Positions 1-36,604 of a stretch of DNA of 36,604 bases are shown piece after piece (within the stretch, counting starts at the first letter, position 1; each line of letters starts with the position of its first letter). The translations under genes were made by a program, and so were the position numbers. The stretch is from Chloroflexota bacterium. GTDB taxonomy: Bacteria; Chloroflexota; Dormibacteria; CF-121. The notes beneath the pieces are model-generated. The model worked only from the letters and a program-made list of their open reading frames with translations. It made no database searches and was not told where the DNA came from. The stretch covers positions 1 through 36,604 of the forward strand of contig VBID01000130.1 of assembly GCA_005880615.1 (NCBI GenBank). The letters are read 5' to 3'.

Positions 1-158
1 ACCCCGAGGCGCACCTGCATGTCGAGTTCTATCCCATCCTGCGCGATGCCGGGAAGCAGAAGTACCTCGCTGGTTCCGAAGCGGCGGCGGGGGTCTTTGT
101 TAACGACACGCTTCCGGAACAGAAGGCTGCCGAGCTTCGCGAGGCTATCCCCGGTTAG
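1..158 (+). CDS. galT: Galactose-1-phosphate uridylyltransferase, C-terminal end (partial)
   Basis: The open frame that enters from the left edge encodes the last 51 residues of a protein and stops at TAG 156-158. The fragment begins PEAHLHVEFYPILRD, continues through KYLAGSEAAAGVF and VNDTLPEQKAAELR, and matches the C-terminal part of GalT-type HIT-superfamily nucleotidylyltransferases (HLHVEFYP, then a GSE..GVFVND segment). GalT moves UMP between UDP-glucose and galactose-1-phosphate in the Leloir pathway. The active-site HxHxQ region would lie upstream, outside the window. The assignment rests on this tail alone. A related GalT-like nucleotidyltransferase is possible. Confidence 0.8.
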   Translation, partial: PEAHLHVEFYPILRDAGKQKYLAGSEAAAGVFVNDTLPEQKAAELREAIPG

Positions 159-189
159 CGGAACGACACCCCCACCCCGACCCTGCCCA

Positions 190-205
190 CGCGGGAAATC
201 CCGCG
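190..205 (+). terminator. Perfect hairpin downstream of galT
   Basis: CGCGGG-AAAT-CCCGCG forms a 6-bp perfect stem with a 4-nt loop, 32 nt after the galT stop. No T-run follows, so it may be a weak or factor-assisted terminator, or an mRNA-stabilising 3' hairpin. The assignment comes from position and symmetry only. Confidence 0.4.
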
Positions 206-223
206 ACCCTGACGTCAGTGGCT

Positions 224-275
224 CCCCGCAAGGGGGAGGGAGAATCCTAAGCGTCCCCGCAGGGGGAGGGAGAGT
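224..275. repeat. GC-palindrome repeat (CCCCGCAAGGGG family), two copies
   Basis: Two short units, CCCCGCAAGGGGGAGGGAGAA and a shorter CCCCGCAGGGGGAGGGAGAG, lie about 30 bp apart. The same motif recurs near 2957-2993 in degenerate form and as a tandem array upstream of ftsH (31381-31531). It is a dispersed GC-rich palindromic repeat found only between genes here. Apart from it and the hairpin at 190-205, I see nothing in the 160-361 gap. Confidence 0.55.
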
Positions 276-361
276 TCATGGAAAACACCCCCGCGACACT
301 GCGAACCAAGTTGTAACAGGCGGCCGCGGCGGGCTGGCGAATCGCTGGCGTTCTGGCTTGC

Positions 362-739
362 GTGGGGCCACGGATCGCGCTGGCGGTGTTTGCCCTGCTC
401 AACAGCGTGTTCTGGGGATTCCTGGCTGGCTGCTGGCGCTGGCGCCCGGAGCTGGTCGAACGCCTGGCCATCAGGCTGGGCACGCGTCGCGGCCATGAGC
501 GCTATCTGAAGAGTGCACCTGCCTGGGGCCGGCTGGCCGCCGTCCTCACCGGCTTCTGGATCACGGCCGCGGCCCTCTACCTGGTCGGCGACCGGACCAA
601 GAGTCCGTTCGCCGTCATCGTGCTATTTACTATCGCCGCCTGCTTCCTGATCATGGCCATCGTCGCCGGGGGCATTCTGGTTCGGACGGTCGGCTTCGGC
701 GACAGCTCAGCGACGGATTCTGGCCAGCAACCGGTCTAG
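362..739 (+). CDS. Small hypothetical membrane protein
   Basis: This 125-residue frame begins with a GTG codon; the exact start is uncertain. It has a hydrophobic segment at about residues 4-22, a charged linker (PELVERLAIRLGTRRGHERYLK), then two more hydrophobic stretches at about 54-75 and 80-106. It therefore looks like a three-helix inner-membrane protein. I recognise no family. Its 3' end overlaps the 3' end of the minus-strand gene at 707-895 by 33 nt, so the two converge. The frame is hydrophobic along its length, with charges placed as in a real membrane protein, which argues against a shadow ORF. Function unknown. Confidence 0.5.
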   Translation: MGPRIALAVFALLNSVFWGFLAGCWRWRPELVERLAIRLGTRRGHERYLKSAPAWGRLAAVLTGFWITAAALYLVGDRTKSPFAVIVLFTIAACFLIMAIVAGGILVRTVGFGDSSATDSGQQPV

Positions 740-895
740 CTCTTGCGCCGTCTCCGCCAAGGCAGAGGCTGACTCCTGGAGCGCGCGAGCGTCGTCGGGT
801 GGAAACTCGCCGGCCAGCAGGCGGAGCCGGTTGGATGCGCCCATGACGGTGTTCTTTAGGCGGCGGAGCTGTTCCAACGTCTCCTCGTCGCTCAC
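707..895 (-). CDS. Small helical protein coupled to psuG
   Basis: This 62-residue protein begins MSDEETLEQLRRLKNTV and is rich in Leu, Glu, Ala and Arg, with heptad-like spacing typical of a short coiled coil or helical hairpin. Its ATG lies inside the psuG stop (ATGA, 4-nt overlap), so translation is probably coupled. It resembles the small exonuclease VII subunit (XseB) only in size and helical character. There is no xseA next door, so I do not assign that name. Function unknown; most likely a small protein co-expressed with psuG. Confidence 0.6.
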   Translation of the reverse strand: MSDEETLEQLRRLKNTVMGASNRLRLLAGEFPPDDARALQESASALAETAQELDRLLARIRR

Positions 896-1776
896 TGGGT
901 GAGCTCCACCGCGAGTCTCGCGGCCAGCGATGCGTTGCGTCCAAGGAGCGCCAGGTTGGCGTCGATGACCGCAGGTCCAAGCCGGTCGCGCAGGACGGCC
1001 AGCTGCGTCGGGGTAACCTGCCAGCCCGTGGCGGCGTCGGACTCGAGCGCGGCCAGGGCCGCTGCCAGCTCGTCCTCCGGAAGAGCCAGCTCTTCAGGCA
1101 GTGGTTGGCTGATCAGCACACCCGCGCCGCCGAACGACCAGTGGTCACGCAGGATGGCGGCCAGGTCGTGCAGCGTTTCCGCGCGGGCGGTTACCGGAAG
1201 GTCGGTGAGGGAACGGTAGAACCCGGCCAGCCGGTCCGATCGCCAGCCGATCACAGGCACCCCCAGCGTCTCCAGTCGCTCCAGCGTACGGCGCACGTCC
1301 AGGACCGATTTTGGCCCGGCGCAGACCACGCCCACTCGTCGCCGCGAGAGTTCGAGCAAATCGGCCGAGACGTCCTCGACTTCGCCGGGATGGACACCGC
1401 CGACGCCCCCCGTGCTCATTACCGTGATACCGGCTCGGGCGCAGGCCATCAGGGTGCCGGCGACGGTGACGCCCCCATAGCCGGGGCTGTGCAAGGCGGC
1501 GGCCAGGTTCCAGGGCGACACCTTGGCGGCCCCGTCGCGGCGCATCAATGCGTCGGTCTGCCCGGGCGTCAGCCCGACCCACAGCCGACCCTCGTGGACG
1601 GCCACCACCGCCGGCACCACGCCGTGCTCCTGGCATGCCTGTCGCTGGCGCCGGAGCGCCTCGCGCCCGGCATCGGGGGGTAGTCCATGGGTAAAGACGG
1701 CCGACTCCAGGGCCACGACCGGGCGCCCAGCTCGCAGCGCTTCGGCAACCTCGGGGGCGATCTCGAGCTGGCTCAC
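892..1776 (-). CDS. psuG: Pseudouridine-5'-phosphate glycosidase
   Basis: PsuG reversibly splits pseudouridine 5'-phosphate into uracil and ribose 5-phosphate, so it serves RNA-nucleoside salvage or breakdown in the cytoplasm. The 294-residue length is close to the family norm. Visible family signatures are ALESAVFTHGLP near residue 24, GAAKVSPWNLAAAL around residue 83 with the conserved lysine, and VAGTLMACARAGITVMSTGGVGGVHPG around 105-131. The GTG start at 1776 lies just below a symmetrical promoter shared with tRNA-Leu. No pseudouridine kinase (psuK) adjoins it in the window; the downstream coupled gene is a 62-residue protein. The family call is secure. Whether a kinase is encoded elsewhere cannot be seen. 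Confidence 0.93.
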   Translation of the reverse strand: MSQLEIAPEVAEALRAGRPVVALESAVFTHGLPPDAGREALRRQRQACQEHGVVPAVVAVHEGRLWVGLTPGQTDALMRRDGAAKVSPWNLAAALHSPGYGGVTVAGTLMACARAGITVMSTGGVGGVHPGEVEDVSADLLELSRRRVGVVCAGPKSVLDVRRTLERLETLGVPVIGWRSDRLAGFYRSLTDLPVTARAETLHDLAAILRDHWSFGGAGVLISQPLPEELALPEDELAAALAALESDAATGWQVTPTQLAVLRDRLGPAVIDANLALLGRNASLAARLAVELTQ

Positions 1777-1792
1777 TCTAACTTGACTGCTT

Positions 1793-1802
1793 GACTATAG
1801 TC
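1793..1802. promoter_or_regulatory. Palindromic bidirectional -10 element (psuG / tRNA-Leu)
   Basis: GACTATAGTC is a perfect 10-bp palindrome that reads TATAGT on both strands. On the plus strand it lies 10 nt before the mature tRNA-Leu 5' end. On the minus strand it lies 17 nt before the psuG GTG. One element can therefore serve both divergent genes. No convincing -35 is visible on either side. Confidence 0.5.
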
Positions 1803-1811
1803 ATGGGCGTT

Positions 1812-1893
1812 GCGGGCGTAGCCGAATTGGTACAGGCGCATGCTTTAGGAGCATGTGGGGCAACCCGTGGAGGTTCGAGTCCTCTCGCCCGCA
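1812..1893 (+). tRNA. tRNA-Leu (anticodon TAG)
   Basis: The 82-nt sequence folds as a class II tRNA. The acceptor stem pairs GCGGGCG with CGCCCGC and the discriminator is A. The anticodon stem CATGC/GCATG closes the loop TTTAGGA, giving anticodon TAG, which reads CUA leucine codons. A long variable arm (GGGG-CAA-CCC) and the T-loop TTCGAGT are both as expected for tRNA-Leu. CCA is not encoded. The ORF-track proteins that cross this region are artefacts. Confidence 0.97.
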
Positions 1894-1936
1894 CTTCCGG
1901 CTTGTCGAATTGCACATCGGCGTTCCTTCGGGCGGT

Positions 1937-1952
1937 CCTCCGATAATGGAGG
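1937..1952 (+). promoter_or_regulatory. Hairpin-flanked -10 box upstream of the LLM oxidoreductase
   Basis: CCTCC-GATAAT-GGAGG places a good -10 hexamer (GATAAT, 1942-1947) in the loop of a perfect 5-bp inverted repeat, 39 nt before the ATG at 1987. Transcription would start near 1955, leaving about 30 nt of leader with the Shine-Dalgarno CGAGGAG. The symmetry could be an operator. No good -35 was found. Confidence 0.4.
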
Positions 1953-1986
1953 CCCGTCGCCGCAGTCCTTCACGAGGAGAACCCGA

Positions 1987-2955
1987 ATGAAATTGCTTGG
2001 CCTGCAGATCCCCAACTTCACCTTTCCCGGAGTGCCGGACGATCGGCTCTTCGAGCGGGTGGTCACCCTCGCCACCGCGGCCGAAAAGGCGGGGTTCGAC
2101 TCCGTCTTCCTGATGGACCATCTGTATCAAATCCAGGGCGTCGGGCCGCGCACCGACCCGATGCTGGAAGGCTACACGGCGCTGGCCGGGATCGCGGCGC
2201 GGACGAGAAAGGTCCGGCTCGGCACGCTTGTAACCGGAGTGACCTATCGCAACCCCGCCTTCCTGGCCAAGGTGGTGACCACCCTCGACCTTGTGTCGGC
2301 CGGTCGCGCCATCCTCGGGATCGGCGCCGCCTGGAACGAGGAGGAGCATCGAGGCTACGGGTATCAGTTTCCGCCCGTCCGCGAACGGCTCGATCGGCTG
2401 GAAGAGGCGCTCCAGATTTGCCGGGCCATGTTCACCCAGGAAGCGCCCAGCTTCGAAGGCCGCTACTACCAGATCCACGAAGCGCTCAATTTCCCCCGCC
2501 CCATTCAGCCCGGCGGCCCATCGATCATGATCGGCGGCGGCGGCGAGCGGCGGACCTTGAAGCTGGTGGCCCAGTACGCGGACATGTGCAACTTCTTCGG
2601 CGATCCGAAGACGGTCCGCCACAAGGTCGACGTCCTGGAGCAGCATTGCCAGGCGGTTGGCCGCGACCCCAATACCATCGTCAAGACGCGACTCGGGTCG
2701 CTGATCATTCGCGATACGCAGGCGGAAGCGGAGCGCGCGCTGCAGCGACGGCTCCAGGTCCCGGGCGCCAATCCCGAGTGGGTCAGAAACTACCTGGTGG
2801 GTTCGCCGGACCGGGTGGCCGAGGGGGCCCAGACGCTTCTCGATGCCGGACTCGACGGCCTGATTTTCAACATGCCCTACGTGGAGGACGAGCACGCGAT
2901 CGAGCTCGCCGGCAAGACGCTGCGCCAACTCTCGCCGGCGACGGCGGTGCATTAG
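1987..2955 (+). CDS. LLM-class flavin oxidoreductase, probably F420-dependent
   Basis: This 322-residue protein belongs to the luciferase-like monooxygenase fold (a TIM barrel that binds F420 or FMN). It resembles the TIGR03560-type F420-dependent oxidoreductases common in actinobacteria and Chloroflexota. Visible family features are the N-terminal MKLLGLQIPNF strand, FDSVFLMDHL, the LGTLVTGVTYRNPAFLAK segment, AILGIGAAWNEEEH, and GPSIMIGGGGERRTL. I chose ATG 1987, not the ORF-track start at 1855, because the latter lies inside tRNA-Leu and 1987 has a good Shine-Dalgarno (CGAGGAG). The substrate is unknown. F420 use is inferred from the family, and no F420 biosynthesis gene is in the window. 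Confidence 0.88.
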   Translation: MKLLGLQIPNFTFPGVPDDRLFERVVTLATAAEKAGFDSVFLMDHLYQIQGVGPRTDPMLEGYTALAGIAARTRKVRLGTLVTGVTYRNPAFLAKVVTTLDLVSAGRAILGIGAAWNEEEHRGYGYQFPPVRERLDRLEEALQICRAMFTQEAPSFEGRYYQIHEALNFPRPIQPGGPSIMIGGGGERRTLKLVAQYADMCNFFGDPKTVRHKVDVLEQHCQAVGRDPNTIVKTRLGSLIIRDTQAEAERALQRRLQVPGANPEWVRNYLVGSPDRVAEGAQTLLDAGLDGLIFNMPYVEDEHAIELAGKTLRQLSPATAVH

Positions 2956-3009
2956 CCTCACCCCCACCCTGCCGTTCCGCTGAGGGGGAGGGCCATCGAG
3001 GCATGGTGT

Positions 3010-3015
3010 TAGCGT
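3010..3015 (+). promoter_or_regulatory. Candidate -10 box for tig (leaderless)
   Basis: TAGCGT lies 10 nt before the tig ATG, with an overlapping TTATAG. No Shine-Dalgarno precedes the start. The spacing fits transcription starting at or next to the start codon. The intergenic stretch before it (2957-2993) carries a degenerate copy of the GC-palindrome repeat. Confidence 0.4.
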
Positions 3016-3025
3016 TATAGCCAGC

Positions 3026-4426
3026 ATGGCGGTCAAAGTCGAAACGGAGAAGAAGCCGGGCTCCCAGGTAATCGTCAGCGTGGAGGTGCCGGCCGACCAG
3101 GTGGGGAGCTCCATCGAGCGCGCCTACCAGCGGCTCGCCTCCCGGGTCCAGATTCCGGGCTTCCGTCCGGGGAAGGCGCCCCGCCCCATGGTCGAGCGGG
3201 AAATCGGCTGGCCTGCTCTCCGGCGGGAGGCCATCGATCTGCTGCTGCCGGAGGCCTACAACGCGGCCCTGGACGAAGTGGGCCTGGACCCGATCGACCT
3301 ACCGTCGGTTGAGGTCCAGCAGTTCGATCGCGGCCAGCCATTCAAGTTCACGGCCACCGTCAGCGTCCAGCCCGAGATCACGCTCGGGGATTACCGCGAT
3401 ATCCGCGTCGCCCGCCCCAAAACCGACATCGGCGAGGACGACGTCGACCAGGCCCTGGAGCGCCTCCGGCTGCGCTTTGCCGAGCTGCACGACATGGACC
3501 GGCCGGTGCAGCAGGGTGACTTCCTGGTGGTCGACACCCACATCATGAAGTCGGGCGCCATCCTGATCGGGGAAAGCCAGACCAACGCCCAGATGGAAGT
3601 CGACAAGGAACGGCTGGTGCCCGGGCTGGCCGAAGGCCTGATCGGCCAGCGGCTGAATGAGACCCGCGACATCCGGGTCAGCCTGCCGGAAGACTATCCG
3701 CGCAAATCGCTGGCCGGACAGGACGTCGTCTTCCGGGTCACCCTGAAGTCCAGCAAGGAGCGACGGCTGCCAGCCCTCGACGACGACTTCGCCAAACAGG
3801 TCGGCCGCGGCCAGACCCTGGCCGAGCTGCGCCAGGAGGTCCAGGATGACCTGCAGGAGGCCGCCGCCCACTCCGACCAGCAGCGGTTCGAGAACGACGT
3901 GTTGAAGGCGCTGGAGGAGCGGGTGCAGGTCGAGGTGCCCGAGGCCATGATCGATCGCGAGGTCAGTCGGCAGGTGCGCGACCTGGAGCTCCGGCTGCAG
4001 ACGCAGGGCATCCGCCTCGACCGCTACCTGGAGTACACCAACACCAGCGTGGACGTGCTCCGGGCTGAGCGCCGGCCCCAGGCCGCCCAGAAGGTCCGTC
4101 TCGAGCTGGCCCTGGAAAAGGTGGCTGAACGGGAAGGGATCACTGTGTCCGATACGGAGGTCCAGGAGGCGGTCCAGAAGGCCGTCCAGGAGGATCCCCA
4201 CCCCGAGCACCAGCGGGAGGACTTTCAGACCGCGGACCCGGTGAAGGCCTACTTTGGGCACCAGTTGCTGATGCAAAAGACCGTTGACTATCTCAGTTCC
4301 ATTGCCGCGCAAGAATCTTCCGATACAATGGGATCACCCGCCGCACCCGTCTCCGACACCGCGGCGAGCCGGTCTAAGCGCGAGGGGAAGCGAAAGGTTG
4401 ACCGACCTGGAACTCGGAAAACGTGA
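3026..4426 (+). CDS. tig: Trigger factor (ribosome-associated chaperone)
   Basis: Trigger factor binds ribosomal protein L23 at the exit tunnel and shields nascent chains. The 466-residue length is typical. The ribosome-binding signature appears as GFRPGKAP at residues 45-52. A PPIase (FKBP-like) domain follows at about 150-240, including GDFLVVDTHI and LVPGLAEGLIGQRLNE. A long helical C-terminal domain (about 260-430) is rich in Glu, Gln and Arg. The C-terminus carries a basic tail (SKREGKRKVDRPGTRKT) that looks disordered. The gene heads the classical tig-clpP-clpX order and is 62 nt upstream of clpP. Start ATG 3026 is supported by the candidate leaderless promoter and by alignment of the N-terminal domain. 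Confidence 0.96.
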   Translation: MAVKVETEKKPGSQVIVSVEVPADQVGSSIERAYQRLASRVQIPGFRPGKAPRPMVEREIGWPALRREAIDLLLPEAYNAALDEVGLDPIDLPSVEVQQFDRGQPFKFTATVSVQPEITLGDYRDIRVARPKTDIGEDDVDQALERLRLRFAELHDMDRPVQQGDFLVVDTHIMKSGAILIGESQTNAQMEVDKERLVPGLAEGLIGQRLNETRDIRVSLPEDYPRKSLAGQDVVFRVTLKSSKERRLPALDDDFAKQVGRGQTLAELRQEVQDDLQEAAAHSDQQRFENDVLKALEERVQVEVPEAMIDREVSRQVRDLELRLQTQGIRLDRYLEYTNTSVDVLRAERRPQAAQKVRLELALEKVAEREGITVSDTEVQEAVQKAVQEDPHPEHQREDFQTADPVKAYFGHQLLMQKTVDYLSSIAAQESSDTMGSPAAPVSDTAASRSKREGKRKVDRPGTRKT

Positions 4427-4460
4427 GTACCAGGGGGACTGGTTCGTAAGGTAAGCGGCA

Positions 4461-4466
4461 TATAAT
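4461..4466 (+). promoter_or_regulatory. Consensus -10 box upstream of clpP
   Basis: A perfect TATAAT overlaps the first in-frame ATG of the clpP ORF (4465). Transcription from it would begin near 4473, downstream of that ATG and just upstream of the Shine-Dalgarno AGGAG that serves ATG 4489. No clear -35 is visible. If used, it gives clpPX a promoter independent of tig. Confidence 0.5.
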
Positions 4467-4488
4467 GGCCAGCAAGCAGGAGACTTCG

Positions 4489-5210
4489 ATGAACATCGAT
4501 CGCCGTCCCCGGCGTCCGGAAGCTCTCATCCCGATGGTCATCGAGACCACCAACCGGGGTGAGCGCGCGTTCGACATTTACTCCCGCCTGCTGAAGGACC
4601 GGATCATCTTCATTGGCACGCCCATCGACGACCAGGTCGCCAATGTGGTCATGGCTCAACTCCTGTTCCTGGACAGCGAGGATCCGGACAAGGACATCAG
4701 TCTCTACATCAACAGCCCTGGTGGCATGGTCACCGCCGGGCTGGCCATCTACGACACCATGCAATACGTCAAGCCCCGCATCGTGACGGTGTGCATGGGC
4801 CTGGCCGCCAGCATGGCGACCGTCCTGCTCGCCGGTGGCAGCAAGGGGATGCGGTTCTCGCTCCCCAACACCCGGATCCTGATCCATCAGCCCTCGGGGG
4901 GCTTCCAGGGGCAGGCGACCGACATCCAGATCCAGGCCAAGGAGATCCTGCGTCTTCGGCAGACGCTCAACGACATCCTGGCCAAGCACACCGGGCAGCC
5001 GGTGGAGAAGATCGAACGCGACACTGAGCGCGACTTCTTCATGAGCGCGGCCGAGGCGAAGGACTACGGCATCGTGGACGACATCATCAGCAGCCAGGTC
5101 AAGGACGGCCCGGGCGTCAGCAGGGACGGCAAGCTGGAGATCGCGGCCGGCGCCGGCATCCGGCCCAACGTCCAGCCCGAGCCAGAGCGAGAAGGACCCA
5201 AGACCTCGCG

Positions 5211-5214
<4 letters not shown>
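4489..5214 (+). CDS. clpP: ATP-dependent Clp protease proteolytic subunit
   Basis: ClpP forms the two-ring, fourteen-subunit serine protease chamber fed by ClpX. Counting from ATG 4489 (241 aa), the catalytic triad is Ser108 ([11 protein letters not shown]), His133 (ILIHQPSGG) and Asp182 (TERDFFM). The spacing of 25 and 49 residues is the same as in E. coli ClpP. I chose ATG 4489, not 4465, because AGGAG lies 6 nt before it and a perfect TATAAT overlaps 4465. The C-terminal tail after IVDDIISS is about 40 residues longer than in E. coli and looks flexible. clpX follows with a 4-nt ATGA overlap, so the subunits are translated together. Confidence 0.97.
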
Positions 5215-6482
<1,268 letters not shown>

Positions 6483-6525
6483 CCCCACGCTGAGCTAGTA
6501 GCTGCCGGTCCAAATCCGGAGTGCC

Positions 6526-6548
6526 GGATTCGGGCTGAGCCCGAATCC
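6526..6548. repeat. 23-bp perfect palindrome at the left edge of the MITE-like element
   Basis: GGATTCGGGCT and AGCCCGAATCC are exact reverse complements separated by a single G. The right arm is the start of the element at 6538. The left arm looks like the remnant right end of a second copy, since the intact copy ends GGATCCGGGCT. With the overlapping hairpin at 6513-6530 it may also end clpX transcription. Confidence 0.7.
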
Positions 6549-6716
6549 ACCGAGTCGAACTTGCATCTCGGGCGCGGATGCGGCCGATCCGGGCGTCGTC
6601 TCCTGCGCGCGTTCAGTCACGCATCGACGGATGCGCTCCTTCACGTGCTCGTCGCCTCCTTCGGCTCGGCGCGCCCCGCATCCCGATCTGCGTCGTCCGA
6701 TCGGTGGATCCGGGCT
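6538..6716. mobile_element. MITE-like element with terminal inverted repeats, intact copy
   Basis: The left end reads AGCCCGAATCCACCGA (6538-6553). The reverse complement of the right end (6699-6716) reads AGCCCGGATCCACCGA, giving 15 of 16 identical positions. The body of about 179 bp contains the inverted pairs GCATC/GATGC and CGGAT/ATCCG and the hairpin CGCATC-GACG-GATGCG (6620-6635). Closely related sequence recurs three times after lon (36076-36604), and a sub-module follows rsfS. No transposase is present and no target-site duplication is obvious. It is a short non-autonomous repeat. The minus-strand ORF 6495-6719 and the 5' extension of valS on the ORF track both fall in it and are probably not translated. 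Confidence 0.75.
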
Positions 6717-6720
6717 CATT

Positions 6721-6726
6721 TAGACT
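6721..6726 (+). promoter_or_regulatory. Candidate -10 box for valS (leaderless)
   Basis: TAGACT lies 10 nt before ATG 6737 and just outside the right end of the repeat element. The same hexamer precedes ftsH. No Shine-Dalgarno precedes valS, which fits a leaderless transcript. The promoter sits right at the repeat boundary. Confidence 0.45.
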
Positions 6727-6736
6727 GGTGCCCACC

Positions 6737-9316
6737 ATGGAGATGGCCAGTCGGTACGATCCCAAGAGCGTCGAAAGCCGCTGGTACCAGACATGGGACG
6801 AGCGCGGCTACTTCAAGCCGCGGCCCAGCCGGACCGGCAAGACCTTCGCCGTCTCCATGCCGCCGCCCAACATCACGGGCGAGCTGCACATGGGGCATGC
6901 CATGTACACGCTGCAGGACCTGGTCATCCGCTGGCACCGCATGCTGGGTGACGAGTCGCTATGGGTGCCGGGCACCGATCATGCCGCCATCGCCACCCAG
7001 AACGTGATCGAAAAACAACTGGCCCGGGAGGGGACGTCCAAGGAACAGATCGGACGAGAGGCGTTTGACCGGCGCGTCCAGGAGTGGTACGCGAAGACCG
7101 GCGACACCATCCTGCGGCAAATGCGCCACCTGGGCTTCTCCGCCGACTGGAGCCGCATCCGGTTCACCATGGACCCGGACTACGTGGCGGCCATCCGGCG
7201 GGTCTTCGTCAACCTCTGGAAGGAGGGGCTCATCTACCGGGGGCCGCGGATCGTCAACTGGTGCCCCCGAGACTTGAGCTCGATTTCTGACCTGGAAGTC
7301 GAGTACGAGGAAGCCGATGATTTCCTCTACTTTCTGCGCTACCCGATCGAGGGCGGCGGGTCGATCTCCGTGGCGACCGCCCGGCCCGAAACGATGGTGG
7401 GGGACACCGGCGTCGCGGTCCATCCCGATGATCCGCGCTACCGCTCGCTGGTGGGCCGGACCGTGGTGCTCCCCATCGTGCACCGGCGGGTGCCCATCGT
7501 GGCCGATGCCGCGGTGGAGCGGGAGTTCGGGACCGGGGCGGTGAAGGTCACGCCCGGCCACGACGCCACCGACTTCGAGATCGGGGAACGGCAGCGCCTG
7601 GAGATCCGCAACATCCTGCATCCCGATGGCCGGATGAAGATCCCGGAAGTGCCGGCCCTCGATGGGTTGCCGCTGACCGAGGCGCGGGCGCGGATCGTGG
7701 AGATGCTGCGGGCCGAGGGGGCGCTGGAGAAGATCGATCCGTACCATCACTCGGTCGGGCATTGCGATCGCTGTGGGGCGGTCATCGAGCCGCTGGTGTC
7801 CGACCAGTGGTGGGTGAAGATGAAGCCGCTGGCCGGCCCGGCCATCGCGGTGGCGGACGGGGGCGAGATCGGCTTCCATCCCGAGCGCTGGAAAGAGCAG
7901 TACCTGCGCTGGATGCGCAACATCCGCGACTGGAACATTTCTCGCCAGATCTGGCTCGGTCACCGGATCCCGGTGTGGACTTGTGCCAACGGACATCAGC
8001 TCGCCTACCTCACCGATCCCACGGCGTGCAGCCAGTGCGGGGATCGCCAGCTCACCCAGGACCCCGACGTACTCGATACCTGGTTCTCCTCGGCCCTGTG
8101 GCCATTCGTGACCCTCGGCTGGCCGAAAGGCACCGACGACCTGCGCCGCTACTACCCGACCCAGGTGCTCGACACCGGTCGGGACATCCTCTACCTGTGG
8201 GTGGCGCGGATGATCTTCATGAGCCTGCACTTCACCAGCAAGATCCCCTTCTCGGAGGTCCTGATCCACGGCAACGTGCTCGACGGCGAGGGGCGGCGGA
8301 TGAGCAAGTCCCTGGGCAACGGGGTCGACCCGCTGGTGATGATCGACCGCTACGGGGCCGATGCCACCCGTGCCTGGTGCGTCTACAACGGGACCACCGG
8401 CCAAGATATCCGGTTCTTCGAAGACAAGATCAAGGGGTACCAGTTCTTCGCCAACAAGCTCTGGAACGCCGCCCGACTCGTGCTCCTAAAGCTTCCCCCC
8501 GCGCCGCTACCCGCGCTGGAGGTCGCCCGGCTGGAGCCGGCGGACCGATGGATCCTGGGCCGGCTGTCCCAGCTCACCGCACAGGTGACGCGCGCCTTTC
8601 AGCAGTTCGAATTCGGCCCGGCCGTGCAGGGGATCTATGACTTCATCTGGCACGAGTTCGCAGACGATTACCTGGAGTTGATCAAGGCCCGGTCCGACGC
8701 CATGGTGCTGTCGGTCGCGGTGCGGGTGCTGGAGCAGACGCTCAGGCTGCTGCACCCCATCATGCCGTTCATTACCGAAGAGCTGTGGCAGCGGCTGCCG
8801 CACCAGGGGGAGACCATCATGTACGGGCCCTGGCCGGAACCCGAGCCCGCGCTCGAGGACGAGGGGGTGTTGGCGGAGATGGCGCACCTGCTCGACGTGG
8901 TGCAGAAAATCCGCAACCTGCGCCAGGAGTCGGCCGCCGGCGTGGGCCGCGCCCGGGCCAGCCTGACGTCAACGCATCCCCTGCTGGGCCAGCCGGTCGG
9001 CCAGCGCTACGTTGCGACTCTGGCGCAGCTCGACCTGGATGGCACCGGGACCCTCAAGGCGGATCGGCGGATCGTGGTGGGCGAGACCGAGGTGGTGATT
9101 GAACTGCCCCACGCGACCGGGCCGCAGGAACGCGCGCGGCTCAGCCGCGAGCTGGAGGTCAAGGAACGAGAGATCGACGCGCTCCGGCAGAAGCTACAAA
9201 ACCCCGGCTTCACCAGCAAGGCGCCCAAGGACGTCATCGAGAAAGAGCGGGCCCGCCTGGCGCGAGCCGAAGCGGCCGCCGAGCGGCTCCGCCGACTCCT
9301 GGATGAGTTAAGGTAA
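6737..9316 (+). CDS. valS: Valyl-tRNA synthetase
   Basis: This class I synthetase charges tRNA-Val and edits mis-activated threonine. From ATG 6737 it has 859 residues. The HIGH signature is HMGH at 51-54 (PPPNITGELHMGHAM). The editing domain includes VATARPETMVGDTGVAVHP and TPGHDATDFEIG. The KMSKS signature is RRMSKS at about 520-525. The family's Cys pairs (CDRCG; CANGH..CSQCG) lie between. The C-terminus is the expected coiled-coil tRNA-binding arm (from ERARLSRELEVKE). The ORF-track start at 6578 adds 53 residues that are translated repeat element, so I reject it. ATG 6743 is also possible. Confidence 0.97.
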   Translation: MEMASRYDPKSVESRWYQTWDERGYFKPRPSRTGKTFAVSMPPPNITGELHMGHAMYTLQDLVIRWHRMLGDESLWVPGTDHAAIATQNVIEKQLAREGTSKEQIGREAFDRRVQEWYAKTGDTILRQMRHLGFSADWSRIRFTMDPDYVAAIRRVFVNLWKEGLIYRGPRIVNWCPRDLSSISDLEVEYEEADDFLYFLRYPIEGGGSISVATARPETMVGDTGVAVHPDDPRYRSLVGRTVVLPIVHRRVPIVADAAVEREFGTGAVKVTPGHDATDFEIGERQRLEIRNILHPDGRMKIPEVPALDGLPLTEARARIVEMLRAEGALEKIDPYHHSVGHCDRCGAVIEPLVSDQWWVKMKPLAGPAIAVADGGEIGFHPERWKEQYLRWMRNIRDWNISRQIWLGHRIPVWTCANGHQLAYLTDPTACSQCGDRQLTQDPDVLDTWFSSALWPFVTLGWPKGTDDLRRYYPTQVLDTGRDILYLWVARMIFMSLHFTSKIPFSEVLIHGNVLDGEGRRMSKSLGNGVDPLVMIDRYGADATRAWCVYNGTTGQDIRFFEDKIKGYQFFANKLWNAARLVLLKLPPAPLPALEVARLEPADRWILGRLSQLTAQVTRAFQQFEFGPAVQGIYDFIWHEFADDYLELIKARSDAMVLSVAVRVLEQTLRLLHPIMPFITEELWQRLPHQGETIMYGPWPEPEPALEDEGVLAEMAHLLDVVQKIRNLRQESAAGVGRARASLTSTHPLLGQPVGQRYVATLAQLDLDGTGTLKADRRIVVGETEVVIELPHATGPQERARLSRELEVKEREIDALRQKLQNPGFTSKAPKDVIEKERARLARAEAAAERLRRLLDELR

Positions 9317-9345
9317 ATGGAAATCGTGCCTGCAAGGAGGCCTCG

Positions 9346-9837
9346 GTGCCCGACCTGAGATCCATTCGTCCGTTTCTGGTCATCGGCGGCATCTACGTCG
9401 TGGTGTTCTGGCTGGCGCTGTCGTACTGGGCCTTTCGCGACGCCCGCGAGCGCTCGCCCAACCTGGTGTTTCACATCTTCGCCACCGGCATCTCGCTGAT
9501 GCTGCCCATCTTCGGATTGTTCATCTACATGATCGTTCGGCCGCCGCTGACCATGGCCGAGCGGCGCGCGCTGGAGCTGGAGACGCAGGCGCTGTCCGAG
9601 CCGGGCGGTCCGATCCGGGAGCTGCGCCCATGTCCGAGCTGTGGCGAACCAATCGATTCCCAGTACGTGCTGTGCCCGCACTGCAAGACGCAGTTCAGCA
9701 AGCTGTGCCCGCGCTGCAACAAACAGCTCAAGCTGGGCTGGAGTGTGTGCCCGTACTGCGCGGAAGAGGTGGGCCTCGACGCGGGACGGCGAAAGGAGAC
9801 CGTGCAGGTCTCGACCTTCCGTAGCAGCGGCGGTTAG
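9346..9837 (+). CDS. Membrane-anchored double zinc-ribbon protein
   Basis: This 163-residue protein starts at GTG 9346 after a strong Shine-Dalgarno (AAGGAGG). It has two hydrophobic segments, at about residues 8-28 and 41-63. A cytosolic tail then carries two zinc ribbons of CxxC type: CPSCG...CPHC and CPRCN...CPYC, between about residues 93 and 140. This layout matches the DZANK/zinc-ribbon membrane proteins often annotated as hypothetical. The ribbons probably act in protein contacts. It sits 29 nt after valS, in the same orientation, and 34 nt before the next membrane gene, so it may belong to either transcript. Specific function unknown. Confidence 0.85.
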   Translation: MPDLRSIRPFLVIGGIYVVVFWLALSYWAFRDARERSPNLVFHIFATGISLMLPIFGLFIYMIVRPPLTMAERRALELETQALSEPGGPIRELRPCPSCGEPIDSQYVLCPHCKTQFSKLCPRCNKQLKLGWSVCPYCAEEVGLDAGRRKETVQVSTFRSSGG

Positions 9838-9871
9838 CCCGGCACCGATCCGCCACACAATGGGCTGAGCC

Positions 9872-11419
9872 ATGCCCCTGGTTTACCAGGCGCTGCTCCC
9901 ATTCGCCATCCTGCTGGGCGCTGCTGGCCTGGCCTCGCTGCCCGATCTGCGGCAGCGGGTGGGGGCGATCGCGCCGGCGGCGACCGGGCTCGCCGGGGTG
10001 GCCGCCCTGGTGGTGCTCCTGGAGCTGAAGCCCAGCGAGCGAGTGGACCTGGTGTACCTGCGGGCCTTCCCGGGCGCCGATCTCGCCGTCCGTCTTGACG
10101 GGCTGTCGCTGGCCTTCGGGGCCGTCCTGCTGGCCTCCGCCACCGGGCTGATGCTGGCCCGGCTCCGAGCCACGGGTGACCGCCGGAATCCCTGGCGCCG
10201 TTGGTTGCTGACCGCCGCCGCGGCCCTGGGGGTCGTGCTGGCCGGCAACTTGCTCCTGACCTACATCGCCCTCCAGGTGCTGACCCTCGCCTGGAGCGGG
10301 GCGCTCGACGAGACGGCACCTCGCACTCGAACGCTCCGCCTGGTCCAGCAGGCCGGCGACCTGGCGCTGCTGATCGCGGCCGGGTCGGCCATTCGGTCCG
10401 CTGGCACCAGCGCCTTCGCTGGGATGCCCGCAGATGCCATCGGGCCACTGGTCCTGCTCCTGCTCCTGGTGCCGGTGGCCACCCGGGTGGCGACCGTGGT
10501 CCTGGCACCGCCCCCGCCCAGGGGAACGGTCGCGTTCGTCCCGGCCGTGGCGTGGGTAGCACCCGGGGCTGCATTGTTCTTGCGTGTCCTCTCCCTGGCC
10601 GCCGGCCGCCCCTTCAACCGGCCCGTCCAGGTCGTCGTGTTCGGCGCCGCCCTGCTGGCGGCAGCAGGCCTGAGCCTGTGGGCGGTGTCAGCTCACAGTT
10701 GGCCGCGCTTTGCCGCCGCCATGGTGGGGGCACAGGCCGCGATGGTCGTGGCCATCGGGGTGCTGCAGAATCCGCTGGCCACGGTGGGGTGCGCCTGGCT
10801 GGCTCTGCAACTGGTGTTGGTGGCCGGTCTCGCCTCGATTCAGCCCTCGGAGGAGTCAGCCGCTCGCGGCATCGCCACCCTGAGCCTGGGCCTGATTCCA
10901 CCGGCGACGGCCTTCACCGGCGTCTGGCTGGCCGTCGCCAGTTTCTCCGGAGGCCGGTTGCTGGCGGTCGGAATCCCCCTCGCGCTGGTCGCCGGGTTGG
11001 CCACCCTGGCAGTCGGGCGCCACCTATCGCTGCCGCGTCTGAGCTTCCGGTGGCCGGACGATCTGTGGGCGGCGATCATCCTCGTGCTGGCGCTGCTGCC
11101 GGCGCCCTTTGCCTGGGGGTTGGTCCTGCCGACTGCGCGTACGGTGCGCTCTATCCCGGCGAGCACTCTTGGGATCGACTGGCTCGGACTGGTCGCGGGC
11201 AGCCTGCGCTGGCCCACCCTGCTAGTGGGGCTCACAGCCCTGGCGGTGTGGGCCGGGCTGGCCAGACTGCGGCTACCCGCCTTCAGCGGTTTACGACTCA
11301 GCCTGGCGCTGCCCGCCCTGCCGCGGCTGACGAGGCCGGTGCCTTCCGCGGGCATTTCCTGGCTGACCGTGACCTGGGTGGCCTACGCGATCCTGCTGGT
11401 GATCATGGTGCAGCGATGA
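9872..11419 (+). CDS. Degenerate NuoL/M/N-like (antiporter-like) membrane protein
   Basis: This 515-residue protein is almost entirely hydrophobic, with about 14 predicted membrane helices. The segment VRLDGLSLAFGAVLLASATGL resembles the start of the proton-translocating module of complex I/Mrp antiporter subunits (LDGLS). LLLTYIALQVLTLAWSGAL resembles the TM5 region, and APPPPRGTVAFVPAVAWVAPGAALFLRV resembles the TM7-8 region. The normally conserved TM5 glutamate is Gln here (ALQVL), and the lysine and histidine near TM7 are replaced or missing, so proton pumping is doubtful. It overlaps the next hydrophobic gene by 4 nt (ATGA). A CACAAT box lies 10 nt before the ATG. Homology is inferred by eye and is only moderately secure. 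Confidence 0.5.
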   Translation: MPLVYQALLPFAILLGAAGLASLPDLRQRVGAIAPAATGLAGVAALVVLLELKPSERVDLVYLRAFPGADLAVRLDGLSLAFGAVLLASATGLMLARLRATGDRRNPWRRWLLTAAAALGVVLAGNLLLTYIALQVLTLAWSGALDETAPRTRTLRLVQQAGDLALLIAAGSAIRSAGTSAFAGMPADAIGPLVLLLLLVPVATRVATVVLAPPPPRGTVAFVPAVAWVAPGAALFLRVLSLAAGRPFNRPVQVVVFGAALLAAAGLSLWAVSAHSWPRFAAAMVGAQAAMVVAIGVLQNPLATVGCAWLALQLVLVAGLASIQPSEESAARGIATLSLGLIPPATAFTGVWLAVASFSGGRLLAVGIPLALVAGLATLAVGRHLSLPRLSFRWPDDLWAAIILVLALLPAPFAWGLVLPTARTVRSIPASTLGIDWLGLVAGSLRWPTLLVGLTALAVWAGLARLRLPAFSGLRLSLALPALPRLTRPVPSAGISWLTVTWVAYAILLVIMVQR

Positions 11420-12936
11420 GCACGCTCATCGCCTGGGGGTTGCTGGCGCTGTTCGCGGCGGGCTTCGCCGCGTCGATTCTCAGGGATCGATGGGTCCGGC
11501 TGATCGGCATGCTGGCCATGTTGGGGGCGGCCACCGGGGCCTTGTGGACGGCCATCGGTCCAGTCGCCGGTCTCTGGGTGGTCGCCCCCGGGCTGGCCAC
11601 GGCGGTGCCGGGCCCCGGCCCGGCCCGGCGGCGACTCGTCTTCGACCCACTCGTGCGGCGGGCGGCGGTCATCGGATTCCTGGCGGCGGCGGCCACCCTG
11701 GCCGCCCTCAAGTTCCCGATCGGCGATCTTCCCCGGCCACTGGCCGTCGTTCTCTGGAACCTGGGCGCGCTGGGAGTGAGCTGGATTGTGGTGGCCGAGG
11801 ACGCCCGGGAATCTTTGTCGGGCACGGTGCTGGCCATCGCCGGGGGGGCTGCCCTCCTGTTCCTCGGGTCGGGTCCAGGGGGCCTGACCGTCCTGATGGT
11901 GGGGGCACTGGCGGCGGTCCCGGCGCTCACGGTCCTCCCGGTGCCAGGGAGGGTACGCGGGCAGGAGTCGGCGCTGTTGGCGGCCGCCGGGCTGACCGTG
12001 CTCCTGCTCCTTTGGGGTACTCCGTCTGCTGCCGGCGTCGGTGACCTCACCTTCAGCCTGCGCCCGCCGGCGCTGCTGGCCGTAGCCATCCTCTTTCTCA
12101 GTGCCTGGGCACTCCAGCCCGGCGCCCGGGGCTTGGCCGTCCTTCCGGCCGCGCTCATGGTGCTAACCACGTCCCCGGCCCTAAGATGGGCCGCCTTGGC
12201 CGCCACCGTGGCTCTCCTGCAGGAGCCCGAGGGGCGCGACCGGCAGCTGGCCTGGGCTGGCCTGACGCTGCTGGCCACCAGTGTCGTGCTGGGCGACGCC
12301 CTCGATTCGGCGCCGCGGCTGCGCCTGGTCCTGGTCGGGCTCGCGGGTGGTTGGCTGTTGCTGACAGCCGGCCGTCGGACCAGCGTGCTCCAGGCCACCG
12401 TGGCCACGCTGTTCTTGCTCATACAGACGTCGTCGGTCGCCTCCGGCGCCGCCGAACGCTTTCAGCTGCTGGCGGTCGCCACCGGGGCGCTCCTGTGTGT
12501 CCTCCTGCTGATTGAGCCAGGGGACCGCCGCCGGCGAGGGTCGGCGGGCCTGACCATTGTGGCCCTGGCGACCCTGACGCCGACCGGCACGCTGGCCACC
12601 ATCTTGCTCGTCCTGGACACGATCTTGATGGAGGCGACGGCCGACGCGGGCGGCGCAGGCGCCTGGCGCCATCTTCGAACACTGTCTCGCTCGGGATGGC
12701 CACCGACCATCGCGTTTGCCGGTCGCACTCTGGCCGTGCTGGCCGCCATTGAGACCAGCACCCTGCTGGCGGTGGTTTCCCTGGTGCTGCTGCTGGCCTT
12801 GCTAGTCGTGCCGCTGTTGGAGCCTCAGCCCGCCCAAGCGACGGCACCGGCGCCACGGCGTGGCATCGTCATGGCAGCCGCTTCGCTGGCCATTGGACTG
12901 GTCCCCGGCTGGCTGGGACGGCTAGGCCACCTATAG
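11416..12936 (+). CDS. Polytopic membrane protein paired with the NuoL/M/N-like gene
   Basis: From ATG 11416, which overlaps the preceding stop, this is a 506-residue protein of roughly 14-16 hydrophobic helices with short loops. It carries almost no polar residues inside the helices. I see no clear family motif. Size, hydropathy and tight coupling suggest a partner of the preceding NuoL/M/N-like protein, perhaps a second diverged antiporter-like subunit. The ORF track extends this frame back to 10201, but that part is antisense-phase noise over the upstream gene. No other complex I, hydrogenase or Mrp gene is nearby. Function unknown. Confidence 0.6.
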   Translation: MSTLIAWGLLALFAAGFAASILRDRWVRLIGMLAMLGAATGALWTAIGPVAGLWVVAPGLATAVPGPGPARRRLVFDPLVRRAAVIGFLAAAATLAALKFPIGDLPRPLAVVLWNLGALGVSWIVVAEDARESLSGTVLAIAGGAALLFLGSGPGGLTVLMVGALAAVPALTVLPVPGRVRGQESALLAAAGLTVLLLLWGTPSAAGVGDLTFSLRPPALLAVAILFLSAWALQPGARGLAVLPAALMVLTTSPALRWAALAATVALLQEPEGRDRQLAWAGLTLLATSVVLGDALDSAPRLRLVLVGLAGGWLLLTAGRRTSVLQATVATLFLLIQTSSVASGAAERFQLLAVATGALLCVLLLIEPGDRRRRGSAGLTIVALATLTPTGTLATILLVLDTILMEATADAGGAGAWRHLRTLSRSGWPPTIAFAGRTLAVLAAIETSTLLAVVSLVLLLALLVVPLLEPQPAQATAPAPRRGIVMAAASLAIGLVPGWLGRLGHL

Positions 12937-13023
12937 CGTGGTAAGGCAGTACAATGGGCGCGCCCTCGCGGCCGACGTCCGCCCATCAACGCCGTCGTCC
13001 TGAAATGACTGTGAGGTAGCCCA

Positions 13024-13272
13024 ATGGTCGCACGCGGACAGCAGACGTTCCTCCTGGTGTTCTTCCTGCTGGGTGGCGCGCTGGTCGGCAGTATCCTCTC
13101 CGAGGCGCTGGCCCGGTCCTTATGGATCTTCGCCAGGTCTGCCGAAGCGGGGCTTCGTCCCTCGACGTTGAACCTACTCTTCCTCAACGTGACCTTCGGC
13201 TTTCAGCTGCGGCTCAGTCTGGGTACCGTGCTCGGCATGCTGTTGGGGCTGCTGCTGTTCCGCAGGCTGTAA
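13024..13272 (+). CDS. DUF4321 family small membrane protein
   Basis: This 82-residue protein has a first hydrophobic segment (FLLVFFLLGGALVGSIL, about residues 9-25) and a C-terminal one (LGTVLGMLLGLLLFRRL). The C-terminal pattern LLFLNVTFGFQLRLSLGTVLG matches the DUF4321 family, which in many Firmicutes and Chloroflexota lies directly before maf, as here. Function is unknown; the family is a small inner-membrane protein. Its TAA is in frame with the following maf gene, only 12 nt before the proposed maf start, so maf translation may depend on re-initiation. A TACAAT box lies about 70 nt upstream. Confidence 0.85.
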   Translation: MVARGQQTFLLVFFLLGGALVGSILSEALARSLWIFARSAEAGLRPSTLNLLFLNVTFGFQLRLSLGTVLGMLLGLLLFRRL

Positions 13273-13284
13273 GGGCCGGGAACC

Positions 13285-13848
13285 ATCAAGCTGGTCCTGG
13301 CCTCGTCGTCACCGCGGCGGTTGGACCTGTTCAGCAGCCTGGGCCTGCCCTTTGTGGCCATCGATCCGGCGGTCGACGAGCGGCCGCCCCGACCACTCTC
13401 ACCGCTGCAACTCGCCCGTTGGGCGGCGGCAACCAAGGCCGAGGCCGTCAGCCGGCGGCACCCCGAGGCCACCGTGGTGGCCGCGGATACCACCGTCGCC
13501 CTGGACGGCCGAGCGTTCGGCAAGCCCACCGGCCCGGCGGAGGCGGCGGAGACCCTACGCGCTTTGCGCGGCCGCACCCACCGCGTGTACACGGCGGTCG
13601 CCGTGATCAATGGCCCGGCGCGACGGCGGGCCAGCGGCTATTCGCGGAGCCAGGTCACCATGCGGAAATTCTCGATGCAGGAACTCGAGGCCTATGCCCG
13701 TTCTGCAGAGGTGCGAGACAAGGCCGGGGCGTACGCCATCCAGGGTGATGGGGGCCGCCTGGTCGCCCGGGTGGACGGGCCGGTCGATACGGTCATCGGT
13801 CTGCCACTGCACCTGGTCCGCCGGTTGCTGCGCGAGGTCTTGGCGTGA
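13285..13848 (+). CDS. maf: Maf family nucleoside-triphosphate pyrophosphatase, non-canonical start
   Basis: Maf proteins hydrolyse non-canonical or modified NTPs to NMPs and are linked to septum control. The frame shows the family's N-terminal catalytic motif LVLASSSPRR, the VVAADTTVALDG metal/substrate segment, GKPTGPAEAAETLRALRGRTHRVYT, and the C-terminal DKAGAYAIQG...VIGLPLHLV. The ORF-track start (TTG 13321) would delete SSSPRR, which is needed for activity. Between the upstream TAA (13270) and that motif there is no ATG, GTG or TTG. The in-frame options are ATC 13285 and CTG 13291. I choose ATC 13285 (I-K-LVLASS), giving 187 aa. A sequencing error is an alternative. The stop TGA overlaps the next ATG by 1 nt. 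Confidence 0.85.
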   Translation: MKLVLASSSPRRLDLFSSLGLPFVAIDPAVDERPPRPLSPLQLARWAAATKAEAVSRRHPEATVVAADTTVALDGRAFGKPTGPAEAAETLRALRGRTHRVYTAVAVINGPARRRASGYSRSQVTMRKFSMQELEAYARSAEVRDKAGAYAIQGDGGRLVARVDGPVDTVIGLPLHLVRRLLREVLA

Positions 13849-15173
13849 TGCGGACGCTCCCTCGGCTGGCGCTGGCCGGCATCCTGCTGGCCGCGCCGCT
13901 CGGCGGCTGCGGCGCGACCGGGACCGCCCATCTGGTGGTCACCCAGTCGACCGACGCGGCTCTCAACTCGGCCGACCACCTGGGGCACATGGCGCCCGCG
14001 ACCTTTGCCGGGATCACGATCTCCATCAAGAACATCGGGACGGGCCCGATCCGCGGCTTGACCGTCACCGACCTGCTGCCGGCGGGCTTCCATTTCTACC
14101 AGGTGACGACCGTGACCGGGAACGCCATCCGAACCGGCACGCAGGATCCAAGCGGGCCGGCGAACCCGACCTGGGGACTGTGGACGCTGCCGGCGCCGAC
14201 CAGCGGGAAGGACAGTGAGCTGGTGCTGAGCTTCAAGGTCCAGGTGGCGACCAAGCCGGGCTCCTACGACAACACACTCCGGATCAGCGGGGTCAACAGT
14301 GGCGCGATCGATCAGAGCCCGCTGACGCTGATCGTCGAACCCCGGCCCTCACTGACCGTGGCCACCGCGGCGGCCACCGGCCAGGTGGTCACCGGCGGGA
14401 CGGCGACCTATGTCATCACCGTGGCCAACGTGGGGTCGGCGGTGGCCAAGGGCGTAGCCGCGTCGGTCAGCCTGCCTGGTGGATTCCTCTACCTGTCGAC
14501 CACCGGCTTCGAGGGCAACAGCGCGCGGGTCGAGTACGTCGACCCCACTGGCAGCAGCCTGTTGCCCGTGTGGGGCACCTGGAACGTGCCCGGGGCGGTC
14601 AACGGCGCGCCCGGGGTCCTGCGGATCACCTTCCAGGTGCGCATCCTGCCCGGGGTGCAACCCGGCATCTACGACATGACGACCGCGATCACCGCCAGTG
14701 CCGACGTGCCGGTCCAGGTGCTGGGCGGCCAGGCGCCGCTGGCCGTGGGGAAGGGCACCTCCGTCCCCATCAGCATGCAGGTGGGCGCCACCAGCCTGTA
14801 CGCCGCCCGGGGCGGGCCGGTGATGTATGTCATCACGGTCGAGAACGACAGCATCGATGCTGCGCAGAGTGTGGCTGTGACCGACTCGCTGCCGTCGGAT
14901 CTCACCTTCGCCAACACCAACAGCATCACCATCAACGGCGCCCCGGTCGGCTCTAACCTGGTCCCTGCGCCGGGCAGTGCCACCCCCCAGTGGGGGCCGT
15001 TCACCATCCCGGCGGGGGGGTTCAGCGGCTCGATCCTGGTCATCACGTTTACCGCGCGGGTGTCGGGGTCGGCCGCCCTCGGTCCGCATCCCAACGTGGT
15101 CTCGGGCAGCAGCAGCAACGCCCAGATCACCGGCGGTTCGGACGCGACCCCGGTAACGATTACCGCGGGCTAG
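13848..15173 (+). CDS. Secreted lipoprotein with DUF11-type repeats
   Basis: This 441-residue protein starts at ATG 13848, which shares a base with the maf stop. The signal peptide MRTLPRLALAGILLAAPL ends in the lipobox LGGC, predicting lipid attachment at Cys21 and display outside the membrane. The mature part holds three Ig-like DUF11 repeats, each with a TxTVTDLLPAGF-type or equivalent strand (ISIKNIGTGPIRGLTVTDLLP; YVITVANVGSAVAKGVAASVSLPGG; YVITVENDSIDAAQSVAVTDSLP). Each repeat is followed by a WG.W.(L/I/V)PA segment. Such repeats are common in surface adhesins and cell-wall proteins. No catalytic domain is visible. A strong hairpin follows the stop. Confidence 0.82.
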   Translation: MRTLPRLALAGILLAAPLGGCGATGTAHLVVTQSTDAALNSADHLGHMAPATFAGITISIKNIGTGPIRGLTVTDLLPAGFHFYQVTTVTGNAIRTGTQDPSGPANPTWGLWTLPAPTSGKDSELVLSFKVQVATKPGSYDNTLRISGVNSGAIDQSPLTLIVEPRPSLTVATAAATGQVVTGGTATYVITVANVGSAVAKGVAASVSLPGGFLYLSTTGFEGNSARVEYVDPTGSSLLPVWGTWNVPGAVNGAPGVLRITFQVRILPGVQPGIYDMTTAITASADVPVQVLGGQAPLAVGKGTSVPISMQVGATSLYAARGGPVMYVITVENDSIDAAQSVAVTDSLPSDLTFANTNSITINGAPVGSNLVPAPGSATPQWGPFTIPAGGFSGSILVITFTARVSGSAALGPHPNVVSGSSSNAQITGGSDATPVTITAG

Positions 15174-15187
15174 CGCCTGGAGACGCA

Positions 15188-15208
15188 CTGGGGGGCAGAT
15201 CCCCCCAG
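15188..15208 (+). terminator. Strong hairpin after the lipoprotein gene
   Basis: CTGGGGGG-CAGAT-CCCCCCAG is a perfect 8-bp stem with a 5-nt loop, 15 nt after the stop codon. No T-run follows directly. Confidence 0.5.
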
Positions 15209-15233
15209 CTGGCCGATGTTGCGGGCGGTCAAA

Positions 15234-15264
15234 AGCCGCCACGGCTACTTCTTTTGACCTCCCG
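15234..15264 (+). terminator. Possible intrinsic terminator
   Basis: GGCGG and CCGCC form a 5-bp stem, followed within 8 nt by CTTCTTTT. With the hairpin at 15188 it probably insulates the maf/lipoprotein transcript from the DUF3105 gene. A third hairpin, TCGGCC-TAAA-GGCCGA, lies near 15309-15324. The rest of the 15174-15362 gap shows nothing I recognise. Confidence 0.4.
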
Positions 15265-15362
15265 CACCGGCGCTGCGTGGATCGCAGCGCCTACCGGCCG
15301 CTCCCCCCTCGGCCTAAAGGCCGACCCAGCTCCGCTGAGACTTGGCGTGTGGATCGTTTGCG

Positions 15363-15368
15363 TAACAT
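15363..15368 (+). promoter_or_regulatory. Candidate -10 box for the DUF3105 gene (leaderless)
   Basis: TAACAT lies 9 nt before ATG 15378. No Shine-Dalgarno is present. A weak TTGGCG lies 15 bp upstream. The arrangement is the same as at rsfS, ftsH and valS. Confidence 0.45.
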
Positions 15369-15377
15369 GAACGGGTA

Positions 15378-16025
15378 ATGTCGAAGCCGGAGCGAGAACT
15401 CAAGGCGATGCGGCAGGCCCAGCGGGCAGAGGCTGCCCGCCGTCAGAAGGCCGCCGAACGGCGCAGCCTGCTGATCATCGTTGGGGTGCTGGCGGCAGCC
15501 GCCCTGGCGATCTCCATCACCGCCCTCTACCTGTACAACTCCACGCCCCGCCATCTGAAGTTTCAGCCGGTTGCCCAGGACGTCGGGCAGGTCGTGCCCG
15601 ACGAGGGGCGGCAGCACGTCCAGGCCGGAACCCAGGTCACCTACCAGCATCAGCCGCCCACTTCCGGCTCGCACTATTCGCAGACCGGCGTCGCCCCTGT
15701 GGCATGGCAGACCATCGGCACCATCCAGCCCGAAGTTTGGATCCACAGCCTGGAGCACGGCGGGATCGTCGTGCTCTACAACTGTCCGAGCGGGTGCGAC
15801 GACCTGCAGAAGCAGCTCACCACCTACGTCAACAGCATCGTGCCGGCCGAACCCCAGTACGGCGAGTACAAGATCATCATGAGCCCGTACAGCGAGGGCA
15901 TCGGCACCCACAAGGTCGCGCTGCTGGCCTGGGACCGGATCGAGTTTCTGGATGGGTATGACCAGGCCAGGATCACGCAGTTCTACGAAGCGCACGTGGA
16001 CCAGGGACCCGAAAGGATCCCGTGA
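15378..16025 (+). CDS. DUF3105 membrane-anchored extracytoplasmic protein
   Basis: This 215-residue protein has a basic cytosolic N-terminus (KPERELKAMRQAQRAEAARRQK), one transmembrane anchor at about residues 30-53, and an extracytoplasmic domain. The domain shows the DUF3105 signature: HVQAGTQVTYQHQPPTSGSHY, then WIHSLEHGGIVVLYNCP, with conserved His residues that could bind metal, and a Cys pair (NCPSGC). The family is widespread in actinobacteria and Chloroflexota and has no established function. A metal or redox role is a guess based on the conserved His and Cys. The next gene, rplU, has its own candidate promoter, so linkage to it may be incidental. Confidence 0.85.
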   Translation: MSKPERELKAMRQAQRAEAARRQKAAERRSLLIIVGVLAAAALAISITALYLYNSTPRHLKFQPVAQDVGQVVPDEGRQHVQAGTQVTYQHQPPTSGSHYSQTGVAPVAWQTIGTIQPEVWIHSLEHGGIVVLYNCPSGCDDLQKQLTTYVNSIVPAEPQYGEYKIIMSPYSEGIGTHKVALLAWDRIEFLDGYDQARITQFYEAHVDQGPERIP

Positions 16026-16061
16026 TAGACTTCCAAGTCGCGCCCGCGGGCGCCTAAAGCC
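16026..16061 (+). promoter_or_regulatory. rplU promoter and short structured leader
   Basis: TAGACT (16026-16031) overlaps the end of the DUF3105 gene and gives a leader of about 25 nt. The leader contains the perfect palindrome GCGCCCGCGGGCGC (16040-16053) just before the L21 start. Many bacteria control rplU through its leader, so this hairpin could be a compact autoregulatory site. That is inference only. Confidence 0.4.
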
Positions 16062-16481
16062 ATGTTTGCCATTGTCGAGACCAGCGGACGGCAGTTCCGA
16101 GTGACGGAAGGCGACCGGATCGTGGTTGACCGCGTCGCCGCCAAGGTGGGCGAAACGGTGCGCCTGGATTCGGTGCTGATGGTTGCCGGTGGGGCGGACC
16201 CCGCCATCGGCACGCCGTTCATCGCCGGCGCCGCAGTGGAGGCCACCGTGGTCGCGCATCGGTCCGGCGACAAGGTGATCGTGTTCAAGTACCGACCGAA
16301 GAAGCGGGAGCGGCGAAAAGTGGGCCATCGTCGGCTGCTCTCCGAGATCCGGATCGGCGTCATCCGCCGGCCCGGGCAGGCCGAGTCGACCCGCGAAGAA
16401 CCAACCCAGAACGCACCGGCGCCGGCAGCTCGGAAGCGGACGACCTCGCGCAAAGAAAAAGGAGAGACTCATGGCGCATAA
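16062..16481 (+). CDS. rplU: 50S ribosomal protein L21
   Basis: L21 binds 23S rRNA in the large subunit. The protein opens [18 protein letters not shown], with the typical L21 pattern. It continues [34 protein letters not shown] and a short final strand. At 139 residues it is about 35 longer than usual because of a Pro/Ala/Lys-rich C-terminal tail ([23 protein letters not shown]) that is probably disordered and rRNA-binding. The 3' end overlaps rpmA by 11 nt in another frame, and the rpmA Shine-Dalgarno AAAGGAG lies within the L21 tail. Confidence 0.96.
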
Positions 16482-16764
16482 GAAGGGAGCCGGCAGCTCC
16501 CGCAACGGCCGTGACAGTGCCGGCCAGCGGCTGGGCATCAAGACCGGCGCCGGCCAGACCGTCCGGGCTGGGACCATCATCATGCGGCAGCACGGGACCG
16601 TCATCCGGCCGGGCGTCAACGTCGGGATCGGTCGCGACCACACCCTGTTCGCCCTGGTCGACGGCGTGGTTCGGTTCGAGCGAACCGGCCACGACCGCAA
16701 GCGCGTCTCCGTGCTGGCCGAGGCGAGCAGCGAGAAGGCGACCGCGGCCAGCGGCGTCGGCTAG
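16471..16764 (+). CDS. rpmA: 50S ribosomal protein L27
   Basis: L27 reaches into the peptidyl-transferase centre and helps place tRNA. The N-terminus [16 protein letters not shown] is diagnostic; it starts directly with MAHKK and so has no Firmicutes-type cleaved extension. [23 protein letters not shown] and [18 protein letters not shown] follow. It has 97 residues. A strong Shine-Dalgarno AAAGGAG lies 6 nt before the ATG, inside the overlapping rplU tail. obgE follows after 43 nt. Confidence 0.97.
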
Positions 16765-16795
16765 CCCAACGGGGCGACACGCGGAGGCATCCGCG

Positions 16796-16801
16796 TAATC
16801 T
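16796..16801 (+). promoter_or_regulatory. Candidate -10 box for obgE (leaderless)
   Basis: TAATCT lies 6 nt before the obgE GTG. No Shine-Dalgarno is visible immediately upstream. A transcript starting at the GTG would be leaderless. Read-through from rpmA remains possible. Confidence 0.35.
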
Positions 16802-16807
16802 CTTCTC

Positions 16808-18088
16808 GTGTTCACGGATCGGGCGAAGATCTTCGTCAAGGGGGGCGACGGCGGGGCTGGCGCGCTGACCTTTCGCCGGGAGAAACACGTCCCCCGCGGT
16901 GGTCCTGACGGCGGCAGCGGCGGCAAGGGTGGCGATGTCGTGATCGAGGTGGCCGGCCATCACAACACCCTGCAGGACTATCGCCACCGCCACCACTTTT
17001 CGGCGGAGAGCGGGGGCCGGGGTGCCAAAAACCGCCGGCATGGCCGGCAGGGCGCCGACCTGGTCCTGCGCGTGCCGCTCGGCACCGTGGTGGTGGATGA
17101 AGCCGGCGCCGTGCTGGGCGATCTGGTGGTCCCCAAGCAGCGCCTGGTGGTGGCGCCGGGCGGGCGCGGAGGGCGCGGCAACGCCACCTTCAAGACCTCG
17201 ACGCACCAGGCGCCCCGGTTTGCGGAACTGGGTGCGCCCGGCGAGAGCCGGTGGCTCACGCTGGAACTCAAGCTGGTCGCCGACGTCGGCCTGGTCGGCC
17301 TGCCCAACGCCGGGAAGTCCACGGTGCTGGCAGCGGCCAGTGCCGCGCGACCAAAGATCGCCGACTATCCATTCACCACCCTGGAACCGGTGCTGGGGGT
17401 GGTCGAGATCGATCCCGAGACCAGCTTCGTAATGGCGGATGTCCCGGGTTTGATCGAAGGGGCGCACCAGGGCGCGGGATTGGGACTGCAGTTCTTGCGG
17501 CACCTGGAGCGGACGCGCCTCCTGATCCACGTGCTCGATGTCAGCCAGGGGTCCGCCGAAAAGCTGTGGGACGACTACCAGCAGGTGCGCGCCGAGCTGC
17601 GCAAGTACAGCGCCCAGCTAGCCCGCCGCCCTCACCTGCTGGCCCTGAACAAGATGGACGCGGTCCAGGATCAGGCGGCCGTAACGGCGCTGAGGCAGCG
17701 GCTGATGCGCGCCCGCCGGCGGACCTTCACCCTCTCGGCCGCCACCGGAGAGGGGGTCCGGGAGCTAACGCAGGGTGCCGCCGCGGCCCTGCACCGCGCC
17801 CGGACTCAACCGGCGGAGAAGCCAGTGCCCGCGCTCAAGGTCTATCGCGGGCCAGCGACCGCCGAGCCCTTTAAGATCGAGCCGATCGAGGGAGGATTCA
17901 CGGTCTCGGGCAGCCAGCTGGAACGGCTGATTGCGATGACCGATCTAAGTAACCCCGAGGCGCTGGCCCGATTCCAGCGGACCCTCGATCGCTGGGGATT
18001 GACCGAGGCCCTGGAGAAGCACGGCGCCCGCGGTGGCGAGACTGTGCGGATTCGCGACGCGGAGTTCATCTACGACCCCCGCCGCTGA
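16808..18088 (+). CDS. obgE: GTPase ObgE/CgtA
   Basis: Obg is an essential GTPase that binds late 50S intermediates and responds to (p)ppGpp. The 426-residue protein has all three domains. The glycine-rich Obg fold (about 1-158) includes FVKGGDGGAGALTFRREK. The G domain has Walker A GLPNAGKST at 164-172, switch DYPFTTLEPVLGVV, DVPGLIEGAHQGAGLG and NKMD. The C-terminal OCT domain (about 340-426) begins at PVPALKVYRG. The GTG start is 43 nt after rpmA. Order rplU-rpmA-obgE-nadD-rsfS is a conserved cluster in many Gram-positives and Chloroflexota. nadD starts 4 nt after the stop. Confidence 0.97.
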   Translation: MFTDRAKIFVKGGDGGAGALTFRREKHVPRGGPDGGSGGKGGDVVIEVAGHHNTLQDYRHRHHFSAESGGRGAKNRRHGRQGADLVLRVPLGTVVVDEAGAVLGDLVVPKQRLVVAPGGRGGRGNATFKTSTHQAPRFAELGAPGESRWLTLELKLVADVGLVGLPNAGKSTVLAAASAARPKIADYPFTTLEPVLGVVEIDPETSFVMADVPGLIEGAHQGAGLGLQFLRHLERTRLLIHVLDVSQGSAEKLWDDYQQVRAELRKYSAQLARRPHLLALNKMDAVQDQAAVTALRQRLMRARRRTFTLSAATGEGVRELTQGAAAALHRARTQPAEKPVPALKVYRGPATAEPFKIEPIEGGFTVSGSQLERLIAMTDLSNPEALARFQRTLDRWGLTEALEKHGARGGETVRIRDAEFIYDPRR

Positions 18089-18092
18089 GCCG

Positions 18093-18677
18093 GTGACCGG
18101 CATCCTGGGGGGGACGTTCGATCCCATTCACGCCGGCCACCTGGCCGCGGCCGACGCGTTGCGCGAGGTGGCGCGGCTGGATGCCGTCTGGCTGATGCCC
18201 AATGCCCAGCCGCCGAACCGGCCTGCCCCAACCGCCTCCCCGAGCGATCGCCTGGAGATGGTCCAGCGCGCCATCGCGGGCCACCCGGGCCTGCTGGCCT
18301 CGGACCTCGAGATCCGCCGGGGCGGCACCTCGTACACCGTGGACACGGCGCAGGAGCTGGCCCGCCGCTTCCCTAAGACGCGGTTCGCCTGGCTGATCGG
18401 CTCCGACCAGGCGCGGGCCATCCGGAGCTGGCGAGACCCCGACCGGCTGCTGGACGCCATCGACTTCGTGGTCTTCAATCGCCCCGGCGTCAGCGTGACG
18501 GCGGACCAGCTGGCGGCGCTGGGGTTCAAGGATTCGCGGGTGCGGCTGGTGACCATTCGTACCCCACCGATCGCCGCCCAGGACATCCGGGACGCGCTGC
18601 GCAACCGGCGCGCCGTGGATGGGCTGCTGCCCCCCCCGGTGCTGGCATATGTCGACGAGCGCGGCCTTTACCGGTGA
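18093..18677 (+). CDS. nadD: Nicotinate-mononucleotide adenylyltransferase
   Basis: NadD joins ATP and nicotinate mononucleotide to make deamido-NAD. From GTG 18093 it has 194 residues, normal for the family. The nucleotidyltransferase signature GGTFDPIHAGH is at residues 6-16, and GGTSYTVDTAQEL follows. The C-terminus PPPVLAYVDERGLYR is typical. The second ATP-binding motif, usually ISSTxIR or ISATxIR, reads IAAQDIR here, so both hydroxyl residues are lost. The ORF-track start at 18033 lies inside obgE and is rejected because the conserved strand begins at TGILGG. The gene sits between obgE and rsfS as in many genomes. Confidence 0.93.
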   Translation: MTGILGGTFDPIHAGHLAAADALREVARLDAVWLMPNAQPPNRPAPTASPSDRLEMVQRAIAGHPGLLASDLEIRRGGTSYTVDTAQELARRFPKTRFAWLIGSDQARAIRSWRDPDRLLDAIDFVVFNRPGVSVTADQLAALGFKDSRVRLVTIRTPPIAAQDIRDALRNRRAVDGLLPPPVLAYVDERGLYR

Positions 18678-18696
18678 AAAATGCGCATGCGATAAT
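18667..18696 (+). promoter_or_regulatory. rsfS promoter (TTTACC-N18-GATAAT)
   Basis: A -35-like TTTACC overlaps the nadD stop region. After 18 bp comes GATAAT (18691-18696), 9 nt before the rsfS ATG. No Shine-Dalgarno is present, so the transcript is probably leaderless. Confidence 0.5.
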
Positions 18697-18705
18697 AGCG
18701 TCTGA

Positions 18706-19113
18706 ATGACGCCCCTTCAGCTCAGCCGGCTGGTTGCGGACGCCGCGGCTGAGAAGAAGGCGCGGGACATCGAGCGGATCGACATCCGCGAGCGCACCAC
18801 CATGGCCGACTACTTCGTCATCTGTGAAGGTGACACGGACCGGCAGGTGCGGGCCATCTCGGATGCGATCACCGCGGCCGCCGAGGCGAAGGGGATCCGA
18901 CCCTTCCATGTGGCGGGGTATGCCGATGGGTCGTGGGTGGTGCTGGATTACTCGTCGGTGATCGTCCACGTGTTCTTGCCCGGCGAGCGCGCCTACTACG
19001 ACCTCGAGACCCTGTGGCGATCGCCCGCCATGCGCGAAGTCCGCTCGCGGCGTTCGGCCAAAGAACGGGTGCCAGCCACCACCAGTTCCAGGCGACGCGC
19101 GGCCGGCCGGTAA
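18706..19113 (+). CDS. rsfS: Ribosomal silencing factor RsfS
   Basis: RsfS binds L14 on the 50S subunit and blocks subunit joining when nutrients are short. The 135-residue protein contains the family core: DIERIDIRERTTMADYFVICEG, TDRQVRAISDAI, and WVVLDYSSVIVHVFLP followed by YYDLETLW. The last 30 residues are a basic Arg/Ser-rich tail beyond the usual end. The gene follows nadD as in many bacteria but has its own candidate leaderless promoter. Its stop is followed within 15 nt by a tandem copy of the dispersed repeat module. Confidence 0.95.
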   Translation: MTPLQLSRLVADAAAEKKARDIERIDIRERTTMADYFVICEGDTDRQVRAISDAITAAAEAKGIRPFHVAGYADGSWVVLDYSSVIVHVFLPGERAYYDLETLWRSPAMREVRSRRSAKERVPATTSSRRRAAGR

Positions 19114-19127
19114 TCGGTCTCCTCACC

Positions 19128-19237
19128 TGAGCCCGAGGCCGCCGGCACAAACTCGACTCTTGGGCGCGGATGCGGCCTGAGCCCGAGGCCGCCGGCACAG
19201 ACTCGCATCTTGGGCGCGGATGCGGCCTGAGCCCGAG
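19128..19237. repeat. Tandem 50-bp repeat (module A of the dispersed element), 2.2 copies
   Basis: Two nearly identical 50-bp units (19128-19177 and 19178-19227) start TGAGCCCGAGGCCGCCGGCA and end GCGCGGATGCGGCC. A third copy breaks off after 10 bp. They differ at only a few positions. The same 50-mer occurs at 36123-36172, where it runs on into the rest of the dispersed element. The repeat lies between rsfS and the small ORF at 19278. Confidence 0.8.
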
Positions 19238-19240
19238 TGC

Positions 19241-19273
19241 TAGCATTCGCGCACAAACTTGGCTCAAGGAGGG
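19241..19273 (+). promoter_or_regulatory. Promoter -10 and strong Shine-Dalgarno for the 22-aa ORF
   Basis: TAGCAT (19241-19246) follows the repeat directly. AAGGAGGG (19266-19273) lies 4 nt before ATG 19278 and is one of the best ribosome-binding sites in the window. Confidence 0.5.
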
Positions 19274-19277
19274 CGCG

Positions 19278-19346
19278 ATGCCAGATAAGGGGAAAAGCAA
19301 GAGCGGCGGCAGCGTCAAGAAAAAGAAGGCCGCCAAGAAGAAATAG
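19278..19346 (+). CDS. Very small lysine-rich protein (22 aa)
   Basis: This ORF is too short for the track. It encodes MPDKGKSKSGGSVKKKKAAK plus two more lysines, with 11 Lys in 22 residues, and ends in TAG. Four signals support translation: a consensus Shine-Dalgarno at proper spacing, a candidate -10 upstream, an intrinsic terminator 18 nt after the stop, and no overlap with any other gene. It thus forms a complete single-gene unit. A nucleic-acid- or ribosome-binding role would fit the charge but is inference. I know of no named family. It could instead be a leader peptide or part of a small RNA. Confidence 0.6.
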   Translation: MPDKGKSKSGGSVKKKKAAKKK

Positions 19347-19364
19347 TCGGGTCATCGTGACCTA

Positions 19365-19392
19365 GGGCCTGCCTGAGGCGGGCCCCTTTTTT
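19365..19392 (+). terminator. Rho-independent terminator
   Basis: GGGCCTGCC-TGA-GGCGGGCCC forms a 9-bp stem (one G-T pair) with a 3-nt loop, followed by C and TTTTTT. It is the clearest intrinsic terminator in the window and ends the small-ORF transcript before pucR. Confidence 0.92.
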
Positions 19393-19406
19393 GAAGCCTT
19401 CCCGAG

Positions 19407-19423
19407 TTAGGCATTTCGCCTAA
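19407..19423. promoter_or_regulatory. Inverted repeat upstream of the PucR-type gene (possible operator)
   Basis: TTAGGC-ATTTC-GCCTAA is a perfect 6+6 inverted repeat. It lies where the -35 region would be for GATAAT at 19443-19448. PucR-type regulators often control their own or neighbouring genes, so this is a plausible autoregulatory site. Confidence 0.4.
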
Positions 19424-19446
19424 GTCGACCGGGTCGCTGTGCGATA

Positions 19447-21186
19447 ATGCCTTTATCCGGCCGGGCTTTCGGTCTGCCGGCACAAGGAATGGCGACAGCA
19501 CCCCCCAGAACCTCCGGATTGCCCCACCTGAGCGTGGAAGATGTCTGGCGGGGCGCCCTACCGGAGGGCACCGAGCTGGTCGCCGGCAGCGCGGGGGTGC
19601 AGCGCGAGGCCGTCTGGTGCAGCTCCCTCAAGGCTCGGGCTCCCGCCTTCGAGCCCTTGCGAGGCGGGGAGCTGGTGCTGGTCGACACCAGCCTGCTCAC
19701 GCTGGTCGATCCGCGATTGACCCTGGTCCGGTTGCTGGACGCCCTGGCAGCCCAGGGCGTGGCGGGCCTGGGCCTGTCTGGCGTCGCGACCAGCGAGGCC
19801 CGGCAGCGGGCCGACGCCCTCGGGCTTCCTTTGTTGGTGCTGCCCCCGGGACATGTGGTCGAGGAGGTCGCCGACCGGGTCCTGCGCTTTATGGTCGAGC
19901 GACGGTCGGAGCTGCACGAACGGGCGCAGGACTTGCACCGGCAGCTCAGCGAGCTGGCCTTTGCCGGCCGGGGGCTGGCGGCGGTGCTGCGCCGCCTCAC
20001 CGAGCTGATCGAGGCTCCAGTCGTCCTGGAGCACGGCGGAACTATCGAGTACGTGGCCGCCGGCCGGGACCGCACCCTGCCGGAGGCCATCCGGCAGGCC
20101 ATTGCCGCGGAGCGGCCGGACCTGGAAGCCCAGCTCCGGGAGGTGCCGCTGAGTGCCTTCGACCCGCCCGTGACCGCCCGCCCCCTTCCCGGAGGGACGA
20201 GCCGCCTGGTTGCTCCCATCCTGGTGCAGGGGACAATCGCCGGCTTTCTCTCGATCCTGGGGCAGGACGGCGAGCTGTCCGAGCTACACCGGCTGGCCGT
20301 GGGGCGAGCGGCCAGCGCCTGCGCCATCGAGCTGGTGCGAACGCACGCCGCCCGCGATGCCCGCGACGAGCTGGAAGAGGAGGTGCTCGATGTGCTGGCC
20401 GGCGGACGGCCCGGGTCCATGGCGGCGGCCACCGAGCGCGCGCGGCGCAAGGGGGTCGACCTGAACAGTCCCTACGTCGTGTACGCGGCGGGGTCAGCGG
20501 CGCCCGGACAGGCGGCGGCCATCCGGGGGGCGTGGGATCGAAGCCTGGCCAGCCGGCGGTTGGCCGCGCTGGTTCGGGAACGGGGCAGCGTGGTGATTGC
20601 CCTGGTTGCCCTGGGCCGCCGGGCCGCCGACCCCAGCGGGCTGGCCCATGATCTGCAGCGGGCCGCGCAGGGCGGGAGCGCCGCCGAGATTGCGGTGGGG
20701 CACGGGCGCGTCCGCCAGAGCCCGGCCGACGTCAGTGCCGCCGTGCGGGAAGCCGAGCAAGCCCTCAGCCTTGGCCGCCGGCTCTTCGGTGCGGGCGCCG
20801 TGGTGCCGTTTCGTAACCTCGGCCTCTATCGGCTGCTGGCCGGACTCGAGCCGTCGGCACCGCTGCGCGAGTACCACGACGAGATGCTGAGCGAGCTGAC
20901 CCGGCGGGATCGGGGCGGCGTGCTCCTGCTCACCCTACGGGCTTACCTGGCCTGCAACGGCAGCCCGACCGACGCGGCGGAACGCTTGCATCTCCACCGA
21001 AACACGGTCCTCTACCGGCTGGGGAGGATTGAGGAGATCGCGGGCCTGGATCTGCGCGACCCCGAAGTGCGTCTCAGCCTGCACCTGGCCCTCAAGATCG
21101 AGGACGTCCTGACGACGGGATCAGCCGCTATTCCAGCCGAGCGCGCAGCGACGCCGGAAGCTCCGGGAGGTAAGGCCCGACCCTGA
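19447..21186 (+). CDS. PucR family transcriptional regulator
   Basis: This 579-residue protein has the PucR layout. An N-terminal purine-catabolism-type domain (from LPHLSVEDVWRGALPEGTELVAG, about residues 24-150) is followed by a helical linker and a GAF-like middle region. A GGDEF-related CdaR-like region (about 400-470) comes next, and then the C-terminal PucR helix-turn-helix (LACNGSPTDAAERLHLHRNTVLYRLGRIEE, about 510-545). Family members respond to nitrogenous or other small metabolites; the ligand is unknown here. The first ATG overlaps a GATAAT box, so the true start may be ATG 19489. The 3' end overlaps the minus-strand SGNH gene by 59 nt, so the two converge. Confidence 0.88.
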   Translation: MPLSGRAFGLPAQGMATAPPRTSGLPHLSVEDVWRGALPEGTELVAGSAGVQREAVWCSSLKARAPAFEPLRGGELVLVDTSLLTLVDPRLTLVRLLDALAAQGVAGLGLSGVATSEARQRADALGLPLLVLPPGHVVEEVADRVLRFMVERRSELHERAQDLHRQLSELAFAGRGLAAVLRRLTELIEAPVVLEHGGTIEYVAAGRDRTLPEAIRQAIAAERPDLEAQLREVPLSAFDPPVTARPLPGGTSRLVAPILVQGTIAGFLSILGQDGELSELHRLAVGRAASACAIELVRTHAARDARDELEEEVLDVLAGGRPGSMAAATERARRKGVDLNSPYVVYAAGSAAPGQAAAIRGAWDRSLASRRLAALVRERGSVVIALVALGRRAADPSGLAHDLQRAAQGGSAAEIAVGHGRVRQSPADVSAAVREAEQALSLGRRLFGAGAVVPFRNLGLYRLLAGLEPSAPLREYHDEMLSELTRRDRGGVLLLTLRAYLACNGSPTDAAERLHLHRNTVLYRLGRIEEIAGLDLRDPEVRLSLHLALKIEDVLTTGSAAIPAERAATPEAPGGKARP

Positions 21187-21883
21187 CGCTGGGCTGGTCC
21201 GCGACCCCCAGGGCTGCCAGCACGGCCTGGGCAATGGCGGCGTGACCGGCCGCGCTGGGATGGAACCAGTCGGCCCGGTTGGGCCCACGGACGCTGGGGC
21301 CGCCGTCCTGCGCGTGAAAATCGGCGGTGGCATAGAAGCCGTCCAGGCTGACGAAGGTGCCGCCATGGCGCAGACAGCTGTCCTGGATGATGGCTCGGAT
21401 GGCCGGGCTGGGGAGCCAGCTATCGATGCAGACCACGCGGGTGGACTGGCTGGTCACACCGATCATGATGGCCTCGTACTGTTGGGCGACGGTATCCAGC
21501 GGCGTGGAGAACCCGACGTCGTTGGTTCCCAGCTCGATGGTGACCAGGCGGGGATGGGCCGCCAGCACGTCGGGCACCTGCGCCGCCCCCCATGCCACGC
21601 GGGTTCCGCTGTGCGCCACCAGGGTCAGATTCATGGCCAGGGTGCGCGCGATGACAGCGGGGAAGATTTGGCCGAGGGCCGGCGCGTCGTAACCCACGCT
21701 GATGCTGTCACCCAGCGCGACATACGTCTGACCGCGCAGGTCTTCGGCTAGCGACAGCTGGGTCGCCTCCAGCGAGCCCGTGACCGCGGTCAGCTGCGCC
21801 GAGCTGGCTGCCTCGGTCTGCGTCACCGCCATCAGGGCCGCCACCAGCCCCGGTACGACCCGGATCGCTGCGGGAAATCGAAT
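21128..21883 (-). CDS. Secreted SGNH/GDSL hydrolase, probable ATT start
   Basis: The catalytic blocks of SGNH esterases are all present: block I YVALGDSISVGY with the nucleophile Ser, block II HSGTRVAWG, block III ELGTNDVG, and block V DWFHPSAAGH with the Asp and His. The ORF track starts at GTG 21844, which cuts off the signal peptide. An in-frame ATT at 21883 lies 5 nt after a perfect AAAGGAGGG. From there the N-terminus reads (M)RFPAAIRVVPGLVAALMAV..EAASSA, a textbook signal peptide. The protein then has 251 residues and is exported. It is the last gene of the terpene operon, 60 nt after the prenyl synthase. It may act on an acylated product or on cell-envelope esters; the substrate is unknown. 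Confidence 0.88.
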   Translation of the reverse strand: MRFPAAIRVVPGLVAALMAVTQTEAASSAQLTAVTGSLEATQLSLAEDLRGQTYVALGDSISVGYDAPALGQIFPAVIARTLAMNLTLVAHSGTRVAWGAAQVPDVLAAHPRLVTIELGTNDVGFSTPLDTVAQQYEAIMIGVTSQSTRVVCIDSWLPSPAIRAIIQDSCLRHGGTFVSLDGFYATADFHAQDGGPSVRGPNRADWFHPSAAGHAAIAQAVLAALGVADQPSVRVGPYLPELPASLRARLE

Positions 21884-21943
21884 CGTGTCCCTCCTTTACC
21901 TGCGAGTGTACCGGAGGCGGGTGACTCGACCCGGAAAAATGCC

Positions 21944-23029
21944 CTACGCCAGGCCGGCTTCGAAGGTGGTCGCCATGTCCCCCAGCGCGCGCACGGCCCA
22001 GTTGGGTCGTTCGGTCATCGCGAACAGGCTGAGGCGGGCTTCGGCCAGGTGCTCGGAAGCCTGCCGGCGGCAGTAGGCGTGGGCGTTGGCCTGCGCCAGC
22101 ACAGTGCGCGCCACCTCCATCTCGGAGGGCGTGAAGCTGGCCCGCGTCAGCAGTCCGCGCAGCTGGCGCCGACCGGCGGCGGGGCCGGCCTTCAGAGCCA
22201 CCAGCGTGGGCAACGTCTTCTTGCCATTGCGCAGGTCGCTGCCCTCGGGCTTTCCGGTCTGGGCCGATGAGCCCCAGATGCCCTGGATGTCATCGATGAT
22301 TTGAAAGGCCATCCCCAGGTGGCGGCCGAAGTCGGCGGCGCGCTCGGAGGCCGCTTCGCCGGCACCCGCCGCCAGTGCCCCCAGGCGGGTGGCACAGGCG
22401 AACAGGCCGGCGGTCTTTAGCTCGATCATCTGCAGATACTCGTCCACCGAGACATCGACCCGCTGCTCGAACTCCAGGTCCATGACCTGGCCCCGGCACA
22501 GCCGCAGTGTGGCTTCCGACACCACCCGCAGGGCGGGCGCCAGCCGCTCCAGGTGGCGGGGCGGCATCAGCTCGGCGATGGCTTTGGGGACCAGGGCCTG
22601 CAGGGCCGCTCCGGCGTTGATCGCCTGGGGAGCGCCCCAAACTCTCCACACGGCGGCCCGCCCCCGCCGCAGCTCGTCGCCGTCCTGGATGTCGTCGAAG
22701 ACCAGGGAGAAGTTGTGGGCCAGCTCGACAGCGACCGCCGCCCAGATGGCGTCGGCGTAGCGGCGGCCGAAGGCCTCGCAGGTGAGGAGCGCCAGGTTGG
22801 CCCGCACCCGTTTCCCCGGACGCGCCCCCGCCCCGCGCAGCCCGAGGTGGTACTGCACCATCTCGGTGAGCAACGAGGACTCGGTGGACCCGACGATTTG
22901 GGAAAAGCGGGTGAGCTCCCGGTCGAGGGCGCCATTCATGGCCTCCAACCGGGCGGAACGGCTGGCAAAGGGTTTGCCCGTGTCGCCCGACGAGCCGGCG
23001 AGCCGTCTGCTGGGCGGCCGGGCCCTCAT
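21944..23029 (-). CDS. Polyprenyl (probably geranylgeranyl) diphosphate synthase
   Basis: This trans-isoprenyl diphosphate synthase condenses IPP with allylic diphosphates. It has 361 residues with a 30-residue N-terminal extension. Landmarks are PGKRVR (about 71-76), the first aspartate-rich motif DDIQD at 112-116, GQVMDLEFE (about 180-187), KTAGLF, and the second motif DDIQG at 246-250. Residue 107, five before the first motif, is Phe, and residue 108 is Ser. In archaeal-type enzymes an aromatic residue at this site limits the product to C20, so GGPP is the likely product. The start overlaps the fni stop (ATGA). The C20 assignment also fits the adjacent diterpene-type cyclases. Confidence 0.9.
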   Translation of the reverse strand: MRARPPSRRLAGSSGDTGKPFASRSARLEAMNGALDRELTRFSQIVGSTESSLLTEMVQYHLGLRGAGARPGKRVRANLALLTCEAFGRRYADAIWAAVAVELAHNFSLVFDDIQDGDELRRGRAAVWRVWGAPQAINAGAALQALVPKAIAELMPPRHLERLAPALRVVSEATLRLCRGQVMDLEFEQRVDVSVDEYLQMIELKTAGLFACATRLGALAAGAGEAASERAADFGRHLGMAFQIIDDIQGIWGSSAQTGKPEGSDLRNGKKTLPTLVALKAGPAAGRRQLRGLLTRASFTPSEMEVARTVLAQANAHAYCRRQASEHLAEARLSLFAMTERPNWAVRALGDMATTFEAGLA

Positions 23030-24075
23030 CGCGACTCGATCAGCCGGTCCAGCGTCAGGGCGTCGAGAGACCCCGCGCCCGAACAGAACATGGCGACTCG
23101 CAGCTGCCAGCCAAAGCCATCCAGCAGGCGGCGCGCCGGTTCCTCACCCTGGGCCGCGGCCGCCAGCACGGCGTGGGCAAACCCCACCAGGCGAGCGCCC
23201 ATGGCGAGCGCCTTGGCAGCGTCCAGGCCGTTCTTGATGCCGCCGCTGGCGATGATGGGGGTTGCCGGCGCGGCTGCCTTCGCCTGCAGGACCGCCTCGG
23301 CGGTGGGAATGCCCCACTCGGAGAACGCCAGGGCCAGCTCGACCTCGTCGGCGCTGTCCCGGCGGAACGCCTCCACTCGGGCAAAGCTGGTCCCCCCGGC
23401 GCCCGCCACATCAATGGCGGCCACCCCGGCCTCGGCCAGCTGCCGGGCGATGGGGCCAGAGATGCCGCTGCCGACCTCCTTCACAATGACGGGTACCGGC
23501 AGGGCGCGGGCGATCAGGCCGATCTTCTCCAGGAGCCCCCGAAAGTTGTGATCACCTTCCTGCTGCAATGCCTCCTGGAGCGGGTTCAAGTGCAGGACCA
23601 GGGCGTCGGCGCCGATCATCTCCACCGCCTCCAGGCACTGGTCGATCCCGACGCCGTAGTTGAGCTGCACGGCGCCCAGGTTGGCCAGCAGCAGGATGTC
23701 GGGGGCGACGCTGCGCACCTGGTAGGTGGACCGCAGGTCCTTGTGGGTCAGCCCCGCCCGTTGGGACCCGACCCCGAAAGCCAGGCCCATGGTCTGAGCG
23801 ACCAGCGCCAGCCGGCGGTTGATGTCCCCAGCGGCGTGAGCCCCGCCGGTCATGCTGGAGAGCAGGAAGGGCAGTCGCAGGCGGCGGCCCAGGAAGGTGG
23901 TGCTGGTATCGATCGTGTCCAGATCGAGCTCCGGCAGGGCCTGGTGGACAAAGCTCCACCGCTCGAAGCCGGCGCTGCGGGTGGATTGCACCGACTCCTC
24001 CAGCGACAGGCGCAGGTGTTGCAGCTTGCGCTCGGAAATGCGCGAGACGGGCTTGCCGGTGGCGTCCTGCATCAT
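23026..24075 (-). CDS. fni: Type 2 isopentenyl-diphosphate delta-isomerase
   Basis: This FMN-dependent enzyme interconverts IPP and DMAPP. The 349-residue TIM-barrel protein shows the family hallmarks: [13 protein letters not shown] (FMN loop), [23 protein letters not shown], the catalytic [25 protein letters not shown], and [14 protein letters not shown]. It overlaps the upstream GGDEF/HD-GYP gene and the downstream prenyl synthase by 4 nt each, so all three are translated together. Its role is to balance IPP and DMAPP for chain elongation. A second in-frame ATG at 24072 is an alternative start. Confidence 0.95.
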
Positions 24076-26462
24076 GCGGCGCCTTGCTCCGCAGTCACGG
24101 CATGGTCGTGCTGCTCGTCTTCCGGCGGCCGCTTGCGCATCATCTGGATGAAGTAATCAACGATGATCGGGTCGAATTGTGTGCCCTTGCCCGCTTCCAG
24201 CTGGGCCAGGGCGAACTCCTGGGTGCGCTTCTGGCGGTAGGGCCGAGTGGAGGTCATGGCGTGATAGGCGTCGCACACGGACACGATGCGGGCGTGCAGG
24301 GGGATGTTCTGCCCGGCCAGCCCATCGGGGTAGCCGCTCCCGTCGTACCACTCGTGGTGGTGGAGGACGACGTTCAGGATCTGGCGGAACGCCTTGATGG
24401 GCTGCAGGATGCGCGCTCCCAGCACCGGGTGCATGCGCATGACGAGCTTTTCGTCCTCGTCCAGCTTGCCCTCCTTGAGCAGCACCTTGTCCACCACGCC
24501 GATCTTGCCCACGTCGTGCAGGATGGCCGCCAGGCGGAGCTGGTTGCGGTGCGCCGGGGACAGCTGCAGCATCTCGGCCAGATCCTCCGCCAGCTGGGCG
24601 ACATACTGGGAGTGACCGCTGGTGTAGGGGTCCTTGGCGTCGATGCTGGCGGCCAGCGCGTTGAGCGCCTCCAGCGCCCCTTCGCTGTTGGGCGAGAGGG
24701 TACCCTCGGCCAGTTCTTCCAGGTGCTTGGAGTTGGCGATCTGTCCCAACCGCTTCTCGAGGGTGGCGACCATGCCGGGTCCCACCGTGTCCGCGGTGCT
24801 GAGCTGGGCGACGACCTCGGACAGCACCGAGTCCAGGGCGGCGACGCTTTCCAGCTCGCTGGCGCCGCAGATGCAGTTGCGGCCACGCTTCTTGGCCATG
24901 TACATCGCCAGGTCGGCCCGGTTCAGCAGCTCGTCCCGGGTCCGGGCATCCACCGGGTAGGTGGCCCAGCCGACGCTGGCCGTCAGCGGCGCAAAGATGG
25001 TCTTGGGGTTGTACATGAACACTTTGGAGAGCGTGTCGCAGATCTCCTGCGCCCGGATGGGCGCGGTCTGCAGGTCGACACCTGGGAGGATGGCCACGAA
25101 CTCTTCACCGCCGTATCGGGTGACGACATCCTCCCGCCGCATGGTGGAGGAGATCGTTCGAGCAGCGGCCTTCAGCGCGACGTCGCCGGCCGCGTGGCCG
25201 AAGCTGTCGTTGTAGACCTTGAACCGATCCAGGTCGACCATCATCACGGTGATCGACCCACCTTTCTCCTTAACCTTCTCCATCTCCTCATCGAGACGGG
25301 TGTGGAAGTAGCGGTGGTTGGGCAACCCGGTGACGGAGTCCGTCACCGACAGCCGCTGGGCCTGATCCAACGTGTGGGCGTTGCGCATGGCGATGCCGGC
25401 CCGCTCGGCGAACGTGAGCAGGAGTTCCTGCTCGGTGTCCCGGAGCGGTAGCTCTCGTCCGGCGAAGCCCATCACCAGGTCCGCGATGGCACGCGCGCCA
25501 TGGAACACCGGGACTCGCACCCAGATGCCCGCCGGCAGCGCCTTGTGCTCCACGGTCATGAACACATTCGGGTCCGCGACCGGGATCACCTGCTCACCCG
25601 AGACGGGGTTCAGGCTGAGCCGGGCGGCTGAGAGGTCGGTGCCGGCGTGGGCCTGGGCCAGCTCGGGGCTCCAATCGATGAAGAGCTTGGGCGCCACGGT
25701 GTCGCCCTCGGTCCCCAACAGGGACGGCATCTGCACCTGGAGCAGCACCACGTCTGCCTGCAGCAGGGCTCGCCCCTTCTCGGCCGCCAGCTGGCAGGTC
25801 TGTTCGAACTCGAGGTCGCGGTTCAGCTCCACGGTGACCTGCGAAAGGGCGGCATGGGCGCGCTCCAGCTCTTCTTGCAGGGCGTGCTCGGCCTTGCGGG
25901 CGCGGTCGCCCAGGAAGGCACTGAAGAATCCGGTGAGCCCCACGAAGCCCATCTGGATGACCACGTTGGTAAACCCCGCCACCGGGTCGGCCAGTCCGCC
26001 CGAACGGAAGTTGACGTAGTAGACGACCGCCAGGTAGCTGACAGTGGTCGTGGTCACGGCCATGATGGTCGCCAGGCCGCCGAACCGCACGGCGACCATG
26101 GCCACCACCAGGAAGTAGGCCAGCGAGAAGGGGGAGGTGATGCCCCCGCTGATGGCCACCCCGGCGGTGCAGATCAAGACGTCGCCGACCGATGAGATAT
26201 AGCCGGCGTTCAACCAGCGGGGCCCGCGGGGCACCAGCAGCTGCAGCGCCAGGTTGTAGGCCGCGGTGAACACGACCAGCGCCATCAGCGGGATGGTCTC
26301 GTTCCCCAGCCGGAGGAAGGGCAGCGCCCCCGTGGCGACGATGATGGCCAGCCAGCGGATGAAGACGACGCGACGCTCCATCTCGACGGCGGCCTGGGCA
26401 GCCGTGGAGGACTTGGCCGGGGCCCCGCGCTTGGAGAACGTCAGCTTGAGGGCGCCGCTCAT
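24072..26462 (-). CDS. Membrane GAF-GGDEF-HD-GYP cyclic-di-GMP protein
   Basis: This 796-residue protein can in principle both make and break cyclic di-GMP. About six membrane helices (residues 33-185) lead into a short coiled coil (190-215), then a GAF-like domain (about 215-365). The GGDEF domain has the active-site GGEEF at 451-455 and an inhibitory RxxD site at 442-445, exactly five residues upstream. The HD-GYP domain (about 605-780) has HD at 649-650 (HDVGKIG) and HHEWYDGSGYP at 702-712. All key residues are intact. A Shine-Dalgarno AAGGAG overlaps the end of the upstream terpene synthase gene, and the stop overlaps the fni start. It is therefore truly embedded in the terpene operon. 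The sensed signal is unknown. Confidence 0.94.
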   Translation of the reverse strand: MSGALKLTFSKRGAPAKSSTAAQAAVEMERRVVFIRWLAIIVATGALPFLRLGNETIPLMALVVFTAAYNLALQLLVPRGPRWLNAGYISSVGDVLICTAGVAISGGITSPFSLAYFLVVAMVAVRFGGLATIMAVTTTTVSYLAVVYYVNFRSGGLADPVAGFTNVVIQMGFVGLTGFFSAFLGDRARKAEHALQEELERAHAALSQVTVELNRDLEFEQTCQLAAEKGRALLQADVVLLQVQMPSLLGTEGDTVAPKLFIDWSPELAQAHAGTDLSAARLSLNPVSGEQVIPVADPNVFMTVEHKALPAGIWVRVPVFHGARAIADLVMGFAGRELPLRDTEQELLLTFAERAGIAMRNAHTLDQAQRLSVTDSVTGLPNHRYFHTRLDEEMEKVKEKGGSITVMMVDLDRFKVYNDSFGHAAGDVALKAAARTISSTMRREDVVTRYGGEEFVAILPGVDLQTAPIRAQEICDTLSKVFMYNPKTIFAPLTASVGWATYPVDARTRDELLNRADLAMYMAKKRGRNCICGASELESVAALDSVLSEVVAQLSTADTVGPGMVATLEKRLGQIANSKHLEELAEGTLSPNSEGALEALNALAASIDAKDPYTSGHSQYVAQLAEDLAEMLQLSPAHRNQLRLAAILHDVGKIGVVDKVLLKEGKLDEDEKLVMRMHPVLGARILQPIKAFRQILNVVLHHHEWYDGSGYPDGLAGQNIPLHARIVSVCDAYHAMTSTRPYRQKRTQEFALAQLEAGKGTQFDPIIVDYFIQMMRKRPPEDEQHDHAVTAEQGAA

Positions 26463-26471
26463 TGCGACTCC

Positions 26472-27401
26472 TTAACCCGCCTTCTCCTGGAGCATCCAGG
26501 TCTGGTCGCGCAGGGCCGAACCCGAGCCGTGGGTGGCGAGGGAGTCATAGAAGTCGATGGCGGCGTGAGTGCTGGCCACCAGGCGGCGGAGGAAGTCCTG
26601 CGTCGGGCCGGTGCGGCGCTCGCGGGACACGCCGCGTTCCAGGATCTCCAGCTCCCGCTCCATCACCAGCCGGGCGTCCTTCCGAGGGTTGGCCTGGGAG
26701 GCGCCGTTCAAGGCCTCGGCGGCCAGGTCCAAGGAATTGAACCGGCCGTGGGCGTGCTCGTGCTCGTAGCTGTGCAGGTCGTTGGCGATGCGGACCACCC
26801 GCGAGGCCTGGCAGATGTGCCCGAAGAGCCGGTTCTTGAGCTCCTGCGGCACGTCCTGGTAGGCGAAGGCGAGGATGCTCACCTGGACGATGGGGAGGGC
26901 GATGGTATAGAGGCCGTTGGCCAGATAGGCATCCAGGCTGACCTGCTCCTGGTGCTTCACCCAGTGGTTTTCCTGCAGGAGGGTGAAGATGAACTTCTCC
27001 CAGACCAGGCGGCGCATCGGGGTCCACTCTTCGGACACTTCGTCCTCCGCGAACTGTTCCTCCATCTTTCGGGCGACATTGGCATGGGCCACCGGCATCT
27101 GGCTGAGATCGCGGTTGTGCCAGATGAGGAAGAGCTGGCCGACGCGGCGGTAGTCGACCATGTCCAGCTCGGGGTGCTCTTCCTCGATGTAGTCGTCGAT
27201 GTACTGGGCGTAGGCAATCGTTCGGACCAGCGCCAGCGCCTGGTCAAAGCTGGCCGATGGATGCAGCACCAGGGAGAGCGCGCAAGCCTCGGCCAGGCGC
27301 CAGCCCCGCCGCTCATCCTCCTCGAGGTGCTGGATGATCTTGGTTTCGTCGGTAAAGCGGAGCAGTGCGTCCTTCAGCTTGGTGATACGGCGGTCAAACA
27401 T
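26472..27401 (-). CDS. Class I terpene (diterpene) synthase
   Basis: This 309-residue all-helical protein carries both metal-binding motifs of class I terpene synthases. The aspartate-rich DDYIE is at 69-73 (DDxxE type), and the NSE motif NDLHSYEHE is at 207-215 with the exact N-D-x-x-S-x-x-x-E spacing. SRVVRIAND just before NSE matches the usual helix. The length fits single-domain bacterial enzymes. Such enzymes ionise the diphosphate of a prenyl or class-II-cyclised substrate. It overlaps the upstream class II cyclase by 8 nt, so the likely substrate is that enzyme's bicyclic C20 diphosphate. The product cannot be predicted. Overall identity to known families looks low, so the call rests on the motifs and context. 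Confidence 0.85.
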   Translation of the reverse strand: MFDRRITKLKDALLRFTDETKIIQHLEEDERRGWRLAEACALSLVLHPSASFDQALALVRTIAYAQYIDDYIEEEHPELDMVDYRRVGQLFLIWHNRDLSQMPVAHANVARKMEEQFAEDEVSEEWTPMRRLVWEKFIFTLLQENHWVKHQEQVSLDAYLANGLYTIALPIVQVSILAFAYQDVPQELKNRLFGHICQASRVVRIANDLHSYEHEHAHGRFNSLDLAAEALNGASQANPRKDARLVMERELEILERGVSRERRTGPTQDFLRRLVASTHAAIDFYDSLATHGSGSALRDQTWMLQEKAG

Positions 27402-28968
27402 GCGGGTTCGCCCCCTTCAGGAGAGTCCGAGCGGACAAGATGGCCGATTCAACGATGTGGACGGGGGTGTACAGGCCCTTGCCCACCCAGAGCGGGATGC
27501 GTGGCTCGCCGGCCGCCTCCGCCAGGAAGGTCTCCGCCGCGCCCAAGTTCACGCGCAGCCCTTGGCGCTGCGCCGGTGGCACCGCCAGCCACCCCTGCAC
27601 GGCGTAGGCGGTCTCTTCCGCCGTGCCCTGCTCAAACCAACCCCATGACCCGTCCGAGCGTTGGGTTTCGGCGAGCCACTTGAGCGCGGGGAGGCAGAGA
27701 TCGGGTGCCGACGCGGTAAGCGCGAAGACGACGCGGGCGGTGGCATAGAAGGGGGAACTATGCCACTTGTCAACCCAGTGTGCGCCGTCTACGCGCTGAT
27801 CGCGCAGGAACCGAACGACCTTTTGCTCCATGCTGGCGCGGGTGGGGAACGGTTGGCAGGCGGCGAGCGCCTCCAGCACGTGTGCGTTCACGGTTGGCGA
27901 TGGCTCGCGCTCCAGGGGGAAGGTGTGGAAATACTCGATGCCTTCGAACGACCGCAGCGGCCCGGCCACCGGGGACTGACCGTAGCGCTGGAGCACGGTG
28001 AGCGTCATGGCCGTGTCGTCGGCGTCCGGACGCAGTCCTGTCCGGGAGCACCCCACCCCGTCGTCGGTGAGGGTGGAGGCCAGGTAGCGGATGTGCCGGT
28101 CGGCGTCGGGAACGACGATCCCGGCACGAGCCAGGTTGTAGAGCACCCAGGCCCGCTCGAACACCTCAAATGGCGCCACGTCGGGGACGCCGCCCTCGGC
28201 GTCGACGACGCTATCCAGGTAAGCCCAGGCGGCCGGGGCGGCGCCCCCCCGCTCCAGGAAGTACGCGGTCGCGGACGGGGAGTTCCCGAATGATCCGTTC
28301 TCGGAGAGCTGGGCGGCGGCCGCGCCGACGTCCAGCCGGCTCCCCAGGTACTCCAGCGAATGGAGCAGGAGGGTGGGCATCTTGTAGATCAGGGTGGGCG
28401 GGATGTGGCCGAGCTTGGCTTCCCGCTGGGCTGTCACCCCGGCGAACCGGTCGAAGGGCAGCGGCAGTTGGCGGACGCGGCCATCGTCCATCAGGGTGGG
28501 GAGGATTTGCTCAAACCCGACCGGGGTCAGCCCCGTCTGCCAGTCGGCCGTTTTCTCCCAGAGATAGGTAAGCGCCGCCAGCCGAGCGCGGTGCGCGATC
28601 TCCTCGTGCTCGCCGGGCGGCAGCGCGGCCAGGGCCAGCACCGCACTGACCGTGGAGAGCACGCGCTCTTTGGGGATTGGGAGGGTGGTGCCAAAGCTGC
28701 CGTCGGCGTTTTGCGCCCGCAGCAGCCAGCGGAGCGTTGCGGGATAGGCCAGGGCGTCCGGGGCGCCAGGCTTGCGCAGCCGGGCCAGGAAGGCCGTGTC
28801 GTAGGCCACCGCGGACATGGTCCCGGTGCCCAGCACGCGGAGGAGATTGGCGGCCTCCGCCTGAGGCGACGGCGCCGTCTCGGGCGCCGCCGAAGGGTAG
28901 CCAGTCTGCCGAATCGCGTTCAGGTCCGTGTGTGACCCCCTTGTGGCGGGCACATTCCGGGTGCCCAA
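27394..28968 (-). CDS. Class II diterpene cyclase (copalyl-diphosphate-synthase-like)
   Basis: Class II cyclases protonate GGPP to form labdane- or halimane-type bicyclic diphosphates. The 524-residue protein has the catalytic DxDD motif as DADD at 315-318 (LRPDADDTAM). SAVAYDTAFLARL (about 52-64) matches the conserved SAYDTAWVA strand. There are QW-like turns (NADGSFG, RSDGSWGW), and LWVGKGLYTPVHIVESAIL lies near the end. No DDxxD motif is present, so it is not bifunctional. The track start is TTG 28968; GTG at 28953 is another choice. A TAGGCT box (28978-28973) lies 4 nt upstream. As the first gene of the operon, it defines a class II/class I diterpene pair. Confidence 0.88.
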   Translation of the reverse strand: MGTRNVPATRGSHTDLNAIRQTGYPSAAPETAPSPQAEAANLLRVLGTGTMSAVAYDTAFLARLRKPGAPDALAYPATLRWLLRAQNADGSFGTTLPIPKERVLSTVSAVLALAALPPGEHEEIAHRARLAALTYLWEKTADWQTGLTPVGFEQILPTLMDDGRVRQLPLPFDRFAGVTAQREAKLGHIPPTLIYKMPTLLLHSLEYLGSRLDVGAAAAQLSENGSFGNSPSATAYFLERGGAAPAAWAYLDSVVDAEGGVPDVAPFEVFERAWVLYNLARAGIVVPDADRHIRYLASTLTDDGVGCSRTGLRPDADDTAMTLTVLQRYGQSPVAGPLRSFEGIEYFHTFPLEREPSPTVNAHVLEALAACQPFPTRASMEQKVVRFLRDQRVDGAHWVDKWHSSPFYATARVVFALTASAPDLCLPALKWLAETQRSDGSWGWFEQGTAEETAYAVQGWLAVPPAQRQGLRVNLGAAETFLAEAAGEPRIPLWVGKGLYTPVHIVESAILSARTLLKGANPHV

Positions 28969-29158
28969 GCGGAGCCTAGTGGCGGGCCATTGCGACGGAC
29001 GTTGCGGGATCCGGCGTCGGGTGACGGAACCTTACGCGAGGTCACGCTTCCGTCACAACCTGCGGGCCCGTCCGGTGCGCGGCAAGGGGCCCATGGTACC
29101 GGCCGTTTGCTCTTGTGCGACGTCTGCGCGTTTTCATTGGGGGACCAGTCCAAACTTG
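28969..29158. promoter_or_regulatory. Divergent promoter region between the terpene operon and the transporter
   Basis: About 190 bp separate the class II cyclase from the transporter start. TAGGCT on the minus strand (28978-28973) is the best -10 for the terpene operon. On the plus strand no strong -10 is visible before TTG 29156 / GTG 29159. I see no long palindrome that would mark a clear operator. A shared regulator cannot be identified from sequence. Confidence 0.35.
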
Positions 29159-30418
29159 GTGCTGCGACCGCCGGCGCTGATCCGATTTCACTACCAGCTC
29201 GAGCGGCAGGCGTGGCGCATGCTGTCGGTCCATTCCGCCTACACCGCCGCCAACCTGTTCGCCGCCACCTTCCTGTCCATCTTCATCTGGCGAGCGCACC
29301 ACGACCTGGGCCAGGTCTGCCTGTTCAATGCCGTGTACGCGCTCGGCGTCCCGATCGCGTTCCTGGCCAACGGCTGGCTATTCCGGCGCGGCGACGCCGG
29401 AACCTCGATCCGCCGCGGTCTCCTGACGCTGAGCTTCCTCTATGTGCTGGTGCTCTTCCTGGGCAACGCCAGCGCCGGCGCGCTGCTCCTGTTGGGATTG
29501 ATGCGCGGCCTGGGTGAGGGCTGGTACTGGGCCGGCTATCACCTGGTCACCTACGACGCCATCGCCCGCGGAAACCGAGACCGGTACTTCGGTGCCACGG
29601 GCGCCTCAGGCGCCTTCCTGGGTGTGGCCGTGCCGCCGCTGGCCGGGACCATCATCGTCCTGGGTACCCATGGGGGCGGCAGCTACGGCGGCTACCAGGT
29701 CACGTTTGGGGTGGCGGCCGCCACGCTGCTGGCTGCCGCCCTGCTGGCCGGCGGCCTCCAGGCGGGCCGGCGCCAGGGCTTCTCCCTCCGCGGGATGCTA
29801 CAGTTGCCGCACCGAAATCCGGCCTGGTCCTACGTCACCTGGGCCCGGCTGGCCGATGGCTCGACGGGATTCGTGCTGGGGATGGTGGTCAGCATCCTGA
29901 CCTTCGTGACCCTGCGCAACGAGCAGAACGTGGGCGGCTTCAACGCCCTGGTGGGCCTGCTGACCATGGGGCTCAGCCTCGGGTTGGGCATGTGGCTTCC
30001 CGCCCGACACCGAATGCGGTGCGCCCTGCTGGGCGGGAGCCTGCTGGTGGCCTCGACGCTCGTGTATCCCCTCTATCTCTCGGTCGGCGCGCTGGTGCTG
30101 TTCGGGCTGCTCCGGGCGCTGGGTGGTCCGCTGCACGGCAATGCGCTGGCCCCCCTGTGGCTGCAGGTGATCGACCGGGATCCCCAGGCGCAGGAGCTAC
30201 GCTACGAGTACATCGTGTCCCAGGAGCTGACGTTAGGGATCGGCCGGGTGCTCAGTGTGCTGGCCGTTATGGCGCTGGCGGCCCCCATCGACCAGCTCAC
30301 CCTGGCCCGAGTGGCCCTGGTGGTGGCCGGCGCGGCGCCCATTCTGATCTGGGCGGCTTTTGCTAGGATCGGGGCGCCGGTGGCGGTTGCGTCACGCCCC
30401 CTCCAGGTGGCCGCCTGA
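29159..30418 (+). CDS. MFS-type membrane transporter
   Basis: From GTG 29159 this is a 419-residue protein with about 12 hydrophobic helices and the two-half layout of major facilitator transporters. Helix 1 starts near HSAYTAANLFAATFLSIFI, and basic loops (FRRGDAGTSIRRG; GGLQAGRRQG) lie at the expected positions. The track extends the frame to 28928, but the first 77 residues are charged, Arg-rich and unlike a transporter N-terminus, so I reject them. TTG 29156 is equally possible. It is divergent from the diterpene operon and coupled to the next gene (TGATG). Export of the terpenoid is an attractive guess. The substrate and direction cannot be read from the sequence. Confidence 0.75.
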   Translation: MLRPPALIRFHYQLERQAWRMLSVHSAYTAANLFAATFLSIFIWRAHHDLGQVCLFNAVYALGVPIAFLANGWLFRRGDAGTSIRRGLLTLSFLYVLVLFLGNASAGALLLLGLMRGLGEGWYWAGYHLVTYDAIARGNRDRYFGATGASGAFLGVAVPPLAGTIIVLGTHGGGSYGGYQVTFGVAAATLLAAALLAGGLQAGRRQGFSLRGMLQLPHRNPAWSYVTWARLADGSTGFVLGMVVSILTFVTLRNEQNVGGFNALVGLLTMGLSLGLGMWLPARHRMRCALLGGSLLVASTLVYPLYLSVGALVLFGLLRALGGPLHGNALAPLWLQVIDRDPQAQELRYEYIVSQELTLGIGRVLSVLAVMALAAPIDQLTLARVALVVAGAAPILIWAAFARIGAPVAVASRPLQVAA

Positions 30419-30837
30419 TGCTGACCGCTGAGCTGGCGGGCATGCTGCCGGTTCTGGCGGTCCGCACTGCCAGAGCCACCTGGCTAATCGTGGTTCTTCC
30501 GTTTGCGCTGGCAGTGTTGTTCGTGATTCCGTTTGCCATCCTGTTCCAGGTTTGGATCGCTGCGGTCCAGATCCGCCGCTTCTCCCACTGGTTCGCCGGG
30601 CGCCCGGAAGCCGAGGAGGCGCTCAACCGAGTGTTTGACGTCTATGGGTGGCGGGCGCGGCTGGCGGTCAGGCTGTTTCGGATTCCGCTTCCGCCGGAGT
30701 TCCAGGAACGAGCTCGGCAAGAACCCAGCCCGGTGTCGGGCATTGCCGAAGTCTTTGGCGTGACCCTGATCTCGCTGGCCTTTCTGGCTGGGATGTGGTT
30801 GGTCGTCTACGCGGTCATCCGGGCGACGACGGGATAG
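30418..30837 (+). CDS. Small membrane protein coupled to the transporter gene
   Basis: This 139-residue protein has hydrophobic segments at about residues 22-50 and 110-135 with a basic, probably cytosolic, middle (EEALNRVFDVYGWRARLAVRLFR). Its ATG shares a base with the transporter stop (TGATG), implying translational coupling. I recognise no family. It could be an accessory subunit of the transporter or an unrelated membrane protein. After the stop, 56 nt separate it from the converging 109-aa gene; I see no clear terminator there. Confidence 0.65.
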   Translation: MLTAELAGMLPVLAVRTARATWLIVVLPFALAVLFVIPFAILFQVWIAAVQIRRFSHWFAGRPEAEEALNRVFDVYGWRARLAVRLFRIPLPPEFQERARQEPSPVSGIAEVFGVTLISLAFLAGMWLVVYAVIRATTG

Positions 30838-30893
30838 ATCGCCCCGCCCAACCACTTGCCGGTCCATCCCGACTAGGCGAGGCCCGAATCCGG

Positions 30894-31223
30894 CTAACGC
30901 GGCTTTGAGTTTCGAGAGGCCCCCGCTTCCCACCAATCCCGGTCCGCCCGCTCCGCGCTCGCCGACTGGATTGCGCGGGCGGCTATTTCGACGCCCGAGC
31001 CACTTCCCAGGCCGACGCAAAACTTCCATAGCTCGATGGTGGCGCGCTGGTAATGATGGATGATCTCGTCAAGTTCGAAGGCATCGATGTGGCCGGCGTC
31101 GTATGCCGCAAACCCACCTCGGACGTGCTCCAAGAGTTCGCCCAGTTTCTCGCGGTGGTAGTCCCCAACCAGTGCCCGATCGGCGCGGCGTTTCGACTTT
31201 GTGGGAGGCCCCTGCTCAGCCAT
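30894..31223 (-). CDS. Conserved hypothetical protein next to tRNA-Ala (109 aa)
   Basis: The real gene is only the 3' part of the 532-residue track ORF (30894-32492), which otherwise runs antisense through tRNA-Ala and ftsH. From ATG 31223 it encodes 109 residues. The core YHREKLGELLEHVRGGFAAYDAGHIDAFELDEIIHHYQR..ELWKFC resembles small helical hypothetical proteins I associate with actinobacteria. The start lies 13 nt after the tRNA-Ala 3' end on the same strand, so the mRNA may be released by tRNA processing. The tail is Arg/Ser-rich. Function unknown. Confidence 0.7.
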   Translation of the reverse strand: MAEQGPPTKSKRRADRALVGDYHREKLGELLEHVRGGFAAYDAGHIDAFELDEIIHHYQRATIELWKFCVGLGSGSGVEIAARAIQSASAERADRDWWEAGASRNSKPR

Positions 31224-31236
31224 TCGAAGAACCTTG

Positions 31237-31309
31237 TGGAGCGAAAGAGACTCGAACTCTCGACCTCCGCGATGCGAACGCGGCGCTCTGCCAGCTGAGC
31301 TATCGCCCC
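31237..31309 (-). tRNA. tRNA-Ala (anticodon CGC)
   Basis: The 73-nt minus-strand sequence folds as a tRNA. Acceptor GGGGCGA pairs with TCGCTCC, with a G3-U70 wobble pair (the alanine identity element) and discriminator A. The anticodon stem CCGCG/CGCGG closes the loop TTCGCAT, giving anticodon CGC for GCG codons. The T-loop is TTCGAGT. CCA is not encoded. Confidence 0.97.
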
Positions 31310-31316
31310 GCTGACG

Positions 31317-31322
31317 ATTATA
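31317..31322 (-). promoter_or_regulatory. Consensus -10 box of tRNA-Ala
   Basis: TATAAT on the minus strand lies 7 nt before the mature 5' end of tRNA-Ala, so transcription would start almost at the first tRNA base. The -35 is not obvious. A small hairpin (GGAG-ACC-CCTCC) lies just upstream. Confidence 0.65.
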
Positions 31323-31380
31323 CGGAGGGGTCTCCGCACCGACTGTCTTCGGGTTCCGGATCAGAAATTCGTTGGAAGGA

Positions 31381-31531
31381 GTAGACGAGACCCCCTCCCC
31401 GACCCTCCCCGCAAGGGGGAGGGAGAACTCGATAGGTAGACGAGACCCCGTCCCGGCCTCTCCTGGCAGGGGCAGGAGATAAAGAGGGAAGACGAGACGC
31501 CTCCCTGCCCGCAAGGGGAGGGGAGAGCGAG
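31381..31531. repeat. Three tandem ~53-bp GC-palindrome repeats upstream of ftsH
   Basis: Units begin GTAGACGAGACCCC (31381), GTAGACGAGACCCC (31436) and GAAGACGAGACGCC (31488). Each has a central palindrome-like core: CCCCGCAAGGGG in the first, a variant with CTGGCAGGGG in the second, and GCCCGCAAGGGG in the third. The outer units are nearly identical in core, while the middle one has diverged. The same core occurs near galT (224-275). No coding is evident in 31310-31586 apart from this array and the promoters. Confidence 0.75.
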
Positions 31532-31572
31532 GGAAATGTGTACGGATTTCAGGTTTGGGGAAGAGTCGACGG

Positions 31573-31578
31573 TAGACT
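31573..31578 (+). promoter_or_regulatory. Candidate -10 box for ftsH (leaderless)
   Basis: TAGACT lies 8 nt before the ftsH ATG at 31587, with no Shine-Dalgarno between them. It is the same hexamer and nearly the same spacing as at valS. Confidence 0.45.
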
Positions 31579-31586
31579 GAGACGAC

Positions 31587-33566
31587 ATGGCACAGCTCCG
31601 CCCCGGCAACGAGCCTAACCTTCCCCAGCGCCCCGAGGCGCCCAAACCGAGTAACTCGCGCCTGCGCCTGGCTCTCCTGATCGGGGCCCAGGTCCTGTTC
31701 GTCGCCATCTTCCTGGTCCCCCTGCTCCGCAATCTCAGCGGGCAGCCCGCCCTGGACGTCCCGTACTCGTTCTTCAAGGCCCAGCTGGCCGACGGCAACG
31801 TGGACAGCATCACGCTGCAAGGCCATGACGTGACCGGCGAGTTCAGGATCGCCGAGAGCTACGGAAGCCAGCCCTCGAACAAGCAATTCGCGACGCGGGT
31901 GCCCGATATCGGCGATGCTCAGCTCCAGCAGCAGATAACCGACCAGCACGTCACCGAGAACGTCAAGGCCGCTAGCAGCGGTCTCCTGAGCGGCATCCTG
32001 CTCAACGTGCTGCCGCTGGTCGCCTTCGCCGCCGTCTGGTTGTGGATCCTGCGCCGCAGCGGGCGCGCCACGCAGGGTATCTTCGACTTCGGCCGCAGCC
32101 GGGCCCGGCTGCAGCTGCCCACCGCCCCCAAGACCACCTTCAACGACGTGGCCGGGGTCGAGCAAGCAGTCTTCGAGCTGCAGGAAATCGTCGAATTCCT
32201 GCGGGACCCCAATAAGTTCCAGCGGCTGGGTGGCCGGATGCCAAAGGGGGTGCTCCTGATCGGCCCGCCGGGGACGGGCAAGACGCTCCTGGCCCGAGCC
32301 GTGGCCGGCGAAGCCGGCGTGCCCTTCTTCAGTATCTCGGCCTCCGAGTTCGTAGAGATGTTCGTCGGGGTCGGCGCCTCCCGAGTTCGCAGCCTGTTCG
32401 AGGAAGCCAAGAAGCACAGCCCCTCCGTGATGTTCGTGGACGAACTGGATGCCGTCGGCCGCCAGCGCGGCGCCGGCCTGGGCGGCGGCCACGACGAGCG
32501 GGAGCAGACACTGAACCAGCTGCTAGTGGAGATGGACGGCTTCGACCAGCGGGAAGCGGTGGTGGTGCTGGCGGCCTCCAACCGGGCCGACGTCCTCGAC
32601 CCGGCCCTGCTCCGCCCCGGGCGGTTCGATCGCCGGGTAGTCGTCGAGCGGCCCGACCGTCGCGGCCGGCTCGGCATCCTGAAGGTGCACACCCGCAACG
32701 TGCCGCTGGCGGCGGACGTCGACCTGGACGTGCTGGCCCGCTCGACGCCCGGCCTGGTGGGCGCCGATCTCGCCAACCTGGTCAATGAGGCCGCCCTTCA
32801 TGCGGCCAGGACCAACCGCTCGTCCGTGGTGATGGACGATTTCGAGCAGGCCTTTGACCGGGTCATCCTGGGGGCCGAGCGGAAGATCGTCCTGAGCGAA
32901 TCCGAGCGCCGGGTGATCGCCTACCACGAGGCCGGCCACGCCCTGGCTGCCTGGTACCAGCCCCAGTCGGACCCCGTCCACAAGATCTCGATCGTCCCCC
33001 GCGGCCAGGCGCTGGGCGTGACCCAGTCGATGCCCACCGATGACCGCCACAATCTCTCCGCGGAATACCTGGAGGCCCGCATCGCCATGGCGCTAGGGGG
33101 CCGGGCCGCCGAAGAGCTCGGTCTGGGCAGCATCACCACCGGGGCCCAGAACGACCTGGAAACGGCGACGGAGCTGGCCCGCCGGATGGTGGTCAGCTGG
33201 GGCATGAGCCCCCGGATGGGTCTGTTCTCCTACGACGATTCGCCCCAGGCTGTCTTCCTGGGGCGGGAGCTGGCCGGCAATCCGCACATCAGCCAGCGGA
33301 CGGCGGCCATCGTCGACGAGGAAGTGACCCGTATCCTGAACGAGGGATTCGAAAAGGCCAAGAGCATCCTGCAGGCCAACCGGTCGAAGCTGGACGTGCT
33401 GGCCGAGGCGTTGCTCAAGGACGAGGTGCTGGACGAGGACCAGATCGCGCGGCTGATCGGCCCGCGAGCCCTGGAGGGCGGGGCGGTGGCGCCGCCGCGT
33501 CCCTTCCGGCGAGCGGTCGGGACCGCGACCCTGGCTTCCGAGCCGGATCCAACGGGTGACGTTTAG
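31587..33566 (+). CDS. ftsH: ATP-dependent zinc metalloprotease FtsH
   Basis: FtsH is the membrane-anchored AAA+ protease that removes misassembled membrane proteins and some regulators. The 659-residue protein has two membrane helices (about 27-48 and 132-156) flanking an extracytoplasmic domain. Walker A GPPGTGKT is at 226-233. Walker B reads [10 protein letters not shown], where FIDEIDAVG is usual. The second region of homology is [18 protein letters not shown]. The zinc site HEAGH is at 447-451. The C-terminal tail is Pro/Arg-rich. It stands alone behind a tandem repeat, with lon 87 nt downstream. Confidence 0.97.
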
Positions 33567-33605
33567 GCCTGCCCCAAGCGGGGAACCGCATCTGTAGGCA
33601 GTCCG

Positions 33606-33639
33606 GCGGCTTGACGCCGCTCGGGTTGCGCAGTAGCTT
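33606..33639 (+). promoter_or_regulatory. lon promoter with palindrome over the -35
   Basis: TTGACG (33611-33616), 17 bp, then TAGCTT (33634-33639) is the best sigma-70-like promoter in the window. The -35 lies in the centre of the inverted repeat GCGGC-TTGAC-GCCGC (33606-33620), a plausible repressor site. A Shine-Dalgarno AAGGA precedes ATG 33654 by 6 nt. The repeat does not match the HAIR or CIRCE heat-shock operators. Confidence 0.6.
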
Positions 33640-33653
33640 CCCAAGGATACCTT

Positions 33654-36077
33654 ATGGTTGAACTCAAACCCGAATCCACAGCACCGGCGCCACGCAGGAT
33701 GCCGCTGGTCCCCCTGCGCGACGATGTGGCGGTTTTCCCCAAGCTGATCGTGCCGCTGTCGGTGGGCCGGCGCACCTCGATCGCCGCTATCAGCACGGCC
33801 ATGGAGGGCGACAAGCAAGTCCTGCTGGTGGCCCAGAAGGACCCGCAGGTGGACGACACTGCCGAAAACGACCTGTACAGCACCGGCGTGATCGCCGAGA
33901 TTAACGGCATGCGCCAGACCCCGGCCGGGATCCAGATGCTGGTAGCGGGGGTGCAGCGGGCGCGCATCGTCGGATTCGTCCAGTTCAAGCCCTACATCGC
34001 GGTGGAGATCGAGCCGATCCAGGATCACGTCACGCCGGGGCTCGAGCTGGAAGCCCACATGCGGTCTGTCAAGAGCCTGTACGAACGCTACGTCGAGGCC
34101 GGGGCGGCCATCGCCCCCGAAGTGGCGGCCACGGTGGCCAAGACCGATGACCCGGTTTACCTGGCGGACCTGGTGGCGGCGGCGCCCGATCACACGCTGG
34201 AGCAAAAGCAGCACATGCTGGAGACGCCCAACGTGGTCGAGCGGCTCAAGCTGCTCGCCGTGTTCCTGGGCAAGCAGATCGAGATCCTGGAGCTCAAGTC
34301 AAAGATCCAGAACGAAGTGCAGAGCACGATCGGCAAGCTGCAGCGCGAGCAGATCCTGCGCGAGCAACTGAAAGCCATCCGCAAGGAGCTGGGCGAGGAT
34401 GAGGAAGGCGCCGACCTCAATCAGCTGCGCGAGAAGATCGAGAAGTCGGGCATGCCCGAGGCCGTCAGGGAACGCGCGCTGAAGGAGGTCGACCGGATGC
34501 AATCCATCCCGGCGGCCTCGCCCGAAGTGGGGATCATCCGCACCTATGTCGACTGGCTGGTGGCCCTCCCCTGGGGCCCGCCCGAAGCCGAGACCTGGGA
34601 TATCAAGACGGCCGCCCAGGTCCTGGACGAAGACCATTACGGCGTCGAGAAAATCAAGGAACGGATCCTCGAGTACATGGCGGTGCGGCAGCGCTCCCAA
34701 ACCCTCCGGTCGCCCATCCTCTGTTTCGTGGGGCCACCCGGCGTGGGGAAGACCAGCCTGGGTAAATCCATTGCCCGGGCGCTGGGCCGCAAGTTCGTAC
34801 GGCTGTCGCTGGGCGGGATCCACGACGAGGCCGAGATTCGCGGCCACCGGCGCACCTACATCGGCGCGCTGCCGGGACGGATTCTGCAGCAGATGAAGAA
34901 TGCCGGCACCCGCAATCCGGTCTTCATGCTCGACGAGATCGATAAGGTCGGCGCCGACTGGCGGGGTGACCCGTCCTCCGCCCTGCTCGAAGTGCTCGAC
35001 CCGGAGCAGAACAGCACCTTCAGCGACCACTACCTGGAGGTCCCCTACGACCTGTCCCAGGTGCTGTTCATCACCACCGCCAACGTGGTGGACACCATCA
35101 TCCCGCCGCTGCGCGATCGGATGGAGATCATCCGGCTGCCCGGCTACACCGAAGAGGAGAAGCTCCACATCGCCCAGAAGTACCTTCTTCCCAGACAGCT
35201 GCGGGAACATGGGCTGACGCCGGACAATCTGGACCTGCCGGCCGAGACCCTGCGCGCCCTGATCCGTGAGTACACGCACGAGGCCGGAGTCCGGAGCCTG
35301 GAGCGGGAGATCGCCAACATCTGCCGGAAGATTCCGCGTCGGATCGTGGAAGGGCAGACGGAAAAGGTGGTGGTGGCGCCCGCCGACCTGGGGAGCTACC
35401 TGGGGCCCACCCGGTTTGAATTCGGGATCGCCGAAGAAGTGGACCAGGTGGGCGCGGCCACCGGCGTCGCGGTGAATGAGTACGGTGGCGACGTGATGAC
35501 GGTGGAGGCCATCGTGATGGAAGGCAAGGGGGACTTCGTCCTGACCGGCCAGATCGGCAAGGTCATGGAGGAGTCGGCGCGGGCGGCCCTCAGCTACGCC
35601 CGGGCCCAGGCGTCCGAGATCGGGGTGCGGCCGGGCTTCTTCGATCACCACTTCCTGCACATCCACGTGCCGGCCGGGGCCATCCCCAAGGACGGGCCGT
35701 CGGCCGGGATCACCATGGCCACCGCCATCGTCTCCGCCCTAACCGAACGCCCGGTACGCCGCGACGTCGCAATGACCGGGGAGATCACCCTGCGCGGCAA
35801 GGTGCTGCCCATTGGCGGCTTGAAGGAAAAGATGCTGGCCGCCCACCGCGCCGGCATCAAGACGTTCATCCTGCCGGAACAAAACCGCAAGGACCTGCCC
35901 GAGGTACCGGACGAGGTCAAGCAGGCGATGGAGCTGGTGATGGTCAGGCACGTCGACCAGGTGCTGGAGCGGGCTCTCCTCCAAGCTTCGCCCAAGGCAG
36001 CCACCCAGGCCATCGGCTACCGGACGCCGCCGGCCGTCCCGCCGCCGGCTCCAGGCACCGTCAATCGCCTGGGCTAG
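33654..36077 (+). CDS. lon: ATP-dependent protease Lon
   Basis: Lon degrades misfolded and regulatory proteins in the cytoplasm. The 807-residue protein has the N-terminal substrate-binding domain (from [15 protein letters not shown]), a long helical linker (about 190-310), and the AAA+ module with Walker A GPPGVGKT at 360-367 and Walker [13 protein letters not shown]. The protease domain has the catalytic Ser683 (KDGPSAG) and Lys726 (GGLKEK), 43 residues apart as in E. coli Lon. The start ATG 33654 has a good Shine-Dalgarno. The TAG stop overlaps the left end of a MITE-like repeat copy, so the last few residues may derive from the insertion. Confidence 0.98.
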
Positions 36078-36604
36078 CCCAGATCCACCGAGTCGAACTT
36101 GCATCTTGGGCGCGGGGCGAGCTGAGCCCGAGGCCGCCGGAACAAACTCGCATCTTGGGCGCGGCTGCGGCCGATCCGGGCGTCGTCTCCTGCGCGCGCT
36201 CGGTCACGCATCGACGGATGCGCTCCCTCGCGTGCTCGTCGCCTCCTGCGGCTCGGCACGCCCCGCATCCCAATCTGCTTCGTTCGTCCGACGGCCCCGG
36301 GCTCCGGGTGTCGTCTCCTGCGCGCGCTCAGTTACGCACCGACGGGTGCGCGCCTGCGCGTGCTCGTCGCCTCCTGAAGCCCGAATCCACCGGCTCGAGC
36401 TAGGATCTCGGGTGCGGATGCGGCCGATCCGGGCGTCGTCTCCTGCGCGCGTTCAATCACGCATCGACGGATGCGCTCCTTCACGTGCTCGTCGCCTCCT
36501 TCGGCTCGGCACGCCCCTCATCCCGATCTGCGGCGCCCGACAGGTAGATCCGGGCGCCGCTCATCTCGCCGCGCGTCCCAATCTGCGTCGCCCGATCGGT
36601 GGAT
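36076..36604. mobile_element. Cluster of MITE-like repeat copies after lon
   Basis: This 527-nt gene-free stretch is almost entirely dispersed repeat. A left end AGCCCAGATCCACCGA starts at 36076. Module A lies at 36123-36172 and runs into the body. Three body copies carry the hairpin CGCAYC-GACG-GRTGCG at 36207-36222, 36335-36350 and 36460-36475. The middle copy has CGCACC/GGTGCG, a compensated pair change. Another left end AGCCCGAATCCACCGG lies near 36379. The window ends at CGATCGGTGGAT, the start of a right end like that at 6699. The track ORFs here (36061-36273, 36155-36403 and others) are translated repeat, and I see no gene. Confidence 0.75.

Follow-up and report, generated by a model that had tools for sequence, protein, structure and literature searches.

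Lysine-rich mini-gene between rsfS and a PucR-type regulator gene

The locus described here raises the question of whether a frame of only 22 codons, nearly half of them for lysine, is a gene in its own right, and what its product could do. It lies in the 36,604-nucleotide contig VBID01000130.1 of a Chloroflexota bacterium (assembly GCA_005880615.1); this whole stretch of DNA was analyzed and is referred to as the window. The gene order over positions 18706-21186 is rsfS, mini-gene and PucR-type regulator gene, all on the forward strand, with the following features:

18706..19113 (+): rsfS, ribosomal silencing factor (Pfam PF02410), the upstream neighbor
19126..19225 (+): dispersed repeat, two 50-bp units; a third stretch, diverged, extends into the promoter region of the mini-gene
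19238..19246 (+): extended -10-like box TGCTAGCAT, lacking a -35 element; tentative promoter
19266..19273 (+): strong Shine-Dalgarno sequence AAGGAGGG, 5 nt from the ATG, counted from GGAGG
19278..19346 (+): mini-gene ORF, from ATG (19278) to TAG (ending at 19346), encoding the 22-aa peptide MPDKGKSKSGGSVKKKKAAKKK
19349..19363 (+): small hairpin GGGTCA/TGACCT between the stop codon of the mini-gene and the terminator
19365..19392 (+): intrinsic terminator with a 9-bp stem, a 3-nt loop and a T6 tail (stem-loop 19365-19385)
19443..19448 (+): GATAAT, likely the -10 box of pucR itself; TGnGATAAT precedes pucR in genus g4 relatives too
19489..21186 (+): PucR-type regulator gene (PF07905, PF17853, PF13556), the downstream neighbor; comparison with relatives indicates ATG 19489 as the likely start, while the longest frame begins at 19447

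An earlier note, made from the sequence alone, had described a complete mini-gene at this position, with lysine as half of its residues, a -10 box, a near-consensus Shine-Dalgarno sequence and a strong intrinsic terminator of its own. The coordinates of the gene proved exact, and its completeness is supported both by its own signals and by an architecture that recurs elsewhere; the ribosome-binding site and the terminator were found as described. The peptide is indeed Lys-rich, the exact share being 10 of 22 residues (45%), with one Asp, no aromatic residues and a net charge of about +9. Gly or Ser occurs where Pro might stand, Ala is scarce, and Pro is absent beyond residue 2. The -10 box is the weakest of the signals and is considered tentative, since its TAGCAT recurs in copies of the neighboring dispersed repeat that have no known mini-gene. 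A resembling box, ATGCTAGGAT, is located upstream of the mini-genes L047 and L048. The region 3' of the mini-gene folds better than its shuffled versions (z -3.1).

The window contains 232 ATG frames of 15-50 aa, of which the runner-up to the mini-gene has 13% lysine. Simulation of 300 first-order Markov windows yielded about 95,000 such frames, none of which combined a length of at least 20 aa with at least 40% lysine. The class of genes considered in further analysis comprises the stand-alone Lys-rich mini-genes of the phylum, with a Shine-Dalgarno sequence, 18-25 codons, at least 40% lysine, a Lys-rich C terminus and their own terminator. The window gene combines a Shine-Dalgarno sequence and a short Lys-rich frame ending in KKK with its own intrinsic terminator, and hairpins follow the stop codon in its cousins too.

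The -10-like box of the mini-gene overlaps a relic of the 50-bp dispersed repeat, which has 46 matches in this genome and is also present at positions 6525-6585, 36096-36172 and 36373-36425 of the window. The repeat is hairpin-forming (GCCCGAG...CTTGGGC, GGCCGC...GCGGCC), its arrays commonly end in GCGGCCGATCCGGGCGTC, and the element is REP-like.

The locus in related genomes

The earlier note had proposed that the same peptide be sought downstream of rsfS or upstream of pucR in relatives. It is absent there: a search of 60 related genomes returned only the window copy and one match with an E-value of 0.96, located inside a 297-aa frame, and in the four inspected relatives of the same family the rsfS-pucR gap of about 150-250 bp lacks the mini-gene unit. 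Loss of the frame with retention of the terminator and flanks, named in that note as the refuting outcome, was not seen, because the whole unit is missing rather than the frame alone. Either this lineage gained the unit, therefore, or the others lost it. Since relatives keep rsfS beside pucR without it, sequence comparison identifies the window mini-gene as a lineage-specific copy beside a dispersed repeat.

A conserved mini-gene in the same family

A search that did not require the N terminus of MPDKGKSKSGGSVKKKKAAKKK revealed a Lys-rich mini-gene, MAAKKKAGGKKKAAKKSSKKK, in genus g4. Each of the 18 family genomes covered, that of the window among them, has an ortholog in syntenic position before a PNPOx-like gene (named by inspection); these orthologs were located via this neighbor and not via the peptide. 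The copy in the window's genome, on another contig, is a second unannotated Lys-rich mini-gene with a GTG start, VPAKKKAGGKKKAAKKSSKKR (G000:C209:3592-3657, L248 of the family set L234-L251). The aligned copies of this C209 type carry a terminator-like hairpin, CAGCCGG...CCGGCTG. Their codon changes comprise 12 synonymous and 2 non-synonymous ones (expected synonymous fraction 0.21, p ~5e-7), a test that, like the others below, applies to the conserved cousins and not to the window copy.

Upstream of the C209-type genes lies a leader of some 116-126 nt (GCTTCCGGTACCCGGCC...GCGGCCGACCGGGAGAAT), whose conservation exceeds that of the coding part. A strong consensus fold (-57.7 kcal/mol) is predicted for it, with almost zero covariation, because the leader hardly varies. 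L231 and L233 have no match in Rfam, and the C209-type leader is possibly a new cis-regulatory RNA. In genome G003, about 500 bp upstream of the L231 mini-gene, a duplicate of the conserved leader is fused to the front of another short frame, which ends in ...FRCRGCGLYYETCGDDSRCP; this duplicate adjoins a ribonucleotide-reductase-like gene.

No such long leader is visible upstream of position 19278, so the window gene was not assigned to the C209-type orthologous set, whose frame is conserved at the same locus in relatives. It would rather be a second copy of a kind that the family also carries in conserved form, the two being possibly linked by descent.

Mini-genes in other lineages

In another Chloroflexota family, f3, at least 27 of 41 genomes contain mini-genes of the MAKKKAAKKPAKKAAKKTSKKK type, some genomes having two, and a phylum-wide search added families f32 (MPAKKKAAKKSTKKSSKKK type, with two in several genomes) and f45; these pattern-based counts are lower bounds. 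Families f2 and f4 yielded no Lys-rich mini-genes of this kind. Synonymous and non-synonymous codon changes occur in ratios of 11:2 and 13:1 in two f3 subsets. The f3 genes are often located between alpha/beta hydrolase and ImuA/ImuB-like genes (named by inspection). They have a long conserved leader of their own, GGTTGCCACCACAGAGGC... (L214-L230, L034), unlike that of the window's family; the Rfam L20_leader model gave only weak scores in f3, far below its gathering score. An SOS-like box, CGAACATCTGTTCG, is present downstream of the L034 unit, and L226 and L230 contain tandem mini-genes. Unrelated neighborhoods in different lineages show this same architecture, down to the hairpins past the stop codon, and the next gene is often convergent, which points to a product acting in trans.

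Other Chloroflexota families contain peptides of an M-x-D-K type, MGDKAKGKGKQLKKPKQPKEKK and MGDKNPKNAQKKDSQKKDAKKK. The matches listed in the contig scan included many AT-rich chance ones, and only in-frame Lys-rich ones were used; these come from Omnitrophota, where the peptides are MGDKNPKNKIKKTKAGKKK-like, and from Bacillota, Elusimicrobia, an archaeon and Kouleothrix. Because DK and the final KK were part of the search pattern, these residues carry no weight as evidence; the Lys-rich middle was not selected for. Hairpins follow the stop codons of many of these genes, some with clear T-runs, and their neighbors differ, several being convergent. In a Bacillota MAG, the peptide MPDKGKSKSGSTKKGKDKGSKKK shares its first ten residues, MPDKGKSKSG, with the window peptide, and the codons of this segment differ by 4 synonymous and 0 replacement changes. 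Among the relatives of that Bacillota genome the peptide was found only in the genome itself, and this copy is thus also sporadic. Because low-complexity 22-mers cannot prove homology, the likeness of the window peptide to M-x-D-K and KKAAKK peptides may have arisen by convergence. A phage origin was also considered and gained no support, since viral contigs gave two N-terminal look-alikes, both in proteins that are not Lys-rich.

No family in the Pfam and NCBIfam profiles matched, even at E-values up to 10, although such searches may overlook weak matches to 22-mers; PDB contains no match to the mini-gene peptides and Rfam none to the window mini-gene. In the open literature, exact searching for the family N-termini returned nothing, although small-protein catalogs, of which global ones exist (e.g., PMC11364881), may contain such sequences. 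Genes so short and of such low complexity evade gene callers, profile libraries and trypsin-based proteomics, and nevertheless show syntenic conservation and a strong synonymous bias. If translated, their products would be among the smallest conserved bacterial proteins.

Proposed function and alternative explanations

We consider the window locus to be a real, independently transcribed protein-coding mini-gene whose disordered peptide acts in trans on polyanions, with a probability of about 0.6. The mRNA would be short, about 140 nt, with a probable start near position 19253; it would be translated from the strong Shine-Dalgarno sequence and would end at the terminator of the unit. The 22-aa product is expected to stay disordered and could bind DNA, rRNA/mRNA or polyphosphate, which would make it equivalent to a Lys-rich tail of AlgP, HupB or histone H1 that stands on its own. 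Transcription, translation, action in trans and polyanion binding are inferred for the window gene; the binding of nucleic acids or ribosomes suggested in the earlier note is plausible for so basic a sequence and in view of the conserved cousins. A trans-acting polycation is favored by the self-contained unit, the extreme positive charge, the lack of a conserved neighbor across lineages and the amino-acid selection in the conserved sets.

A dedicated ribosome peptide, docking on rRNA in the manner of bTHX or L36 rather than binding polyanions in general, would agree with the size and charge of the product, which resemble those of bTHX, with the adjacent rsfS gene and with the wide distribution of this kind of mini-gene. 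It is nevertheless unlikely, given the empty profile and PDB searches, the variation of neighbors between lineages and an unordered Lys/Ala/Ser/Gly composition lacking the aromatic or Arg residues at fixed positions that an rRNA-docked peptide should show. The frame could also be a chance or relic ORF; a low-complexity, Lys-rich stretch would then close a dispersed repeat, and the terminator would serve some other element. The lineage-specific occurrence of the unit and the extension of the repeat into the promoter region are consistent with this, but no simulated frame was equally Lys-rich, the Shine-Dalgarno spacing is ideal, the terminator fits the unit and the same architecture is under purifying selection elsewhere, making chance an improbable explanation as well.

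Less probable still is that the functional molecule is a small RNA, with the ORF secondary or the RNA serving both functions. The short transcript with strong hairpins, the ability of the start-codon region to pair with a segment past the stop codon and the conserved cousins' leaders, which exceed the coding parts in conservation, would suit such a role, whereas the whole transcript of the window gene folds only moderately better than shuffled sequences (z -2.2), the cousins show coding-type substitution and Rfam offers no match. The least credible reading is a leader peptide, in which the position of the ribosome on the ten Lys codons would control the terminator and thereby pucR. Attenuators classically consist of a short ORF rich in one residue before a terminator, and by inspection the ORF segment GGCCGCC can pair imperfectly with a terminator arm. 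Such attenuation implies a downstream gene that lacks its own promoter and needs read-through, but the putative GATAAT box lies past the terminator and, judging from the DNA, the same type of box precedes pucR in relatives without the mini-gene. PucR is not a lysine gene, and other mini-genes have different, often convergent genes downstream. The terminator also remains intact in the predicted fold, and attenuation was rejected as the leading idea.

Returning to the free polycationic peptide, a wider picture can be tentatively proposed, which we regard as possible rather than probable: many bacteria, at least in Chloroflexota and several other phyla, would have one or two genes dedicated to free, polylysine-like peptides some 20 residues long. 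Such genetically encoded factors could act in a polyamine-like or H1-tail-like way, tuning the condensation of nucleoid, ribosomes or polyphosphate, under conserved leader-RNA control in several lineages. The window gene would then be an additional version, acquired recently.

Comparison with known systems

Like attenuator leader peptides of the trpL and hisL type, the mini-gene is a short ORF rich in one residue and followed by a terminator; it differs in the likely pucR promoter past this terminator and in its non-conserved neighbors. With bTHX it shares the character of a tiny, basic, stand-alone protein, but it lacks both a profile match and fixed docking residues. HupB/HupS of Actinobacteria is an HU protein with a Lys-rich tail, whose repeated Lys-Ala motifs serve nucleoid compaction; the mini-gene peptide has no HU fold, and its gene no link to an HU gene.

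The kind of molecule is rated as already known, that of Lys-rich disordered polyanion binders, and the mini-gene is not a new category. The tails of AlgP (KPAA repeats) and PhaF and the H1-like bacterial proteins are Lys/Ala/Pro-rich disordered polycations (PMC9239181), and the KKAAKKPAAKK of the f3 cousins resembles one segment of such a tail. KPAA peptides of AlgP bind DNA, and the AlgP tail spaces polyphosphate granules (PMC9239181). The composition of H1-like, AlgP and HupB tails is similar in the cousins, whereas the window peptide has Gly/Ser for Pro and little Ala. In contrast to the AlgP, PhaF and H1-like proteins, the mini-gene "tail" makes up the entire protein (21-24 aa), has gene signals of its own and lacks a folded domain. 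If translated, such mini-genes would allow one to test simply whether DNA, RNA or polyphosphate is organized by free polycationic peptides and not by the tails of larger proteins.
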